Source: an uncultured delta proteobacterium (GTDB taxonomy: Bacteria > Myxococcota > Myxococcia > Myxococcales > 40CM-4-68-19). From it: a stretch of DNA of 64,000 nt. The stretch covers positions 62,001 to 126,000 of the forward strand of contig CAIWCD010000024.1 in assembly GCA_903911145.1 (NCBI GenBank). Direction: 5' to 3'. Positions 1-64,000 of the stretch are shown here, piece after piece. Numbering within the stretch: position 1 is the first letter of the stretch; the number at the start of each line of letters is the position of its first letter. Under the pieces are notes generated by a model. The model searched no databases and had not been told where the DNA came from. It worked only from the letters and a program-made list of their open reading frames with translations. A program made the translations under genes and the position numbers.

Positions 1-2989
1 CCATGATCCGGTGATCGTCGAAGCCGACCCAGGCGCCCGCGACGATCGACGGCGTGAAGCCGATGAACCAGCCGTCGCGATGCTCGCTTGCCGTGCCGGT
101 CTTGCCCGCAGCGGGACGCCCGAGAGCCGAGAGCGAGTGCGCGGTCCCGTCCGAATCGTCGATCACCGAGCGCATCATGTCGGCCGTCACGTACGCCACG
201 TCAGCGCGCATCTGCTGCTCGGGGTTCGCCTCGCTCTTCTGCACCGTGGTCCCTCCGCGCGCGATCACGCGGCGAATGAAGATCGGCTCGCCCTTGCGCC
301 CCATCGTCGCGATCGTCGCGTAGGCGTTGATCTCTTCGAGGATGCCGACCTCGCCCGTGCCGAGCGCCGCCGTGTAGCTCTGCGGAATCGTGCTCGAGAG
401 TCCCGCCAGCGAAGCCTGCGCGCGCACCTTGTCGAGGCCGAGTTCGAGCAGCAGCTTGACCGCCACGGTGTTCTTCGACTCGGCGAGAGCGCGACGCAGC
501 GTGATGGGGCCGTCGAACTCGTCCTTCTCGAAATTCTGCGGCTTCCACGTCTTGCCGCTCCACGGGTCGGTGATCACCTCGGGCGAGTCGTCGACCTTGG
601 TGATCGGCGTGTACTTCCCGCTCTCGATCGCGGCGGCGTAGAGGAACGGCTTGAAGGATGAGCCCGGCTGTCGCTTCGCCTGGGTTGCGCGATCGAATTG
701 GCTCTTCGCGATGTCCGCGCCGCCGACGATGGCGAGCACGCCGCGCGTCTTGAGATCGATCGCGGCGAATGCGCCTTGCACTGCGGGATCCTGCTCGAGA
801 GAGAAGTCGATATGCGCGACGCGCGTGCTCATCGCAGTGCGCTGCAGGCGCAGATTGTAGACGCGCACGGAGACGACATCACCCACCGAAAGCACGTCGG
901 TCGCGGAGTTTGGCGAGGGCGTCTTCGACTCGGGCTTGAACGGGCGCGCCCACGTCATCGACGAGAATGGCACCGGACCTTCGACGCCAGGCGCGAGCTG
1001 CACGTGCGCTTCGGCTCGCGTCACCGACGTCACCACGCCCGCGTAGACCCCGCCTTGCGTCAGCGTGCGCACAGCCGCGGCGCGCGCGATCGACTCTGGT
1101 GTGCCCTGCGCTTTTTCGTTCACGCCATCGAGGTCTGCCGTGAGCACCACACCCTCGGGCGCTTCGGTCTGGCCCACGCGACGTCCGATCGCCACTGCGA
1201 GATCGGAGAGTGACGCGGCGTCGATCTTGAAGATCGGCCCGCGCCAGCCCTGACGCTTGTCGACCGCGCGCAGCCCGTCCTGCACCGCCAGTTCCGCGAC
1301 CGCCTGCAGTCTGGGATCCATCGCGACCTCGATCGTCCAACCCGAGGTGTCGACCGCCGCCTCGCCATACTGCGCGATGAGCTGGCGTCGCACTTCCTGC
1401 AGATACCAGGCGCCCGCGGGCTCGCTGGGCGTCGGCGGCAGCGCGAGTGGCTTCTCCACTTCGCGATCGTGATCGACCTGATCGATCGCGTGGTTTGCGA
1501 GCATCCGATCGAGCACGTAGGTCTGCCGCCGCTTCGCATTCTCCGGATGCAAACGAGGATTGAGCCGCTGCGGATTCTGCGGCAGACCCGCCAGCAGCGC
1601 GGCTTCGCCGAGATCGATGTCCTGCACGTGCTTGCCGAAATAGTAGAGCGACGCCTCTTCGACGCCGTAGTGCGCGCGGCCGAAATTGTTGTCGTTCAAG
1701 TAGAGGTAGAGGATGTCGTCCTTCGAAAGATTCCGCTCGAGGCGCCAGGCGAGCAGGATCTCCTTGAGCTTGCGCTTGAACTTCTTGTCGCGCGTGAGCA
1801 TCAGATTCTTCACCACCTGCTGCGTGATGGTCGAGGCGCCGAGACGGCGACGGCCCGAGAGCACGTCGACAACCGCGGCGCGCATCATCGCGAGGATGTT
1901 CACGCCGGTGTGCTTGTAGAAGTCCTTGTCCTCGGCGGCAGTGACCGCCTGGATCAGCGTGCGCGGGATCTGATCCATCTTCACCAGCGTGCGCTTCTCG
2001 CGGAAGAACTCGCCCACGACCGTGCCGTCCTGCGCGACCACCTTCGCGGTCACGGCCGGCTTGTAGTCGGCGACGCTCTCCATCGCAGGTGTCTCGCGCG
2101 AGATCCAGACGTAGCAGGCGACGAGCCCGACCATGCCGATGAGGAAGATGCCGATGCTGGCGATGGCGACGCGGCGCAGCCAGATGCGCCAGCGCGGCGC
2201 GCCCGACGAGAGGTGGCCCTCGTAGTCATCGGCGGGGACGGGCCTGTATGCCTCTGCTTCCCGCTTCGGCGGCGGCGCGACCTCCGGCTCAGCGGGCCCG
2301 CTGCTGCGCGCGCCACGTCCGCCCGAGACCATCACCGTCCCGCCGATCTCCTCGTCCGCAGGTCGTGCGCGCACGAACGCAGTCGCGCCGTCATTTGCAG
2401 GCTGATCGGCCTCGACGTCGAGCAACGTCGATTGCGAAACCTCGGGCTCCGGCTCCGGCTCGGGCTCCGGCTCGGGCTCCGGCTCCTCCAGCGTCGGCTC
2501 GGGCTCATCAGGAATCTTGGCGTGCTCCTCGTCCCACCAGGCGCCGCGGCGCCCCTTCTTGTCGGGCGCGGCAGCGACCGGCACGGGCTTGGGCTTCGGT
2601 GCGGGCGCGGGCTCCTCGTCTGGGAGCTGCACCTGCAGGCCCTTGCGCGGCGCGCTTGGCTCGGGTGCCTTGCGCGAAGGAGGAGCCGCGGGACCGCGCT
2701 GGGCGCGGGCGGGACGATCGACGCGCACGAACGCTGTTGCGCCGTCCACCTCGGGCGGAGCAGTGGGCGCGCTGCGCGGAGCCGTTCGCGGAGCCGCCTT
2801 CGGCGCATCGATGCGAACGAAGGCTGTCGCTCCAGCGCTCTCGTCCGCTGGTGGGGGAGAGATGTTCACCGTCGCGCCGGCTATCGCGTCGCCGGCTCCA
2901 CTGTTGCTCTCTGTTGGCTCGTCGGCGCCATCAATGACGACGGTCGAGGGACTGTTCGGTCTCTGGGGCGGGCGCTTGGGCGGTGCCAT
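1..2989 (-). CDS. mrcA: Penicillin-binding protein 1A, 3' end cut by window edge
   Basis: Bifunctional peptidoglycan synthase: a GT51 glycosyltransferase polymerises glycan strands and a transpeptidase cross-links them in the periplasm. Translating the minus strand from the ATG at 2989 gives about 996 codons before the window ends. The first ~255 residues are a cytosolic tail rich in Pro, Ala and Glu, including an E-P repeat and several copies of a GATAFVR-like motif. A single membrane segment follows (IASIGIFLIGMVGLVACYVW), then the GT51 motifs EDKDFYKHTG and ASTITQQVVKN. The transpeptidase has PGSSFKPF (SxxK), ESKNT (SxN) and GKTGTAS (KTG). The long repeated tail is unusual for PBP1A and could bind partners or be phosphorylated. 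A TAAGCT box followed by GCGCGC lies 9 bases before the ATG. Confidence 0.93.
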   Translation of the reverse strand, partial: MAPPKRPPQRPNSPSTVVIDGADEPTESNSGAGDAIAGATVNISPPPADESAGATAFVRIDAPKAAPRTAPRSAPTAPPEVDGATAFVRVDRPARAQRGPAAPPSRKAPEPSAPRKGLQVQLPDEEPAPAPKPKPVPVAAAPDKKGRRGAWWDEEHAKIPDEPEPTLEEPEPEPEPEPEPEPEVSQSTLLDVEADQPANDGATAFVRARPADEEIGGTVMVSGGRGARSSGPAEPEVAPPPKREAEAYRPVPADDYEGHLSSGAPRWRIWLRRVAIASIGIFLIGMVGLVACYVWISRETPAMESVADYKPAVTAKVVAQDGTVVGEFFREKRTLVKMDQIPRTLIQAVTAAEDKDFYKHTGVNILAMMRAAVVDVLSGRRRLGASTITQQVVKNLMLTRDKKFKRKLKEILLAWRLERNLSKDDILYLYLNDNNFGRAHYGVEEASLYYFGKHVQDIDLGEAALLAGLPQNPQRLNPRLHPENAKRRQTYVLDRMLANHAIDQVDHDREVEKPLALPPTPSEPAGAWYLQEVRRQLIAQYGEAAVDTSGWTIEVAMDPRLQAVAELAVQDGLRAVDKRQGWRGPIFKIDAASLSDLAVAIGRRVGQTEAPEGVVLTADLDGVNEKAQGTPESIARAAAVRTLTQGGVYAGVVTSVTRAEAHVQLAPGVEGPVPFSSMTWARPFKPESKTPSPNSATDVLSVGDVVSVRVYNLRLQRTAMSTRVAHIDFSLEQDPAVQGAFAAIDLKTRGVLAIVGGADIAKSQFDRATQAKRQPGSSFKPFLYAAAIESGKYTPITKVDDSPEVITDPWSGKTWKPQNFEKDEFDGPITLRRALAESKNTVAVKLLLELGLDKVRAQASLAGLSSTIPQSYTAALGTGEVGILEEINAYATIATMGRKGEPIFIRRVIARGGTTVQKSEANPEQQMRADVAYVTADMMRSVIDDSDGTAHSLSALGRPAAGKTGTASEHRDGWFIGFTPSIVAGAWVGFDDHRIM

Positions 2990-2998
2990 GGAGCGCGC

Positions 2999-3004
2999 AG
3001 CTTA
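2999..3004 (-). promoter_or_regulatory. Candidate -10 element of the PBP1A gene
   Basis: Minus-strand TAAGCT followed directly by GCGCGC and then the ATG nine bases downstream. The geometry matches several other genes in the window and would give a leaderless or nearly leaderless mRNA. No clear -35 is visible. Confidence 0.35.
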
Positions 3005-3086
3005 GTGCGAAAGAGAGCGGACGTGCGAGAGTCGCGCATGCCGCGGGGCAAACAATGAATCGTCCGGGGGGCAAGGAGTGCGAACG

Positions 3087-3389
3087 GTGAGCCCCGCGAG
3101 CGTGCGAGATGGCGACGCCTGGTGCGTCTATCTGCTCCGCTGCGGCGACGGCTCTCTCTACTGCGGCGTGACCAACGATCTCAGCAAGCGGCTTTCGGCA
3201 CATCGCGCAGGAACAGGCGCCCGCTACACGCGCGGTCGCGGCCCGCTGCGCCTTGTCTATCAAGAGCGCGCGGCGGATCGCTCGGCGGCGCTGTCTCGCG
3301 AGCATGCGGTCAAGCAGCTCTCCCGCGAGGAGAAGCTGGCGCTCGTTCGCGCCGCGCGCCCGAAGCGCAAGTCCGCTCGTGCGTCTTGA
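3087..3389 (+). CDS. GIY-YIG superfamily nuclease-like protein (UPF0213 type)
   Basis: A small protein of about 100 residues containing the GIY-YIG fold core: WCVYLLRCGDGSLYCGVTND near the N terminus, then a conserved Arg in LSKRLSAHRAG, a Tyr in ARYTRGRGP and a Glu in ALSREHAVKQLS. Single-domain members of this type (YhbQ-like) are stand-alone and poorly characterised; some have DNase activity. The GTG at 3087 is preferred because AAGGAG at 3073-3078 sits 8 bases before it; a GTG at 3078 would overlap that ribosome-binding site. It is followed at short distance by the Pal-like lipoprotein gene. Confidence 0.8.
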   Translation: MSPASVRDGDAWCVYLLRCGDGSLYCGVTNDLSKRLSAHRAGTGARYTRGRGPLRLVYQERAADRSAALSREHAVKQLSREEKLALVRAARPKRKSARAS

Positions 3390-3456
3390 CACGTCGGCGT
3401 CGTGACCGATACGACCCGCGCTCTCTCTCTGTATTCGTCGGTTGAAGAGGAGCTGC

Positions 3457-4281
3457 GTGGACCCGCTGATCAGATCGCTCCTCGACTGCGCACTGCGCAG
3501 CTCGCGCGCAATGCTGCTCCCTCTTCTGGGATTGCTGGCGCTCACCGCCTGCCCGTCGCAGCCGAACTATCCCGAGTGCAAGAACGACACGGCGTGCAAG
3601 GCGCACGCGCAGATCTGCGTGAACGGTTTCTGCCGGCAATGCCGCGAGGACGCGCAGTGCAAGGTGGGGCAGTCCTGCGTCAACGGCGGCTGTTTCGCGA
3701 AGCCCGAGTGCAGCGCCGAGATCGCCTGCGCGGCCGGGCTCGTCTGCCGCGACAACAAGTGTGCGCCCGAGTGCAGCGCCGCGACCTCGGCGAGCGATTG
3801 CGGCGCGGGACGCAAGTGCATGGACAGCCGCTGCGTCGCGGACGAGGAGTGCTCGGGCGATGACGAGTGCGGCAGCGGCAAGGCCTGCGTCGACGCGCAC
3901 TGCCGCGCGCAGGGCCAGCTCGCGGCCAGTGAGGGCGCGAAGCTGTCGTGCACGGCCGGGCCGATCTTCTTTGCCTACGACGACGCCTCGCTCGACGCGC
4001 GCGCCCGCGAGGCACTCACTGCCGCGTGGCAATGCATCACGCACGAGGGGTTTCGGCGCATCATCCTCTCCGGCAGCACCGACGAGCGCGGCACCACCGA
4101 GTACAACCTCGCGCTCGGCAGCCGTCGCGCCGAGGTGGTGCGCAAATACTTCGTCGGGCTCGGCGGCGATGGGCGCAAGCTGCGCACCGTTTCGTTCGGC
4201 AAGGAGAAACCCGCCGACGTCGCGCACGACGAGGGCGCCTGGGCGCGCAACCGGCGGGTCGAGATCGAGCTGCAAAAGTGA
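3457..4281 (+). CDS. pal: Pal-like OmpA-family lipoprotein with cysteine-rich spacer
   Basis: Outer-membrane lipoprotein that should hold peptidoglycan through its OmpA C-terminal domain. A signal peptide ends in the lipobox LTAC. About 105 residues with four to five cysteine-rich repeats (for example CVNGFCRQCRED and CRDNKCAPEC) follow. The last ~110 residues are an OmpA/Pal domain with the peptidoglycan-binding stretch TDERGTTEYNLALGSRR and the ending NRRVEIEL. The next gene is CpoB/YbgF, as in pal-cpoB operons, which supports the Pal assignment. Classical Pal has a short flexible linker in place of the Cys-rich block. The GTG at 3457 follows AAGAGGAG; TTG 3442 and ATG 3511 are alternatives. 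Confidence 0.8.
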   Translation: MDPLIRSLLDCALRSSRAMLLPLLGLLALTACPSQPNYPECKNDTACKAHAQICVNGFCRQCREDAQCKVGQSCVNGGCFAKPECSAEIACAAGLVCRDNKCAPECSAATSASDCGAGRKCMDSRCVADEECSGDDECGSGKACVDAHCRAQGQLAASEGAKLSCTAGPIFFAYDDASLDARAREALTAAWQCITHEGFRRIILSGSTDERGTTEYNLALGSRRAEVVRKYFVGLGGDGRKLRTVSFGKEKPADVAHDEGAWARNRRVEIELQK

Positions 4282-4289
4282 GGTCGAGA

Positions 4290-5114
4290 ATGGCGATGGT
4301 TGTCAAAAACAAGTATCTGTTTTCCCTCTGTGCGGTCGGTGCGATCGCGGCGTTCACTCCCGCATGCGTTACGGCGGGAGAGGGGCAGCAGATCCACACG
4401 CAGCTCGATGCGCTCGACGCAGCGGGGAAGGCCGATCGCACCGCCGCCGCGGCTGAGCGGCAGAAGCTCGCGGACGAGAGTGCGCAGCGCGCCAAGCAGC
4501 TGCAGGACGCGCTCGAATCGCTCAACCGTGCTTCGCGAAAGAGCGGCGCGGATCTCTCCGTCGATCTCGACAAGGCGAAGGACGACATCGCGCAGCTGCG
4601 CGGCACCATCGAGGTGCTGCAGCATCGGCTCGAGGTGGCCGAGTCGCAGGCGGGCGAGCGCGACAAGAAGATCGACCAGCTGATCGCGCTGGTCGGCTCG
4701 CGCCAGAAGACGGTCGATACCGCGGAGCATCCGACCGACAAGGCCGCCATATACACGCTGGCTCTCAAGAAGCTCGAGGGCGGCGAGCACGTGCGCGCGC
4801 GCGAGCTGCTCACCGATTTTCTCGCCCGCTTCAAGGGCGACGCGCTGGCTCCCAATGCGCAGTACTGGCTCGGCGAGACCTGGTACGTGGAGAAGAACTA
4901 CAGCGACGCGCTCGTCGAGTTCCAGAAGGTCATCAAGGAGTACAAGACGAGCGAGAAGGTTCCCGACGCGCTGCTGAAGATCGGTCTGTCGTTCCAGAAC
5001 ATGGGCGACTGCGCGAACGCGTCGATGTTCTTCGACACCGTCATGACCGACCACAAGCAGGCTCCGGCGGCGAAGATCGCCCGCGAGAAGGCTGCGGAGT
5101 GCAAGCGGAAGTAG
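4290..5114 (+). CDS. cpoB: CpoB/YbgF-like cell-division coordinator
   Basis: Periplasmic TPR protein of the Tol-Pal system, which couples peptidoglycan synthesis with outer-membrane constriction. It is 274 residues, with an N-terminal signal segment ending near TPACVTAGE. That segment could also be a lipoprotein signal, since the Cys follows a small residue. A heptad-rich coiled coil spans residues ~25-140. The C-terminal TPR unit carries the YbgF hallmarks AIYTLALKKLEGGEH, NAQYWLGETWYVEKNYSDAL and ALLKIGLSFQNMGDCANA. It starts 8 bases after the Pal-like gene, so the two are an operon. TolQRAB are not adjacent; ExbB/ExbD-type genes lie 18 kb away. Confidence 0.88.
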   Translation: MAMVVKNKYLFSLCAVGAIAAFTPACVTAGEGQQIHTQLDALDAAGKADRTAAAAERQKLADESAQRAKQLQDALESLNRASRKSGADLSVDLDKAKDDIAQLRGTIEVLQHRLEVAESQAGERDKKIDQLIALVGSRQKTVDTAEHPTDKAAIYTLALKKLEGGEHVRARELLTDFLARFKGDALAPNAQYWLGETWYVEKNYSDALVEFQKVIKEYKTSEKVPDALLKIGLSFQNMGDCANASMFFDTVMTDHKQAPAAKIAREKAAECKRK

Positions 5115-5156
5115 TGCGGTTGACGGGGCTTGGGTCGCCACGGTAAGCGGCGAGGC

Positions 5157-6554
5157 ATGCTGCAGATGACTCTGTCCGCGCCCGCCCGCACTGTTCTCTT
5201 CGCTGCGCTCGTGCTCGCCGCGTGCACCAGCAGCACGTCTTCGCCAACTGTCGATGCCGGCCCGATCACCGGGACCTGCTCGACTGACGCCGAGTGCGAA
5301 ACCGGCTTCAAGTGCGATGTGCCGACGCGCCAGTGCTACTGCACAGGCGACGCGGCCTGCCCGGCGGGGCTCTTCTGCAACGCGTTCACCGGACTCTGCG
5401 TCAGCTCCGTGCCGGGCTGCACCTCGAACTCTGCGTGCGGCACCGGACAGTATTGCGACGCCGCGCTGCGCACCTGCGAGCTGCTCACCCCTCTCTGCGG
5501 GAAGTGCCACACCGACGCGGAGTGCGGCACCAACAGTTTCTGCGCGGCGAATCCGAACTATCCAACGGCGGGCACGTTCTGCTCTCCCGCCTGCAGCGCG
5601 GTCGACGCCAGCGGGGCCTGCCCGGGGGGCCTCGTCTGCGAGGCGCGCGACTCCACCGTCAACGCCCAGAAGCTCTGCTTCCCCGCGTCGGGCGCGTGCG
5701 GCGTGAACAACGCTTGCGTTCCCGACTCTCTCGCCATCTGCCAGACGTCCGCGAATTGCAACGACCCGACCCAGCAGTGCGACGCCACCGCGCATACCTG
5801 CGTGGCGAAGAATCGCGTCTGCCCGGCGGGCGATTCGTGCGATCCGCAGCAGAAGATCTGCACGCATGCCTGCGCCACCGACGCCGACTGCACGCAACTC
5901 GAGGGCGCAGCCGGATACCAGTGCCGCAACAACGCCTGCTTCCAGCGCGCCACCTGCCACGGCGACAGCGACTGTGCGAACCAGCAGATCTGCGCGCCCA
6001 ACGAAGACGGGAGCAAGAGCTGCAAGCCCGGCTGCGTGAACCCGACGGACTGCCCGATCGGCGAAGGCTGCAACAACGATCCCTCGCATCCGAAGTGCAT
6101 CGCGGGCTGCCAGAGCAACCGCGACTGCCCGCTCAACCAGATCTGCAACAACGCCGCCTGCGCGAGCTCGGTGACCGCCTGCCCGCAGGTCTGCCAGAGC
6201 ACGGCGGTCTGCCCGATCGGCGCGTCATGCAGCGCCAACAACTGTTGCGTCAGCGCGAGCTTCTCCTCGGTCTGCAACAACACCCACTGCAGCTTGAGCC
6301 TCGGAACCGGTTGCCTCGAGCAGTTCGGCCATTCCTGCAACAGCACCAACGACTGCTCTGATCTGCCGAACACGACCTGCGTGCCTGTGTCGGGGAGCAC
6401 CTACTGCGCGGGGACCCTGCAACTGCAAGCGTGCACCGACAACTCGCAGTGCCCGTTCAAGGGCTTCTCTTGTGTGAGCTACGGCACCGGGAACAGCTAC
6501 TGCTCACCGTTCGAGAACGCGGCCATCACCGCCTGCTTCCAGGGGCACCCGTAG
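5157..6554 (+). CDS. Cysteine-rich repeat lipoprotein (Dickkopf-like repeats)
   Basis: Secreted lipoprotein of about 465 residues with lipobox LAAC. Almost the whole mature chain is made of 35-45-residue units with regular Cys spacing, such as CSTDAECETGFKCDVPTRQC, resembling the Dickkopf N-terminal cysteine-rich fold common in Myxococcota exoproteins. More than 60 cysteines imply export to an oxidising compartment and dense disulfide bonding. Function is unknown; structural, adhesive or predation roles are guesses. It follows the Cys-rich Pal-like gene and cpoB at 42 bases, so it may be co-transcribed with them. The start could be ATG 5157 or ATG 5166; the latter has better spacing from GCGAGG. 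Confidence 0.78.
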   Translation: MLQMTLSAPARTVLFAALVLAACTSSTSSPTVDAGPITGTCSTDAECETGFKCDVPTRQCYCTGDAACPAGLFCNAFTGLCVSSVPGCTSNSACGTGQYCDAALRTCELLTPLCGKCHTDAECGTNSFCAANPNYPTAGTFCSPACSAVDASGACPGGLVCEARDSTVNAQKLCFPASGACGVNNACVPDSLAICQTSANCNDPTQQCDATAHTCVAKNRVCPAGDSCDPQQKICTHACATDADCTQLEGAAGYQCRNNACFQRATCHGDSDCANQQICAPNEDGSKSCKPGCVNPTDCPIGEGCNNDPSHPKCIAGCQSNRDCPLNQICNNAACASSVTACPQVCQSTAVCPIGASCSANNCCVSASFSSVCNNTHCSLSLGTGCLEQFGHSCNSTNDCSDLPNTTCVPVSGSTYCAGTLQLQACTDNSQCPFKGFSCVSYGTGNSYCSPFENAAITACFQGHP

Positions 6555-6580
6555 AGCGATAGGCGCGGGCCGCATGATCG

Positions 6581-6627
6581 TTGGTATACCAATCATTGGT
6601 ATGCCAATCATTGGCACTCAAACTAAA
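6581..6627. repeat. Overlapping palindromes and left copy of a 27-bp direct repeat
   Basis: Two tandem 15-bp units (6581-6595 and 6596-6610, TTGGTATACCAATCA and TTGGTATGCCAATCA) run into a partial third. TTGG and CCAA half-sites alternate with spacers of 4 and 3, giving overlapping dyads TTGGTATACCAA and TGCCAATCATTGGCA. Positions 6601-6627 match 8619-8645 at 25 of 27 bases in the same orientation. The stop codon of the next minus-strand gene (6623-6625) lies inside the repeat. It could be an operator cluster or the scar of a mobile unit. Confidence 0.8.
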
Positions 6628-7084
6628 TCGGCAGCGGCGCTTTTCCTGGGAAGAGCAGTCGTTCGACGCGCGCGACGAGTTCGGCGAGATCGCGCCGCTT
6701 GAACTTGCCGGGCGTGATTTCCTGCAGGGCGAGGCATGACTCAACCAGCCAGTGGGTCAGGAAGAGTGCGGTCGTCTCCTCGAGCGCGTCGGGCAGATGC
6801 GCTCGGGCATCGGCGCTGCGCAGGAAGGCGTCGATGCGTTCGACCTCGTGGAGCAACTCCAGACGGGCGAGCGCGAGTGCCGTGCGCACGGTCTCGCGCG
6901 GAGGAGCTGACGTTCTCTCGAGCGCGGGAGCGAGGCGCGCACGCTGGGTCTCGTCGATCCACTCGAGCTGCGCGAGCGGCCATTGGCCCAATTCGCGCGC
7001 AAGCTCGGCCGCGAGCTCGTCGAGCGCCCAGTCGCGCAGCGGCCTCGGCTTCGTCTCGTAGAGGTAATCCCAGCGACCGCGCAT
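6623..7084 (-). CDS. Conserved-looking protein of unknown function
   Basis: An acidic, largely helical protein of about 153 residues that I do not recognise. It begins MRGRWDYLYETKPRPLRDWA and is rich in Leu, Ala, Glu and Arg, with no signal peptide, membrane segment or obvious catalytic motif. Its ATG (7084) overlaps the TGA of the upstream DUF2203 gene as TGATG, so translation is probably coupled and the two products may act together. Its stop codon falls within the palindromic repeat at 6581-6627. Codon use is GC-rich like its neighbours. Confidence 0.6.
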   Translation of the reverse strand: MRGRWDYLYETKPRPLRDWALDELAAELARELGQWPLAQLEWIDETQRARLAPALERTSAPPRETVRTALALARLELLHEVERIDAFLRSADARAHLPDALEETTALFLTHWLVESCLALQEITPGKFKRRDLAELVARVERLLFPGKAPLPI

Positions 7085-7539
7085 CAATGGAGCCAGTCGC
7101 CCTCGAAGGCGCCGTCCTCGGGGAGCGGCTTGCGGCCCGCGATGCCAGCGTTCAGCTCGTGAAAGCTGCTCACTCCCTCTTCGCCGTAACGCCAGCAGAG
7201 GTAGACGACGCGTCCGCCGTGGCGCGAGCGGAAGTCGCAGAGTCCGTCTGCCGCTTTCACTTCGATGCCGAGGTCAGTCACGCCGCGCAACAACTCGATC
7301 AGCTCCGCGACCAGTGTGGCTGCGCGCCGCTGCAGGCCCTGAACCTGCCTCGACGCCGCGGGATCGATCTCGACGCGCGCCGAGTCGAGAGGATGGCCCT
7401 CCGCGGTCAGTTCGAGCTGGAGCTTCGTGATGCGATCGCGCAGCCCGCGTGCGCGCGTGAACGTGCTCTGCAAGGTCGGCACGAGCGAGTTCGCTTCGCG
7501 CAGCGAGAAGAGGCGGGGAGGCACAATCGCGGAGTCCAC
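7084..7539 (-). CDS. DUF2203 family protein
   Basis: A protein of about 151 residues in the DUF2203 family, whose biochemical role is unknown. Family features are the N-terminal LFSLREANSLVPTLQSTFTR helix, a central amphipathic helical region, and the C-terminal block DFRSRHGGRVVYLCWRYGEE followed by ISFHEL-like VSSFHELNAGIAGRKPL. The GTG at 7539 was chosen because it opens just before the family start; a second GTG lies five codons in. It is divergent from the GNAT gene, with 90 bases between the starts, and is translationally coupled to the unknown gene downstream. Confidence 0.78.
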   Translation of the reverse strand: MDSAIVPPRLFSLREANSLVPTLQSTFTRARGLRDRITKLQLELTAEGHPLDSARVEIDPAASRQVQGLQRRAATLVAELIELLRGVTDLGIEVKAADGLCDFRSRHGGRVVYLCWRYGEEGVSSFHELNAGIAGRKPLPEDGAFEGDWLH

Positions 7540-7594
7540 GTCGGCGACGTTAGCGCGAACGTCCTGGTGCGGGGTGAAAAGCGCGTGCGCGAAT

Positions 7595-7623
7595 TTGAAT
7601 GCGCAAATCTTGGTTGCTACCGT
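7595..7623 (+). promoter_or_regulatory. Promoter of the GNAT gene, leaderless geometry
   Basis: TTGAAT (7595-7600), a 17-base spacer, then TACCGT (7618-7623), followed by GCGCGC and the GTG start at 7630. Only six bases separate the -10 from the start codon and no ribosome-binding site is visible, so the transcript should be leaderless. Confidence 0.6.
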
Positions 7624-7629
7624 GCGCGC

Positions 7630-8613
7630 GTGGAACTTCCTCGCCCCCGTTCTTCTCAACCTCCGCCCGGCCAGTCGGGCCTCCGCGCGCTGACGGGTGA
7701 CGAGCGGGCCGACTATTTTCGCGGCGTCCACTCGCTCTGGGGCAGCGGGCTCGAACCCGACACGTTCGTCGCCTACCAGCGCCGCCTCGCGAACTCGCCC
7801 GAGGCCGAGTGGCGCTTCGATCTGCTCGGACTCTTCGATGGCGCGCGCCTGCTCTCGGCGATGAAGGCCTATCGTCTTGAGGGGCAGTTTGAGGGCACGC
7901 CGATGCTCATTCGCGGAGTCGGCGCGGTCTTCACGCCGCCTTCGCTGCGCCGCCATGGCTATGCCGAGAAGATGATGCGCCTGTCTCTCGCGCGCTTTGC
8001 TTCCGAGGGATCGCAGGCCGCGCTGCTCTTCTCCGATATCGGCACGCGCTACTACGAGAAGGTCGGGTTCCGCGTGCTCGAGAGCGCCGATTGCAAGGTC
8101 GACGCGAGCCTCTTTCCGAAAGGCCGCGGTGCCCGCGCGGCAGCTCCCGGAGACGAAATGCGCATCTCGCAGGCGCTCGCGCGACACCGCGCCAACTCGG
8201 CGGGGCTCACTCTTCTGCGCGATGGATGGTCGCTGCGCTTCCAGCTTCGGCGACTGCGCGAGCTCGCCCGCGCCCGCGATGTTGGCGAGCCCGATTGGGG
8301 GATGGTCGTCGATGGTCCGGGAAACAGCGCGAGCGCGGCGGCGATGATCCGCCACACCAAGGATGGTCTCGATATTCTCGACGCGGCATGGGACACGGGA
8401 GCGGCGCGCGATGCGCTGCTCGGCTCGATCCGCGAGCGCCTCTCTCGCGCAGGCCGCAGCACCGTCCGCTACTGGCCGACCCACCAACTGCGCGGCCTCT
8501 TCCCCTCAGCGCCGCGCGACAGTTCGATCGCGATGATCGCGCCGCTCCTCCCGTCGGCGCCTGAGATCCCGGTCAACTCGCGCGCGGAGCTGGCGCTGCT
8601 GGATCACATTTGA
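7630..8613 (+). CDS. GNAT N-acetyltransferase, LYC1/Eis-like
   Basis: Acetyl-CoA-dependent acetyltransferase of 327 residues. The N-terminal GNAT domain (about residues 25-165) has the acetyl-CoA loop VFTPPSLRRHGYAEKMMRLS and the late-fold motif LLFSDIGTRYYEKVGF. The SDIG-x-YY element recalls fungal lysine acetyltransferase LYC1-type proteins. The C-terminal half, with a WGMVVDGPG stretch, is a second degenerate domain, as in two-domain GNATs. Substrate is not predictable. It sits tail-to-tail with a lysine 2,3-aminomutase-family gene, which makes beta-lysine acetylation a possibility, but classical AblB is shorter and lies in an operon with AblA. GC-rich codons match the surroundings. Confidence 0.75.
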   Translation: MELPRPRSSQPPPGQSGLRALTGDERADYFRGVHSLWGSGLEPDTFVAYQRRLANSPEAEWRFDLLGLFDGARLLSAMKAYRLEGQFEGTPMLIRGVGAVFTPPSLRRHGYAEKMMRLSLARFASEGSQAALLFSDIGTRYYEKVGFRVLESADCKVDASLFPKGRGARAAAPGDEMRISQALARHRANSAGLTLLRDGWSLRFQLRRLRELARARDVGEPDWGMVVDGPGNSASAAAMIRHTKDGLDILDAAWDTGAARDALLGSIRERLSRAGRSTVRYWPTHQLRGLFPSAPRDSSIAMIAPLLPSAPEIPVNSRAELALLDHI

Positions 8614-8618
8614 TTGCT

Positions 8619-8645
8619 ATGCCAATGATTGGCATTCAAACTAAA
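8619..8645. repeat. Right copy of the 27-bp direct repeat
   Basis: Matches 6601-6627 at 25 of 27 bases in the same orientation, starting six bases after the GNAT stop. Its core is the dyad TGCCAATGATTGGCA. Together the two copies bracket the three-gene block 6623-8613 almost exactly. Confidence 0.8.
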
Positions 8646-8667
8646 ATAGTTTGCACTCAAACGATCT
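8646..8667 (-). repeat. Copy of a dispersed 22-bp AT-rich repeat
   Basis: Reads AGATCGTTTGAGTGCAAAC plus TAT on the minus strand. It matches 61035-61056 at 21 of 22 positions, and looser relatives lie at 6575, 26291 and 28054. It contains the inverted repeat GTTTG-AGTG-CAAAC. Confidence 0.6.
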
Positions 8668-8691
8668 GATCCAGCTCAAATCCACGGTGGT

Positions 8692-8704
8692 GCGGCAGTT
8701 CCCA
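8692..8704 (-). repeat. 3'-flank motif TGGGAACTGCCGC, copy 1
   Basis: A 13-base motif, on the coding strand of the aminomutase gene, 35 bases beyond its stop codon. Exact copies lie 22 bases after the stop at 28004 and 17 bases after the tyrA stop at 60962, each in the sense orientation. The function is unknown. Confidence 0.65.
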
Positions 8705-8739
8705 AGGCCCAACCACCAACGCCGCCGCGGGAGCTCCGC

Positions 8740-10146
8740 CTACGCCTTCACCTGCGCCGCTGCCTGCTCGCGCCAATAGTTCTGGCCGCTCTCGGGCAGG
8801 AGGAAGATCGGATCGAAATATTCATACCGGCGCGAGAGCGCCTCGGGATCCTGCAGCTCGATTCCCGTGCGGTAGTTCTTCGTCCAGTAGGAGATCCCGC
8901 GCTCGCGATCGTACTCGGCGACCTGGTGGATCCAGCGCTTCCCGACGAACGGCACGTCGCAGACGATGCGCGGCGTGGCGAACCCCGGCAGATATCCCAT
9001 GATGTCGTGCTGGAGCTTCTGCGCCTCTCCGACGCTGACGCGCCAATGCTCCGAGTTGGGGATCATGTCGCACATGTAGAAGTAGTAGGGCGTGATGCGC
9101 GCGAAATCCTGCAGCATGAAGCAGAGGTCGAGCAGGTTCTTCGCGGAGTCGTTCACGCCTCGCAGCAGCACGCCCTGGTTGCGCACGTCGCGAAAGCCGA
9201 TCTCGAGCAGCTTCTTCGCGGCGCGCCCGAGCAGCGGCGTCACCTGGTTCGCGTGATTGACGTGCGTGTGCAGCGCGAGGTTCACGTTGCGCGAGAAGGC
9301 CTTCTTCGCGAGCCGCTCGAGCGCGACGATCACCTCGTCCTGCAGGAAGTGCTGCGGGATCCCCATCAGCCCCTTCGAGGCGAGGCGGATATCGCGGATG
9401 TTCTCGATGTCGAGCAGCGCGCTGACGAACGGCTCGAGCTGCTGGATGGGCAGGTTCGCGATGTCGCCGCCCGAGACGACCACGTCGCGCACGCTCGGCG
9501 TCTTGCGCAGATAGTCGAGCATCTGCGACAGGCGATCCTTCTGCGCGACCTGGAACTTCAGCTTCTTCACCTGCGGCACGTTGTTGCCGATCAGGTCCAT
9601 GCGCGTGCAGTGGCCGCAATACTGCGGACAGGTCGAGAGCATCTCCGCGAGCACCTTGGTCGGGTAGCGGTGCGTGAGCCCCTCGACGACCCACATCTCC
9701 TGCTCGTGCAGACTGTCTCGCGACGCGCGCGGGTGGCTCGCCCAATCGGTGCGGCGATCGCTGAACGCGGGCAGCATGTAGCGCCGAAGCGGATCGTTGC
9801 GCAGATCGTGCTCGTTCATCGTGTTGAGCATGTGCGGCGTGACGAGGATCGACATCGTCGCGCGCTCGGCCTGATCCTTCTCGATGTCGAGCGCGAGCTC
9901 GTCGGAGAGCAGCCCGCCGAGGGCTTCCTTCAACTCCTTCAGATTCTTCACCGTGTTCTTGCGCTGCCAGAGCGCGCTCTCCCACTCCTCCTTCGTGACG
10001 CCGCGATAGCCGGGGAAGCGGGTCCAATCGGGCTCGGTGAACGCCCGCTCGAGCGGATAGCGGAACGGCTGCTCAGCGACGCTGCCCGTGGCGGAAGGCT
10101 GCGAAGAGTGCGGGCTGGATGTTCCGGTTGTGGGCACGAGGCTCAA
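8740..10146 (-). CDS. KamA-family radical SAM aminomutase (paralogue 1)
   Basis: Radical SAM, PLP-dependent enzyme of the lysine 2,3-aminomutase family, 468 residues, cytoplasmic. The [4Fe-4S] motif CPQYCGHC is at residues 173-180. VVVSGGDIANL forms the SAM/substrate region and ALHTHVNH the barrel core. CDMIPNSEHWR and CDVPFVGKRW align with the substrate Asp and PLP Lys segments of clostridial KamA. The PLP loop PFVGK is degenerate relative to PGGGGK, so the substrate may not be lysine. The TTG start at 10146 is supported by AGGAG seven bases upstream; GTG 10137 is an alternative. It is divergent from the M50 protease gene and convergent with the GNAT gene. Confidence 0.85.
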   Translation of the reverse strand: MSLVPTTGTSSPHSSQPSATGSVAEQPFRYPLERAFTEPDWTRFPGYRGVTKEEWESALWQRKNTVKNLKELKEALGGLLSDELALDIEKDQAERATMSILVTPHMLNTMNEHDLRNDPLRRYMLPAFSDRRTDWASHPRASRDSLHEQEMWVVEGLTHRYPTKVLAEMLSTCPQYCGHCTRMDLIGNNVPQVKKLKFQVAQKDRLSQMLDYLRKTPSVRDVVVSGGDIANLPIQQLEPFVSALLDIENIRDIRLASKGLMGIPQHFLQDEVIVALERLAKKAFSRNVNLALHTHVNHANQVTPLLGRAAKKLLEIGFRDVRNQGVLLRGVNDSAKNLLDLCFMLQDFARITPYYFYMCDMIPNSEHWRVSVGEAQKLQHDIMGYLPGFATPRIVCDVPFVGKRWIHQVAEYDRERGISYWTKNYRTGIELQDPEALSRRYEYFDPIFLLPESGQNYWREQAAAQVKA

Positions 10147-10255
10147 AGGCTGCTCCTCAAGAGAAGGTCGGGCTGTTTACTTGCGCGCTCGCATCGAGGT
10201 CAAGGTGAGGCGCGGCGTACGACGCCGAAATCCTGCGGCAGAGCGTTGCACGGAT

Positions 10256-10261
10256 TATAAG
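10256..10261 (+). promoter_or_regulatory. Candidate -10 of the M50 protease gene
   Basis: TATAAG lies six bases before the GTG at 10268. No ribosome-binding site is visible, so the mRNA would be leaderless. The -35 region is not recognisable. Confidence 0.4.
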
Positions 10262-10267
10262 CGGCTC

Positions 10268-11362
10268 GTGCTCCACTTTCGAATCGGCCCATTTCCCGTG
10301 CGCGTCGAAGGATCGTTCCTGCTCGCGGCAGTCGTCCTTGGCGGGCTCGGAATGCGCAGCGTCGCGGAGATCGCGAGCTGGGTCTTCGTCGTCTTCGTCA
10401 GCGTGCTCGTCCACGAACTCGGCCACGCGATGGTGGGCAAAAGCCTCGGCGGTCGTCCGGAGATCGTCCTGCGCGGGATGGGCGGCGTGACGTTCTCGCA
10501 GCTGCGCACGCGGCCGACGTGGGGACAGCTGATCTGGCTCTCGGTGGCCGGACCGCTCGCGGGGCTTCTCCCGGGCATCGTCGGAGTCGCCGTGCTGATC
10601 GTGCGCAATCCCGCGCTGGGCGCGGACGCAAGCCACCTCTGGCGGCACGCCGTGAACCTCTCGTTCGCGCCCGATCCGATCGATCGCCTCTGCGCGACAT
10701 TCGCCGAGATGAGCGTGATCTGGACGGTGTTCAACCTGATGCCGGTGCAGCCCCTCGATGGCGGACACGTCCTCGAGATCGCGTTGACGGCGGCGCGCAA
10801 GAAGCCGTCGGCAGTGCTCGCGAGCTGGATCTCCGCGGGCGTTGCCGGGTCGCTCGCGGGCCTGATCTTTCTCGGCACGTCCGGCTGGTGGATGGCCGGG
10901 CTCTTCTTCCTCATGATGGCGCTCAGCAACGTCACGCGCGCTCGCGCGGCGCAGAGCGCAGCCCCCGTAGTCGCGAAGGTGGAAGGTCCCGATGGCTCCG
11001 CGCGCGCGCAGGTTGCGGCCGCGCTGCAGACGGCCCGCGCTGCGTTGCAGGCGCAGGACATCGAGGGAGCCTTGCGGGCGGCGGCGGCACTCGATGCCGA
11101 GCCCGACGGATTTCGGCAGGCCGGGGCTGCTCGAATCCGCGCGGGCGTCGCCTTGATGCGCGGCGAGAACGTCGAGGCCGGTCGGCAGGCGGGCAGGGCG
11201 TTCTCTCTCTGTGCCGACCCCGAGGCCGCAGTGGTGGCGGCGCGTGCAGCGCTGCGAGCCGGCCAGCAGGAAATCGCGCGAACCTGGCTCAAGCGCGCGC
11301 TCGAAACCGGCGCTCCGGTCGAGGCGTTGCGTGCTGACGCGGAGCTCGGCGCCCTCGAGTAG
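10268..11362 (+). CDS. M50/S2P-like membrane metalloprotease with TPR-like tail
   Basis: Intramembrane zinc protease of about 364 residues. HELGH at residues ~45-49 supplies two zinc ligands and the catalytic Glu. FNLMPVQPLDGGHV (about residues 155-168) supplies the NPxPxxPLDGG element with the third ligand Asp. Several hydrophobic segments fill the first ~230 residues. The remaining ~130 residues are Ala-rich helical pairs resembling TPR repeats and are probably cytosolic. In this family the substrate is usually a membrane-anchored regulator; none is evident nearby. The start is divergent from the aminomutase gene across 121 bases. Confidence 0.87.
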   Translation: MLHFRIGPFPVRVEGSFLLAAVVLGGLGMRSVAEIASWVFVVFVSVLVHELGHAMVGKSLGGRPEIVLRGMGGVTFSQLRTRPTWGQLIWLSVAGPLAGLLPGIVGVAVLIVRNPALGADASHLWRHAVNLSFAPDPIDRLCATFAEMSVIWTVFNLMPVQPLDGGHVLEIALTAARKKPSAVLASWISAGVAGSLAGLIFLGTSGWWMAGLFFLMMALSNVTRARAAQSAAPVVAKVEGPDGSARAQVAAALQTARAALQAQDIEGALRAAAALDAEPDGFRQAGAARIRAGVALMRGENVEAGRQAGRAFSLCADPEAAVVAARAALRAGQQEIARTWLKRALETGAPVEALRADAELGALE

Positions 11363-11507
11363 CGCTCGATTGCACGCGCAGTGACTGGCCGCGTGCAGAA
11401 TCCTGCGCGAGATAACTTGCCAAGTGTGCCCGCGTCGCTTGAAACTGCGCGAACGCCGCGTCCCGCTCGATGCCTGAACGCCTTTCCCGGCGGCTGGAGG
11501 AAATTGC

Positions 11508-13904
11508 ATGCTGACCCGCATTCGCGTCTTGGGACTCCTCTCCGCTGTCGCGATGGCTGCTTGTTCGAGCGGTACGTCAGCCCCCGGGGGCCGGGTCGAG
11601 GTGCAACTCGACGTGACCAGGCTCGCCACCAACGGGAGCGTGGCGACGGCAACCATCGTGGTGACCAACGCGAGCGGCAATCCTGCCTCGGGCTCGGTCC
11701 ACGTCTCCTCTCTCGTCGGAAAGGTCGATGGAAAGGCCTCCGAGGATGTCGTCCTCGACTCGACGGGCGCGGCCACCGCGACCTATGCGTGTGACGTCGC
11801 CACCACCGCGGCTTGCGCGAGCGCGACTGCGACGCTGCTCATCGCGAGCTGGAGCGGCGTGACCGGGAGCGCGCGTCTGACACTTCAGCCGGCGGTCATC
11901 ATTCCGGATGGCGGCGGCGGTGGCTCCGGCGGTGGCTCCGGCGGTGGCTCTGGTGGTGGCTCCGGCGGCGGCTCCGGAGACGCGGGCACGCCCGACGCGG
12001 GACCGATCAGTGACGCCGGCCCGACGCCGATCACTGAGACCGTCCAGCTCGTCACCGTCAGTCCGACCAGCATCGGCACCAGCTCGGCCGCGGCAAACGG
12101 GCTTCCCACCTCGTCGGTGATCTTCTTCCAGGTGCTCGGAAACGGGACTCCACTCGCGGGCGCCAACGTCTCCTTCGCGCCCTCCATCGGCGAGAACCTG
12201 CTGACCTTCTCCGCCACCAGCGCGGTCACCAATTCGAACGGCCTCGTCTCGCTGACGGTCAGCTCGAAGGGCACCACCGGCATCGCGCATGTGATCGCAA
12301 GCCTCGCGCTCTCGGCGAACGTCGCGACCGCGCAGGTCGTGATCTTCGGGCCGCCTGCGAGCATCATCGAGACGGCAGTGACGCCGAGCGTCCTCGGCAT
12401 CATGGGGTCCGGCATCCAGGAGCAGGGCCTGATGACCTTCCTCGTCTCCGACGCGTTCGGCACGCCCGTCCCCGGCGCGGAGGTCGACTTCACGCAGGCG
12501 CAGCCCCAGCTGGTTTCGCTGAACACCACGAGCGGCGCGACCGACGCGAACGGCAAAGTGGCAATCTCCTACACCGCGGGCGCGGAAGTCGGCGTCACCA
12601 CGCTGATCGCCACTGCGCACGGTCTTCCCGGCGTGAGCGGCAGCCACCAGGTCGCGGTCCGCGGCGCCAAGCCCTCGGCGTCGGGCTTCTACTTCAAGTG
12701 CGATCGTGGCGAACTGCGCGTCTACGACACGATCACGGAACTCGCGACGATGACCTGCCATGTCCGACTCTCCGATCGCTTCGGCAACCGCGTCGGCATT
12801 CCCACGCCGGTCAACTTCGCCACCGAGGCCGGTTCGATCACGGCGTCTGCCACCACGGCCGCCTTCGACGCAGCCCATCCCGATCTCGAGGGCACGGTCG
12901 ACGTGACCTTCTCCAGCGACCTCGGCAACGGCAACTCGCCGGCCGATGTCATCCCGCTGGCTCCCGATGAGAGCGTCAACCAATACCCGTCGCAGCGCAC
13001 AGAGGCGGAGCCGAGCCTGACCTTCGGGCAGCTCACCTACAATCCGCGCGATCAACTCGTGACGATCATCGCGTGGACGCAGGGCGAGGAGGCGTTCGTC
13101 GACGCCAACCACGACGGCGCGTACAACACGGGTGAGCTCTTCATCGACGAAGGGGACCCTTTCCTCGATGAGAATGACGACAACGTCTACGACCAGGTCG
13201 TGCCGGGCGGGCAATACGAGCCGCGCTTCTGCGGGAGCACCGCGTCGGGCACCTGCCCGGCCTACAATCCGCCGAACGGGAAGTGGGACTCGCAGACGAC
13301 GATCTGGACGCCGACGTGGGTTGTCTTCGGCGGCTCTGCCCATCCGAGCAATACGCCCGCGGGCGCCGAGACGCCCGACGTCTATTTCGGACCGGCGACC
13401 TGCGCCGACTACGCTGACTCGAGCAATCCGTCGACCATCTTCGCGCCGGTCTACTATTACGACCGCTGGTTCAACCCGCCGGTGACTGGCTCGACCTACT
13501 CGATCACTGCCACCTCGCCGGCGACCGCGCGCGGATTTGCCGTGCTGTTCGGCAACTCAGTCGAACTCGACCACTACGGCTCGTTTGGACAGCTCGGTGG
13601 CGGCTTCTCGTACGGGCCGGTCGCCGTGGCTGGCGGTCCCTGCTCGACTGAAAATGGAACGGCGTGCATCTACAACGTCCACTTCCAGTCGTTCGACTCG
13701 GGCCTGCGCAACGAGGTCGTCTTCTCGGACAGCAACACGACGACGAAGGCATTGAACGCCTGCGGACTCCACCCCAGTGCCCCGCAGATGCCCGTCCCGT
13801 TTGTTGTCGAGGTCGGTGTGACCGAGCCGGCCGGCAGCGGAACCGACACCAACGCCTCCGGCTTCTTTGGATCGTACGCGCCGACGTACATCGCGCCTCC
13901 GTAG
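11508..13904 (+). CDS. Large Ig-like (Big_1) repeat lipoprotein
   Basis: Surface-exposed or periplasmic lipoprotein of 798 residues with lipobox MAAC. A first beta-sandwich is followed by a Gly/Ser linker (residues ~128-150, GGGS units) and an Asp/Ala-Gly stretch. At least two bacterial Ig-like Big_1-type domains come next, with recurring ANGLVSLTVSS and ANGKVAISY motifs. The C-terminal ~370 residues carry Ca-loop-like segments DANHDGAYNTGE and DENDDNVYD, and several Cys. The function is unknown; adhesion or protein display is plausible. GGAGG seven bases before the ATG is one of the clearest ribosome-binding sites here. An intrinsic-terminator-like hairpin follows the stop. Confidence 0.82.
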   Translation: MLTRIRVLGLLSAVAMAACSSGTSAPGGRVEVQLDVTRLATNGSVATATIVVTNASGNPASGSVHVSSLVGKVDGKASEDVVLDSTGAATATYACDVATTAACASATATLLIASWSGVTGSARLTLQPAVIIPDGGGGGSGGGSGGGSGGGSGGGSGDAGTPDAGPISDAGPTPITETVQLVTVSPTSIGTSSAAANGLPTSSVIFFQVLGNGTPLAGANVSFAPSIGENLLTFSATSAVTNSNGLVSLTVSSKGTTGIAHVIASLALSANVATAQVVIFGPPASIIETAVTPSVLGIMGSGIQEQGLMTFLVSDAFGTPVPGAEVDFTQAQPQLVSLNTTSGATDANGKVAISYTAGAEVGVTTLIATAHGLPGVSGSHQVAVRGAKPSASGFYFKCDRGELRVYDTITELATMTCHVRLSDRFGNRVGIPTPVNFATEAGSITASATTAAFDAAHPDLEGTVDVTFSSDLGNGNSPADVIPLAPDESVNQYPSQRTEAEPSLTFGQLTYNPRDQLVTIIAWTQGEEAFVDANHDGAYNTGELFIDEGDPFLDENDDNVYDQVVPGGQYEPRFCGSTASGTCPAYNPPNGKWDSQTTIWTPTWVVFGGSAHPSNTPAGAETPDVYFGPATCADYADSSNPSTIFAPVYYYDRWFNPPVTGSTYSITATSPATARGFAVLFGNSVELDHYGSFGQLGGGFSYGPVAVAGGPCSTENGTACIYNVHFQSFDSGLRNEVVFSDSNTTTKALNACGLHPSAPQMPVPFVVEVGVTEPAGSGTDTNASGFFGSYAPTYIAPP

Positions 13905-13925
13905 GCGCTCATCACGTGTGCTGGT

Positions 13926-13971
13926 CTCGCGCGGCGTCGCCCTTGTTCGGGTGCGCCGCGCGAGTTGCTTC
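13926..13971 (+). terminator. Strong hairpin after the Ig-like lipoprotein gene
   Basis: CTCGCGCGGCG (13926-13936) pairs perfectly with CGCCGCGCGAG (13954-13964), with a further CCC/GGG pairing inside the loop, then TTGCTT. The U-tract is short, so termination efficiency is uncertain. Confidence 0.6.
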
Positions 13972-14093
13972 GGGGTTCGAATCGGTGGGCCGATCGCCGC
14001 GCACAGCTTGACCGGGCCGCTCGCGATCGGGCAGACGAATGCCTCGCTGTCTCCCCCCACACGCGCGCGATGCGCCCGAGACCAAGAAGCCGC

Positions 14094-15416
14094 ATGAGCA
14101 GAACCAGCACCGATCTGCCCGCGTGGAAGCGGCTCTATCCCGACGCGAGCGACGAGCAGTGGAACGACTGGCGCTGGCAGGCGCGCAACCTCGTGCGCTC
14201 GCTTCCGGAGCTCGAGGAGAAGCTCAAGCTCACCGAGGACGAGCGGCGCGGCTGCGTCGATACTGCGGGGATTTTCCGCCTCGGTATCAGCCCGTACTAC
14301 CTCTCGCTCATCGATCCCGAGCATCCGAGCTGTCCGGTGCGGCAGCAGGCGATCCCGGTGCAGGCCGAGGCGCGCGTGCGTCCGGGCGAGCTGCGCGATC
14401 CGCTCGGGGAGGATCACAACCGGCCCGTGCGCGGCATCGTGCACAAGTATCCCGATCGGGTGCTGTTGCTTGCGCTCGACCGCTGCTCGACCTACTGCCG
14501 CCACTGCACGCGACGCCGAATCACCTCGGGCGGCGAGGGGGATTTCAATCGCGATGAGCTGCAGCGCGCGGTCGATTACGTCGCGTTGCACAGCGAAGTG
14601 CGCGACGTGCTCATCTCGGGCGGCGATCCATTTCTCTTCACGACCGCGAAGCTCGCCGAGCTGCTCGCGATGCTGCGCGCGATTCCCCACGTGGAGATCA
14701 TCCGCATCGGCACGCGCGTTCCGGTGACGCTGCCGATGCGCGTCGATGATGAGCTCGCGCGCATGCTGCGCTCGTTTGCGCCGCTCTTCGTCATCACGCA
14801 CTTCAATCACGCCAAAGAGATCACGCAGGACGCGCGCGTGGCGGTGGAAACGCTCGTCGATCGCGGAGTGCCGGTCGAGAACCAGGCGGTGCTGATGCGC
14901 GGCGTGAACTCGTCGCTCATCGCCATCAAGGACCTGATGCACCAGTGCCTGACGATGCGCGCTCGCCCGTACTACCTGCACCAGATGGATGTCGCTCAGG
15001 GGCTCGAGCATCTGCGCACGCCGCTCGAGTTTGGCGTGGAACTGCTGCGTGGACTGCGCGGCCACACCTCGGGACTCGCCGTGCCACACCTCGCGATCGA
15101 CCTGCCGGATGGCGGCGGGAAGGTGACGATCCAGCCCGACTACGTCGTCGAAAAGCGGGATACCGAGACCATATTGAGGAACTATCGCGGAGAGCATTAC
15201 AGCTATCCAGAGCCAGAGGAGAAAGAGTGCGCAGTGGCATATGACGCCATCTGGTATCCAGATGGCCGCGTCGAGCATCGGCCCGCGAATCCGAGCGCGC
15301 TGGATGTGCCGATCCCGAGCGACGCAGCATCGGCGATCGCGACGCGGGAATCGGCGGATGACGCGACTGCTTCTGCTCATTCGCTGACGCGCCTCAACGT
15401 TCTCGCCGGCGGATGA
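14094..15416 (+). CDS. kamA: Lysine 2,3-aminomutase (paralogue 2)
   Basis: Converts L-alpha-lysine to beta-lysine using SAM, a [4Fe-4S] cluster and PLP. It is 440 residues. The cluster motif CSTYCRHC is at about residues 131-138. Further signatures are VLISGGDPF and GTRVPVT. The substrate-binding Asp pair is in QMDVAQGLEHLRT and IDLPDGGGK, and the last Lys is the PLP Lys. These match clostridial KamA better than EpmB or glutamate aminomutase, which lack that Asp pair. The final ~60 residues are low-similarity tail. ATG 14094 was chosen over ATG 14070. It overlaps the PgeF gene by ATGA, so the two are coupled. The 3' part uses some AT-rich codons such as ATA and TAT. Confidence 0.88.
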   Translation: MSRTSTDLPAWKRLYPDASDEQWNDWRWQARNLVRSLPELEEKLKLTEDERRGCVDTAGIFRLGISPYYLSLIDPEHPSCPVRQQAIPVQAEARVRPGELRDPLGEDHNRPVRGIVHKYPDRVLLLALDRCSTYCRHCTRRRITSGGEGDFNRDELQRAVDYVALHSEVRDVLISGGDPFLFTTAKLAELLAMLRAIPHVEIIRIGTRVPVTLPMRVDDELARMLRSFAPLFVITHFNHAKEITQDARVAVETLVDRGVPVENQAVLMRGVNSSLIAIKDLMHQCLTMRARPYYLHQMDVAQGLEHLRTPLEFGVELLRGLRGHTSGLAVPHLAIDLPDGGGKVTIQPDYVVEKRDTETILRNYRGEHYSYPEPEEKECAVAYDAIWYPDGRVEHRPANPSALDVPIPSDAASAIATRESADDATASAHSLTRLNVLAGG

Positions 15417-16249
15417 GCACGCTCTTCGTCACCTCGGCGCTGCTCGCTCGCGCAGGCGTCGTGCACGGCTTCTCGCTGCGCACGGGAGGCGTTTCGACCG
15501 GGCCGTTTGCGTCGCTGAATGTGAGCCGCGCGGTCGGGGATGAGCGCGAAGCAGTCGAGGAGAATCTGCGGCGACTCGCGCAGGCGGCCGGACGTTCGGG
15601 AGCGCAGGCCTTCGCCACCGCGAAGCAGGTGCATCGCGATCGACTGCTCCTGGTGCGGTCGAGCGCATCGCGCATCGAATTCGACGAACTCTTCGCGGCG
15701 AGCGAACCCGAGGCGGCGCAGGTCTCCGGCGAGCAGTCCACGCGCAGCGAAGCGGAGCCCGAGGCCGATGCGATCCTCTCGCGCACGCCCGGCCTCGCCG
15801 CCGCGGTGCGCGTCGCGGATTGCACGCCGATTCTCCTCTCAGCTCCCGACGTTCGCGCAGGCTGCGCCGTTCACTCTGGCTGGCGCGGCGCGCGGCTCTC
15901 GATCGCGAGCCGCGGCGTGCAGGCGCTTGCCTCTCTCGGCGCGGATCGCGCGCGCATCCTCGCGGCCATCGGACCCTGCATCGGCCGCTGCTGCTACGTC
16001 GTCTCCGCCGAATTGGCGCTCTCGTTTCGCGCTGAATTCGGCGCGGAGGTCGCCGACGATCCAGCGCGAGTAGAAGCGCCCCATCTCGACCTGCGTCTGT
16101 GCGCTGCGATCGCGCTCGGCCGCGCTGGGCTTGGTCTTGCGCAGATCGAGCAGGTCGGCGGCTGCACCTCGTGCGACAGCGAAAACTATTTCAGCCACCG
16201 CCGCGATCAGGGACGCACAGGACGCCACCTCGCGTTCATCGCGCCTTGA
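15413..16249 (+). CDS. pgeF: PgeF/YfiH purine nucleoside/peptidoglycan editing factor
   Basis: Multicopper-oxidase-fold (LACC1/YfiH) family protein of 278 residues. Members act as purine nucleoside phosphorylase/adenosine deaminase and, in E. coli, remove mis-incorporated L-Ser from cell-wall precursors. Conserved segments are GFSLRTGGVSTGPFASLN, VADCTPILL, AVHSGWRGA, IGPCIGRCCYVV and CTSCDSENYFSHRRD with GRTGRHLAFI at the end; the Cys and His residues form the metal site. An insertion rich in Glu and Ala (residues ~95-120) is not typical. It is translated from an ATG overlapping the stop of the lysine aminomutase gene. Confidence 0.88.
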   Translation: MSTLFVTSALLARAGVVHGFSLRTGGVSTGPFASLNVSRAVGDEREAVEENLRRLAQAAGRSGAQAFATAKQVHRDRLLLVRSSASRIEFDELFAASEPEAAQVSGEQSTRSEAEPEADAILSRTPGLAAAVRVADCTPILLSAPDVRAGCAVHSGWRGARLSIASRGVQALASLGADRARILAAIGPCIGRCCYVVSAELALSFRAEFGAEVADDPARVEAPHLDLRLCAAIALGRAGLGLAQIEQVGGCTSCDSENYFSHRRDQGRTGRHLAFIAP

Positions 16250-16424
16250 GAAGTCGCCGGAGTTCTGGACCGGAACCACCACGGTGGCCGCGGCGGAGAT
16301 GTGACCGACGCGTGTCGCGAGCGGCCGAACATCCAGTCGGGCGGCAGACGCATGCGGTGTTCCCGATGGACTGCCCTCTCGCAACCCTGTGACGTCGGTG
16401 GATCGTCGGACCTCCCCTGATTCT

Positions 16425-16453
16425 TTGACACCCGCTCCTTCGCTCGCGATCAT
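16425..16453 (+). promoter_or_regulatory. Sigma-70-type promoter of the lipoprotein gene at 16513
   Basis: A perfect -35 TTGACA (16425-16430), a 17-base spacer, and GATCAT (16448-16453) as the -10. The 263-base gap from 16250 otherwise shows no gene. Confidence 0.55.
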
Positions 16454-16512
16454 GGCGGTCAACGCGCTATGACGTCGGAGCGCTCCATCCTCCAATCGAG
16501 ACGAGGCCTCTC

Positions 16513-17439
16513 TTGCTGTCGACCCGCGATCTGACGCGACTGCTCTGCGCTCTGCTCGCGCTCGGCGCGCTCTCGTGCGCGACAGGGCGTTCGGCGCGCG
16601 AGCCGCAGGTCGAAGAGCTGCGCGCCCAGCTTGCCGCCCAGGCCGAGCAGCTCAGGCAGCAAGGGCAGCGCATCGAGGAGCTCGAGCTGCGTCTCTCCGC
16701 GGTCGCCGCGCGTTCGTCTGCATCAGCCCCAGCGCAGTCGAGCGCTGTGCCGATCGCACCTGCGTCAGCCGCCTCTTCACCCATCCCCGCGAAGACCGCG
16801 CCCGCGCCCAGCGCGCCCGCGCCGCGCAGCGACCCGGCCGACGCGCCGCCGAAAGCGCTGCAGACCGTCAAGCTGCACCCGCAGAGCGGACGCCTCCCGT
16901 TGCGCGCGCCGCGTCCGAATCCGGTCGAGCGGGCCCCGCGCCTTCCCTCGACCGTGCAGCTCAAGGAGCCCGATGAAGAGCGGCTCGCGGAGCTCGATCA
17001 GCCGCTGCCCGTCGATCCGAACATCCGCGCGCAGGCCGAGGGCGATCACGCCTTCGCGCAGGCCGTGCAGCAGCTCAACGCGGGCGATTTCCTCTCGGCG
17101 CAGACCTCGTTTCTCTCGTTCGCACAGCGCTGGCCACGCGATGCCTCGGCCGACAACGCGGTCTATTTTGCGGGCCTTGCGCGCGCCGCTTCTCACGACT
17201 GCGCGGGCGCGCTCCCCTTGTTCGATCGGGTGATGCACGACTATCCCGCGGGCGATGCGCGCGTTCCGGCACGCCTCGAGAAGGGGCGCTGCCTGCTGAT
17301 GCTCGGCCGCAGCCAGGAAGCCCGCGCGGCGCTTGCGAGGCTCGTCGATGAGAGCCCCGATTCGCTGGAGTCGCAGCAGGCGCGCGCACTGCTTTCGTCT
17401 CACGCAGCCGACTCTCCACATGCGGAGACGGTTCGATAA
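16513..17439 (+). CDS. Coiled-coil/TPR lipoprotein, YbgF-like architecture
   Basis: Lipoprotein of 308 residues with lipobox LGALSC. Residues ~30-65 form a short coiled coil. A Pro/Ala-rich linker runs to ~165. TPR-like units follow (HAFAQAVQQLNAGDFLSAQT, DNAVYFAGLARAASHDCAGA, ARLEKGRCLLMLGRSQEARA). The layout coiled coil-linker-TPR copies CpoB, so this may be a second CpoB-like envelope adaptor, but the sequence is too divergent to name. The TTG start follows GAGG by six bases. The LysM gene begins 62 bases downstream and may be co-expressed. Confidence 0.75.
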   Translation: MLSTRDLTRLLCALLALGALSCATGRSAREPQVEELRAQLAAQAEQLRQQGQRIEELELRLSAVAARSSASAPAQSSAVPIAPASAASSPIPAKTAPAPSAPAPRSDPADAPPKALQTVKLHPQSGRLPLRAPRPNPVERAPRLPSTVQLKEPDEERLAELDQPLPVDPNIRAQAEGDHAFAQAVQQLNAGDFLSAQTSFLSFAQRWPRDASADNAVYFAGLARAASHDCAGALPLFDRVMHDYPAGDARVPARLEKGRCLLMLGRSQEARAALARLVDESPDSLESQQARALLSSHAADSPHAETVR

Positions 17440-17501
17440 TTTTTTGCAAAACCGGGTAAATCGCTGTTTGAAGTCTAGTGAAGCACTGCAAGGAGAGCCT
17501 G

Positions 17502-18779
17502 ATGCGGACGAAGACCATCTCTCGCTGGCGTAGAGCGGCGCTTGCCACGGCCACGGCGGCCTCGCTCGCCCTCCCGGTTCGCGCGCAGGTCGCGACGCCC
17601 GCTCCCGATGCGGCTACGCCGAGCGAGAACGCCCAGATCCCGGCGACGAACGCTCCCGCCGCGCCGCCCGATACAGCGGGCACGCAGAAGTACACGATCC
17701 AGCGTGGCGACACGCTCTGGGACCTCTCGCAGAAGTTCCTCGCCAATCCCTGGTACTGGCCGAAGATCTGGAGCCTCAATCCGTCGATCGAGAATCCGCA
17801 CTGGATCTATCCGGGGCAGACGCTGCAGATCAAAGCCGGAGCAGGAGGCGGGCCCGCACAGGTCGAGGCGCCTGCTGATGCGGCACCTGCAACCAACGAC
17901 GCCGCAGACACGGTCGCTGCAGAAGACAAGTCCGGAGTCGCGGTCGCGGCACAGAATGCGACGCCAGAGGTCGGGGTTGGATCGACTGCTGGCGAGGCCG
18001 CGGCCTCGGCGCAGATGGTTTCCGTCTCGGGCGGCCGCATGACCTACAAGCCGCCTGCGGTGCTGAGCGTGCGCGCGGTCGGGTTGGTCGGGCAGGACGA
18101 GATCGACAAGGCCGGCACTCTCGACGCTTCGTTCGAAGAGAAGCAGATGATCGCGACCTACGACACGGCCTACGCGCGCTTCAAGCAGGACAACTCGGTG
18201 CACATTGGCGATCGGCTCACCGTGTTCCGGCCCGACGGCGACATCGAGAACGCGAAGGGCGAGAAGCTCGCGCGCAAGACCAAGACGGTCGGTGACGCGA
18301 AGGTGATCGCGCTCGACGGCCAGGTCGCGACCGTGCGCATCACCGGCGAGCGTGAGGAGATCTCGCGCGGAGATCTGGTGCGTCCGTGGGTCGAGGAGTC
18401 GCATCGGCTCGCGCCGAAGAAGAATGAACGCGAGCTCGACGGAACCATCCTCAGCTCGGTCGTCGTGGGCCCCACGGAGCTCGGGGCCGGCCAGCAGGTC
18501 TTCATCGACAAGGGCACCAACGATGGCGTCGAGCTGGGCAACACCTTCCTCGTCATCCACCACGGCGACGGACTCGGCAGCACCGGCTCGAATCGCCTGA
18601 GCTACACGCAGGGCGACCTCGGCGATTCAGCGACGCGCAAGACCGATCCGGACGAAGCGGTCGGCATGCTGATGGTGATCGAGACCCGAGACAACGTCAG
18701 CACCGCGGTGGTCGTTCGCAGCATCCGCGAGCTTGAGGCGGGCGATCGGATCCAGATGCGTCCAGCGGGCGGCGGCTAG
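17502..18779 (+). CDS. Secreted LysM peptidoglycan-binding protein
   Basis: Periplasmic protein of 425 residues. A Sec signal ends at LPVRAQ. An Ala/Pro/Thr-rich stretch precedes one LysM domain (residues ~65-115) beginning KYTIQRGDTLWDLSQKFL and ending HWIYPGQTLQI. The remaining ~300 residues alternate between low complexity and beta-rich segments with VKVIALDGQVATVRIT-like strands and are not assignable. AAGGAG six bases before the ATG fixes the start. LysM points to cell-wall binding. dprA starts five bases after the stop, so they are probably one transcript. Confidence 0.83.
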   Translation: MRTKTISRWRRAALATATAASLALPVRAQVATPAPDAATPSENAQIPATNAPAAPPDTAGTQKYTIQRGDTLWDLSQKFLANPWYWPKIWSLNPSIENPHWIYPGQTLQIKAGAGGGPAQVEAPADAAPATNDAADTVAAEDKSGVAVAAQNATPEVGVGSTAGEAAASAQMVSVSGGRMTYKPPAVLSVRAVGLVGQDEIDKAGTLDASFEEKQMIATYDTAYARFKQDNSVHIGDRLTVFRPDGDIENAKGEKLARKTKTVGDAKVIALDGQVATVRITGEREEISRGDLVRPWVEESHRLAPKKNERELDGTILSSVVVGPTELGAGQQVFIDKGTNDGVELGNTFLVIHHGDGLGSTGSNRLSYTQGDLGDSATRKTDPDEAVGMLMVIETRDNVSTAVVVRSIRELEAGDRIQMRPAGGG

Positions 18780-18784
18780 AGTCC

Positions 18785-20008
18785 GTGAATCCAGCAGTCG
18801 CGAGCGCCGCTGATGCAGGCGGCATCGTCGGGCCCGATGTGGTCGCGGCGTGCGGCCTGTCGGCGATCCCCGGCGTGGGAGCGACAGCGCTTGCGCGGGT
18901 GGTCAAGAAATTCGGCGGCTACATTGCGGCGGTCGAGGGCGGCGCGGAGAAGATCCTCCGCTTCGCGACCGAGCTGCAGCTGCGCACTGAATCGATCGAC
19001 TTTCTCGTCGGCAAACCGGACCTCGAGCAGCTTGGTCTCGAGGCGGTCGCGACCGCAAAGCGTTGCCACGCGCGGATCTGCGTGCTTGGCGATCCCTGGT
19101 ATCCGCCTCTGCTGCGGCAGATCGACAATCCTCCGCCCATCCTCTACGTGCGCGGCTCGCTCGATCCAGACGTGCGGCGCGTGGCGCTCGTCGGTGCGCG
19201 CGACTGCGATGCGTATGGTCTGGAGCTCGCGCGCGACATCGCGGAGGGGCTGGCTCTCGCGGGCGTGCAGATCGTCTCGGGCGGTGCGCGCGGCATCGAC
19301 GCAGCGGCGCACGCGGGCGCGCTCTGGGCGCAGGGCACGACTGTGGCGGTGACCGGCTGCGGGATCGATGTCGTCTATCCGCAAGAGAACGCCGCGCTCT
19401 TCGATCGGCTCGGCCGCGGTGGCAACGCGGTGGTGAGCGAGTTCCCTCCCGGCACGCCTCCCGACAAGCGCAACTTCCCGCGTCGCAACCGGACCCTGAG
19501 CGGACTCTCCTCGGCGGTCGTGGTCATTCGCGCCGCCACCAGCTCGGGTTCCCTCATCACGGCCAACCACGCCGCGCAGCAGAAGCGTCCTCTCTTTGCG
19601 GTGCCTGGTGCGGCCGATGAGCCGCTCTCCGCGGGGCCGAATGCGCTTCTGACCGCCGAGGCCGCGCGCGCAGTGACGAGCGCGAAGGACATCCTCTTTC
19701 ATCTCGGCTGGCCGATCCCGGATGCACTCAACGAGCCGGAGAAGCGCAGCACGCGCAAGCGGGCGCGCGTGATGGAGCCCGTCGTCAAGCCGCCCGAGAA
19801 GGTCGGCGTTCTCGAAGAGACCGTGCTCAGCGACGAGGAGGTCCGTCTCTTTCAGGCGCTCGACGAGCGGTCGCCGCTGCACATCGATGAGCTCTCGTTG
19901 CGCACGCGCATCCCGGTCGAGCAGGCGCTCACGCGTCTGACCGAGCTGGAAATGAAGGGGCTCGCGACGCAGCGTCCCGGCAAGTACTTCTTGCGTCGCA
20001 TCGCCTAG
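18785..20008 (+). CDS. dprA: DNA-processing protein DprA
   Basis: Binds incoming single-stranded DNA and loads RecA during natural transformation. It is 407 residues. An N-terminal SAM/HhH-like region contains GLSAIPGVGATALARV. The Rossmann-like DprA core is at about 110-320, with YPPLLRQIDNPPPILYVRG, VSGGARGIDAAAHAGAL, GCGIDVVYPQENAAL, EFPPGTPPDKRNFPRRNR and AATSSGSLITANHA. A C-terminal winged-helix DML1-like domain ends the protein. Length is typical. It lies between the LysM gene and topA; dprA-topA adjacency is widespread in bacteria. The GTG start has only a weak ribosome-binding site. Confidence 0.94.
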   Translation: MNPAVASAADAGGIVGPDVVAACGLSAIPGVGATALARVVKKFGGYIAAVEGGAEKILRFATELQLRTESIDFLVGKPDLEQLGLEAVATAKRCHARICVLGDPWYPPLLRQIDNPPPILYVRGSLDPDVRRVALVGARDCDAYGLELARDIAEGLALAGVQIVSGGARGIDAAAHAGALWAQGTTVAVTGCGIDVVYPQENAALFDRLGRGGNAVVSEFPPGTPPDKRNFPRRNRTLSGLSSAVVVIRAATSSGSLITANHAAQQKRPLFAVPGAADEPLSAGPNALLTAEAARAVTSAKDILFHLGWPIPDALNEPEKRSTRKRARVMEPVVKPPEKVGVLEETVLSDEEVRLFQALDERSPLHIDELSLRTRIPVEQALTRLTELEMKGLATQRPGKYFLRRIA

Positions 20009-20056
20009 TTGGTCTAGGGCGGCGCAACCAAAATTCAAGTCAAGCATCCATTGCGC

Positions 20057-20075
20057 CCCGCTTCGTGAAAGCGGG
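20057..20075. other. Hairpin between dprA and topA
   Basis: CCCGCTT and AAGCGGG form a perfect 7-bp stem around CGTGA. No U-tract follows, so this is a structured leader of topA or a weak terminator rather than a classical one. Confidence 0.45.
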
Positions 20076-20125
20076 ATCCACGGGAGTGACGGCGTTCTCC
20101 ACAAGAGCCGCCCCAGAGGAAACAC

Positions 20126-22762
20126 ATGGCCACGAAGAAGAGCACGAAGGCGAGCAGCGCGAAGAAGAAGGCCGCGGAAGTCGAGACGGAAGAGACCTCT
20201 GCGGCGCCGAAGAAGGGTGCGGCGAAGAAGGGCGCAGCGACCAAAGGCAAGCTGGCGGCGAAGAAGAAGCCGGCGGCGGCGAAGCTCGCGCGCGTGAAGG
20301 GTGCAGCGAAGGGCAAGAAGGGCAAGTCGGCCGAAGTCGATGAGGAGACTCTCGACGAGGGCGGCGAAGAAGAGGAGTCAGGCGGCGGGCGCGCGAAGGG
20401 CGGCACGCTGGTCATCGTCGAGTCGCCCGCGAAGGCGAAGACGATCAAGAAATATCTCGGCTCGGGCTATACGGTGAAGGCCTCGGTCGGCCACGTGATG
20501 GACCTGCCGAAGTCGAAGATGGGCGTCGATGTCGAGCACGACTTCGCGCCGGTCTACGAGGTGATCGCCGAGAAGAAGAAGGTGCTCGCCGAGATCCGCA
20601 GCGCCGCCAAGAGCGCCGCGCGCGTGCTCCTCGCAACAGACCCTGATCGCGAGGGAGAGGCGATCGCGTGGCACATCTCCGACGCGATCGGGAAGATGAA
20701 GGTCCCGCCGATGCGCGTGCTCTTCAATGAAATCACCAAGCCCGCGATCCTCGAGGCGATCGCGCATCCGCTCGTCTTGCGCAAAGAGATCTACGACGCG
20801 CAGCAGGCGAGGCGCGTGCTCGATCGTCTGGTCGGCTACCAGATCTCGCCGATCCTCTGGAAGAAGGTCCGGCGCGGACTTTCGGCGGGCCGCGTGCAGT
20901 CGGTCGCGGTGCGGCTCGTCGTTGATCGCGAGGATGAGATCAAGAAGTTCATCCCGGTCGAGTACTGGTCGATCGAGGCCGATCTCAAGGCGCAGCTGCC
21001 GCCGCAGTTCCGCGCGAAGCTCATCAAGGTGAATGGCGAGAAGAGCGAGCTGACGAACGGGGAGCAGGCGCTGCCGCTCGCCGAGGAGATCAAGCGCGAG
21101 CAGTTCCGCGTTGCGACCGTGGACAAGAAGGAGCGCAAGCGCAACGCGCCTCCGCCGTTCATCACCAGCAAGCTGCAGCAGGACGCGGCCAATCGTCTCC
21201 ACTTCTCGGCGAAGAAGACGATGACGCTCGCGCAGCGCCTCTACGAAGGCGTCGAGCTCGGCGCCGAAGGCCAGACCGCGCTCATCACGTACATGCGTAC
21301 CGACTCCGTGCGCCTCTCGCCCACGGCAATCGAAGGCGCGCGCGCGTTCATCGAGGGCAAGTACGGCAAGGAGTATCTGCCGACCGATCCGGTGCAGTTC
21401 AAGACGAAGAAGTCGGCGCAGGACGCGCACGAAGCGATCCGCCCGACGAGCCTCGACTACCCGCCCTCGAAGGTCGAGCCGTTCCTCGAACGCGACATGT
21501 TCCGGCTCTACGAGCTGATCTGGAATCGCTTCGTCGCCTGCCAGATGGTTCCCGCAGTCTTCGATCAGACGACGGCCGACATCGCCGCGGGCCGTGCGAC
21601 GTTCCGCGCGACGGGACAGGTCCTGAAGTTTGCGGGCTACCTCTCCGTCTACGGTGAAGAGGCCGTCGCGCCGCAGCAGTCGCCCGATCAGATCGACGAG
21701 GCGGGCGCGGAGAAGATGGAAGGGGCCGACGAGGAGAAGGGTGATCTGTCGCGCCAGCTCCCGCCGCTCGAAGAAGGGATGGAACTCGCGCTCGCGCAGC
21801 TCGTCACCGAGCAGCACTTCACGCAGCCGCCGCCGCGCTTCACCGAAGCCTCGCTGGTCAAGGAGCTCGAAGAGAAGGGCATCGGCCGGCCGTCGACCTA
21901 CGCGTCGATCATCTCGACCATCCAGGACAAGGAGTACGTCGAGAAGAAGGAGAATCGCTTCTATCCGACGGAGCTCGGGAAGCTCGTCACCGAGCTGCTC
22001 ATCTCGGCGTTCCCACTCGTGCTCGACGCGGGCTTCACCGCGAAGATGGAAGAGGGGCTCGACGAGGTCGAAGAAGGCAAGCTCGACTGGGTCAAGCTGA
22101 TGGGCGACTTCTACGGCCCGTTCAAGATCACGCTCGCGGCGGCGGATGCGCAGATGCGCGACGTCAAGCGCGAGGAGACCAAGACCGATCTGAACTGCGA
22201 GAAGTGCGGCTCCGCGATGGTGATCAAGTGGGGCCGCATGGGCCGCTTCCTCGCCTGCTCGGGATATCCCGAGTGCAAGAACACGAAGGACTTCATCGAG
22301 GAGGACGGGAAGATCAAGATCGTCGAGGACATCCCGACCGACGAGATCTGCCCGACCTGCGGCAAGCCGATGATCAACAAGCGGGGCCGCTTCGGACGCT
22401 TCCTCGCCTGCAGCGACTATCCGACCTGCAAGACGACGCGCCCGATCACGCTCAAGGGAATCGTCTGCCCCGAGGATGGCGGCGGATTGGCCGAGCGCAA
22501 GTCGCGTTTCGGCAAGTTCTTCTACGGCTGCGTGAATTGGCCCAAGTGCAACTTCGTCGCGTGGGACCGCCCGCTCGCTGAAGTCTGCCCGAAGTGCGCG
22601 AGCAAGTATCTGCTCTCCAGGTACAGCAAGCGCGACGGCGCGTTCATCGCCTGCCCGAACAAGGAGTGCGATTACCGTCGCGCAGCTCCCGAGGAAGGGA
22701 CCGCGCCCGCTCCGCTTCCCGACCCGTCCGCAACGCCCCCCTCCGTGGGTGCGATCTCCTGA
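20126..22762 (+). CDS. topA: DNA topoisomerase I with basic N-terminal tail
   Basis: Type IA topoisomerase that relaxes negative supercoils, 878 residues. Residues 1-90 are a Lys/Ala-rich then acidic low-complexity tail, histone H1-like. The Toprim domain begins LVIVESPAKAKTIKKYLG and carries DPDREGEAIAWH. The active-site Tyr is in LITYMRTDSVRLS. Four C-terminal zinc-ribbon units follow from residue ~690, for example CEKCGSAM with ACSGYPECKN; the third starts CPEDGG and lacks one Cys of the pair. Lys-rich TopA tails are usually C-terminal, so the N-terminal position is noteworthy. AGAGGA precedes the ATG. Confidence 0.97.
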   Translation: MATKKSTKASSAKKKAAEVETEETSAAPKKGAAKKGAATKGKLAAKKKPAAAKLARVKGAAKGKKGKSAEVDEETLDEGGEEEESGGGRAKGGTLVIVESPAKAKTIKKYLGSGYTVKASVGHVMDLPKSKMGVDVEHDFAPVYEVIAEKKKVLAEIRSAAKSAARVLLATDPDREGEAIAWHISDAIGKMKVPPMRVLFNEITKPAILEAIAHPLVLRKEIYDAQQARRVLDRLVGYQISPILWKKVRRGLSAGRVQSVAVRLVVDREDEIKKFIPVEYWSIEADLKAQLPPQFRAKLIKVNGEKSELTNGEQALPLAEEIKREQFRVATVDKKERKRNAPPPFITSKLQQDAANRLHFSAKKTMTLAQRLYEGVELGAEGQTALITYMRTDSVRLSPTAIEGARAFIEGKYGKEYLPTDPVQFKTKKSAQDAHEAIRPTSLDYPPSKVEPFLERDMFRLYELIWNRFVACQMVPAVFDQTTADIAAGRATFRATGQVLKFAGYLSVYGEEAVAPQQSPDQIDEAGAEKMEGADEEKGDLSRQLPPLEEGMELALAQLVTEQHFTQPPPRFTEASLVKELEEKGIGRPSTYASIISTIQDKEYVEKKENRFYPTELGKLVTELLISAFPLVLDAGFTAKMEEGLDEVEEGKLDWVKLMGDFYGPFKITLAAADAQMRDVKREETKTDLNCEKCGSAMVIKWGRMGRFLACSGYPECKNTKDFIEEDGKIKIVEDIPTDEICPTCGKPMINKRGRFGRFLACSDYPTCKTTRPITLKGIVCPEDGGGLAERKSRFGKFFYGCVNWPKCNFVAWDRPLAEVCPKCASKYLLSRYSKRDGAFIACPNKECDYRRAAPEEGTAPAPLPDPSATPPSVGAIS

Positions 22763-22858
22763 CTCAAAGCATTCGTCTTGCCGCTGGCGGGCATCGCCTG
22801 CTAGCGTCCCCCGGCTCGAAACTTCGTATTCAAGCAATACCGAAAGGAAGCACTCGCG

Positions 22859-23515
22859 ATGGGCAGCGCTCTCGATACGATCAAAGAGTTCCTCGCCACT
22901 GGCGGCCCCTTCATGTACGTCAACTGCTTCTCCTCGGCGGTCGCGTTCGCGCTGATCATCGAGCGCACGATCGCGCTGTTCCGGGCGAGCTTGCCGGGGA
23001 GTGCGTTCATGGGCCAGCTGATGAAGCAGGTGCGTGAAGGCCAGATCGATCGCGCCAAGAAGCTCTGCGCGGCCGCTCCTCGTGCATCGCTGGCACGCGT
23101 TCTCCAGGCTGGTCTTTCGCGGGCGAACCGCGGCGAGCAGGAGGTCGCGTCGGCGCTTGAAGAGGCGATCCTCGAGGAGACGCCGCTTCTGCAGAAGCGC
23201 ATCGCGCCGCTCTGGAGCCTCGCGAACATCGCGACGCTTCTCGGACTCATCGGCACCATCTCCGGCCTCATCAGCTCCTTCAAGGCGCTCGGTAAGGCCG
23301 CTCCGGCGCAGAAGGCCGAACTGCTCTCCAAAGGTATTTCTGAAGCCATGAACAACACGGCCTTCGGTCTCTCGATCGCCGTGTTGTGCATCGTCGGCCA
23401 CGTTCTGCTCACCAACCGGAGCAAGGCGATGATCGAGGAGATGGAGCTCTCGGCGATGAAGCTGGAAAACCTGCTGGCGCGGCGCGCAGCGGGCGAAATC
23501 AATCCGGCCGAATAG
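22859..23515 (+). CDS. MotA/TolQ/ExbB proton-channel subunit
   Basis: Inner-membrane proton-channel subunit of 218 residues. The first membrane segment (NCFSSAVAFALIIERTIALF) is followed by a cytoplasmic loop. Two further segments contain the family motif IATLLGLIGTISGLISSFKAL and AFGLSIAVLCIVGHVLL. It is the first gene of a TolQ-TolR-TolR-type operon with the two ExbD-like genes downstream. The same Q-R-R content is found in the Agl gliding motor of Myxococcus (AglR plus AglQ and AglS), while TolQ or ExbB roles are equally possible. AAGGAAG precedes the ATG. Confidence 0.87.
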   Translation: MGSALDTIKEFLATGGPFMYVNCFSSAVAFALIIERTIALFRASLPGSAFMGQLMKQVREGQIDRAKKLCAAAPRASLARVLQAGLSRANRGEQEVASALEEAILEETPLLQKRIAPLWSLANIATLLGLIGTISGLISSFKALGKAAPAQKAELLSKGISEAMNNTAFGLSIAVLCIVGHVLLTNRSKAMIEEMELSAMKLENLLARRAAGEINPAE

Positions 23516-23561
23516 TTTGAACCCCAATCACTAATCAACTGAACGCCAAGGGTTCATCCAG

Positions 23562-24089
23562 ATGAAGCGTCGGGTACATCCTCACGAGAAGACGGGCGAG
23601 CTGAACATCGTCCCGTACCTCGACATCATGGTGAACCTGACCATGTTCATGCTGGTTTCGATGACCAGCGTGATTCAGTTCGGCGTGCTCAATGTCGTTG
23701 CACCGCCGATTGGTCCGGCCGCGGCGTCTGCGTCCGCTTCGCCCGATCAGCCGAAGAAGGAGCTGCAGCTCTCCGTGCTGATCGGCACGAAGGGATTCTT
23801 CCTCGCGAGCGCGAACGGAATTCTCGCCGACTCGAAGGGCGATCCGAAGGCGCCGATCGACACGAAGGTTGCCGCTCCGACGATTCCGCTCAAGGCCGAC
23901 GGCAAGTTTGATTACGAGACGCTCACCAAGAAGATGGTCGACATCAAGCACCAGTTCAAGGACGAGCGGAAGGTCACCATCTCGGCTGACAAGGCGGTGG
24001 CGTACGAGGTCCTTGTGCAGACGATGGACGCGGTCCGCAATGACGGGCCAGAGAAGCTGTTCGATCTGGTTCAGCTCGGAGCGCTCTAA
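23562..24089 (+). CDS. ExbD/TolR-family protein 1
   Basis: Bitopic inner-membrane protein of 175 residues. The N-terminal ELNIVPYLDIMVNLTMFMLV segment contains the conserved proton-carrying Asp (residue ~20). The rest is a periplasmic domain of TolR fold, interrupted by an Ala/Ser-rich linker. The second ExbD-like gene begins immediately after its TAA (TAAATG), so expression is coupled. It probably forms the stator with the upstream channel subunit; the partner receiving the energy cannot be read from the sequence. Confidence 0.85.
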   Translation: MKRRVHPHEKTGELNIVPYLDIMVNLTMFMLVSMTSVIQFGVLNVVAPPIGPAAASASASPDQPKKELQLSVLIGTKGFFLASANGILADSKGDPKAPIDTKVAAPTIPLKADGKFDYETLTKKMVDIKHQFKDERKVTISADKAVAYEVLVQTMDAVRNDGPEKLFDLVQLGAL

Positions 24090-24725
24090 ATGACGAGCGA
24101 CCCGACGCTGCCGAAGACGGAGCCCGTGCTGGCGAAGGTGCCCAAGGCCGCTGAGTCGCACGGCATGAGCGACGCCGAGCGCGAGGCCTGGGAGGCGAAG
24201 CGGCAGGCGTCGAAGTTCCGGCGGCTGCGTCGCAAGGCGCGTGAAGAGGAAGGCGAGATCGAGGATCTCAACATCACGCCGATGCTCGACATGATGACGA
24301 TCATCCTCGTCTTCTTGCTCAAGAGCTACAACACGGGCTTCGCCCCGACGATGTCGAACGAGCTGCTGCCTCCGCAGAGCACGACCACGCTTGAGCCGTC
24401 GGAAACGACGATGATCAACATCAGCAAGAGCGCCATCTCGGTCGGCGACAAGCTCGCGGTGCAGCTCGACAACTGGGAAGTTCCCGCGTCCGCGACCAAC
24501 CCGGTTGCGCCGCTGATCATCACGCCGGTGCTCGACCTGCTCAAGGCGTCCGTGAAGCAGCAGAAGTTCATCGCCCAGTACAACAAGGGGCAGCCGTTCG
24601 AGGGACTCGTCTCGATCGTCGGCGACCGCGATGTTCCCTACAAGCTGATCTACTCGGTGCTGGGAACGGCGGGGCAGGCGGAGCTGTCGACGTACAAGTT
24701 CGTCGTGCTCAAGCAGGGCCAGTAG
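24090..24725 (+). CDS. ExbD/TolR-family protein 2 with cytosolic extension
   Basis: A second ExbD-like stator protein, 211 residues. A charged cytosolic extension of about 65 residues, rich in Arg, Lys and Glu, precedes the membrane segment [19 protein letters not shown] with its conserved Asp. The periplasmic part ends with [20 protein letters not shown], typical of TolR. Two non-identical ExbD subunits behind one ExbB subunit suggest a hetero-oligomeric stator, as in AglRQS, rather than plain TolQR. Confidence 0.85.
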
Positions 24726-24749
24726 CACCTCGGTCCGCTGCATCCTTCA

Positions 24750-24778
24750 TTGCATCGCAGGTGGCGGGCGTGTATCGA
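24750..24778 (+). promoter_or_regulatory. Promoter of trmFO
   Basis: TTGCAT (24750-24755), a 17-base spacer, TATCGA (24773-24778), then CGCGCC. The ATG is 8 bases beyond the -10 and there is no ribosome-binding site, which predicts a leaderless mRNA. Confidence 0.5.
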
Positions 24779-24786
24779 CGCGCCCT

Positions 24787-26394
24787 ATGAAGGTCACGGT
24801 CATTGGTGGCGGACTCGCCGGATGCGAAGCAGCGCTCGTGCTTGCGGATGGCGGCGTGCAGGTGCGGCTCGTCGAGCAGAAGCCGATTCGGCGCTCGCCC
24901 GCGCACCAGAGCGATTTTCTCGCCGAGCTCGTCTGCTCGAATTCGCTGCGCTCGGACAATCCGGAGAATGCTGTCGGGCTCCTGCATGAAGAGCTGCGGC
25001 GTCTCGGCTCGCCCGTGCTGGCCCAAGCTGATCTGGCGCGTGTGCCGGCAGGGGATGCGCTCGCGGTGGATCGCGAGATCTTCAGCGGTGGCTTGACGAA
25101 GCGGATCGACGCGCATCCGAACATCACGCGCGTGCACGAGGAGGCGTTGGCGCTGCCCGCGGGGCCAGAGCCGGTGATTGTCGCGACCGGGCCACTGACG
25201 GGAGAGTCGCTCGCACAGTCGCTGGTGGCGGCCGTGGGCAAGGAGCGCCTCGCTTTCTATGATGCGCTCGCGCCGATTGTGCAGGGCGATTCGATCGACC
25301 GCACCATCGCGTTCGCGCAGAGCCGCTACGGAAAAGGCGGCGGCGACGACTACCTCAATCTTCCCTTCACGCGCGCCGAGTACGAGGCGTTCATCGAGGC
25401 GCTGCTCGCGGGAGAGAAGGTCGCGCCGCATGCCTTCGAGGAGGCGCGCTACTTCGAGGGCTGCCTGCCGATCGAGGTGATGGCTTCGCGCGGTCGCGAC
25501 ACGCTCGCGTTCGGTCCGATGAAGCCGGTCGGTCTCGTCGATCCGCGCACCGGGCAGCAGCCGCATGCAGTCGTGCAGCTGCGGCGCGAAGACGTCGCGG
25601 GCACAGCGTGGAATCTGGTCGGCTTTCAGACTCGACTGACCTGGCCGGAGCAGAAGCGGATCTTCGGGACGTTCGTGCCCGGTCTCGCAAAGGCCGAGTG
25701 GGTGCGGCTTGGGCAGGTGCATCGCAATACGTTCCTGCACGGGCCGAGCGCTCTCTCGCCCGAAGGCAGCCTGCACGCGATGCCGCATGTCTACTGCGCT
25801 GGACAGATCACCGGCGTCGAGGGCTACGTCGAGAGCGCGGCCCATGGGCACCTCGTTGCGCGCCGGCTGCTGGCGAAACTGCGCCACGAGATGTTTCGTG
25901 AGCCGCCCGCCGAGACCGCGCTGGGCGCGCTGCTGCGGCACGTGACTGGCGCGGCCCATCCTGCCGACTACGATTACCAGCCGAGCAACGTCGTCTTCGC
26001 GCTCTTCCCGCCGCTCCCTGATCGCCACTCGAAAACGGAGCGCAAGACGTTGATGATGCAGCGTGCGCGCGTTGCGTTGGCAGCGTGGGCGAGCGGCGCG
26101 CGGCTGGAACTCGGGCCGGTTCCCGAGCGGGCGGCGCAGCCCGCGGGTGATGGATTCGCGCAGCGTGGAGGTCGCGGAGGCCGAGGGAGAAGGAATCGCG
26201 GTGGACGCGATTCGCGCGCAGAGAGTCGAAGCGAGGCGAGCGCGATCGGTGGAGTGACTGCGCCTGCCGGCGTCGTGAATGCGCCGAAGGAGATCGTTGG
26301 TATGCAAAGTATCTCTGCTCCCGAGGCGGAGCGCGCAGCCGCTCTGGGCGCGGGCGAGAGCAATCGACCGACGTGCACCGCGGAGGAAACGTGA
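24787..26394 (+). CDS. trmFO: tRNA:m5U54 methyltransferase TrmFO with RG-rich tail
   Basis: Folate- and FAD-dependent enzyme forming 5-methyluridine-54 in the tRNA T-loop. The FAD-binding motif [17 protein letters not shown] opens the protein. [22 protein letters not shown], the catalytic-Cys region [24 protein letters not shown] (described by its position, residues ~230-253) and [17 protein letters not shown] are family signatures. The canonical end, near [17 protein letters not shown], is reached at about residue 420. A further ~90 residues follow, rich in Arg/Gly ([13 protein letters not shown]), that ordinary TrmFO proteins lack. This tail is probably disordered and might bind RNA. It contains a copy of the dispersed AT-rich repeat (26291-26312). 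Confidence 0.95.
26291..26312 (+). repeat. Dispersed AT-rich repeat inside the trmFO tail
   Basis: AGATCGTTGGTATGCAAAG followed by TAT. It shares AGATC, TT, TATGCAAA and TAT with 28054-28076 and AGATCGTT plus TGCAAA with 61035 and 8667. It encodes EIVGMQSI with codons (GTT, GGT, CAA, AGT) unlike the surrounding GC-rich ones. Confidence 0.45.
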
Positions 26395-28004
26395 ACGCGA
26401 ACGTTGATCGTCTCTCGCCTGGTTGCGCACGCAGCGCCGCGGGCGGCTCCTCTCGTGTCGCGCTTTCTGTCGTGGCCTTCTCACTCTGCGCCGCGCTCGT
26501 CTCCGCGTGCGAGGAGAAGCAGCCGGGGCGCGCCCTCGCGCCTGGACTCGGCCGCGATGTCGTCGCTGCTCCCGATGGCCGCGCAGTCGCCTTCTTTCTC
26601 AACGCCGCGCATCCCGACGATCGCTCGGTGCCGGAAGATCTCTTCGCGGGAGATCTCTGGCTCGCCGATCTGCGCGGCACCGAGAGCGCGCACAAGATCG
26701 GTGCGGGCGTGCCGACGACTCCGAGCGCGACGGTGTTTCGCGACGACAGTGCAGCGCTGGCGTTTCTCTCCTCGTTTCGTTTTCGCAGCGGAGAGGGCGA
26801 ACTGACGGTCGCTGGCCTCGCAGGCGCATCCCGCAAGCTCGCGAGCGCCGCGACGAGCTTCGCCTGGTCCCCGCATGGAAACGCGCTCGCGTGGATCGAA
26901 CAGTCGCATCTCTTCGTCGCCGCCGATCCCCTCAACGCTGGCGGTACGCCGTTCGCGCCGCTCGAACTCGCCCAGTCCTTCTCCTGGTCGCCCGATGGAA
27001 AGTCGCTCGTGCTGCGTGCGCGCGGTCGCGGTCGGGTTCTGTTGCTGGATGCGCAAAGTGGCACTGCGCGCGAGCTGGCGAGCGATTCGAGCGATTTCAA
27101 ATATTCGCCGGACGGTGCGATCGGCCTGCTCGGCGCACCCGGCCCCAAGGGCGGCGATCGGCCGCTGTCGATCCTCGAGCCAGGCGCGACGGAGTTGCAC
27201 GAGATCGGCATGGCGACCTCGTTCGGCTTCTCTCCCGAGGGAAAAGATGTGCTGCTCATCGCCACCGACGCCTCGCGCGGCGCCTCGTTCGGTGACTTCT
27301 CTCGCGTCCGGCGAACGGGCGGTACCGCCACGCCGCTCGGCGAGAAGGTGAACGAGTTCCGCTTCTCCTCGAAGGGCGATCTGCTCTTCCTCTCCAACTA
27401 CGACACGCGTGCGCGCGCCGGCTCCTTGATGGTCGCGCTCAAGTCGGGCGCTCCCGTGCGGGAGATCGCGCCGCGTGTGCAGACGTTCCAGATCTCGCCG
27501 AGCGGAGATCGCGTGCTCTACCTCACGCCCGTCGCGACCCGGACCGACTTCAAGATCGAGCTCTGGACCGCGGAGCTGGCCGAGCAGGGCGGCTTCGCAC
27601 GCGCGCCACGCAAGATCGACGAAGGGGTCTATGGCTACGAACTGTCTCGCGACGGCGCGACGCTCTTCTGGAAGGCCAGCTGCATCGGCTCACGCTCGTG
27701 CAATCTCTATCGCGCGCCGGTCGCAGTCGCGGCCGAGCCGGTGAAGCTCGCGACGCTCGTGGCTGGATTCGATCTCGCGCCCGAGACGGGGCGGCTGCTC
27801 ATCTCGCATCCGCACCAGTCCGCGGCCCGCGCGGTCGATCTGACGTTGCAGGATGGATTCGGTCCGCCGCCCGAGCACGCGCCGCAGCCGTTCATCACCG
27901 AGGTCGATCCCTTGTCGCGGTTTCTCGATGACGGCGGACATCGCGTGATCGCGCCGCGCCTCACCGGCCGGGCCGCGAGCGTGCGCTTGATCGATCTGCC
28001 CTAG
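26391..28004 (+). CDS. Beta-propeller (PD40/TolB-like) lipoprotein
   Basis: Lipoprotein of 537 residues with lipobox VSAC after an unusually long n-region. The body has at least five propeller blades with the WSPDGK-type motif: [42 protein letters not shown] and [15 protein letters not shown]. There is no catalytic domain, so a binding or scaffolding role in the periplasm is most likely. The GTG at 26391 overlaps the trmFO TGA (GTGA) and follows GGAGG by four bases, so it is co-translated with trmFO. An upstream GTG at 26373 is less likely. The 13-bp 3'-flank motif follows 22 bases after the stop. Confidence 0.8.
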
Positions 28005-28026
28005 GCGGACTTCGGGCTCTGGCCTC

Positions 28027-28039
28027 TGGGAACTGCCGC
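28027..28039 (+). repeat. 3'-flank motif TGGGAACTGCCGC, copy 2
   Basis: Sense-strand copy 22 bases after the stop of the propeller lipoprotein gene. It is followed within 40 bases by an AT-rich palindromic stretch, as copy 1 is. Confidence 0.65.
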
Positions 28040-28053
28040 AGAATGAGCGACCG

Positions 28054-28108
28054 AGATCATTCGGCTATGCAAATATGAATTAAAATTCATTGATTGAATC
28101 GAGATTCA
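28054..28108. promoter_or_regulatory. Dispersed repeat copy and two tandem dyads upstream of xerC
   Basis: 28054-28076 (AGATCATTCGGCTATGCAAA plus TAT) is a member of the AT-rich repeat family. It runs into TGAATTAAAATTCA (28076-28089) and TGAATCGAGATTCA (28095-28108), both 6-2-6 inverted repeats, 19 bases apart start to start. Two identical-geometry dyads suggest a repressor operator for the recombinase gene that begins at 28191. Confidence 0.55.
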
Positions 28109-28190
28109 CTTCAAGGCGTCCAGGCTCCCCAAGGTCCAAAGTCGGTCCTGCAAAACTTGCTCTTCCCGCTGCACGCGAGAGCATGGAGCG

Positions 28191-29117
28191 ATGCAGCCCG
28201 CGTCCCCGCCCTCTTCGCCGCGTCCGAGCGACCCGCCCGAGCTGACCGCCTTTGCGCGCCACCTCGAGCAGGTCGAGCGCGCGTCGTCGCACACGGTCCG
28301 TGCCTACCTCTCCGATCTGCGCCAGCTGCACAGCTTTCTTCTCGAGAGAAACACGCCGTTCGCCGCCGTGACGCGCGACGATCTGCGGGCCTTCCTCAGC
28401 GCACGCTACGGGCTCGACAAGCCCGCGACGCTTGCGCGCAAGCAGTCGGCGATGCGCGCGTTCTACGAGCATCTCCGCCGCGCCGACGCGATCACGACGA
28501 GCCCCGCGCACAGGCTGGTGGCGCCCAGGCGACGGTTCTCGCTGCCCAACGTCGTCTCCGTCGATGACCTCTTCGCGCTCCTCTTGACGCCGAGCGAGAG
28601 CACTGCCGCGGGTCTGCGCGATCGCGCCTGCCTCGAACTGCTCTACGGCGCGGGCCTGCGCGTTTCGGAGTTGGTCGGTCTCGACACAGGCGATCTGATC
28701 GACGGGATGAGCGCGCTGCGCGTGCGCGGCAAGGGTCGCAAGGAGCGGATCGTTCCGCTGATCGCCAAGCCGCGCGAAGCGCTCTCTGCGTGGTTGCTTC
28801 GTCGCGACGAGCTGCGCGGCCAGAAGCAGGAGCGCGCGATCTTTCTCAACCGGCGCGGCGGGAGGCTCACTGCGCGCAGCGTCGCGCGCCATCTCGATCG
28901 CTACGCGCTCATCTGCGCCACGCGCCGGCATCTGCATCCGCACGCGCTGCGCCACTCCTTCGCGACGCACCTGCTCGACATGGGGGCCGATCTGCGCGGG
29001 ATCCAGGAGTTGCTCGGACACGCATCGCTCTCGACGACGCAGCGCTACACGCACGTCTCGTCGGAGCGGCTCGTGCAGATCTACGACCAGGCCCATCCGC
29101 GCGCGCTGAAGAAGTAG
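28191..29117 (+). CDS. xerC: XerC/XerD-type tyrosine recombinase
   Basis: Site-specific recombinase of 308 residues, probably resolving chromosome dimers at dif. The N-terminal SAM-like core-binding domain has SSHTVRAYLSDLRQLHSFL. The catalytic residues are all present: Arg in GAGLRVSELVGL, Lys in RVRGKGRKERIVPL, His and Arg in HPHALRHSFATHLLD, His in ELLGHASLSTTQRYTHV, and the Tyr nucleophile in that last segment. Length and lack of an adjacent integron or phage gene favour a housekeeping Xer. It lies downstream of an AT-rich stretch with tandem dyads. Xer genes are often near hslVU; here those are 14 kb away. Confidence 0.9.
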   Translation: MQPASPPSSPRPSDPPELTAFARHLEQVERASSHTVRAYLSDLRQLHSFLLERNTPFAAVTRDDLRAFLSARYGLDKPATLARKQSAMRAFYEHLRRADAITTSPAHRLVAPRRRFSLPNVVSVDDLFALLLTPSESTAAGLRDRACLELLYGAGLRVSELVGLDTGDLIDGMSALRVRGKGRKERIVPLIAKPREALSAWLLRRDELRGQKQERAIFLNRRGGRLTARSVARHLDRYALICATRRHLHPHALRHSFATHLLDMGADLRGIQELLGHASLSTTQRYTHVSSERLVQIYDQAHPRALKK

Positions 29118-29217
29118 ACCGGCCCTGCGCAAAAACAAATTTCGATCAGGCGCAGCACAGCCGCGCTGATCCGGGTACTCTGTCTGTGCAGGGGGGAGTT
29201 GAAGGCAGGTCGGTCTG

Positions 29218-30612
29218 GTGAAGAGTTCGTTGTTCTCCTCTGCGCGTGCTGCCTCGGCCCAGGTCGACTCGGAGCAGCGCGTGCTCGCGCAGATGCGCGA
29301 ACTCGGTGCGCGCTGGTTGCTCTGGCTGCGACTGTGTCTTGCGATTGCGTTCGGCGGTCTGGCGCTCTGGGTTGGGGCGCAACGCCACGATGCCAATCTC
29401 CAACTGCTCGCGATCCCGTTCGCGGCCGCGGCCGTCTCGTTCTCGTTCATTCTGTTCGCGCTGCGCGTGGAAGCGCGTGCGCGCGTGCTGCATCCCTTGA
29501 CGGTCGTGCTCGCGCTGCTCTTGAGCACCTGGGGATTTCTCTGGCGCGTCCCGCACGCAGAGCACTCCGCGTGGCTTACGCTGATCGCGGCCGTCATGTT
29601 CGTCGTCGAGGTCAGCTTCGCGGCCATTTCCGTCCTCTCGGTGCGCTTTGTCGTCGCGAGCTGCGTCATCGCGATCGGCTGCGAAGGGCTGCTCGTCTGG
29701 CAAGCGGATGGCGGCGTTCCGTTGTGGCTTGCGGCGACCGTCCTGATTGCGGCTGCGGGCGCGTTCACCTCGACCGTGGTCTCCCGCTTCGAGCGGCTCG
29801 CGAGCAGTCTTGTCGAGGGAGAAGTCGCTCGCCACAGCGCGCACGAACGCAGCTCCGCACTGGAGTTGGCGCGCGCGCAGGCCGAGCAGGTCAACGCGGA
29901 GCTCGACGATCAGCACCGACGCCTCGTGCTCGCGCAGCGCGATGCCGAGACGATGACGAGCCGGCTGGTGCACGAGATGAAGCAGCCGCTCGCGAGCGTG
30001 CTGGGCCTGATCGATCTGGTCGCCGACGATCTGCGCGAGCAGCCAGCGGCGCAGGCGGCGCTCCCGGATCTCGCGGCCGCGCGCGCGCAGGGGCAGCGGC
30101 TGCTCTCGATGGTTGACGACCTGCTCGCCATCGCGCGCCTCGAGCACGGGACGCTCGCGACCGCGCGGGTGGCGACGACGCTGGTGCCGCTGCTCGACTC
30201 GGTCGTGGCCCGGCAACCGCTGCGCAGTGCTCGCATCGAGGTGTCTGTGCGTGGCGAACGTGAACTCTCGGCGCCGCTCGATCGGGAGCTCATTGAGCGG
30301 CTTCTCGAGAACATGCTGGCCCGCACGCTGCTGCTGGCGCGCGCGGGAGATGCGGTGGAGCTCTCGGCGGCGCGCGACGATCACGAACTGGTGCTCGCGG
30401 TGAAGCGCACCGGCCAGCCCGTGCCCCTCGACGCGCGCGCGGTGATGTTCGAGAAATTCTCCGGAGGCCCGGCCACCGACGATCGCAGCGGCGCCGGGCT
30501 CGGTCTCTACTTCTGCCGCCTCATCGCGGAAGCGCACGGAGGCCGCATTGCGCTCGAGGAGGATCCGCGATTCGCCGCGGCCCTCGTGGTCCGGTTGCCG
30601 CTCGCGCAGTGA
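29218..30612 (+). CDS. Membrane sensor histidine kinase-like protein with degenerate ATP-binding boxes
   Basis: Inner-membrane protein of 464 residues. Five to six hydrophobic segments occupy residues ~35-185, followed by a coiled-coil linker and an HisKA domain with the H-box VHEMKQPLASVLG. The HATPase region is abnormal. The N-box is ERLLENMLARTL, with the second Asn replaced by Arg, and the G1 box that is normally DNGPGIP reads RTGQPVP, without the Asp. The G2 box RSGAGLGLYFC is intact. It may therefore be a pseudokinase or use ATP unusually. No response regulator is adjacent. The GTG start follows GAAGG. Confidence 0.8.
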   Translation: MKSSLFSSARAASAQVDSEQRVLAQMRELGARWLLWLRLCLAIAFGGLALWVGAQRHDANLQLLAIPFAAAAVSFSFILFALRVEARARVLHPLTVVLALLLSTWGFLWRVPHAEHSAWLTLIAAVMFVVEVSFAAISVLSVRFVVASCVIAIGCEGLLVWQADGGVPLWLAATVLIAAAGAFTSTVVSRFERLASSLVEGEVARHSAHERSSALELARAQAEQVNAELDDQHRRLVLAQRDAETMTSRLVHEMKQPLASVLGLIDLVADDLREQPAAQAALPDLAAARAQGQRLLSMVDDLLAIARLEHGTLATARVATTLVPLLDSVVARQPLRSARIEVSVRGERELSAPLDRELIERLLENMLARTLLLARAGDAVELSAARDDHELVLAVKRTGQPVPLDARAVMFEKFSGGPATDDRSGAGLGLYFCRLIAEAHGGRIALEEDPRFAAALVVRLPLAQ

Positions 30613-30616
30613 CGCG

Positions 30617-31381
30617 CTAGTCGAAGGTCGCGCGCTCTCCTGGCGCAAGCCAACGCGTGCGTTGCGTCAGCCCCGCGAACGAGAAGACCTCTTCGACCTG
30701 GGCGCGCGGTTGGCGAAAGTGGGTCCAGCCTCCGTAGTGGACCGGAACGATCTGGCGGGCGCCCAGCGCGGTCGCGGCGGTCACTGCCTGCTGTGCGTCG
30801 AACGTGTAGCGCAGCGGCCCCGAGATGGGAAAGCCGACATTCCCGAGGTGGAGGAACGCGGTGTCGACGCGAAAGCGCCGCGCCACCTCGGCGACGCCAT
30901 CGAACCAGACCGTGTCGCCGGAGATGTAGATGGGGCCAGCGAGCAGCGGACTCTCGAGGAGAAAGCCGATCACTTCGCCGACGATGGGCAGTGAGCCGGG
31001 CGGCCCGTGCCGCGCAGGCGTCGCGGTGATCCGCACGCCGCCTACCTCGGTGGACGTGAACGGCGAAAGTCCTCGCGCGTGCGCAAGACCAAGACGCTTT
31101 TGCGCCGCCCGCGTGGTCACGATCGCGCCAGCGCCGGGCAGGAGCGCGCGCCCCGCATCGTCGAGATTGTCCGCATGCTGATCGTGGCTGAGCAGCACCG
31201 CGTCGATGCGCCCGAGTGCGTCCGCAGAAAGCGCCGGGCCGAGCGTGCGCGTCGAGCGCGTGCCCCAGCCGAACGAGTAGGTGCGTCCCGGCGGATCGAA
31301 CGCCGGGTCGGTGAGCAGCCGGACGTCGCCGATCTCGAGAAGCAATGTCGCTGTGCCGATATGGGTTGCAGTAAAGGGCAT
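30617..31381 (-). CDS. Metallo-beta-lactamase-fold hydrolase (UlaG-like)
   Basis: Zinc-dependent hydrolase of 254 residues. The N terminus reads FTATHIGTATLLLEIGDVRL. Metal-binding candidates are LSHDQHADNLD (a variant of HxHxDH in which the last His is Asn), PARHGPPG, ISGDTVWFDG and PVHYGGW. These match the UlaG/YfiR-type L-ascorbate lactonase-like subfamily, whose substrates are mostly unknown. It is divergent from gcvP and convergent with the sensor kinase gene, whose stop lies four bases away. Confidence 0.85.
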   Translation of the reverse strand: MPFTATHIGTATLLLEIGDVRLLTDPAFDPPGRTYSFGWGTRSTRTLGPALSADALGRIDAVLLSHDQHADNLDDAGRALLPGAGAIVTTRAAQKRLGLAHARGLSPFTSTEVGGVRITATPARHGPPGSLPIVGEVIGFLLESPLLAGPIYISGDTVWFDGVAEVARRFRVDTAFLHLGNVGFPISGPLRYTFDAQQAVTAATALGARQIVPVHYGGWTHFRQPRAQVEEVFSFAGLTQRTRWLAPGERATFD

Positions 31382-31393
31382 GGGCGCAAATGT

Positions 31394-31454
31394 CGCAGCG
31401 ACCCGCGCAATGAAGCAAGAGCGGTCGCTGCGCGCGCGATGCTTGAGCTACTGT
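31394..31454 (+). promoter_or_regulatory. Inverted repeat and candidate -10 upstream of gcvP
   Basis: CGCAGCGACC (31394-31403) and GGTCGCTGCG (31423-31432) form a 10-bp perfect inverted repeat with a 19-base spacer, in the divergent gap between the MBL gene and gcvP. TACTGT at 31449-31454, followed by GCGCGC, is a candidate -10 for gcvP. No glycine riboswitch was recognised in the remaining ~45-base leader. Confidence 0.4.
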
Positions 31455-31497
31455 GCGCGCGTTTCCACGCCGTTCATTCGCAAAGGATCAAGCGGCC

Positions 31498-34386
31498 ATG
31501 ACGCCCCTTCGCCATCCTGACCAGTTCGTCGATCGCCACCTCGGTCCCAGCGCAGAGGAGGCCGCGCGAATGCTTCAGACGCTGGGCGTCGCATCGCTCG
31601 ACGCCCTCATCGATCAGACGGTCCCTTCCTCGATCCGTCTGCGTGGCGCGCTCGAGTTGCGCGAGCCGATCTCCGAGCACGAGCTGCTCGCCGAGGCCGC
31701 GCGCATCGCCGCGAAGAACCAGCTCTTCAAGAGCTATCTCGGGATGGGCTACGCGAACTGCATCACGCCGCCCGTGATCCTGCGCAACGTCCTCGAGAAC
31801 CCCGGCTGGTACACCGCCTACACGCCCTACCAGCCGGAGATCTCGCAGGGCCGCCTCGAGGCGCTGCTCAACTTCCAGACGATGATCAGCGACCTGACCG
31901 GATTTCCCGTCGCGAACGCTTCGCTGCTCGACGAGGGAACCGCGGCCGCCGAAGCGATGACGATGCTGCGCGCGATTGGTCCCAAGGAGGGCGGCGCGTT
32001 TTTTGTCTCGAGCGCCTGCCATCCACAGACGATCGACGTGGTGAAGACGCGCGCCAACGCGCTGGGCGTCCGTGTGCTTGTCGGCGACGAGGCGACGTTC
32101 GATTTCGCGGAGAAGATCTTCGGCGCGCTCGTGCAGTACCCCGCGACCGACGGTGCGATTCGCGATCCGCGCGCGTTCATCGAGAAGTGCCGCGCAGCGG
32201 GCGCGAAGGTCGCAGTGGCGGCCGATCTCCTTGCGCTCGCACTGCTGGTGCCTCCGGGTGAACTCGGCGCGGAGGTCTGCCTCGGGACGAGCCAGCGCTT
32301 CGGTGTGCCGCTCGGCTATGGAGGACCGCATGCGGCCTTCTTCGCGACGAAGACGGAGCATGTGCGCCATCTTCCCGGACGCATCATCGGCGTCTCCGTC
32401 GACGCGCAGGGCAAGCGTGCGCTGCGCATGGCGCTGCAGACGCGCGAGCAGCACATCCGGCGCGAGAAGGCCTCGAGCAACATCTGCACAGCGCAGGCGC
32501 TGCTCGCGATCACCTCCGCGATGTACGCGGCGTATCACGGGCCGCGTGGCATCCGGGCGATCGCCGACTACGTCCATACGCTCGCGGCCGCTCTGGGCGC
32601 GGGTTTGCGCGCGCGCGGCTTCAAGGTCGTGCACGGCGCGTTCTTCGACACCGTGCGCGTCGAACTCGATGAGGCGAGCGCGAAAGCGATCGTCGCTGCG
32701 GCCGCGGCCCGCCAGATCAATCTGCGTGCGTTCAATGAAACTTCGCTCTGCATCGCACTCGATGAGACGACGAGCGAGGCCGATGTCGAGCTGCTGCTGG
32801 AGCTCTTTGCGGACGTTGCGAAGCCTGAAGCGAAATCGCGCACGACCGCACTGGGAGCGGACGAGCGCACGAAGGCTGCGCAGGCTGCGATCCCGAAGGA
32901 GCTCGCGCGCCAGAGCGCGTACCTCACGCATCCGGTGTTCAACTCGCACCACAGCGAGACCGAGATGCTGCGCTACTTGAAGCATCTCGAGTCGCGCGAT
33001 CTCTCTCTGACGCGGACGATGATTCCGCTCGGCAGCTGCACGATGAAGCTCAACGCGACAGCGGAGATGATCCCGCTGACGTGGACGCAGTTCGGCGCGA
33101 TCCATCCCTTTGCGCCCCGCGCGCAGGCGGCGGGCTACACGCAGCTCTTCGAGGAGCTCTCGCAGATGCTGCGCGCGATCACCGGCTTCGACGGCGTCTC
33201 TCTGCAGCCCAACGCGGGCGCGCAGGGTGAATATGCCGGACTATTGGTCATCCGCGCCTATCACGAGAGCCGAAACCAGGGGCATCGCAACGTCTGCCTG
33301 ATCCCTTCTTCGGCGCATGGCACGAACCCCGCGTCCGCTGCCCTGGCGGGTTTCCGCATCATCGTCGTCAAGTGCGACGAGCGCGGAAATGTCGATCTCG
33401 CGGACCTCGAAGCGAAGGCGGAACAATATAAAGAGGAACTATCCGCATTAATGGTGACCTATCCCTCCACGCACGGCGTGTTCGAGGAGGAGATCGTCCG
33501 CATCTGCGAGATCGTCCACGCGCGCGGAGGCCAGGTCTATATGGACGGCGCGAACATGAACGCGCAGGTCGGCCTCTGCCGGCCGGGCGATTTCGGTGCG
33601 GACGTCTGCCATCTCAATCTGCACAAGACCTTCTGCATCCCGCATGGCGGAGGCGGTCCGGGCATGGGCCCCATCTGCACGGCGAAACACCTGACGCCAT
33701 TTCTTCCCTCGCACGTTGTCGTCCCCGTGGGTGGGCCGCAGGCGACCGGCGCGGTCTCGGCAGCGCCCTGGGGTTCGGCGAGCATCCTCGTCATCTCGTG
33801 GGCCTATATCCGGATGATGGGAGCGGCGGGGCTTGCGAGCGCGACGAAGTTCGCCATCCTGAACGCCAACTACATCGCGCGCCGCCTCGACGAATCGTTC
33901 CCGGTGCTCTATCGCGGCAAGAGCGGCAGCGTGGCGCACGAGTGCATTCTCGATCTGCGCCGGGTGAAAGCGTCTGCGGGCATCGAGGTCGACGACGTCG
34001 CCAAGAGGCTCATCGACTATGGCTTCCACGCGCCCACCACGTCGTTTCCCGTCATCGGCACGCTGATGGTCGAGCCGACGGAGAGCGAAGGATTGGTCGA
34101 GCTCGATCGCTTCTGCGATGCGATGATCGGCATCCGTGCAGAGATCCGCGAGATCGAGGAAGGCCGCGCCCCACGTGACGAAAACGTACTCAAGGGCGCG
34201 CCGCACACCGCCGAGGTCGTCTGCGCCGATGCCTGGGCGCACAGCTATTCGCGAGAGCGCGCCGCCTTCCCCGTGCCGTCGCGGCGCGCATTCAAATTCT
34301 GGCCCGCGGTGGGCCGACTCAACCACGTGGCGGGCGATCGCAACCTCGTCTGCTCCTGCCCGCCACTCGAGGAGTACTCCGCGTGA
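31498..34386 (+). CDS. gcvP: Glycine dehydrogenase (decarboxylating), single-chain P protein
   Basis: PLP enzyme of the glycine cleavage system; decarboxylates glycine and passes aminomethyl to GcvH. It is 962 residues with both homologous halves fused. The N-terminal half has FVDRHLGPS and [20 protein letters not shown]. The C-terminal half has [10 protein letters not shown], the PLP-binding Lys in [19 protein letters not shown], and VVVPVGGP. The usual partners gcvT and gcvH are not in the neighbourhood. A short patch (33421-33465) uses rare AT-rich codons including CTA and TTA. The downstream lipase-like gene overlaps its stop by GTGA. Confidence 0.97.
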
Positions 34387-36416
34387 ACGCGAATCCAATT
34401 CGAATCGATGCTCTCGCCGCAAGCGTGATGAACAGCCGCCAGGCCTTGCTGGGCGCGGCTTTGCTGAGTCTCGCGGCGTGCCACAAGGCGACGCCGGAAG
34501 GGCCGATCGTCGGGACCATCGCGCGCTTCGATCCGGTTGCGCTCACGGCCGACGCGGATTTCTACGGCCTGCCGTTTCCCAGCAATCTGCGCGTGAGCGG
34601 AGGCGTGCTCTCGCTCAATGGCTTTCCCAATCCGGAGCATTCGTCGCTGCTGAGCAGCTACGTGACGGCGATTGAGTCGAGCGTCACCGGCTTCGGCACC
34701 GCCTCGACGATGTACGTCGCGTTCTCCGCGCCGATCGATCCGACGACGCTTCCGACCGATCCGAAGGCGACGCTCTCTGCGGACTCGTCGGTGCAGGTGA
34801 TCGACATCGACCAGTCGAATGGCTACGAGGGAGAGCGCGTTCCGCTCCAGTTCAATTGGGTTCCCACGGCGACGCTCTTTCTCCCGGCCAACAGCCTGGC
34901 GATCCGGCCCGTGCCTGGTGCGCCTCTGCGCAGCGGACACCTCTACGCGCTGGTGGTGACGAGCGCGCTCCACGATGCGGCCGGCAAGCCCGTGGTCGCC
35001 GATGCGCTGACGAGGCGAGTGCTCGGCCGCTGGGACCCGACGGACGCCGCCGCGATTGCGATCGGGATCACGCAGCCGTTCGTGAGCTGGGCGCACAGCG
35101 CGAAGTTCGCGCTCGATCCGGTGCAGCTCGTCTCGGTATTCACCACGCAGGACGCGACCGGCACGATGGTCGCGGTGCGCAATGTCGTGCGGGCCGCGCC
35201 TGCGCCGACGATCAACAACCTCGCCTATCGCGGAGACACGACGCAGACGCACGTCTTCACCGGCACGTTCTCGGTGATGAACTTCCAGGCAGGCACGCCG
35301 CCATACACCAGCACGGGCGGGAACTTCGTCTTCGATGATCTCGGCAATCCCGTTCCGCAGCGCACTGAGCAGGTCCGTTTCGCGCTCACCGTCCCGAAAG
35401 GCGCGCCGCCCGCAGGAGGCTGGCCGATCGTTCTCTACGCGCACGGCACCGGCGGCAGCTACCTCTCGTTCTCCGAGGAGGCCGCGGCCGATGGCACGAA
35501 CACCGACGCGCTCGCCGACGCCGCCGCGAAGCAGGGCATGGCCGGTCTCGGCATGGATCAGGTGCTCCATGGGCCGCGCAATCCCAGCTGCAACGAGAGC
35601 AGCCAGAGCTACGAGAGCTGTGTCGGCATCGGCTTCTTCAACTTTCTCAATCCCTACGCCGGGCGCGACAACACGCGGCAGGGCGGCGCGGATGGGCTGC
35701 AGCTGATCCGCCTCGCGCACGAGTTGGCCATCCCCGCGGCGATCGATCCCGATGGCCTCGTGCCGACGCTCGATCCTTCGCACATTGCCTTCCTCGGCCA
35801 TTCGCAGGGCGGCATCACCGGCGCGCCCTTCGTCGCGGTGGAGCCGGAGCTGACCGGCTCGGTCTTCAGCGGCACGGGCGGGACGCTGTCGATCACGATT
35901 CTCGAGCGCAAGGATCCGGTCGATTTCAAGGCGCTCGCGGAAGGGCTGCTCGGCATCTCGGGGTTGGAAAGCCTCGAGCCGTTTCATCCGGTGCTGGCGC
36001 TCGTGCAGATGTTCTCGGAGCCGGCGGACACCATCAACTACGGCCGCGCGTTCCAGCGCGAGCCGCTCAACGGCGGTCTGCACGACGCGCTCCTGATCGA
36101 GGGAATGCACGACCAGTACGTGCCGCAGGAGTGCGCGGAGGCGCAGGGTGCGGTGGCATCATTCCCCATCGGCGGCACGATGCAGCATGAAGGGCCTGCG
36201 TTTCTCGCGGATGGTCTGGGCGTGCTGCCCCTGCCTCTGAGCAACAACGTCCAGCTCGTGGGCGGAAAGCGCACAGGCGCGCTGCTGCAGTTCGGCGGCG
36301 CGACCGACGATCACTTCACGATGTTCGACAACCCGGTCGCCAACTGCCAGGTGATGCACTTCCTCAAGAGCTCGCTCTCGGGGAACGGCGCGACCATCGA
36401 CGCCTGCGCGCAGTAG
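34383..36416 (+). CDS. Alpha/beta-hydrolase (lipase-like) lipoprotein
   Basis: Lipoprotein of 677 residues with lipobox LAAC at about residue 34. The N-terminal ~300 residues are beta-rich with an SBP-like start ([13 protein letters not shown]), a layout seen in myxobacterial virginiamycin-lyase- and lipase-like exoproteins. From ~335 the alpha/beta-hydrolase core follows. [12 protein letters not shown] supplies the oxyanion region and [13 protein letters not shown] the Ser nucleophile (residue ~473). Late Asp/His candidates lie in [12 protein letters not shown] and DDHFTMFDN. The GTG at 34383 overlaps gcvP and has GAGGAG eight bases upstream; ATG 34428 would give a shorter signal peptide. 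The substrate is unknown. Confidence 0.77.
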
Positions 36417-36428
36417 CGCTGGACGCGA

Positions 36429-37496
36429 TCAGAGCGACAGCGTCAGCTGCTGGCCTGCGCGATCGACGACGATGTGCGCGTGCTTTCGCGACAGCAGCGT
36501 GGCCCGCACTGCGGCGCAGGGATGCGACGCGGGAGCGCCATCGATCGAGACGATCCGATCGCCGGGGACGAGGCCCGATGCGCGCGCGCGACCGTGTGCC
36601 TCGAGGACGAGAAGTCCCGGACGATCTGCGCGCACGCGCCCCGCGCCACTTTGCGGTGACGTGCGCTGCGTGAAGAGCTCGAGCGCGGCCCCGCGAGAGA
36701 CCTCCTGCTCCAGCGCATCCTCGTGGCCGAGCGACTCGGCGAACGATCGGTGCGGGCCTGACGAATAGCTGAGCGCAGGGCCCGGTGCGGCCAGCGAGCG
36801 AAGCCCCAGCTCGATCGGCGCGGGCAGCACGAGCTTGCTGGACGCGGCCGAGAGCGCTTCCGCGACTGCGCGCTGGAGGAGCGGACCGAGCTCGGGCTGC
36901 GCGTCGAGAAGCGGCCGATCGAGCGTGGGATCGAGCTCGGCCTCGACCGTGACATCGGAGATGACGAGGTGGGTCGCGGGCTGCGACAGCTCGACGTGCG
37001 CGACGAGAGTGACCAGCGCGTCGAGCGCGTTGCCTGCGGCACGCCCGCCTGCGTCCTTCAAGTGGACCGAGCTGCGCTGCTCGCGTCGCTCAGCCGAGGC
37101 GCGCAGGAAGAGGATCTGCGCGACCGGCACGCCCGTGCGCAGCGCGGTTCGCGAAACGTCATTCTCGCTCGGGCTCTCCGTCGTGCCGAGCTGCGCAGGC
37201 AGCTCGCCCGGTCCGAACGTCTCCAGCTGGCCACTCGCGCAGAGTGCCTCTTCGACATCGAGCGTGCGCACGTACGAGAGCAGGGCCGACGGTTCGTTCC
37301 AGCGCAGCTCGACCGGCGCGACGAGCACAAGCTGCGCATCGATGACTCCGTTCACCGCGCCGACCTTCGAGTGGACCTTCACTCCGTGCGCGCAGGCGGC
37401 GAGGAGCAGCGCATGCAACACGAGCGCGAACGCAGTTGCCTTCGTGCGCGCGCTGCAGAGAGGAGACTCCTTGCGTCGATGCATGATCCCGAGCAT
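36429..37496 (-). CDS. PDZ-domain lipoprotein
   Basis: Lipoprotein of 355 residues with lipobox LAAC. The central ~200 residues are beta-rich and resemble an LpoB/CsgG-like or DUF region, but I cannot name it. The last ~75 residues form a PDZ-like domain, with LVLEAHGRARASGLVPGDRIVSIDGAPAS typical of the carboxylate-binding PDZ helix-strand (described by position, residues ~295-325). No protease domain is fused. ATG 37496 or ATG 37484 could be the start. It is divergent from the small secreted gene at 37552. Confidence 0.7.
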   Translation of the reverse strand: MLGIMHRRKESPLCSARTKATAFALVLHALLLAACAHGVKVHSKVGAVNGVIDAQLVLVAPVELRWNEPSALLSYVRTLDVEEALCASGQLETFGPGELPAQLGTTESPSENDVSRTALRTGVPVAQILFLRASAERREQRSSVHLKDAGGRAAGNALDALVTLVAHVELSQPATHLVISDVTVEAELDPTLDRPLLDAQPELGPLLQRAVAEALSAASSKLVLPAPIELGLRSLAAPGPALSYSSGPHRSFAESLGHEDALEQEVSRGAALELFTQRTSPQSGAGRVRADRPGLLVLEAHGRARASGLVPGDRIVSIDGAPASHPCAAVRATLLSRKHAHIVVDRAGQQLTLSL

Positions 37497-37551
37497 CGCA
37501 CGGCTGCGCTCTTCCCGCGCGCGCGGAGCGCCATGCGGCTATCATCGACGC

Positions 37552-37863
37552 ATGCGCCACGCTTGCTTCGCTGCTTTGCTCGTCGCTCTCGCTTCCGCTG
37601 CGTCCCTTGCGGACAGCCCCTCTGCGCCGCCGGCGGACGCGACGCCGCTCAAGCTGCACGAGGGCGAGTCCAAGGCGATCCCCGCGCGCAACGGCGCCCA
37701 AGCGGTCTGCGATGATCCGGCGGTCGCCCACGCGGAGGTTCAGGGAGACTCGCTCGTGCTGGTCGCTGGAAGCGTCGGCCAGACTCTCTGCGGCGTGCGG
37801 TTCGCGGGCGCCAATCGCGCGCTCTATTCGGTCACCGTCGTCAAAGCGGACCAGAAGAAATGA
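37552..37863 (+). CDS. Small secreted protein resembling a pilus/secretin N-terminal domain
   Basis: A protein of 103 residues with a Sec signal ending at ASLADS. The mature ~80 residues, with DDPAVAHAEVQGDSLVLVAG and a strand ending YSVTVV, resemble the PF13629 T2SS/T3SS secretin N-terminal domain found in RcpA/CpaC, here alone without a secretin. Two Cys (CDD and LCGV) could pair. A TATCAT box six bases before the ATG, with no ribosome-binding site, suggests a leaderless transcript. Its stop overlaps the start of the cNMP-binding gene (ATGA), so the two are coupled. Confidence 0.62.
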   Translation: MRHACFAALLVALASAASLADSPSAPPADATPLKLHEGESKAIPARNGAQAVCDDPAVAHAEVQGDSLVLVAGSVGQTLCGVRFAGANRALYSVTVVKADQKK

Positions 37864-38372
37864 GCGTCGTTCTCCACGAGTTTCTCGCGCGCACGCCGTT
37901 CTTCGGCGGCCTTCCGCAGGAGTCGCTCGCGCGCATCGCGGCCCGTCTGCGTCAGAGCGATCTCGAGCACGGCGGCACCGTGTTTCGCGAGGGAGACCAG
38001 GGCCGCTCGATGTATGTCGTCGAGTGGGGCGAGTTGATGGCGTTGCAGAACAGCGCCTCGGGGCGACCCGTCAAACTGCTGCGGTTCGCCGCGGGAGATT
38101 TCTTCGGCGAGACGACGCTCATCGAGATGCAGCCGCGCCCCTTCTCGGTGGTTGCCGAGAGCGACGCGCGCCTGCTCGAGTTGACCGCGCAGGACCTCTA
38201 CTCGCTCTATCGCGAGGACGTGAAGGCGTACGTGCTGGTGCTGCAGAACATCAACCGCGAGCTTTGCCGCCGCCTGCGCCGCGCGGGCAATCGCATCACC
38301 GAGATCGCGGACGACGATGACGACTGCGAGATCACGCAGATCCGTCCAGAAGGAATTCCGCGCAAGAAGTGA
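37860..38372 (+). CDS. Cyclic-nucleotide-binding domain protein without DNA-binding domain
   Basis: A protein of 170 residues made of a single cNMP-binding beta-roll. RTPFFGGLPQESLARIAARL opens the domain, FREGDQGRSMYVVEWGEL the middle, and FAAGDFFGETTLIEMQPRPFS is the phosphate-binding cassette. In that cassette Glu-Thr-Thr-Leu and Arg are in the places that contact the cyclic phosphate. There is no Crp-type winged helix. An acidic run (ADDDDDCE) lies near the C terminus. It probably serves as a regulatory module for another protein. It is translationally coupled to the secreted gene upstream. Confidence 0.82.
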   Translation: MSVVLHEFLARTPFFGGLPQESLARIAARLRQSDLEHGGTVFREGDQGRSMYVVEWGELMALQNSASGRPVKLLRFAAGDFFGETTLIEMQPRPFSVVAESDARLLELTAQDLYSLYREDVKAYVLVLQNINRELCRRLRRAGNRITEIADDDDDCEITQIRPEGIPRKK

Positions 38373-38415
38373 TGGGCGCGCAAACCCGCTCCCAGCGCGG
38401 ACCTGCGCATCCCCG

Positions 38416-40821
<2,406 letters not shown>

Positions 40822-40839
40822 GTCGAACCTCCGGGGCAA

Positions 40840-40867
40840 ACCGTAAGGACGGGTCGGACCGTGTCAA
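40840..40867 (-). promoter_or_regulatory. Sigma-70 promoter of lon
   Basis: On the minus strand TTGACA (40867-40862), a 16-base spacer and TACGGT (40845-40840). The predicted 5' leader of lon is only about a dozen bases and just covers the ribosome-binding site. Confidence 0.65.
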
Positions 40868-40873
40868 ACTTCG

Positions 40874-40901
40874 ATTATCGAATTCGATAATTTTCGATAA
40901 T
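40874..40901. promoter_or_regulatory. Palindromic operator upstream of lon
   Basis: ATTATCGAATTCGATAAT (40874-40891) is an 18-bp perfect palindrome, with an additional half-site TTCGATAAT at 40893-40901. It ends seven bases upstream of the lon -35 and lies between lon and the divergent gene at 40998. TTCGATAATTTT recurs at 17432-17443, upstream of the LysM gene. Confidence 0.65.
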
Positions 40902-40997
40902 GCCACACGTCGCTCCCTTCGATGCCTGGCGGAGTCGATCGATTCACGCCACCCACATGGCGCGCGAAGTGAGCTCTTTCGCTCGCGGGGATTCAGC

Positions 40998-41744
40998 GTG
41001 ATCATGATCGGCATGATGCTCAACGCCATCTTCGCTGCGCTGCTTGCGCTCTCCTCCGTTGCTGTGCGCGCCGACCAGACCGCGGCTCCTGCACCAACTG
41101 CTGCAGCGCCAGCGACGGCGAAAACGGCGGCTCCGGAAAAGTCGTCTGCGACGCTCCCGGCCGCTCCTGGAGCGCCTCTCCCCGATTCAGCGCTTCCTCC
41201 GCTCCCGCAACTTGATCGCATCGTCTACGCGAAGATCCACTCGGGGATCGTCATCAGCGAGGCGACCGACAGCGAAGGGCACGGCGGCATCGCGCGTGGC
41301 TGGGCTGTCTGCCACTGCACCGTCGACGCAGTCTGGGCCGTGCTGACCAACCACGCGCCGTTCGCGACCTTCATGCCGCGCGTGACGGGCATGGAGATCT
41401 CGAGGCGCACCGAGCACGGCGAGCGCGGCCTGCAGTCGATCGACGCGAGCATCAAGACGGTGAAGTACGCGCTCGACTACAGCTGGGATCCGGCGAAGCG
41501 CTTGATCGAATTTCATCTCGCCAAGGACGTGCCGCACGACCTCAACGAGGTGGATGGCAGCTGGCAGCTCTGGCCCATCGATCACGGCGCGGCCACGCTG
41601 CTGGCCTACCAGAGCGCGGTCGACACCGGCGCGCAGATCCCGGGATTCATCCGCAGCTATCTGGCGGATCGGGGAGTGAAAGACACGATGGAGGCGATTC
41701 GCAAGCGGGCGGAGGCAAATCCGGTTTCTCGCTCCCCCCCATAG
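40998..41744 (+). CDS. Secreted SRPBCC/START-like protein
   Basis: Periplasmic protein of about 248 residues. A signal peptide ends at AVRADQ and an Ala/Pro/Thr-rich linker follows. From residue ~80 there is an SRPBCC (polyketide-cyclase/START-like) lipid-binding fold: GIARGWAVCHCTVDAVWAVL, FMPRVTGMEISRR, then WDPAKRLIEFHL and DGSWQLWPID strands, closing with the long helix PGFIRSYLADRGVKDTMEAI. A role in lipid or hydrophobic ligand handling is likely by family only. GTG 40998 follows GGGG by seven bases; ATG 41004 and ATG 41013 are alternatives. It shares the divergent promoter region with lon. Confidence 0.78.
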   Translation: MIMIGMMLNAIFAALLALSSVAVRADQTAAPAPTAAAPATAKTAAPEKSSATLPAAPGAPLPDSALPPLPQLDRIVYAKIHSGIVISEATDSEGHGGIARGWAVCHCTVDAVWAVLTNHAPFATFMPRVTGMEISRRTEHGERGLQSIDASIKTVKYALDYSWDPAKRLIEFHLAKDVPHDLNEVDGSWQLWPIDHGAATLLAYQSAVDTGAQIPGFIRSYLADRGVKDTMEAIRKRAEANPVSRSPP

Positions 41745-41848
41745 CCTTACGTGGTGAAGGGAAGCAGGATTCGGGGTGGGCTTGCGAATGGCCTCCGTCG
41801 TGTGCTTCACGTTTGCGATCGTGTGGTGACCGATCGGGGAGCGAATCG

Positions 41849-42160
41849 ATGGCGGCGAAGAAGAAGAGTGGGGCGAAGAAATCGAAGGTGACGGCAGTAG
41901 AAAAGCCGGCGGCGAAGAAGGTTGTGAAGAGCGCGACGGCCGCGAGTCCTGAGCGCACAAGGCCTGTGCTGAGGCTGGTTCCGCCGATCGCGCAGATGGT
42001 TCGTCCGGATGTTCCCAAGCGCAAGGTGGTGGCGCTCGAGGCGCTGGTCGGCGATTTCGTGAGAGTGCTCGCCGCGGAGATGGCCGCGGACAAGCGATCG
42101 ATCGCCAAAGAGGTGAAGCTGCGGGCGGTCGTTGATCGACTCAACAACGACGAGAGCTAG
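41849..42160 (+). CDS. Small basic Lys/Ala-rich protein
   Basis: A protein of 103 residues. The N-terminal ~35 residues (AAKKKSGAKKSK and AAKKVVK) are histone H1-like and basic. The C-terminal ~45 residues, VALEALVGDFVRVLAAEMA and onward, form one or two amphipathic helices. I do not recognise the family. It may bind nucleic acid through the basic tail, which resembles the tail of TopA in this window. The 104-base gap before it shows no other gene. It is convergent with hslU. Confidence 0.6.
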   Translation: MAAKKKSGAKKSKVTAVEKPAAKKVVKSATAASPERTRPVLRLVPPIAQMVRPDVPKRKVVALEALVGDFVRVLAAEMAADKRSIAKEVKLRAVVDRLNNDES

Positions 42161-42175
42161 AGCACACCAGCGCGG

Positions 42176-43582
<1,407 letters not shown>

Positions 43583-43593
43583 CGGGAAGGCTC

Positions 43594-44136
43594 CTACAGC
43601 TCTTCGAAGGAGAAATGATCGTTGGTGTAGATGCAGATCTGCGAAGCGATGCGCAGCGACTCCTCGCAGATCACCCGCGCTGGGAGCGCACTTGCGTGTC
43701 GCAGCAGCGCAAGGCCTGCCGACTGCGCGTACGGGCCGCCCGAGCCGATCGCGGCGATCGCGTCGTCAGGCTCGATCACGTCTCCGGTGCCGGAGAGGAT
43801 CAGCGTTCGCTCGCGATCGGCGACCACCAGCAGCGCCTCGAGCTTTCGCAGGAAGCGATCGGTGCGCCAGTCCTTCGCGAGTTCGACGGCCGCGCGCGGG
43901 AGATTCTTCGCGTGCTCCTTGAGCTTCGCTTCGAACCGTTCGAAGAGCGTGAACGCGTCGGCCGTCGCGCCCGCAAATCCCGCGATGACGCTGCCGTCGC
44001 CGAGCCGCCGCAGCTTCTTCGCGTTGTGCTTGAGCACCGTCTTGTCGAGCGTGACCTGTCCGTCGGAGCCGATACAGACGCGGCCCGCGTTGCGGACGCA
44101 GACGACGGTGGTGGCGTGGATGTCGAGCGCGGGCAT
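43594..44136 (-). CDS. hslV: HslV peptidase subunit
   Basis: Proteasome-like Thr peptidase of 180 residues forming the HslUV core. The mature N terminus is the Thr in HATTVVCVR after an eight- or nine-residue propeptide, longer than the single Met in E. coli. [22 protein letters not shown] and [17 protein letters not shown] are family motifs, and [15 protein letters not shown] is near the end. AAGGAGG lies five bases before the ATG. It is transcribed ahead of hslU. Confidence 0.97.
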
Positions 44137-44159
44137 TCGTGCCTCCTTGCAGGGCGCGC

Positions 44160-44165
44160 AATGTA
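44160..44165 (-). promoter_or_regulatory. Candidate -10 of hslVU
   Basis: Minus-strand TACATT followed directly by GCGCGC, 24 bases before the hslV ATG. No clear -35 is visible and no heat-shock sigma-32 consensus was found. Confidence 0.4.
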
Positions 44166-44261
44166 ACGCCTGTGCAGGCGCGTGCTCGACGCTTCCTGTC
44201 GGATTTTGCGACGGCGTCCTGATTCTCGCGCCCGCGCGATCCTTCGACTACCTTCGCGCCC

Positions 44262-45311
44262 ATGTCCTTCGATGACGTGATCATCCTCTTCGGCGGCACC
44301 TCGAGCGAGCGGCGCGTCTCGGTCGCCTCCGCGCAGCACATCTCTTCGCAACTCGGGGGCGCGCGCTGCTGGTTCGAGTCGGCGAACGGGCCGGTCTTTG
44401 CGGTCAGCGAAGCGGAGCTCGCGGCATTCGAACGGCCGTTCGAAAACGACTTCAAGCCGCCAGGTGCACCAGCGTTCGAAAGCATCTCGGCCGCGCTGGA
44501 TGCGGGTGCGCGCGATCGGCCGGTCTTCCTGCTCGGCTATCACGGCACATTCGGCGAGGACGGCCAGGTGCAGAAGCTGCTCGAAGCGCGCGCGGCCTCG
44601 TTCACGGGCTCGGGCTCGCTCGCGTCGGCGAAGGCGTTCGACAAGTCGTGGGCGAAGCGGCTCGCGGCGGAGCAGGGCGTGCGCGTCGCCGAGGCGATCG
44701 AGCTGCCTCGCAATGATGCGCGCGCAATCGCCGATGCTCTCGCAGGACTGCTCGCGCGCCACGGCCGCGCCGTGGCCAAGCCAGTCGCGGGTGGGAGCTC
44801 CGTGGGCCTGCATCATCTGCGCAATCACGAAGACATCGCGCGCGCCGCAGAGCAGATCGCGCAGGCCCGCGAGGCCTATCTCGCCGAGGCGTTCATCGAG
44901 GGGCCCGAGGTCACCATTGGCGTCGTCGACGGCCCGCACGGCACGCGCGCGCTGCCGGCCTCCGAGGTGCGCATGGATCCGGGCCGCGCCTTCGACTTCG
45001 AGGGGAAATATCTCGGGAAGGGCACGTTGGAGATCACGCCTGCAGAGCTGCCTGCCGAAACGATCGCCGCGGCCCAGGCACTTGCGCTCACCGTGCACAA
45101 GACGCTCGGCTGCTACGGCTACTCGCGCACCGACGTCATCTGTTCTTCGCGTGGTCCGGTGCTGCTCGAGATCAACACGCTACCCGGAATGACCCGCCGG
45201 TCATTTATTCCGCAGCAGCTCGCCGCAGAGGGGACGAGCGTCCGTAGTTTCCTCGAGGGGCAGCTTCACCTCGCGCGCGAACGGGACGCTCGCGACGCGC
45301 GTTCGCGCTAG
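44262..45311 (+). CDS. ddl: D-alanine-D-alanine ligase
   Basis: ATP-grasp enzyme making D-Ala-D-Ala for cell-wall synthesis, 349 residues. FGGTSSERRVSVASA is the N-terminal D-Ala site, with Glu and Ser. GYHGTFGEDGQVQKLLE is the canonical ligase motif. Further motifs are KPVAGGSSVG, EAFIEGPEVTIGVVDG and EINTLPGMTRRSFIPQQLA. TACCTT lies seven bases before the ATG, suggesting leaderless expression. The stop codon interlocks with that of apaG (palindromic CTAG at 45308-45311). mur genes are not adjacent. Confidence 0.92.
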   Translation: MSFDDVIILFGGTSSERRVSVASAQHISSQLGGARCWFESANGPVFAVSEAELAAFERPFENDFKPPGAPAFESISAALDAGARDRPVFLLGYHGTFGEDGQVQKLLEARAASFTGSGSLASAKAFDKSWAKRLAAEQGVRVAEAIELPRNDARAIADALAGLLARHGRAVAKPVAGGSSVGLHHLRNHEDIARAAEQIAQAREAYLAEAFIEGPEVTIGVVDGPHGTRALPASEVRMDPGRAFDFEGKYLGKGTLEITPAELPAETIAAAQALALTVHKTLGCYGYSRTDVICSSRGPVLLEINTLPGMTRRSFIPQQLAAEGTSVRSFLEGQLHLARERDARDARSR

Positions 45312-45685
45312 TTCAGCGCGCCCGGCTGCATGAGCGGGAAGGGCGAGATCACCGCGTCGAAGCCGTCGCCGTCCGCGCGGATCATCTGATACGTGCCGCG
45401 CATCGAGCCGTGCGGCGCCTTGAGCACCGCACCGCTGGTGTACTCGAACGACTGGCCAGGCTGCAGCACGGGCTGCTTGCCGACGACTCCCTCGCCGCGC
45501 ACGTCCTCGCGCTTGCCGTTGCCGTCGACGATGATCCAGTGGCGCGAACGAAGCTGCGCGGCGCTGTCGCCGACGTTCTCGATGCGCACCGTGTACGCGA
45601 ACGCCCAGCGGCCTTGCCCGGACTGGTCGGGCAGGTAGCGGCTTGTCACGGAGATGCGGATTCCCTGCGTCGTGGAGGTGGACAC
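45308..45685 (-). CDS. apaG: ApaG-domain protein
   Basis: A protein of 125 residues in the ApaG (DUF525) family, historically linked to Co2+ resistance and diadenosine tetraphosphate metabolism; the molecular function is unclear. The family fold is visible in TQGIRISVTSRYLPDQS, RWAFAYTVRIENVGDSAAQL, SRHWIIVDGNG, GEGVVGKQPVLQPG and EYTSGAVLKAPHGSMRGTYQM. The GTG at 45685 gives the normal family length; a longer start at 45763 would run into greB. It is convergent with ddl. Confidence 0.9.
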   Translation of the reverse strand: MSTSTTQGIRISVTSRYLPDQSGQGRWAFAYTVRIENVGDSAAQLRSRHWIIVDGNGKREDVRGEGVVGKQPVLQPGQSFEYTSGAVLKAPHGSMRGTYQMIRADGDGFDAVISPFPLMQPGALN

Positions 45686-45761
45686 GCGCCGGACGCTGCC
45701 ATCCGTCTCGCGCGCGGGCAAGCGGGCATTTGCTACAAGGTGGCGATCGAGGAGACGCAGC

Positions 45762-46262
45762 ATGGCCCAGACGCCGAAGAGCGCGGTGAAGCGCTACATC
45801 ACGAAGGAGGGCTACGAGCGGCTGCGCGAGCGGTTCCGCTTTCTCCTCTACGAGCAGCGCCCGCGCGTGACGCACGAGGTGCAGGTCGCGGCCGCGCACG
45901 GCGATCGCAGCGAGAACTACGAGTACAAGCTCGGCAAGAAGAAGCTGCGCGAGATCGACGGCGAGATCTTCCGGCTGCAGAAAAAGCTCGAGTCGTTCGA
46001 GGTGATCGATCCAACCGAGAGAGAGAAGACCGATCGCGTCTTCTTCGGAGCGACCGTCACCGTCGAGGATGAGGAGGGCGAGGAGAGCACGTTCCAGATC
46101 GTCGGCAGCGATGAACTCGAGGACGCGAGCGATCGGCAGCGCATCAGCTACGAGGCGCCGATGGGCCGGGCGCTGCTCGGCAAGCAGGAGGGGGACACCG
46201 TCACGGTGCGCAGGCCCGCGGGGGATCTCGAGCTGACGATCCAGAAGGTGGAGTGGAGATAG
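45762..46262 (+). CDS. greB: Transcription elongation factor GreB
   Basis: Binds the RNA polymerase secondary channel and stimulates cleavage of backtracked RNA. It is 166 residues. The N-terminal coiled coil has YITKEGYERLRERFRFLL, the tip acidic pair lies in HGDRSENYEYKLGKKKLREI, and the C-terminal FKBP-like domain has PMGRALLGKQEGDTVTVRRP. The RSENYEYKLGKKKLREID segment is characteristic of GreB rather than GreA. GGAG precedes the ATG. Confidence 0.95.
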   Translation: MAQTPKSAVKRYITKEGYERLRERFRFLLYEQRPRVTHEVQVAAAHGDRSENYEYKLGKKKLREIDGEIFRLQKKLESFEVIDPTEREKTDRVFFGATVTVEDEEGEESTFQIVGSDELEDASDRQRISYEAPMGRALLGKQEGDTVTVRRPAGDLELTIQKVEWR

Positions 46263-46286
46263 CCGCTCGCTCATCTTCGCCGTGGT

Positions 46287-46292
46287 TATAGT
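46287..46292 (+). promoter_or_regulatory. Candidate -10 of the cytochrome c peroxidase gene
   Basis: TATAGT followed by GCGCGG, 32 bases before the ATG, with TTGGAG as the ribosome-binding site in between. The -35 is unclear. Confidence 0.4.
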
Positions 46293-46324
46293 GCGCGGCC
46301 GTTCATCTCGATTGGAGCACCCGA

Positions 46325-47551
46325 ATGCGAATCCCGACTCTCTCTCGTCTGTCGTTGCTGTCCGCCTCCGCTGCGGCGCTTCTGCTCTCCTGCTCGCACG
46401 ACGCCGCGAAGCCCGATGCCGCGTCCACCGCCGCAGCCGTGAAGGCACCGGAGAGCGCGGCCGTACAGCAAGGCGCAGCCGAGAAGGCCGCGGCAGAGAA
46501 GCTCGCGGCGGAGAGGTTCGCAGCGCAGAAGGCCGAGGCAGACAAGGCCGCAGAGGAGCAGCTGCACCTCGCGAAATTGCGCCTCCACGTTGCGGTCGCA
46601 TCGTTGCCCGAGGTGCCCGCGCTCCCTGCGCTGCCGCACGGAATAGCGAAGGTCGAGGCGCCGGCGGACAATCCGCTCACGGCCGAGAAGGTCGCGCTCG
46701 GGCAGCAGCTCTTCTTCGACAAGCGTCTCTCGAAGGATGGGTCGATGAGCTGCGAGAGCTGCCACCACATCGCGCAGGCCTACACGTCGGGCAACGCGCT
46801 CGACACGAAGGTGGGCGGCAAGGTCAACGTGCGCAACGCGCCGACGATGACGAACCTCGGCTATCACGCGAACGGCTACTACTGGGATGGTCGCAAGCCC
46901 ACGCTGGAGGCGGTCACGCAGGCGGCCTGGGCGGGGCAACTCGGTGCAGATCCGGCGGCGGTTCCCGCGGCGCTCAACGCGATCCTCGAGTACCGCGCGC
47001 TCTTCGAGCGGGCCTTTGCGAGCGAGGCGACGGCGCAGAACATCCCGCAGGCTCTCGCCTCGTTCCTGCGCGCGCTCACCAGCGGTGACAGCGCGTGGGA
47101 GAAGTTCGAGGCGGGCGACAAGAAGGCCGTGAGCAAGGATGCGATCGCGGGCGCGAAGCTGTTCACGTCGAAGGGCTGCGTGCAGTGCCACATCGCGCCG
47201 CTCTACACGGACACGATGTTCCACAACGTCGGCATTGGGTGGGACGCGAGCAAGAAGGCGTTCGCCGATCACGGCCGCATGGACGCGACGAAGGACGCCG
47301 CCGACGACGGGAAGTTCAAGACGCCCACGCTCCGCGATGCCGCGAAGACGGGCCCGTACTTCCACGACGGCTCAGCGAAGACGCTGGCCGATGCGATCGA
47401 GATCATGTCGAACGGCGGCGTGGCGAATCCGACGCTCGATGCCAAGCTGAAGCCCGCGAAGCTGAACAAGAAGGAGCGCGCGCAGCTCGAGGCGTTCATC
47501 TCTTCGCTGAGCGGGAATCTCTCGCTGGGCGCGGCTCCGACGCTTCCCTAA
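46325..47551 (+). CDS. Di-heme cytochrome c peroxidase (CcpA/MauG family) lipoprotein
   Basis: Periplasmic lipoprotein of 408 residues that should reduce H2O2 using electrons from cytochrome c. The lipobox is LLSC. Residues ~25-95 are an Ala/Glu/Lys-rich helical linker, unusual for the family. The first heme motif CESCHH and the second CVQCHI mark the two heme domains. GQQLFFDKRLSKDGSMSC and RNAPTMTNLGYHANGYYWDG are signatures of CcpA/MauG enzymes, as is KTPTLRDAAKTGPYFHDGSA near the end. The substrate range could include other oxidations. Its stop interlocks with the beta-lactamase stop. Confidence 0.92.
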   Translation: MRIPTLSRLSLLSASAAALLLSCSHDAAKPDAASTAAAVKAPESAAVQQGAAEKAAAEKLAAERFAAQKAEADKAAEEQLHLAKLRLHVAVASLPEVPALPALPHGIAKVEAPADNPLTAEKVALGQQLFFDKRLSKDGSMSCESCHHIAQAYTSGNALDTKVGGKVNVRNAPTMTNLGYHANGYYWDGRKPTLEAVTQAAWAGQLGADPAAVPAALNAILEYRALFERAFASEATAQNIPQALASFLRALTSGDSAWEKFEAGDKKAVSKDAIAGAKLFTSKGCVQCHIAPLYTDTMFHNVGIGWDASKKAFADHGRMDATKDAADDGKFKTPTLRDAAKTGPYFHDGSAKTLADAIEIMSNGGVANPTLDAKLKPAKLNKKERAQLEAFISSLSGNLSLGAAPTLP

Positions 47552-48432
47552 GGCGCTGCGAATTCAGCCGCGATGATCGCGCCGAGCTCTCGCTGCGCTC
47601 CTTCGAGCACGGCGAGATCGGAGGCCGAGTCGCTCAGAAATGATGCGACGACGATCGGTTTGCGTCCCGGGGGCCAGAGGACCGCGAGGTCGTTGACGGC
47701 TCCTCGCTCGCCACACGTGCCAGTCTTGTCAGCGGCGCGCCAATCCTTCGGGATCCCGGCGCGCAATCGTTGAGCGCCGGTCTCGCTGCGCTCCATCGCG
47801 CGCAGGACGCGGTCGCGCGCTTCGGGAGGAAGATCGTCTCCGACGAGCAGCCTGCGCATCGTCGCGGCCATCGCGGCGGGCGTGCTGGTGTCCCGCGGAT
47901 CGCCAGCCAGATTCGTGTTGAGCGCGGGCTCGATCCGATCGAGCCGCGTCGTCGCGTCTCCCTTGCCACGCAGCCAGGCAGTCACTCCGGTCGGTCCTCC
48001 GACGAGTGGCAGGAGCAGATTGGCCGCGCCGTTGTCGCTCGCCTCGATCACCGCGTCGCAGAGCGCGCCCACGCTCATCGCGCCCTCGTTCAGATGGTCG
48101 CGCGTCACTGGCGAGTGGCCGACGAGTTCGGCCTTCGTGTACGGCACGCGCTGTTCAACAGAGATCTGCGCGCGACCGCGCACGGCCTGCAGCGCACGCT
48201 CAAGCACATCGGCTGCGAGCAGCCACTTGAAGCTCGAGCAGAAGGCGAACCGCTCATCCGCGTGGCGCAAGAGCACAGCGCCCGTCCCGGTGTCGATCGC
48301 GTAGAGCCCGATGCGTCCGCCGATGCGTGCCTCGAGCGCAGCGAGCTTCTGCGTCGAGGCTGGGTTGTGCGGCGTCGCGCCCGTGGCCGCCAGCGCCGCG
48401 CAGCAGAGCGCACCGATGAACCGCAGGCGCAT
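47548..48432 (-). CDS. Class A beta-lactamase with Cys69-Cys238 signature
   Basis: Secreted serine beta-lactamase of 294 residues; hydrolyses the beta-lactam ring in the periplasm. A signal peptide lies ahead of about residue 20. All class A elements are present: nucleophile Ser66 in CSSFK (Ambler S70xxK), SDN at 132-134, Glu168 in EPALN (Ambler E166), and KTG at 236-238. Cys65 (Ambler 69) and Cys240 (Ambler 238, TCG) are placed as in KPC, SME, NMC-A and GES carbapenemases, and Arg222 matches Ambler R220 of KPC. Similarity to KPC continues through TGAQRLRAGIPKDW and VNDLAVLWP. Hydrolysis range is an inference. ATG 48432 was preferred over TTG 48441. Confidence 0.93.
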   Translation of the reverse strand: MRLRFIGALCCAALAATGATPHNPASTQKLAALEARIGGRIGLYAIDTGTGAVLLRHADERFAFCSSFKWLLAADVLERALQAVRGRAQISVEQRVPYTKAELVGHSPVTRDHLNEGAMSVGALCDAVIEASDNGAANLLLPLVGGPTGVTAWLRGKGDATTRLDRIEPALNTNLAGDPRDTSTPAAMAATMRRLLVGDDLPPEARDRVLRAMERSETGAQRLRAGIPKDWRAADKTGTCGERGAVNDLAVLWPPGRKPIVVASFLSDSASDLAVLEGAQRELGAIIAAEFAAP

Positions 48433-48448
48433 GACGATCAAACCTGCG

Positions 48449-49381
48449 CTAGGCGCGGACGGAGAGAGTCGCTGGCTGCCAGCGCAGCGCGAGCGCGTCG
48501 GCGAGGATCAGCCGCGTGTCACCCGAGAGGCGCATCTGGCGAAACGGCGGTGCACTGCCCGCGCGCGTTCCATTGGTGCTCGCGGTGTCGATGGCCCAGA
48601 CCTCATCGTCGACCGAGAGCAGCACGAGGTGCACGCGCGAGAGATTTCCCTCTTCGACGCCACCGTGGCTGCAGCGATCGTCCCGCCCGACCAGGATGCC
48701 GCGCTCGAGTTGATCGCTCGTCACCGCGTGCGTCGAGGTGAGATCGCCCGGCTGCGGCGAAGCGTTCTCGATGGTGATGGTCGCGAGGCGGACTGAATTC
48801 GGGTTGGGCGCCGCGCGCGATTTGAGCGGCTGCGCAGGCGGGAGGATCTCCTGATCGCGAGGCGCAAAGCTGCGCCAGGTCTCATCGGGATCGTTTCCCC
48901 AGGCGCGCACGCCAGGACCGGTCGGGAAGAAGAAGAGGATGTAGCTGGCGACCTGGATGAAGAGCGGACCTCGCGAGGCGATCGCTTCGCAGGGGCGGCC
49001 GTCCTCCGAGAGCAGGCCCGTGCGCGAGCGAAGATCGATCGCGCGCAGATGGAGCGCGCCCCCGGGGCCGCGCGTGGCGCGCAGCAGCAGATGGCGCAGC
49101 GAAACGTCGTTGTCGCGAGAGAGCACGACGTCGCATCGCTCGTGGCGTCCGATGATCAGGTGCGCGATGCCGCTCTCGGGAAGGCGCAGATGCGCGTGCG
49201 CGTCGAAGAGACCGTTGCGATCGATTGCGGCGATCATCACCCCTTCGTGCCCTTGCGCAGCCCAGGCTGCCCTGAGCGCTGCGTACTGCTTGCGGAAGAC
49301 GGCGGCGAACGGCTCCCCTGCCAGGTCGGCGCTCCAGGGTGAACGCGGTCGTGCGCCTTCGTCTGCGGGATTGTGCGGCAT
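48449..49381 (-). CDS. Protein with two FHA domains
   Basis: A cytosolic protein of 310 residues that should bind phosphothreonine peptides. A first FHA-like domain has IIGRHERCDVVLSRDNDVSL and HLLLRATRGPGG (its usual SxxH is replaced). The second has ILVGRDDRCSHGGVEEGNLSRVHL and AIDTASTNGTRAG, with the canonical Gly-Arg, Ser-Arg-x-His and Asn-Gly contacts. The N terminus has no recognised domain. No kinase or phosphatase gene is adjacent. The ATG at 49381 gives a compact start; a longer N terminus is possible. It is tandem with the beta-lactamase and divergent from the aromatic fusion gene. Confidence 0.85.
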   Translation of the reverse strand: MPHNPADEGARPRSPWSADLAGEPFAAVFRKQYAALRAAWAAQGHEGVMIAAIDRNGLFDAHAHLRLPESGIAHLIIGRHERCDVVLSRDNDVSLRHLLLRATRGPGGALHLRAIDLRSRTGLLSEDGRPCEAIASRGPLFIQVASYILFFFPTGPGVRAWGNDPDETWRSFAPRDQEILPPAQPLKSRAAPNPNSVRLATITIENASPQPGDLTSTHAVTSDQLERGILVGRDDRCSHGGVEEGNLSRVHLVLLSVDDEVWAIDTASTNGTRAGSAPPFRQMRLSGDTRLILADALALRWQPATLSVRA

Positions 49382-49517
49382 GCCGCAGACCGTAGCGCCG
49401 CTGCGTCGCTGGAGCAAAGGTGCTTGAAGAGGGAAAGCGCGTCTCGTTGCGCCGCGGAATGCTCATCGGACGGGCAGCGGATAGGCCGCGAGCACGCTTG
49501 AGGAGCACTTGCACCCC

Positions 49518-51476
49518 ATGTCAGACACGCAAGAGATGCCTCGCGACCTCGAGCCGCGCGTCGGGTACCAGGGCGAGCCGGGTGCGTTCGGGGAGCAAGC
49601 TGCTGCGGCGCACGGTGGACGGCCGATCGGGTTCGCAAGCTTCGAGACGCTGCTCGCCGCGCTGCAGGCGAACGAGATCGACGAGGCGGTGCTGCCGATC
49701 GACAACGCGGTGGTCGGGCCGATCACCGAGGCGCTCGAGCCTCTTGCTCGCGCGGTCGAAGGAGATCTCGCGCTCTCTGCCGTCGGACTGACCAGCGTGC
49801 CGGTGCGCCTCGCGCTGGCGGCGCGTCCTGGCACTCCGCTCTCCGACGTGAAGCGGGCCTTCTCGCATCCGGCGGCGTTGCGCCAGTGCACGAAGAAGCT
49901 CGCTGAGCTCGGGATCTCGCCGCAGCTCGCCTACGACACCTCGGGCGCGGCCCAGCTCGTCGCCAGAGATGCGACGACCGACGCGGCGATCTGCTCGCAC
50001 CGCGCGGCCGAACTCGCGGGCCTCGAGGTGCTCGTCGATGACCTCTCCGATCTCGAGCAGAACGGCACGCGCTTCATTCATCTGCGGCCCGCCGATCACG
50101 CGCGCGCGACGGTCTCGTTTGCGTATCTGCGCGGCAAGGTCGCCAGTGCGCAGGCTCGGCTCGATGTGCTCACCGACGCGACTGTGCTCCCGCTCGCGCC
50201 CAGCGCGGACTTCCCGCTGCGACTCTGGGTTCTCGGCGCCGATGCGGCTCGCTTGCAAGCGGTCGCGCCAGTGCGCGACGTCACGGTGATCTCGCTCGGT
50301 GCGCCGGCAGCGAACACCAGCCACGTCGCGCCGAAGACGGTTCCGGGGCCGGCGGTTGCGTCGCTTCCTCACGCGACAGCGCGGCGTGCGCCGACCCAGA
50401 TCGTGGTCGGGCCGTTCAAAATCGGCGCAGGTGCGCGCGCGATGATTGCCGGGCCGTGCTCCGTCGAATCTCCCGAGCAGGTATTGCGCATCGCGCGCCA
50501 CGTCGCCTCCTGCGGCGCCACCGCGTTGCGCGGCGGCATCTTCAAGCCGCGAACCAACCCCTATTCGTTCCAGGGCCACGGCCTCGCCGCGCTCGACTGG
50601 CTCGTCGAGGCGGGCCGCGATGTCGGACTGCCTGTGATCACCGAGGTGATGGCGGTCGATCAGGTCGAGAGCGTTGCGGCGCTCTCGGACATTCTCCAGA
50701 TCGGCGCGCGCAACATGCAGAACTTCGATCTGCTCCGCGCAGTGGGTCGCGCGGGTCGGCCGGTGCTGCTCAAGCGCGGCGCGGGCTCGACGACCGACGA
50801 GTGGCTCGGCTCGGCCGAGTACGTGATGGCGAGCGGCGAAGAGCGCGTCATTCTCTGCGAGCGCGGCATCCGCACGTTCGAGACCTCGACGCGCAACACG
50901 CTCGACATCGGCGGCATGCTCGCGGTTCGCCCCCTCACGCATCTGCCGCTGATGGTCGATCCCTCGCATGCAGCGGGACGCGCCGATCTCGTCGAGGGAC
51001 TCGCGCGCGCCGCATGGGCCGCAGGGGCTGACGGGCTCATCGTCGAGGTGCACGACGATCCCGCTCGCGCGCTCTCCGACGCAGAGCAGGCTCTCGTGCC
51101 CGCGCGCTTCGCCGAGCTCGCGCGTGCGCTTCATCTTCAACCGAACAAGCGTCTCTCGCTCTCCGAGTTGCGCGCCTGGGTCGACACCATCGATCACGAG
51201 CTCGCGTCACTGGTGCATCGCCGACTCTCGGTCGCGCGCGCGATCGGTGCGGCCAAGCGCAAGAGTGGTCGCGCAGTGCTTGATCCAAAGCGCGAGGCGG
51301 CAGTGCGGCGCACGTATCGCGAGGCGCTCGGTGAGCACACGGCGCTTGCGGAGATGCTCGTCGATCTCCTGATCGAGGCGGCGCGCGCGCAGCAGTCGAT
51401 CGAGGACGACGGCGAGCCGGAGCGGCCGATGGGCTCGAGCCCGCGCCCGGTTCCTGCGAGCAGGAACAAGTCGTAG
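49518..51476 (+). CDS. Trifunctional prephenate dehydratase / DAHP synthase / chorismate mutase
   Basis: About 652 residues with three enzymes of phenylalanine synthesis. Residues ~12-185 are prephenate dehydratase: VGYQGEPGAFGEQ, PIDNAVVGPITEALE and the catalytic TRF in NGTRFIHL. Residues ~190-265 are a small ACT-like or ferredoxin-like region without the GAL and ESRP phenylalanine-binding motifs. Residues ~305-545 are a class I-beta DAHP synthase: IAGPCSVESPE, KPRTNPYSFQGHG, IGARNMQNF, LLKRG, CERGIRTFE and DPSHAAG. Residues ~548-630 are an AroQ chorismate mutase: LRAWVDTIDHELASLVHRRL, GAAKRKSG and LDPKREAAVRR. CM-PDT and DAHPS-CM fusions are known; this order of three is unusual. TTG 49509 is an alternative start. 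Confidence 0.9.
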   Translation: MSDTQEMPRDLEPRVGYQGEPGAFGEQAAAAHGGRPIGFASFETLLAALQANEIDEAVLPIDNAVVGPITEALEPLARAVEGDLALSAVGLTSVPVRLALAARPGTPLSDVKRAFSHPAALRQCTKKLAELGISPQLAYDTSGAAQLVARDATTDAAICSHRAAELAGLEVLVDDLSDLEQNGTRFIHLRPADHARATVSFAYLRGKVASAQARLDVLTDATVLPLAPSADFPLRLWVLGADAARLQAVAPVRDVTVISLGAPAANTSHVAPKTVPGPAVASLPHATARRAPTQIVVGPFKIGAGARAMIAGPCSVESPEQVLRIARHVASCGATALRGGIFKPRTNPYSFQGHGLAALDWLVEAGRDVGLPVITEVMAVDQVESVAALSDILQIGARNMQNFDLLRAVGRAGRPVLLKRGAGSTTDEWLGSAEYVMASGEERVILCERGIRTFETSTRNTLDIGGMLAVRPLTHLPLMVDPSHAAGRADLVEGLARAAWAAGADGLIVEVHDDPARALSDAEQALVPARFAELARALHLQPNKRLSLSELRAWVDTIDHELASLVHRRLSVARAIGAAKRKSGRAVLDPKREAAVRRTYREALGEHTALAEMLVDLLIEAARAQQSIEDDGEPERPMGSSPRPVPASRNKS

Positions 51477-51494
51477 TGCGATCGGTTCCCTCCG

Positions 51495-52391
51495 GTGACT
51501 GAGAGCCGCGCCGAAACGCCGTCGATCGCCGCGCCCTCGCAGAGCCGCGTCTGGCTTGCTCTCGGTTCGCTCTACTGGATCTGGGGCTCGACCTATCTCG
51601 CCATCCGCGTCGCGCTCGATGGCTTCCCACCGCTCACTCTCGCGGCGCTGCGCTTTCTCATCGCGGGCGTTCTGCTGCTTGCGTGGCAGCGCCTGCGGGG
51701 CGCCCCGATGCCGACGCGCCAGCAGTGGGGCGCGAGTGCGATCGTGGGCGCGCTCCTCGTCGGCGCGAACACGCTCGTGACCATCGCAGAGCTGTCTGTC
51801 TCCTCGGGCCTCACCGCCGTCGCGGTCGGCTCAGTGCCTCTCTGGATTGGCGTCGTCTCCGGCCTCTTCGGCAAATGGCCTGCGCGCAGCGAATGGCTTG
51901 GTCTCGCCGTCGGCTTCTGCGGCGTCGCGCTGCTCAACCTCGGCTCCGGAATGCGCGGCGCACCGCTCGGCGCGGCCATGCTGCTCTTATCCCCTCTCTG
52001 CTGGGCCTTCGGCTCGATCTTGAGCCACCGTCTGCGCATGCCCGAGGGATTAACCGGGACCGGCGCATTAATGCTGTGCGGCGGGCTGATGGACGTAGTC
52101 CTCGCCGTTGTGCGCGGCGAGCATTTAACCCAGGCCCCGAGCGGCCGCGCGCTCATTGGCCTTGCCTGGCTTGTCTTCGCCGGCTCGGTCGTCGGCTACT
52201 CCGCTTATACGTTTTTAATCACCCGCATCCGCCCCACGCTCGCGACCAGTTATGCCTATGTGAATCCCGTCGTGGCGATGGCTCTGGGCGCGCTCTTCCT
52301 GCACGAGCCGATCTCCGCGAGCGCGCTCGTGGCCATGGGATTCATTCTCTCGGGCGTCGCGTTGCTGGCGCGCGCGAAAGTCACCCATTAA
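51495..52391 (+). CDS. EamA/DMT-family exporter
   Basis: Ten-helix drug/metabolite transporter of 298 residues with two EamA repeats. The first starts YWIWGSTYLAIRVALDGFPP and the second LLLSPLCWAFGSILSHRLR, ending with ALGALFLHEPISASALVAMGFIL. The substrate is unknown. It lies 19 bases after the aromatic fusion gene, so it may be co-transcribed and could export an aromatic product. Its 3' half uses TTA Leu codons, not seen in the 5' half. The GTG start follows a weak ribosome-binding site. Confidence 0.88.
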   Translation: MTESRAETPSIAAPSQSRVWLALGSLYWIWGSTYLAIRVALDGFPPLTLAALRFLIAGVLLLAWQRLRGAPMPTRQQWGASAIVGALLVGANTLVTIAELSVSSGLTAVAVGSVPLWIGVVSGLFGKWPARSEWLGLAVGFCGVALLNLGSGMRGAPLGAAMLLLSPLCWAFGSILSHRLRMPEGLTGTGALMLCGGLMDVVLAVVRGEHLTQAPSGRALIGLAWLVFAGSVVGYSAYTFLITRIRPTLATSYAYVNPVVAMALGALFLHEPISASALVAMGFILSGVALLARAKVTH

Positions 52392-52397
52392 GGGCAA

Positions 52398-53342
52398 CTA
52401 CTCTGCGATCGTGAAGTCCCGCTCGATCCAGCCGACGCCGCCGCGGCCATCGCGGATCACAATCCAGAAGCGCACCGGACCGGGCGTCTTCGGCGTGGAA
52501 TAGGTAATGCCGATATCACTCGGTTGGCCCGTCGCGGTGGTGTCGGTTGAGCGCAAGGACGAGATGGTTCCGCCCGTCGTATAGAATGAATAATTGAGCG
52601 TCTCGACGCCGCCGTCGGCCAGTGTCTCCTTGGCATCGCTCGCGGGCACTGGATCGAGCGCGACATCGATCCCCGCGTGCAGTACGCTGGTTCCATCTGC
52701 GGCGAGCAGTTGCTGGTCGACGTTGATCCCTGCCAGCGACGGATTGTGGTTGATTGGCCGCGCGGCATTGGCGAGGCGCAGCGTAACGTCGGTAAATCCG
52801 GTTAAATGCTGATCAGGATATCCCGCCGTCGCTGGAGGACCTCCGTCTGGATTGCCATCAGCCGGCGCGTCGGCCGTGAAGCCGACGAGAATGGGAAATC
52901 CCTGCTCGAGCAGCGCGGCGATTCCCGCGTCGGCAGAGCCACCGTCAAAGCCTTGTGCCAGTGAGCTTGCGAGATTGGCAATGGCGGGATTGGCGAGGTC
53001 GAGAGTTGCCGAGAGCGGCCCCGCGTCCGGGAGTTGCACGCTGGCGGTTCCGGGGCAGGCAAGATTTCCCGCGGGAAGAACTCCCTGCTGCTCGCAGAGA
53101 GAGAACACGGTGGTAATCAACGCGCCCGAGGGTTCGATGGCGAGCGCGGTCAGCGTCGTCGCGGGCAGGGGAGAGCCAAGCTGGAGGATTAACTCCGCCG
53201 GCTCTGCTTGAACCCCGAGCACACGCAACTTCGTGATCTGCGACTGCGCCTCGAAGTTGCTCGAGCAGGAGAGCGTTGCCACGGCCAGTGCGGCCGCCGC
53301 GAGCATCGAGGACGCGGTTCGAATCTTCATCGGCGCGCGCAT
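52398..53342 (-). CDS. Lipoprotein coupled to the TonB-receptor gene
   Basis: Lipoprotein of 314 residues with lipobox LSC after a signal segment. The mature part is beta-rich with Asp/Gly stretches (DGGSADAG, DGGPPATAG) and ends with FWIVIRDGRGGVGWIERDFT. The fold is not recognised. Its ATG overlaps the TAA of the TonB-receptor gene (TAATG), so the two are translated together. That argues for a shared function, perhaps a surface substrate-binding lipoprotein of the receptor, by analogy with SusD but without sequence similarity to it. Confidence 0.65.
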   Translation of the reverse strand: MRAPMKIRTASSMLAAAALAVATLSCSSNFEAQSQITKLRVLGVQAEPAELILQLGSPLPATTLTALAIEPSGALITTVFSLCEQQGVLPAGNLACPGTASVQLPDAGPLSATLDLANPAIANLASSLAQGFDGGSADAGIAALLEQGFPILVGFTADAPADGNPDGGPPATAGYPDQHLTGFTDVTLRLANAARPINHNPSLAGINVDQQLLAADGTSVLHAGIDVALDPVPASDAKETLADGGVETLNYSFYTTGGTISSLRSTDTTATGQPSDIGITYSTPKTPGPVRFWIVIRDGRGGVGWIERDFTIAE

Positions 53343-56011
53343 TAGAACGACCCCTTCAGGCCAAGCGAGGGAAGCACGGGCAGGCCCTGGATATAGGAGC
53401 TCTGCGAATAGTCATAGCTGTACTGCGTGCCTTCAATGCTTCGATGGTTATAGACGTTGAGCACGTCGATATAGAGGTCGAGCGTCCACTGATCGAACGT
53501 CCAGAGCTTGTCGACGCGCAGGTCGAGCTGGTGAAACAGCGGAAGGCGCGACGAGTTGGTCGTTCCATAGATCGGAGAATAGGTATCGGTGCTGGCGAAG
53601 TACCGGGCGCCGATGACCGGCGTATCGGGATTTCCACTGATGAGGCGGAAGCGACCGCCGAATTGAAACCCGAACGGGAGCTTATAGCTGGCGACGATGG
53701 TCAGATTGCTCGGCTGATCGAGATCGAACGGTCGCCACTGCTCGCCGGGCTGGTCGATTCGCTGGCTGCGGGAGAGCGTATAGGCGATCCAACCGAAGAG
53801 GTTATCGGTCAGCTCTTTGCGAACGAGGAGTTCGACACCATAGATGCGTCCAATGCCGTTGTTATCGAGCGAGATATTGGAGGTCGGGCTCGCGACCACC
53901 AGCGAAGTCAGCTTCTTATAGAAACCCTCGATCGAGATGAACAGCCCCGGGAGCGGCCGCCATTCGCCGCCGGCCGTCACTTGAAGCGCCTGCTCGGGAA
54001 GAATATTCGGATTGCCGAATGCCTGGCTGGGGTCGCCATTGCGCGCGCCCTCGGTATAGAGACCCACGCCCCCCTTGACCGCGAGTTCGTCGGTGATGTT
54101 CCAGCGCGCAGTGAGGCGGGGTGAAATCGTTCGCGCCGGATGATCCTGCGCTGTATAGATATAGGAGTCGAATCGAACGCCCGGTGTAATCAGGATCGAT
54201 TCAATCGGGTGCCAGCGAACCTCGGCAAATATCGCGGGCGAATAGCGATTGAACGGTGTTGCACTCACGGTGATCGGCGGATCTCCGGGGCGGGGGGGAT
54301 TGACCTGGTTCGGGTCTCCCTCGCGCGCAAGACCCGAGGCCTGAATGCTCGCCGAAGTATTCGCGTGAACGTTGTGCGAATCGAACCCTCCGCTGAGGAC
54401 CAACGCAGGCGAGAGCTGGTAATCAATCACCGAGCGCAGTTCGAGGTTATTGGAGACGATGGAAAGGTTCGTGGTTCCGACTCCGAACTTGAGCAGGAAG
54501 TGTTCGTACATCGCGACCGTATCGATCGTCCACGCGCCCGAGTGCCAGACGTCCTTGAGGCGGAACTGCGAGAAGCCCGTCTCCGCGCCGACGGTGCCGC
54601 TGACTCCCGGATCGGAATCGAGCGGCCGCTTGAAGAGCAGGGAGATTGCGTCGTCGCTGGTTAATCCAATGAACTGCAGCGAGTGATTGGTGCCCGGTGG
54701 CCTGTAATCAAGGCGAACCTGCGCATCGTAATATCGCGGCGCCGACGTGAGGCCGATATCACCGCCGGAAAAGACGGCATTGAGAATGACGTCGATATAG
54801 CTTCGGCGTCCGGAGAGCGAGAATTGTAATCCCGGGATGCCGGGCACCGGACCCTCGAGGAGAATGCTCGATTCGAGGAGATTGAGGTTGGCATATCCGT
54901 GAAACTCATCGCGCAGGCCGCGGCTCTTGACCGAGACGAGTCCGCCAACCATATCGCCATAGGCCGAGGAGAAATTGCCCGGGATATAATCGATTCCGCT
55001 CAGCAGGTCGGGATTGACGGTGCTGGAGAGCGCGCCGAAGTGATAGAGGAGCGGAATCTCCAGTCCGTCGAGGAAGACGAGCGAATCGAAGGGATCGCTG
55101 CCGCGGATAATCAACAGTCCGCCGCCCGCTGGGCTCGAGCGCGCGACGCCAGGGAGGTCTTCAATCACCTTGAGCGCGTCTCCTCCGGTACCCGGAAGTC
55201 GATTGACCTCCTCAATCGATATGCTGGTCTTGCTGATCTCCTTGCGCTCGGCCTCTCCCTGCACGGTGGCTTCATATGGATTGGTCATCAATGAGCGCAG
55301 GAGATAAGCGACCTCGAGCTTCTTTCCCTCTTCAATCAATTCGGTCGCGCTGAAGCGCTGGTATCCCGAGGCGGCGATCACGACCTCCTGGTTGCCCGCG
55401 GGGATGCCGTGAAATTCGAAACGGCCCTGCGCATCGGTAATGGTCGTGAGCTCAAGCGCGGGTATGGCGACTTCAATGCCGAAGAGCTTGCGCCGCGTGC
55501 CACGCTCGCGAACCCGTCCTGTGAAATTGACCGGCTGCTCTGTCGGCGCGTGCGTCGTCACCGCCTCGACGGGCGGCGCGAAATTGAACGCGAATTGAAT
55601 GCGCACCGGGATTGGTTGTTCACCCTGGCGCGCCGGATTGAAGCGCAGCCTCGCGACCGCGGCGAGCGCCGACTCGTCAAATCCCGGCTGCGGCACCGAG
55701 GCGACGGTGGCATTGCTGACCGTTCCATCGACGCCGATATCGAAGATCAGCACCACGCGTGCGGTCTTCTTCTCTGCGAGCGCCTCGGCCGGATAGTCGG
55801 GCACGACCGCGTCTCCGAGAATCGACGGAGGCGTGATCGGCGCTGGCGGCGGTGTCGGGGCCGCCGGAGCGTGTGCATCGGAGCGCGGCGTTGCATCGGG
55901 CGCGAGTTGCGCGGCCGCGGGTAATGAATGGAGCAGCCCGCACGCGAGCATCGAGGCGAAGAGCGCGCGGAGCGGCTGCGGCGGAGGAGAGATTCGGTGA
56001 CGACCAGTCAT
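53342..56011 (-). CDS. TonB-dependent receptor with N-terminal TonB domain and carboxypeptidase-like domain
   Basis: Outer-membrane receptor of about 889 residues. After the signal peptide (ends PAAAQ) and a Pro/Ala-rich linker, residues ~60-145 match the C-terminal domain of TonB itself: PDYPAEALAEKKTARVVLIF, DGTVSNATVASVPQPGFDE, ALAAVARLRFNPA. A CarboxypepD_reg-like beta domain follows (ITDAQGRFEFHGIPAGNQEV). Plug motifs are ISIEEVNRLPGTGGDALKV and LLIIRGSDPFDSLVFLDGLE. The rest is a 22-strand-type barrel ending in GSF with the terminal Phe expected by BAM. The ATG at 56011 was chosen; ATG 56026 is possible. AT-richer codons (TAT, AAT, ATT) are frequent. Confidence 0.88.
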   Translation of the reverse strand: MTGRHRISPPPQPLRALFASMLACGLLHSLPAAAQLAPDATPRSDAHAPAAPTPPPAPITPPSILGDAVVPDYPAEALAEKKTARVVLIFDIGVDGTVSNATVASVPQPGFDESALAAVARLRFNPARQGEQPIPVRIQFAFNFAPPVEAVTTHAPTEQPVNFTGRVRERGTRRKLFGIEVAIPALELTTITDAQGRFEFHGIPAGNQEVVIAASGYQRFSATELIEEGKKLEVAYLLRSLMTNPYEATVQGEAERKEISKTSISIEEVNRLPGTGGDALKVIEDLPGVARSSPAGGGLLIIRGSDPFDSLVFLDGLEIPLLYHFGALSSTVNPDLLSGIDYIPGNFSSAYGDMVGGLVSVKSRGLRDEFHGYANLNLLESSILLEGPVPGIPGLQFSLSGRRSYIDVILNAVFSGGDIGLTSAPRYYDAQVRLDYRPPGTNHSLQFIGLTSDDAISLLFKRPLDSDPGVSGTVGAETGFSQFRLKDVWHSGAWTIDTVAMYEHFLLKFGVGTTNLSIVSNNLELRSVIDYQLSPALVLSGGFDSHNVHANTSASIQASGLAREGDPNQVNPPRPGDPPITVSATPFNRYSPAIFAEVRWHPIESILITPGVRFDSYIYTAQDHPARTISPRLTARWNITDELAVKGGVGLYTEGARNGDPSQAFGNPNILPEQALQVTAGGEWRPLPGLFISIEGFYKKLTSLVVASPTSNISLDNNGIGRIYGVELLVRKELTDNLFGWIAYTLSRSQRIDQPGEQWRPFDLDQPSNLTIVASYKLPFGFQFGGRFRLISGNPDTPVIGARYFASTDTYSPIYGTTNSSRLPLFHQLDLRVDKLWTFDQWTLDLYIDVLNVYNHRSIEGTQYSYDYSQSSYIQGLPVLPSLGLKGSF

Positions 56012-56099
56012 GAGGGCGCGCAGCATAGAGCAGAGTCCGGGGCTCGTGGGGTGAGAGCAATTCGCGCGCGGGTCCGGCGCATGCGTAGATTGGCGCCCA

Positions 56100-56969
56100 A
56101 TGACGACTCCGCGATTTACCGTCGAGGCGAAGGACGAACTCATCCCGCAGCTCGTTCTGCGCGACGCGCAGGAGCGCAGCGAGGTGTGGCTCGCGCCTTC
56201 GCGCGGTGCGCTCGTGACGCGCTTCTTCGACGGCCAGCGGGAGCTGCTCTACCTCGACAGCGCGACGTTTCTGGATCGCAGCAAGAACGTCCGCGGCGGG
56301 ATCCCGGTGCTCTTCCCCGCGCCAGGCAAGCTCGAGAACGATCGCTGGTCTCATGCGGGAAGCTCGGGCGTGCTCAAGCAGCACGGCTTCGCGCGCAATG
56401 CCGACTGGTCGGTGATGCGGCAGCAGACGCAGACGCGCGCCGAGGTGACGCTGTGCATGGAATCAAGTGCAGAGACGCTGCGCGACTATCCGTGGCCGTT
56501 TCGCGTCGAGCTGACGTTCGCGCTGTCGGGGCGCGAATTGCGAATCGAAATCCGCGTGCTCAACACGGGCGCGAACGCGATGCCATATGGGTTCGGCTTC
56601 CATCCCTACTTCGTTATGAAGCTCGAAGATAAGGGCAGTGCGCGCATTGAGACGGGCGCTACGCGTGTCTTCGATAACGTAACGAAAGAGGAGCACGCGC
56701 TCGGCGAACTCAAGCTGGGCGCGGGCGAGAGCGATCTGCACCTGCTTGATCACGGCTCGACGAACAGCGCGCTCACGACGCCTCGCGGGACTGTGCGCGT
56801 CGAGGGCAGCGAGGCGTTTACGCGCTGGGTGATCTGGACGCTGCCGGGGAAAGAGTTCATCTGCCTCGAGCCGTGGACCTGCTCGGGCAATGCGCTCAAT
56901 ACCGGCGTGGGATTGCGCGAAGTGGCTCCTGGCGCGGCCCAGACGCACTGGGTGGCAATCGGCACATAG
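56100..56969 (+). CDS. Aldose 1-epimerase / hexose-6-phosphate mutarotase-like protein
   Basis: A protein of 289 residues with the galactose-mutarotase fold. Family segments are VRGGIPVLFPAPGKL, LKQHGFARNADW (with the catalytic His), MPYGFGFHPYFVM (second catalytic His), and the C-terminal Glu-containing FICLEPWTCSGNALNTG. It is closest in style to YeaD-type glucose-6-phosphate 1-epimerases but lacks a diagnostic phosphate site I can point to. It is divergent from the TonB-receptor gene across 88 bases and convergent with the lipoprotein gene at 56991. Confidence 0.86.
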   Translation: MTTPRFTVEAKDELIPQLVLRDAQERSEVWLAPSRGALVTRFFDGQRELLYLDSATFLDRSKNVRGGIPVLFPAPGKLENDRWSHAGSSGVLKQHGFARNADWSVMRQQTQTRAEVTLCMESSAETLRDYPWPFRVELTFALSGRELRIEIRVLNTGANAMPYGFGFHPYFVMKLEDKGSARIETGATRVFDNVTKEEHALGELKLGAGESDLHLLDHGSTNSALTTPRGTVRVEGSEAFTRWVIWTLPGKEFICLEPWTCSGNALNTGVGLREVAPGAAQTHWVAIGT

Positions 56970-56990
56970 AATCGAGGTCGCGAAGCCTCG

Positions 56991-58421
56991 CTATTGCACC
57001 GTATGGATATGCACGTTGTTGTTCAGATCGACCGTGAACAGGAGTCGGGAATTGAGCGGCGCGACGAACTTGATCCCGCTGTTCCCCGTATTGCAGGCGT
57101 CGGGGATCGCGGGTGGACCGATGCGTTCAGGCCTTTCGGGGTGCTCCAGCGGAATGGAGATATCCGAGTAATAGACTTCGCCCTGGACTGTCCACGCGGA
57201 TCGGATCGTGTCAGCGGTCGTGTCGGCGCCGACCAGCAGGGAGTGGAGGAGCTTGTTGTCGGGGACATCGTCGATAAAATTCGAGACGCTTTGGATGTAC
57301 GCGAGGCTGTTGGAACCGACATTGAACGCAAAGATCGCGCTTTCGATCGAACAAGGCGGAGGGCTCGCGGTCAGCGGCACCATCTGCACAAATGCGGCGA
57401 TGTATAGATCGCCGACCAATGACGACGACGCGACTGCTGCGCTGATGGGCGCTGGCCCGGGGATGTATCCGGTCGGGCCTGGAGTTGGCGACGACAGGTC
57501 GGCGATGCCGGCGTCGCCGGAAGAGGAGCTGGAGAGGATCCAGTGCGTCGTGCCGTCTGTCGCGACGACCGATTCGAGGCTGCGCGCCCCTGTGTGATCA
57601 ACCGCGGGAATGGCGGAATGGTTGAACGGGCCAACGCCGTTCGCGGTCGGGCTGCAGGTGGGAAAGGCGACATCGCCGCAGACCGTCGCGTTGGTCCCGA
57701 ACGCGATCAGGTTGGTTCCGGTCGTCTCGTATCCGGGGTCCTGCGTTCCCTCTGTGTGTCCGCCAAGAGCGATGCCGGCGGGAAAGCCTCCGTCGACGAA
57801 GTAGGCGACGTTGCCGCTGCTGCGGCAGCTCGCTGGCTCGGCGAGGAAGCTCCCACCTTGAGAGAATCCGAGGAGCGTTGCGCACGGCTTGCCGCCGACC
57901 ATGCGGCCAGGACCGACCGCGAGCTGCGTGGGGGTTACGCTGCCGCCGTTGACGGGATAGGCCGTGACCCCACCATCTGAATCGCCGAGCAGAATCCACT
58001 CCTGTCCGCTGGCGATGAAGGCGATCGAGGAGAGGATGGGCTCGCCACTGCCGAACGGGAGTGCCGCGGAGTGGAACGTCACTGCGGAGATGTTCGAGAA
58101 CGACGTCGCACCGCCGGTTGTGCCGTCAACGACGGGGACATCGCACGCACCGCCTCCGCTGCCGCCGCCAGCGCTGCCGCCGCCAGATCCTCCAGCGCTC
58201 CCGCCAGCGCTGCCGCCGCCGGATCCTCCAGCGCTCCCGCCAGCAGCTCCTCCAGCGCTCCCGCCGCCTGTGCCGCCGGCGCTGCCGCCCGCAGAGCCAC
58301 CGCCATTTCCATCGAGCGCGTTGTTGACGACGATCGAGCAGGCAGGCGCAACCAGCGCGAGCATGACGAGCAGCGCGGAGAACCCTGGGCGATCAAGAGA
58401 AGCGCGATCTCCCGTTTTCAT
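56991..58421 (-). CDS. Gly/Ser-linker lipoprotein, paralogue A
   Basis: Lipoprotein of 476 residues, lipobox PAC, then a Gly/Ser/Ala linker of irregular GGSAGG units (residues ~45-95). The remaining ~375 residues closely match the paralogue encoded upstream, sharing HSAALPF, SDGGVTAYPVNGGSVTPTQL, GPGRMVGGKPCATLLGFS, EPASC and NGIKFVAPLNS-type endings (here SGIKFVAPLNSRLLFTVDL). It is probably a beta-propeller-like domain with a few paired Cys. Function is unknown. The ATG at 58421 gives a normal signal peptide. It is the last gene of a three-gene operon. Confidence 0.72.
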   Translation of the reverse strand: MKTGDRASLDRPGFSALLVMLALVAPACSIVVNNALDGNGGGSAGGSAGGTGGGSAGGAAGGSAGGSGGGSAGGSAGGSGGGSAGGGSGGGACDVPVVDGTTGGATSFSNISAVTFHSAALPFGSGEPILSSIAFIASGQEWILLGDSDGGVTAYPVNGGSVTPTQLAVGPGRMVGGKPCATLLGFSQGGSFLAEPASCRSSGNVAYFVDGGFPAGIALGGHTEGTQDPGYETTGTNLIAFGTNATVCGDVAFPTCSPTANGVGPFNHSAIPAVDHTGARSLESVVATDGTTHWILSSSSSGDAGIADLSSPTPGPTGYIPGPAPISAAVASSSLVGDLYIAAFVQMVPLTASPPPCSIESAIFAFNVGSNSLAYIQSVSNFIDDVPDNKLLHSLLVGADTTADTIRSAWTVQGEVYYSDISIPLEHPERPERIGPPAIPDACNTGNSGIKFVAPLNSRLLFTVDLNNNVHIHTVQ

Positions 58422-58505
58422 CGGTTCGCCCGCCGATGGGGCCGCTCTGCGAAAAGAGAGGGAAGAGAACTCATTGGCACCGGCTCCCATCTCCATCGGG
58501 CGAGA

Positions 58506-59981
58506 TCACTGCACTGCGTGGATATGCACGGCGTTGCTGCTGTCGACCGTGAAGAGCAGGTTTGAATTCAGCGGCGCGACGAACTTGATCCCGTTCTGGC
58601 CGCAGCTGTCCGACTTCCACGCTCCAGCGGTGATGTTTCCGGGGGTGCCCAGAGGGATCGCCCAATCTGCGTAACGGACCTCGCTGTTGTCGGTCCACGC
58701 GGTGCGCACCACGCTTCGAGACTGTCCATCGATGCCGAGCAGGAGCGAATGGAGCTGGTTGCCGTCGGGTTGCGTGCCGGTGGCGCAGCTGCTGTGGCCA
58801 AGACTTGTCAGGGACCCGCTGCCGGTCCCCCACCAGAGGACCTCGCTATCGACCTTCCACGCGTTCGCGCTGACGTAAGTCAGGATGTAGAGGTCGCCGT
58901 TGTTGTCTGACCAGGCGACTGCCGGGCTGATCGGGGCGGTGATCGAAGTGGTGAACGCCGCTCCTGTGCCGAGCCCCGTGAGGTCCACGATGCTGGCGGT
59001 GCCGACGTTCTCGCTGGTCAGGAGCCAGTGCGTCGCGCCCTGGGAATCGCCGATCGCTTCGAGGCTGCGCGTTCCTTCGCCGCCGACAGGCTGGATAGCA
59101 GAGCTGCTACCAACGCCGTTGGCGGTCGGGCTGCAGGTCGGAAAGTTGGCGTCGGCGCAGGTCGTCGCTTTGTCCCCGAACGCGATCAGGTTGGTGCCCG
59201 CGGTCTCGAAGTTGCCCGCTGCCTTCGTACCCGCGCTGTGCCCGCCGAGTGCGAGCCCGCTCGACGAGCCTCCGTCGGAAAACCAGGCGACGTTGCCGTT
59301 GCTGAGGCAGCTCGCCGGCTCGGCAAGGAAGCTGCCTGCGTCAGAGAATCCGAGGAGCGTTGCGCACGGTTTGCCGTCGACCATCCGGCCCGGGCCGACC
59401 GCGAGCTGAGTCGGGGTCACGCTGCCGCCATTCACAGGCCATGCAGTGACACCTCCATCGGACGCTCCGAGCAGCACCCACGCTGTGCCGCTCGAGATGA
59501 AAGCGACGGACGACAGGATCGGCTCGTCGACTGCAAACGGGAGCGCGGCGGAGTGCGTGGTCATCGCTGTGACGCTCGTGAACTGAATGACAGCGCCGTT
59601 CGGGCCGTTGATGATTGGGACATCGCAGGCGCCACCCGATCCGGCGCTGCCGCCGCCCGATCCACCAGCGCTGCCGCCACCAGATCCACCGGCGCTGCCA
59701 CCACCAGATCCACCGGCGCTGCCGCCGCCCGAGCCACCTGCGCTGCCGCCGCCCGATCCACCAGCGCTGCCGCCGCCCGATCCACCGGCGCTGCCGCCAC
59801 CAGAGCCACCTGCGCTGCCGCCGCCCGAGCCACCTGCGCTGCCGCCGCCCGAGCCTCCTGAGCGATTTGTGTCGAGCGCGTTGTCGACGACAATCGAGCA
59901 CGCAGACGCGAGCAACGCGAATGTTCCGAGCAGCGCCGGGACTCTTGCGCGCACGAGAGGAGAGCTCATCGAGGTTGGCAT
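58506..59981 (-). CDS. Gly/Ser-linker lipoprotein, paralogue B
   Basis: Lipoprotein of 491 residues, lipobox SAC, followed by a linker of nine near-identical 8-residue GGSGGGSA units encoded by 24-bp repeats (59649-59864). The C-terminal domain, about 340 residues, is clearly homologous to paralogue A, so the pair arose by tandem duplication, after which the linkers diverged in length. The ATG at 59981 overlaps the TGA of the upstream gene (TGATG), so it is coupled to it; ATG 59969 is an alternative. A structural role in the envelope is plausible but not shown. Confidence 0.73.
   Translation of the reverse strand: MPTSMSSPLVRARVPALLGTFALLASACSIVVDNALDTNRSGGSGGGSAGGSGGGSAGGSGGGSAGGSGGGSAGGSGGGSAGGSGGGSAGGSGGGSAGGSGGGSAGGSGGGSAGSGGACDVPIINGPNGAVIQFTSVTAMTTHSAALPFAVDEPILSSVAFISSGTAWVLLGASDGGVTAWPVNGGSVTPTQLAVGPGRMVDGKPCATLLGFSDAGSFLAEPASCLSNGNVAWFSDGGSSSGLALGGHSAGTKAAGNFETAGTNLIAFGDKATTCADANFPTCSPTANGVGSSSAIQPVGGEGTRSLEAIGDSQGATHWLLTSENVGTASIVDLTGLGTGAAFTTSITAPISPAVAWSDNNGDLYILTYVSANAWKVDSEVLWWGTGSGSLTSLGHSSCATGTQPDGNQLHSLLLGIDGQSRSVVRTAWTDNSEVRYADWAIPLGTPGNITAGAWKSDSCGQNGIKFVAPLNSNLLFTVDSSNAVHIHAVQ
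59649..59864 (-). repeat. Nine tandem 24-bp repeats coding a Gly/Ser linker
   Basis: Nine consecutive 24-base units differing at a few third positions, in frame, encoding GGSGGGSA. Such in-frame repeats can change length by slippage or unequal recombination, so copy number may vary between strains. Confidence 0.85.
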
Positions 59982-60847
59982 CAGAAGTTCCTCGCGACGA
60001 CGAGCGTGCCTCCATGCTGCGCGGGCGCGATCGCAGCGTGTGCCGCGGCCGGATCTGCGCTGCCGCCAAGCCAGAGCCAGAGAGCGGTGCCCGCGCTGAC
60101 GGCCGCGACTGCGTAGAGAACATCCGCGACAGCGGCCTGCGTGTGCGCGCTCGAGGCATCCGGTGGAGTTGCGTGGGCAGCACCGAGCGCGCTGACGCCC
60201 ACGCCGACTGCGACTCCCGCGAGCACGACTGCGCCGCCGCCCGCGATGAGAGCCCATCCGCGACGAGACAGACCGCTCGTTCCCGCGACGTCGGCGAACA
60301 GGGTGTCCGCGGCCGCGCGCATCGAGAGCGCGAGCGGATCTCCGTCGCGCGAAGCGCTGCTTCCCGACTGGTTCGCGGTGCCGCGCGGAACGCTCTGTGC
60401 GAATCGCGCGAGCGGCTGCGCGTGGTGCGCGTCCATGCGCACGGCAGAGACGAGAATCTGATTTCCCGACAGCGTCGCCGTGGCCTGCACGACCTCGTCG
60501 ACGCCGAGCGCGCCCGCAAGTTCCGCCGCGCAGCTCTCTGCCTCCTCGTCGCAGCCGAGCCCGCGCTTGGTCGCTTGAAAGCCAAGCAGCGTGCGGATGT
60601 CGCTCGAGACCAGGGGCGGGACACCGTTGCGCGCACCCACTTCGCTGGCGAGCACCTGCGTCAGATACGGTCCGAGCGCGGGGTCGATTCCATTGGAGAG
60701 CCGCACGTCCATCACCGCGACTTTGTGGGTCGCGCTGCGGCCGCTCTGCGCAGAGGGAGCGGCGGTCGAGGCGGGGCCGGTGGGCGGCTTCGCTGCGGAT
60801 CCAGGAACCGGCGCAGCAAGCGAAAGGAGCGCGAGCAGAAAAATCAT
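59981..60847 (-). CDS. Exported/membrane protein, LpoB/CsgG-like N terminus
   Basis: A protein of 288 residues, first gene of the three-gene operon. A signal peptide (ends GSA) and Pro/Ala-rich stretch precede a domain at ~40-130 of the TolB-N/CsgG/LpoB-like kind: HKVAVMDVRLSNGIDPALG, LGVDEVVQATATLSGNQILV. Two membrane segments follow (WALIAGGGAVVLAGVAVGVG and VADVLYAVAAVSAGTALWLW). This layout recurs in myxobacterial proteins of unknown function. It could anchor or help export the two lipoproteins, which is inference from coupling only. Confidence 0.68.
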   Translation of the reverse strand: MIFLLALLSLAAPVPGSAAKPPTGPASTAAPSAQSGRSATHKVAVMDVRLSNGIDPALGPYLTQVLASEVGARNGVPPLVSSDIRTLLGFQATKRGLGCDEEAESCAAELAGALGVDEVVQATATLSGNQILVSAVRMDAHHAQPLARFAQSVPRGTANQSGSSASRDGDPLALSMRAAADTLFADVAGTSGLSRRGWALIAGGGAVVLAGVAVGVGVSALGAAHATPPDASSAHTQAAVADVLYAVAAVSAGTALWLWLGGSADPAAAHAAIAPAQHGGTLVVARNF

Positions 60848-60931
60848 GGGCGCAAGCTAGCACCAGATCGTCGTGTGACCCGTGATCGTCGACACAGGCA
60901 CAGGCCACTTCGGGGTTGGGTTCTCTCGAGC

Positions 60932-60944
60932 GCGGCAGTTCCCA
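60932..60944 (-). repeat. 3'-flank motif TGGGAACTGCCGC, copy 3
   Basis: Sense-strand copy 17 bases beyond the tyrA stop (60962). It sits in the 114-base gap between tyrA and the downstream minus-strand gene. Confidence 0.65.
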
Positions 60945-60961
60945 ACGCGCAGCGCCCTTCG

Positions 60962-61894
60962 CTACCGCCGCGGAGGGAGGCGCATCGACCGCCTTCGATC
61001 GGCGAGCTGCTCGAGGTCGCGGGCGAGCGGCGCGAGATCGTTTGAGTGCAAACCATCTTCGATCTGCGCTGCGAACGCGTTGAGCGAAGTGGCAACCCTG
61101 CGCAGCACCTCGGGCAGGAAACGATTGTGCACCGCGGCCTGCCCCACGGTTCCATCTGCCGCGAGCCGCGTGGTGTCGCGAAACCCGCCAGCAGCAAGGG
61201 CGCGCGCGATTCTGCTGCTGGCGCCCGCCTGCTCGAGTGCCGCGAAAACCGACGCGGCGGCGAGCGCCGGAAGGTGCGAAGCGTAGGCGACGGCGCGGTC
61301 GTGTTCACGCGGAGTGAGAGTGAGAAATCGGGTCGCGCCTGCTTCGCTCCAGAGTGCGCGCACGGCCTCGAGGGCTGCGGAGCTCCACGCGCGATTGCCG
61401 CTCGCGATCCCGACGGCGGGGCAGAGCGCGACGCAGGCCTCGTCGAAGAGATCGGCCCGCGCGGCCGTAAAGCCACGCTCTTCGCGTCCCGCCATCGGAT
61501 GTGCGCCGACAAATACGATCTGCTTCTGGGCCGCGCCCAGTGCGGTCGGGAGCTCCTTCACGCCGCACACGTCGGTGAGCAGAGCGGCTGCGTGCATCTG
61601 CGCAGCGATGCCCGGCAGCGACTCAAGCAGCGCGGGCGTCGGCGTGCAGAGAACGATCAGATCGCACGATACGAAGGGCGCACGAGACGGATGAGCAGCG
61701 AGATCGATCGCGCCAGACCTCTTCGCGGAGGCGAGCGATCTCGAGTTGGTGTCGACTCCCAGGATCTCGATTCGCCGCGCGCTCTGATTCGAGGTCGCGT
61801 GCGCAGAGCCTTGCTGGGCGCGGCTTTCCGCACGTCGCAGCGAAAGCGCGAGAGATCCACCGATGAGGCCGAGTCCGACGATTCCGATGCGCAT
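60962..61894 (-). CDS. tyrA: Prephenate/arogenate dehydrogenase
   Basis: NAD(P)-dependent oxidative decarboxylation of prephenate (or arogenate) on the tyrosine branch, 310 residues. The Rossmann start is IGIVGLGLIGGSLALSLRR. VLCTPTPALLESLP, VCGVKELPTAL, GAHPMAGREERGFTAARADL and SHLPALAAASVFAAL are family motifs, containing the catalytic His and substrate Arg. There is no fused chorismate mutase or ACT domain; the mutase activity is supplied elsewhere, for example by the fused enzyme at 49518. Near its end the DNA (61035-61053) contains a 19-base exact match to an intergenic stretch at 8649-8667. Confidence 0.92.
   Translation of the reverse strand: MRIGIVGLGLIGGSLALSLRRAESRAQQGSAHATSNQSARRIEILGVDTNSRSLASAKRSGAIDLAAHPSRAPFVSCDLIVLCTPTPALLESLPGIAAQMHAAALLTDVCGVKELPTALGAAQKQIVFVGAHPMAGREERGFTAARADLFDEACVALCPAVGIASGNRAWSSAALEAVRALWSEAGATRFLTLTPREHDRAVAYASHLPALAAASVFAALEQAGASSRIARALAAGGFRDTTRLAADGTVGQAAVHNRFLPEVLRRVATSLNAFAAQIEDGLHSNDLAPLARDLEQLADRRRSMRLPPRR
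61035..61056 (+). repeat. Dispersed 22-bp repeat copy inside tyrA
   Basis: Matches the minus-strand 8667-8646 copy at 21 of 22 positions, including a 19-base perfect run. It encodes GLHSNDL in TyrA on the opposite strand. Confidence 0.55.
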
Positions 61895-61936
61895 CGGACT
61901 CCTTCGCGCCGTTGCGAGCGCGCGAGCTGCGTCGCT

Positions 61937-63532
61937 CTACCGTGCCTGGATGAACCCGCCGTGGCGCGACAGGAACTGATCGTAGTCGCCCGCGAAGTCC
62001 TCGAGGCCGCCGTCGTGGAAGGCGAAGATGCGCGTCGCCGTGCTCGCGATCAGGTCGCGGTCGTGCGCGACCATCAGCACCGTGCCCGGATACTCCTTGA
62101 GGCCTTCGGAGAGCGAGCTGATCGCCTCGAGGTCGAGGTGGTTGTTCGGCTCATCGAGGACAAGAATGTTCGGCTGCTCGAGCATCAGCTTGCAGAAGAG
62201 CAGACGCACCGCCTCGCCGCCGGAGAGCGCCTTGGTCGGCTTCATTCCTTCGTCGCCGCGAAAGAGCATGCGCCCGAGCAGACCGCGCAGCTGCTCGTTG
62301 CCCGCGGTGGCGTCGATGTCGTGCAGGTAGTCGAAGCAGGTGGTGGTCTTCGGGATCACCGGCTTCGCGTCCTGCGGCAGATAGCCGATCTGCGCCTCGT
62401 GGCCCCAGACGACCTTGCCCGCGTCCGGCGTGAGTTCGCCGATCAGCGTGCGCAGCATCGTCGTCTTGCCGACGCCGTTCTTGCCGACGATCGCGACCTT
62501 CTCGCCGCGCGTGATCAGCGCCGAGAAATTCTTGAAGAGCGGCTTGTTCCCATCGAACGACTTGGTGATGTTCTCGATGGTGAGCGTCTGCTTTCCGCTC
62601 GGCCGCTTCTGCTCGAACTTGATGAACGGGCGCGCGATGTTCGACTTCTTCACGTCAGCCAGAGACAGCTTCTCGAGCTGCTTGACGCGGCTCTGCACCT
62701 GGCTTGCGCGCGTGCCGGCGGAGAAGCGCGCGATGAAGTCCTGGAGCTGCTCGCGACGCTTGGTGCGATCCTGGTTCTCGCTCTCGATGCGCGAGCGGAC
62801 CTGCGACTTCGCGCGCACCATGTCGTCGTAGTTGCCGACGTACGTGATGATCGTCTCGTAATCGATGTCCGCGATGTGCGTGCAGATCTCATTGAGGAAG
62901 TGGCGGTCGTGGCTGACGACGACGAGCGTTCCTTCGTACGCGAGCAGAAACTCCTCGAGCCAGTGGATCGAGTCGAGGTCGAGCGAGTTGGTCGGCTCGT
63001 CGAGCAAGAGCGCGGTCGGCTTGCCGAAGAGCGCCTGCGCGAGCAGCACGCGGACCTTGTCGCCGCCGGTGATCTCGCGCATCAGGCGCGACTGCTCCGC
63101 TTCCGGAATGCCCAGACCCTGCAGCAGCGTCGCCGCTTCGCTCTCGGCGGAGTAGCCGTCTTCTTCTGCGACGACGCCTTCGAGTTCGCCGAGGCGCGCG
63201 CCGTCGTCATCTGAGAGTTCAGACTTCGCGAGCAGAACTTCCTTCTCCTGCATTGCAGCCCAGAGCGCCTTGTTGCCCATCAGCACCACGTCGAGAACGC
63301 GCATCTCCTCGAACGCGAACTGCTCCTGCTTGAGCACCGAGAGCCGCTTGGGCTTGGAGACGGTGCCGCTGTCCGGCTCGAGATCGCCGGAGAGGATCTT
63401 CATGAACGTCGACTTGCCCGCGCCGTTCGGGCCGGTGAGGCCATAGCGGCGCCCCGGCGGGAACATCGTGTTGACGTCCTCGAACAGCTTCTTGCCGGCA
63501 AACGCCTTGGTAACGCCGATGACCTGGATCAT
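61937..63532 (-). CDS. ybiT: ABC-F ATPase, YbiT type
   Basis: Soluble double ATP-binding protein of 531 residues, acting on ribosomes in translation rather than in transport. It closely follows E. coli YbiT in RYGLTGPNGAGKSTFMKILSGDLEP-type (Walker A, described by position) and QEQFAFEEMRVLDVVLMG. The first signature (ITGGDKVRVLLAQAL) is degenerate, as in YbiT; the second is LSGGEAVRLLF with Walker A GKNGVGKTT. Walker B residues are DEPTNSLD and, in the second domain, DEPNNHLD, where the usual Thr is Asn. The linker is Arg/Lys/Gln-rich (residues ~250-320). A 107-base gap with two hairpins separates it from the regulator gene. Confidence 0.92.
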   Translation of the reverse strand: MIQVIGVTKAFAGKKLFEDVNTMFPPGRRYGLTGPNGAGKSTFMKILSGDLEPDSGTVSKPKRLSVLKQEQFAFEEMRVLDVVLMGNKALWAAMQEKEVLLAKSELSDDDGARLGELEGVVAEEDGYSAESEAATLLQGLGIPEAEQSRLMREITGGDKVRVLLAQALFGKPTALLLDEPTNSLDLDSIHWLEEFLLAYEGTLVVVSHDRHFLNEICTHIADIDYETIITYVGNYDDMVRAKSQVRSRIESENQDRTKRREQLQDFIARFSAGTRASQVQSRVKQLEKLSLADVKKSNIARPFIKFEQKRPSGKQTLTIENITKSFDGNKPLFKNFSALITRGEKVAIVGKNGVGKTTMLRTLIGELTPDAGKVVWGHEAQIGYLPQDAKPVIPKTTTCFDYLHDIDATAGNEQLRGLLGRMLFRGDEGMKPTKALSGGEAVRLLFCKLMLEQPNILVLDEPNNHLDLEAISSLSEGLKEYPGTVLMVAHDRDLIASTATRIFAFHDGGLEDFAGDYDQFLSRHGGFIQAR

Positions 63533-63552
63533 CTGTCTTGATCTCGCTTCAC

Positions 63553-63599
63553 GAAGTGCGCCCCATGTGGCGCTTCACTCCCGCTCAAGCCAGAGCGGG
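63553..63599. terminator. Two adjacent hairpins between the regulator and ABC-F genes
   Basis: GCGCC/GGCGC with flanking GAAG/CTTC pairing (63553-63576), and CCCGCTC/GAGCGGG with a 6-base loop (63580-63599). They lie downstream of the response regulator and upstream of the ABC-F gene on the minus strand. Neither has a U-tract, so they may be a terminator or a leader structure. Confidence 0.4.
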
Positions 63600-63639
63600 G
63601 CCGCGCGATGTAGCACGTTTCGGGGATGCCCCGCGCGAC

Positions 63640-64000
63640 TCACACCTTGGGCGGGTGCTTCTGCAGTTTTCGCTGCAGCGTGCGGCGGTGCATCTTCAGG
63701 CGGCGCGCGGCCTCGCTGATGTTGCCGTTGCAGTCGGCGAGAATCTTGTTGAGGTACTCCCACTCCTGCCGGTCGAGCGACGGAACCGAATCGACCGGCG
63801 GCGGCGCGCGCTCGCCCTTGAGCGCCGCTTCGATCTCCTCGGCGTCGGCGGGCTTGTTCAGATAGTTGAGCGCACCGAGACGAATCGCCTCGACGGCAGT
63901 GCCGATCGTTCCGTAGCCGGTGAGCACGACCACTTCGGGCGGGCGGGGAAGCGCGCGCAGCTCGCGCACCACCTCGAGGCCGCTCTTGCCGGGCATCCGC
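63640..64000 (-). CDS. RegA/PrrA/ActR-like response regulator, 5' end cut by window edge
   Basis: C-terminal part of a two-domain regulator, 120 codons visible. The receiver segment shows RMPGKSGLEVVRELR, VVVLTGYGTIGTAVEAIRLGA (conserved Thr) and YLNKPA (conserved Lys-Pro). A short linker leads to a Fis-type HTH: EWEYLNKILADCNGNISEAA and RRLKMHRRTLQRKLQKH. The combination defines the RegA/ActR/PrrA group that controls redox and carbon genes. The phosphoacceptor Asp lies beyond the window. Any partner kinase is also outside. Confidence 0.88.
   Translation of the reverse strand, partial: RMPGKSGLEVVRELRALPRPPEVVVLTGYGTIGTAVEAIRLGALNYLNKPADAEEIEAALKGERAPPPVDSVPSLDRQEWEYLNKILADCNGNISEAARRLKMHRRTLQRKLQKHPPKV

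Follow-up and report, generated by a model that had tools for sequence, protein, structure and literature searches.

A palindrome upstream of lon in an uncultured member of the Myxococcota belongs to a lineage-restricted family of helically phased octamer arrays

The perfect 18-bp palindrome ATTATCGAATTCGATAAT upstream of lon, together with the extra half-site beside it, is a real feature and not the product of chance, and it belongs to a family of octamer arrays scattered over the chromosome of an uncultured member of the Myxococcota. We predict that the palindrome is part of an array for a sequence-specific DNA-binding protein, most likely a global or nucleoid-associated protein or a broad regulator and probably not a dedicated repressor. 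The window, the 64,000-nt stretch of DNA that was analysed, corresponds to C24:62001-126000 of a 5.30-Mb draft genome (G000; 53 contigs, 98.96% complete).

The palindrome reported in the preliminary description is present at 40874..40891, where two octamer half-sites stand tail to tail at an offset of 8, between lon and a divergent polyketide cyclase-like gene (Table 1). The extra half-site also reported there, TTCGATAAT, follows at 40893-40901. The lon array thus has three exact units, and a degenerate half-site reads TTCGATTAT over 40870-40878. No second match to the 18-bp palindrome was found in the window at up to three mismatches (0.04 expected in shuffles).

Table 1. Features of the lon and LysM upstream regions (positions in the window)
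Feature	Position	Strand	Remarks
lon, ATP-dependent protease, 801 aa	38416..40821	-	ORF and Lon domains; ATG at 40821
lon promoter -10, TACGGT	40840..40845	-	16-nt spacer; conserved as TACGGT/TACGTT/TACCTT
lon promoter -35, TTGACA	40862..40867	-	conserved as TTTGACAC
Degenerate half-site (TTCGATTA on +)	40870..40877	-	13 bp from next minus half-site
Half-site TTATCGAA	40875..40882	+	
Half-site (TTCGATAA on +)	40883..40890	-	
Half-site (TTCGATAA on +)	40893..40900	-	direct repeat, 10 bp from half-site 40883..40890
Polyketide cyclase / SRPBCC-type protein gene, divergent to lon	41004..41744	+	
Plausible weak array, TTCGATAA (17432-17439) and TTTGCAAA (17443-17450), 11 bp apart	17432..17450	-	upstream of LysM gene (17502)

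Searches of the 5.3-Mb genome returned 27 sites for the palindrome pattern ATTATCGANNTCGATAAT at up to three mismatches, against one for the reversed control. The direct-repeat form TTNNCGAAN{0,4}TTNNCGAA gave 30 matches (13 + 17) against one, and the inverted form TTNNCGAN{0,1}TTCGNNAA gave 28 against two, at 20 places, as palindromes count on both strands. Many further copies therefore exist, and the objection that the palindrome might be a solitary feature of this genome, raised in the preliminary description, does not hold. De-duplication of loci L001-L056, many of which overlap, left 28 distinct arrays of the octamers TTATCGAA, TTACCGAA and TTTGCGAA, each with at least two exact half-sites of these sequences near the locus centre, and the inverted-form search added four further dyads (L314-L317). 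Left out of the 28 were L004, L005, L008, L010-L012, L015 and L020-L027 (for the most part coding background or lone half-sites), L028 (in which the second unit is TTGCCGAA) and the GC-rich variants L044 and L047; the inverted-form matches C1:43965 (GC-rich) and C49:99155 (the same as L004) were also left out. Thirteen of 20 fetched stretches were chosen for holding matches, and the unselected set of 604 kb comprises the window, 7 stretches and 20 more. TTATCGAA is rare in the gaps between genes of this unselected set (four occurrences, three of them at lon). Octamer counts are inflated by one gene whose long internal repeat (F-D-K codons, by eye; L104:3340-6000) contains TTCGATAAG eight times.

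The arrays are restricted to one lineage. The strict tandem TTATCGAAN{1,2}TTATCGAA occurs in four of 195 genomes of the phylum (eight matches in G000, four in G002, two in G011 and one in G007), all within a family of 12 genomes, and there is no reversed-control match in the table. A looser direct pattern exceeds its reversed control in G000 (30 against 1), G002 (20 against 2), G011 (13 against 1), G010 (10 against 1) and G007 (14 against 6); the other seven family genomes have 3-7 matches against 0-4, mostly GC-rich variants. At up to one mismatch, TTATCGAATTCGATAA was found in two of 60 genomes, G000 itself and G002. It is most improbable that chance or AT-rich drift in spacers generated this pattern. 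Single octamers in 786,840 bp of coding sequence do occur at the expected frequency (41, versus 40.2 expected from within-gene synonymous shuffles), and isolated octamers may well be chance; however, the arrays stand at 30:1 over reversed controls and at zero in shuffles, by which chance is refuted as their source, and the strict tandem is absent from the other 191 phylum genomes.

The repeating unit is larger than the palindrome and is helically phased. Preferred offsets between half-sites are 9-10 and 21-23 bp for direct pairs, and 7-8, 17-18 and 27 bp for tail-to-tail pairs. When half-sites with up to one mismatch are counted, direct offsets of 9-10 bp make up 26 of the 31 in the range of 8-12 bp (P 7e-7), those of 21-23 bp 15 of the 22 in 13-30 bp (P 1e-7), and tail-to-tail offsets of 17-18 bp 17 of the 21 in 12-25 bp (P 1e-11), pairs within one array not being independent of each other. 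The search patterns themselves favour direct offsets of 8-12 and inverted offsets of 8, so phasing is tested more cleanly by the longer offsets. The ideal array, written ++/--, covers 35 bp, with a pair of direct copies, 10 bp apart, opposite a pair of inverted ones. Complete arrays have the form TTATCGAA nn TTATCGA TTCGATAA nn TTCGATAA (L030, L032, L050 and L055, in which some units carry one mismatch), and many of the others are subsets of this scheme, so that half-site number, order and spacer vary and the length is not fixed. The putative protein would recognize TTATCGAA, its variants TTACCGAA and TTTGCGAA and probably TTTGCAAA, and may bind cooperatively on a single helix face, with ++/-- as the ideal arrangement; at lon it would occupy an operator array of three to four units that includes the palindrome.

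Gene calls made with a home-made codon model place 18 of the 28 arrays in codirectional gaps, eight in coding sequence, one in a convergent gap and one, that of lon, in a divergent gap. Divergent gaps provide 37.7% of the positions in which 35 bp fit, yet hold only one of 20 arrays (P 0.001). In codirectional gaps, none of the 18 arrays begins more than 39 nt beyond the upstream stop codon, and two overlap it. Conditional on gap length, their displacement towards this stop has a P of 0.004 (16 arrays, leaving out the two that overlap), and the P of 8e-11 obtained by random placement is inflated by short gaps. The array lies close against the stop in each of the four codirectional gaps that leave at least 100 nt downstream. 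The flanking genes, named from Pfam matches for 30 of the 62 listed flanking or containing proteins (three of the 30 without a match) or by eye, largely have core functions, including gyrB, rplX-rplE, groEL, EF-G, rpsA, PNPase and sdhA-sdhB, along with HtrA/DUF1844/ClpB and peptidases of the S49, M3, M1 and M20 types, and no single function unites them. Among the 30 proteins scanned with Pfam, no transcription regulator was recognizable beside the arrays. About thirty arrays would thus serve the putative protein across the chromosome, mainly behind stop codons and within genes, with few in divergent promoter regions. Given this spread over gene ends and interiors and the avoidance of divergent regions, a global, nucleoid-associated, chromosome-organizing or broad regulatory protein is most likely.

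The proximity of 18 of the 28 arrays to a stop codon and the depletion of divergent gaps could also indicate an element acting in RNA, as a 3'-UTR hairpin, a terminator or a translation-control motif between a stop and the next gene. As RNA, full ++/-- arrays form strong hairpins (z -6.7 for L050 and -6.2 for L055), and the arrays behind groEL, fusA and rpsA are followed, by eye, by terminator-like hairpins. However, the partial arrays L054 (z 0.2) and L042 (z 0.84) fold no better than shuffles, exact half-sites in codirectional gaps are about equally sense and antisense (23 versus 28), and neither direct-repeat phasing nor loop-free contiguous palindromes are features of hairpins. Moreover, the lon array lies upstream of its own promoter, and no Rfam match was found at E<=1 in 40400-41400. 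The balance of orientations, the loop-free palindrome and the poor folding of L054 and L042 argue for action at the level of DNA. Thus, we consider an RNA element quite unlikely as a general explanation, although complete arrays may act through RNA behind some genes.

The M20 peptidase gene contains TTATCGAAAATCTTATCGAAATTATCGAA, which encodes L-S-K-I-L-S-K-L-S-N, and the triple array is a matter of codon choice (TTA TCG AAA ...); TTA makes up 0.35% of leucine codons. In the nine orthologues aligned, this stretch has no indel and no array. The match to the G007 orthologue (L198; G007:C224:11732-13135) contains a single in-frame TGA. Coding octamer pairs or arrays number four, versus none in 100 synonymous shuffles, and all four lie in stretches chosen for matches. 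Unselected coding sequence (552,816 bp) has none, so that the coding evidence rests on arrays from the genome search.

The arrays of the relatives are mostly in coding sequence, several at shared places. In the DUF2400 gene, G002 and G007, which belong to different genera, share the identical 23-nt stretch CATTATCGAAAGTTATCGAATCT within an alignment of 74% identity. At the same place, G006 has a different cluster of TTTGCAAA, TTATCGAA and TTCGATAA at 0, 11 and 25, the last off the preferred offsets, and no array was found there in G009, G004, G005, G003, G010 or G000. At this site (L319-L328), G010 has an odd insertion that is first AT-rich and then glycine-rich, and G000 has two additional residues. 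The site seems to be a variable loop in which change is tolerated. In a U32 peptidase gene, G007 and G010 carry TTACCGAAATTACCGAAT, read as ITEIT, where the nine other genomes aligned have IEEIR, IDEIR or, in G000, IAEMA; again, there is no indel in the aligned stretch. The pairs G007-G010 and G007-G011 share two further places, and G005 has a G007 array with one base changed. Same-genus pairs are 78-80% identical, so inheritance alone could explain the sharing within these pairs. Array positions turn over: apart from lon, no array place of G000 recurs among the arrays fetched from relatives.

The dispersal of the copies and their preference for gaps could alternatively point to a mobile or amplified repeat, similar to REP or MITE elements, that was copied into gaps. 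The rplX-rplE gap is 52 nt long with its array; in the seven relatives read, G003 and G005 not among them, the gap is shorter and lacks half-sites. Arrays also co-occur with a second repeat family. Against such a repeat, the arrays have no fixed length or composition, and those in coding sequence arose by substitution, with no indel in the aligned M20 and U32 stretches. A conserved unit copied by insertion, as in REP/BIME or MITE elements, is therefore rejected, the longer rplX-rplE gap being the one gap array compared, and we regard a mobile repeat as very unlikely. The balanced orientations and the substitution origin of the aligned coding cases are better explained by DNA-protein binding than by an RNA element or a mobile repeat.

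The second repeat family consists of TTTGAGTGC and TTGGYATRCCAA units, often 15 bp apart, and of AGATCGTTTG-AGTG-CAAACGATCT. It occurs in the window at 6554-6622, 8613-8740 and 61040-61052, and elsewhere at L108:7382-7451, L166:13945, L168:14503, L180:13965 and L182:12503, sometimes directly beside TTATCGAA arrays. This family is concentrated in convergent gaps (about 7 of 55 in the unselected sample, by eye). Its words CACTCAA and ATTGGCA are each found in 12 of 300 post-stop flanks and in none of 112 divergent 5' flanks.

The preliminary description proposed a repressor of lon, perhaps acting jointly on a LysM-domain gene, upstream of which TTCGATAATTTT was correctly located at 17432. As a string, TTCGATAATTTT has two matches versus 0.69 expected at up to two mismatches, which is not significant. 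The LysM site has the layout TTCGATAA-N3-TTTGCAAA, and its half-site at 17432 contains the stop codon of the gene before LysM (16513-17439). When the 457 windows upstream of genes in the unselected 604-kb sample are ranked by a phased-pair score, lon comes first and LysM second (13.3; the next scores 9.8), so the lon/LysM pairing is better founded than by the bare string match. These ranks, and the strong lon array in G002, would suit a dedicated regulator that acts on the palindrome to control lon and perhaps LysM, with the other arrays as spare or decoy sites. Yet 27 of the 28 arrays lie outside divergent gaps, the lon array does not overlap its promoter, the LysM site overlaps a stop codon, and the 30 neighbours scanned include no regulator. 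We thus consider such local repression unlikely. What stands of the proposal is the appearance of a protein site, its genomic copies, its place beside the conserved lon promoter in two genera and the second rank of LysM; a repressor specific to lon and LysM is disfavoured, as there are about 30 sites, mostly away from promoters.

The lon promoter is sigma-70-like. The strong -35 and 16-nt spacer noted earlier are present, and the -35/-10 pair is kept in all eight genomes, G000 included, that have a readable lon upstream region, in the form TTTGACAC-N~15-TTACGGT/TTACGTT/TTACCTT. A looser form of the eight is TTTGACAC-N~15-TTACNNT. Nine family genomes were examined for this comparison, and the G011 locus is without a start. 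The -10 element is weak (three of six consensus matches), and a consensus promoter scan at lon found no promoter. Homologues of lon occur in all 12 family genomes; those of G003, G004 and G005 are only 54-55% identical, and neither this promoter nor an array was found upstream of them. In G002 the start codon lies about 6 nt after the -10 element, which suggests a leaderless lon mRNA.

Conservation of the lon array is uneven. With a phased-pair score trained on arrays other than lon and compared with 500 shuffles per genome, lon scores 34.0 in G000 and 32.5 in G002, a member of another genus (0 of 500 shuffles each). The scores are weaker in G010 (9.6; 1 of 500) and G007 (1.4; 8 of 500), and weak or at background in G006 (3.6; 17 of 500), G008 (0.7; 25 of 500), G009 (-1.7; 29 of 500) and G001 (-6.1; 59 of 500). 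The direct pair of the G002 array has the opposite orientation, and the edge lies 21 rather than 6 nt from TTTGACA. As for phylogenetic conservation of the palindrome, on which the preliminary description had staked its proposal, the lon array is strong in one other genus, weaker in G010 and G007, and at background in G001.

The lon array of G000 lies wholly upstream of the -35 element, its edge 6 nt from TTTGACA, and spans about -37 to -68 if transcription starts about 7 nt after the -10 element. Activators and architectural proteins usually bind at such a position, unlike repressors that act by blocking RNA polymerase. Once bound, the protein would most likely enhance or adjust transcription from the TTGACA-N16-TACGGT promoter; the location favours polymerase contact or DNA bending over occlusion.

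If a broadly acting protein does bind the arrays, they represent a global DNA-binding system in an uncultured bacterial family that can be read from sequence alone, with binding sites that place constraints on gene ends and on the codons of proteins and that spread by point substitution within a few genera. The lon promoter could then serve as bait for finding the protein. A possible, more tentative reading is that a family-specific protein organizes DNA or insulates gene ends by way of phased arrays close behind stop codons and within genes, with a need for sites that forces rare codons and amino-acid changes (as in U32 and DUF2400 of the relatives) and a secondary, promoter-proximal use at lon. 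Such a system of chromosomal sites would be of a new kind.

Several known systems invite comparison with a broadly acting protein on phased arrays. The CIRCE operator of HrcA is TTAGCACTC-N9-GAGTGCTAA, with arms GCACTC/GAGTGC; these arms are absent from 40840-40901, and the earlier statement that the palindrome is not CIRCE was sound. The sigma-32 consensus was compared with the lon upstream region by eye. Spo0A binds 0A-boxes, TTGTCGAA in tandem at 10 bp, and the arrays have a similar octamer and spacing; Spo0A itself is rejected, as Spo0A_C (PF08769) had no match in G000 and the positive control was found in Bacillus subtilis. Response regulators of the OmpR/PhoB class bind direct repeats of about 10 bp cooperatively, on one helix face and upstream of the -35 element. 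The arrays share the direct repeats about 10-11 bp apart, but unlike such operators form ++/-- dyads and lie mostly at gene ends or inside genes, and no candidate OmpR-family regulator was found among the 30 neighbours scanned. The chromosome-organizing sites matS and those bound by SlmA and Noc are sequence-specific single palindromes, tens of them in coding and non-coding DNA. The octamer sites likewise number tens in both kinds of DNA, but form phased arrays.

We found no report of the octamer array itself among the titles listed for the octamers, or in a search for lon-promoter or intragenic tandem sites. The nearest published pattern found is that of the TAACTGA repeats of marine Beggiatoaceae, which are sets of two to six heptamers, direct repeats with one exception, mostly intergenic just upstream of start codons and proposed to act at the RNA level; some lie within ORFs or over stop codons, ribosomal operons are included, and the distribution among relatives is patchy (PMC4679880). 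The octamer arrays resemble these in their short sets, mostly intergenic position with some cases in ORFs or over stops, presence in ribosomal operons and patchy distribution. They differ in their likely level of action and in that octamers are spaced 9-11 bp, occur in both orientations and lie mostly after stops or in codons, and this geometry and placement exclude a repeat of the TAACTGA type (heptamers adjoining one another, all in one orientation, ahead of start codons). For lon, control of lonD by HsfA, an NtrC-like regulator, is reported in Myxococcus xanthus (PMC9109919). In both cases, a lon gene has a specific DNA-binding regulator, putative here, but the lon gene studied here differs in its sigma-70-like promoter and in having another motif.

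What the first reader, a model, noticed from the sequence alone, without database searches (positions are those of the whole stretch)
47548..48432. Chromosomal class A beta-lactamase with the carbapenemase cysteine pair
The sequence has Cys immediately before the active Ser (CSSFK) and TCG after KTG, the 69/238 disulfide positions of KPC, SME, NMC-A and GES. Arg at the R220 position and a KPC-like stretch around ADKTGTCG add to this. It sits among housekeeping genes with no mobile-element marks, so it may be an old environmental relative of the clinical carbapenemases.
Basis: partly seen in the sequence, partly recalled or inferred. Interest (0 to 1): 0.7.

Follow-up and report, generated by a model that had tools for sequence, protein, structure and literature searches.

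The report
Lone beta-lactamase with carbapenemase-type cysteine pair
A bacterium, probably an environmental one, carries a single penicillin-destroying enzyme that has, apparently on its own and not by shared descent with the hospital carbapenemases, gained the pair of cysteines thought to let those enzymes break last-line antibiotics; whether it really breaks them must be measured.

Summary
Window 47548-48432 (-) encodes a 294-aa class A serine beta-lactamase with CSSFK, SDN, RIEPALN, R220 and KTGTCGERG, so it has both Cys69 and Cys238. It passes the NCBIfam class A cut-off and stays far below the carbapenemase-family cut-offs.

C69, R220 and H105 are background: 71 of 101 sampled homologues have C69, and 44 have all the other residues usually listed for carbapenemases. 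C238 is the rare part. Only 5 far relatives have it, and the nearest relatives (about 50% identity) do not.

The 'KPC/GES-like relative' reading mostly fails. KPC/IMI/FRI/VCC form a clade (100/99) inside a supported group without the query. Joining query and KPC is rejected (AU p=0.0035), joining all C238 enzymes more strongly (p=1e-5); query+GES is borderline (p=0.051). C238 needs four changes on the tree and on all 1000 bootstraps.

The gene is also not an old resident locus. All 11 sampled genus and family mates lack it, and in one of them its two neighbours lie side by side.

Best reading: a functional beta-lactamase with a convergently gained C69-C238 disulfide. Carbapenemase activity is plausible but unproven, about even odds.

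The parts
47548..48432 (-). Class A serine beta-lactamase gene, 294 aa (ATG at 48432; TTG at 48441 possible)
   Evidence: NF033103 273.9 bits over cut-off 200; PF13354
48370..48432 (-). Predicted export signal (MRLRFIGALCCAALAATGATP): basic start, hydrophobic stretch, Ala-rich end; no canonical lipobox
   Evidence: Read from the sequence; low pLDDT over residues 1-18 fits a cleaved leader; cleavage site inferred
48226..48240 (-). CSSFK: Cys65 (=C69, 48238-48240), catalytic Ser66 (=S70), Lys69 (=K73)
48031..48039 (-). SDN motif (S132-D133-N134 = 130-132)
48058..48060 (-). Cys125 (= position 123): third cysteine outside the leader, absent from KPC/IMI/FRI/VCC/GES; its TEM partner Cys77 is Ala here
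47917..47937 (-). Omega-loop RIEPALN: R164, E166 (general base of deacylation), N170
47767..47769 (-). Arg222 (= R220)
47710..47727 (-). KTGTCG: K234-T-G-T237-C238-G; Cys240 codon TGT at 47713-47715. The beta3-beta4 stretch is one residue longer than in the nearest relatives, as in KPC/IMI/FRI/VCC
48449..49417 (-). FHA-domain protein gene directly upstream on the same strand, 16 bases from bla; conserved in all 12 family genomes
46325..47551 (+). Di-haem cytochrome c peroxidase-like gene, convergent with bla, stops overlapping; directly adjacent to the FHA gene in relative G002

Best explanation
It is a functional periplasmic class A beta-lactamase. It gained the Cys69-Cys238 pair independently of the KPC/IMI/SME group, and probably of GES and of the Francisella-like enzymes. 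Ser66 (S70) attacks the lactam and forms an acyl-enzyme; Glu168 (E166) with Asn172 (N170) positions the water that releases it. C65 and C240 form a disulfide behind the oxyanion hole (backbone NH of Ser66 and Thr239), stiffening it as in SME-1, SFC-1 and KPC-2, which may allow carbapenem turnover. The host makes it from a single accessory gene, probably transcribed behind an FHA-domain gene, as protection against beta-lactams of neighbours. Shown: gene, motifs, phylogenetic separation from KPC, lineage-restricted presence. Inferred: export, disulfide formation (about 0.8), beta-lactam hydrolysis (about 0.95), useful carbapenem hydrolysis (about 0.5), co-transcription, ecological role.
For: All catalytic residues are present. 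Class A equivalog cut-off passed. Confident fold (pLDDT 88, pTM 0.87), most matches to class A structures at 1.5-2.4 A, KPC-2 included. It carries all 13 positions listed as important for class A carbapenemases in the PAD-1 paper (PMC5566211), with T237 as in KPC-2 instead of S237. KPC/IMI/FRI/VCC fall in a 12-row group with support 99/97 that excludes the query. Query+KPC rejected p=0.0035 and all C238 together p=1e-5. Four changes of C238 on 1000 of 1000 bootstraps and under a second model. C238 absent from the nearest relatives. Absent from 11 genus and family mates, with an empty site in G002. DsbA-family matches in the genome, so periplasmic disulfide formation is plausible. Disrupting the pair abolishes imipenem resistance by SME-1 and raises the calculated barrier in SFC-1 (PMC9379904, PMC9377157, PMC4463611).
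Against: No activity data. The disulfide alone is not sufficient: GES-1 has it and is a very poor carbapenemase (PMC4463611). It is not necessary: PAD-1 and BKC-1 have Asn at 238 (PMC5566211). A third cysteine (C125) could interfere. Deep branches have modest support, and query+GES is not excluded at 0.05.
Confidence: 0.8

Rival explanations
1. It has the disulfide but is not a carbapenemase. The pair serves stability, and the enzyme is a penicillinase or cephalosporinase, like GES-1. (This shares the descent part of the best explanation and differs only on substrate.)
For: GES-1 has C69 and C238 with imipenem kcat/Km about 100-fold below GES-5 (PMC4463611). Position 167 is Pro, as in GES-1, not Leu as in KPC/IMI/FRI/VCC. 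Carbapenemase-family NCBIfam cut-offs are missed by a wide margin.
Against: GES-1 is limited by Gly170, whereas the query has Asn170 as in KPC. H105, R220, T237 and N132 are all carbapenemase-type residues.
Confidence: 0.45
2. It is a true but distant member of the KPC/IMI/SME (or GES) lineage and inherited the pair.
For: Same loop length and CG insertion as KPC. A quick 110-row tree search did not reject query+KPC (p=0.58), but that search was poor: the constrained trees scored better than the free one. Query+GES p=0.051 in the careful tree.
Against: Careful 50-row tree: query+KPC p=0.0035; all C238 together p=1e-5; 0 of 1000 bootstraps with query+KPC or query+GES. KPC is nearer to C238-less Burkholderiales enzymes (62% identity to L081) than to the query (44%).
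Confidence: 0.08
3. The second cysteine is incidental. C65 and C240 stay reduced, or C125 competes, and the enzyme behaves like its C69-only relatives.
For: Three cysteines in the mature protein; most relatives have C69 alone.
Against: C125 is at position 123, away from 69/238 in the class A fold (established knowledge), and its usual partner at 77 is Ala. The KTGTCGxxG spacing is that of KPC, where the bond forms. DsbA-family genes are present.
Confidence: 0.12

Closest known systems
Environmental C69-bearing class A enzymes without C238 (Eleftheria terrae bla; L003 and L012 of the same order) and the reconstructed ancestral GNCA/PNCA enzymes in the PDB
   Same: About 48-50% identity, the best found; same catalytic motifs, C69, R220, often H105
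   Different: They lack Cys238; the KTG loop is one residue shorter
KPC/IMI/SME/FRI/VCC carbapenemases
   Same: C69 and C238, CG after T/S237, N170, R220, N132; H105 as in FRI and VCC
   Different: 35-40% identity over the full alignment A2; separate clade; P167 instead of L167; extra C123; NCBIfam KPC 211.6 against cut-off 625
GES family
   Same: C69-C238 pair, P167, T237
   Different: 35% identity; Cys238 there without the extra residue; G170 and T220 in GES-1; not joined in any bootstrap, though AU p=0.051
Small-genome gammaproteobacterial class A enzymes (rows L041-L046; Francisella FPH-1 recalled as probable kin)
   Same: C69-C238 pair, R220, N170; two rows also have the CG insertion
   Different: 25-30% identity; Asn at 179 and no R164; far branch of the tree.
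PAD-1 / BKC-1
   Same: Class A carbapenemases; PAD-1 environmental, shares nearly all the other listed residues (PMC5566211)
   Different: Asn at 238, so no disulfide; they show the pair is not required

Membership tests
Class A (Ambler) serine beta-lactamase | S70-x-x-K73, S130-D131-N132, E166, K234-T/S-G motifs in order | tested here: met
   CSSFK, SDN, RIEPALN, KTG
Class A (Ambler) serine beta-lactamase | Score over the curated family cut-off | tested here: met
   NF033103 273.9 against 200
Class A (Ambler) serine beta-lactamase | Class A fold | tested here: met
   AlphaFold2 model pLDDT 88.3; Foldseek TM to target 0.87-0.96 with class A structures
Class A (Ambler) serine beta-lactamase | Hydrolysis of beta-lactams | not testable with these tools
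   No enzyme assay
KPC/IMI/SME carbapenemase clade | Cysteines at 69 and 238 | tested here: met
   C65 and C240
KPC/IMI/SME carbapenemase clade | Descent within the clade | tested here: not met
   AU p=0.0035; 0 of 1000 bootstraps
KPC/IMI/SME carbapenemase clade | Curated score of KPC or class A carbapenemase models | tested here: not met
   KPC 211.6 vs 625; classA_carba 224.5 vs 390
KPC/IMI/SME carbapenemase clade | Disulfide actually formed | not testable with these tools
   Model coordinates not given; local spacing equals KPC
KPC/IMI/SME carbapenemase clade | Carbapenem hydrolysis | not testable with these tools
   Needs purified enzyme
GES family | Descent with GES | tested here: inconclusive
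   AU p=0.051; 0 of 1000 bootstraps; GES branch long

The most novel reading that the evidence does not exclude
A further, independent natural origin of a disulfide-type class A carbapenemase, outside the KPC, GES and small-genome gammaproteobacterial lines, reached by inserting one Cys codon into the beta3-beta4 loop of an enzyme that already had C69, in a bacterium without any sign of clinical drug selection.
Probability: 0.4. Interest if true: 0.5.

Novelty: new variant of a known kind. Interest (0 to 1): 0.35.

Why it matters
The C69-C238 bond is treated as the structural hallmark of class A carbapenemases, and its role is debated: GES-1 has it but is poor, PAD-1 and BKC-1 lack it but work. 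An unrelated enzyme that gained the pair on a different background gives a natural test of whether the bond brings carbapenem turnover. It also suggests that environmental class A enzymes carrying C69 need only one further change to have the pair. It is a question about origins of resistance, not a new mechanism or a clinical alarm: no close mobile copy was found in 72,556 plasmid records (best 48%).

Tried and rejected
(1) KPC/GES-like ancestry: rejected for KPC by tree and AU test, borderline for GES. (2) The 110-row quick tree was dropped: its constrained trees scored higher than the free one, so its tests are not usable; a 50-row careful tree replaced it. (3) R220, H105 and C69 as carbapenemase markers: rejected, since 44 of 101 homologues have all the other listed residues and none of these 44 has C238. 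(4) Ancient resident gene: rejected in favour of a lineage-restricted insertion. (5) Foreign DNA by composition: bla GC 69.2% and GC3 81% do not stand out from its neighbours, so no support for very recent import. (6) Local repeats: only weak GC-rich matches. (9) Literature for myxobacterial class A carbapenemases: one unrelated paper. (10) The AlphaFold input lacked the first Met, so its numbering is one lower than used here.

Full report
OBSERVATION. Window 47548-48432 on the minus strand is an open frame of 294 codons. It reads CSSFK, SDN, RIEPALN, R at 220 and KTGTCGERG. Outside the leader there are three cysteines: C65 (Ambler 69), C125 (123) and C240 (238); C10 and C11 lie in the leader. 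It is a class A beta-lactamase by NCBIfam (273.9 bits, cut-off 200), Pfam, PDB sequence search and predicted fold (pLDDT 88.3, pTM 0.87; Foldseek best hits are the reconstructed PNCA/GNCA class A enzymes, then PenA, with KPC-2 further down). It is single copy in its genome, on a contig of at least 126 kb.

HOW UNUSUAL IS EACH MARK. I collected homologues from about 1570 genomes (195 of the window's own phylum; samples of the classes of an alphaproteobacterium and a xanthomonad and of the order of an Alcaligenaceae bacterium) and added KPC-2, IMI-2, FRI-5, VCC-1, GES-1, CTX-M-15, SHV-12 and TEM-30 from plasmid records. Of 101 homologues other than those references, 71 have C69, and 44 have all twelve other residues that the PAD-1 paper (PMC5566211) lists as important for class A carbapenemases (105 taken as H/W/Y, 237 as S/T). 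Only 5 have C238, and none of those is among the 44. These five are far relatives (25-30% identity) from three genomes of about 2 Mb, possibly Francisella-like; they lack R164 and D179. The rare mark in the query is therefore C238 alone, together with a loop one residue longer: KTGT-C-GERG against KTGTSGNG or KTGTGARG in near relatives. Read against TEM (KSGAGERG) it looks like one inserted Cys codon; that is inference.

DESCENT. In a careful 50-row tree with columns 69 and 238-242 left out, KPC, IMI, FRI and VCC form a clade (100/99) nested in 11-, 12- and 16-row groups (95/85, 99/97, 96/93), none of which contains the query. The query falls near Eleftheria terrae and L058 with modest support. 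Forcing query+KPC clade costs 37.5 log units (AU p=0.0035); query inside the 12-row group p=0.028, and all C238 enzymes together p=1e-5; query+GES p=0.051. C238 needs four changes on the best tree, on all 1000 bootstrap trees and under a second model. [quoted passage not shown] the query and the small-genome set would be further ones. A first quick tree of 110 rows was inconclusive, because its constrained searches beat the free one; I did not use it.

GENOMIC SETTING. Order on the window: hslV, ddl, apaG-domain gene, greA/greB-type gene, cytochrome c peroxidase, bla, FHA, PDT-DAHP-CM fusion, EamA. The FHA gene is conserved in all 12 family genomes, next to the fusion gene, but none of the other 11 has bla. 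In G002 the FHA and peroxidase genes are directly convergent with only a few bases between stops. In the window the same gap holds just bla, with 16 bases between the FHA stop and the bla ATG and overlapping stops at the other end. In genomes of genus g4 the slot holds a Gfo/Idh-like oxidoreductase gene by my reading of the translation. So bla is a lineage-restricted single gene in a variable slot, probably read with the FHA gene. Composition is like its neighbours, and no flanking repeats or transposase were seen. Loss in all eleven relatives is the alternative and is less economical.

MECHANISM. Standard class A chemistry is expected from the motifs: acylation at S66, deacylation by E168/N172 water. 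Literature: the C69-C238 bond sits behind the oxyanion hole; SME-1 C69A loses imipenem resistance; the calculated barrier in SFC-1 C238G rises by 5.4 kcal/mol (PMC9379904; PMC9377157; PMC4463611). Yet GES-1 has the bond with poor activity, explained by Gly170, and PAD-1/BKC-1 do without it. The query has Asn170, H105, T237, R220, N132 and both bond positions, so I put useful carbapenem hydrolysis at about even odds. DsbA-family matches are present in the genome, no VKOR. Bond formation was not measured.

VERDICT. Observation confirmed; interpretation partly supported. A new subfamily-level class A enzyme with a convergent cysteine pair. Interesting as a natural test of the role of the disulfide, not as a new kind of system.

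Noticed in passing
window 49509-51476 (+): One 655-aa protein joins prephenate dehydratase, DAHP synthase and chorismate mutase domains (PDT-DAHP-CM), a three-domain fusion I do not recall as common; pieces of it are conserved at 66-79% in all 11 sampled family members.
   Followed up: partly
slot between the FHA gene and peroxidase/greB in family genomes (L132-L142): Variable-content slot: empty in G002, Gfo/Idh-like oxidoreductase in genus g4, about 3.7 kb of other sequence in the same-genus genome G001, bla in the window.
   Followed up: partly
L041, L042 versus L043, L045, L046: Two genomes (G386, G247) carry two class A genes each, one with KTGTCGEY (extra residue) and one with KTGTC and no extra residue, so C238 occurs with both loop lengths in one lineage.
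   Followed up: no
window 28689-28767 (+) and 13822-13916 (-): ARAGORN calls a tRNA-Ala(cgc) inside an open frame that looks like a tyrosine recombinase (28191-29117), and a tRNA with a 4-base anticodon overlapping another long frame; both are probably false calls in GC-rich coding DNA.
   Followed up: no
window 44262-45311 (+): A D-Ala-D-Ala ligase gene (cell-wall pathway) lies a few genes from bla on the opposite strand; likely coincidence, since relatives keep the neighbouring genes without bla.
   Followed up: no
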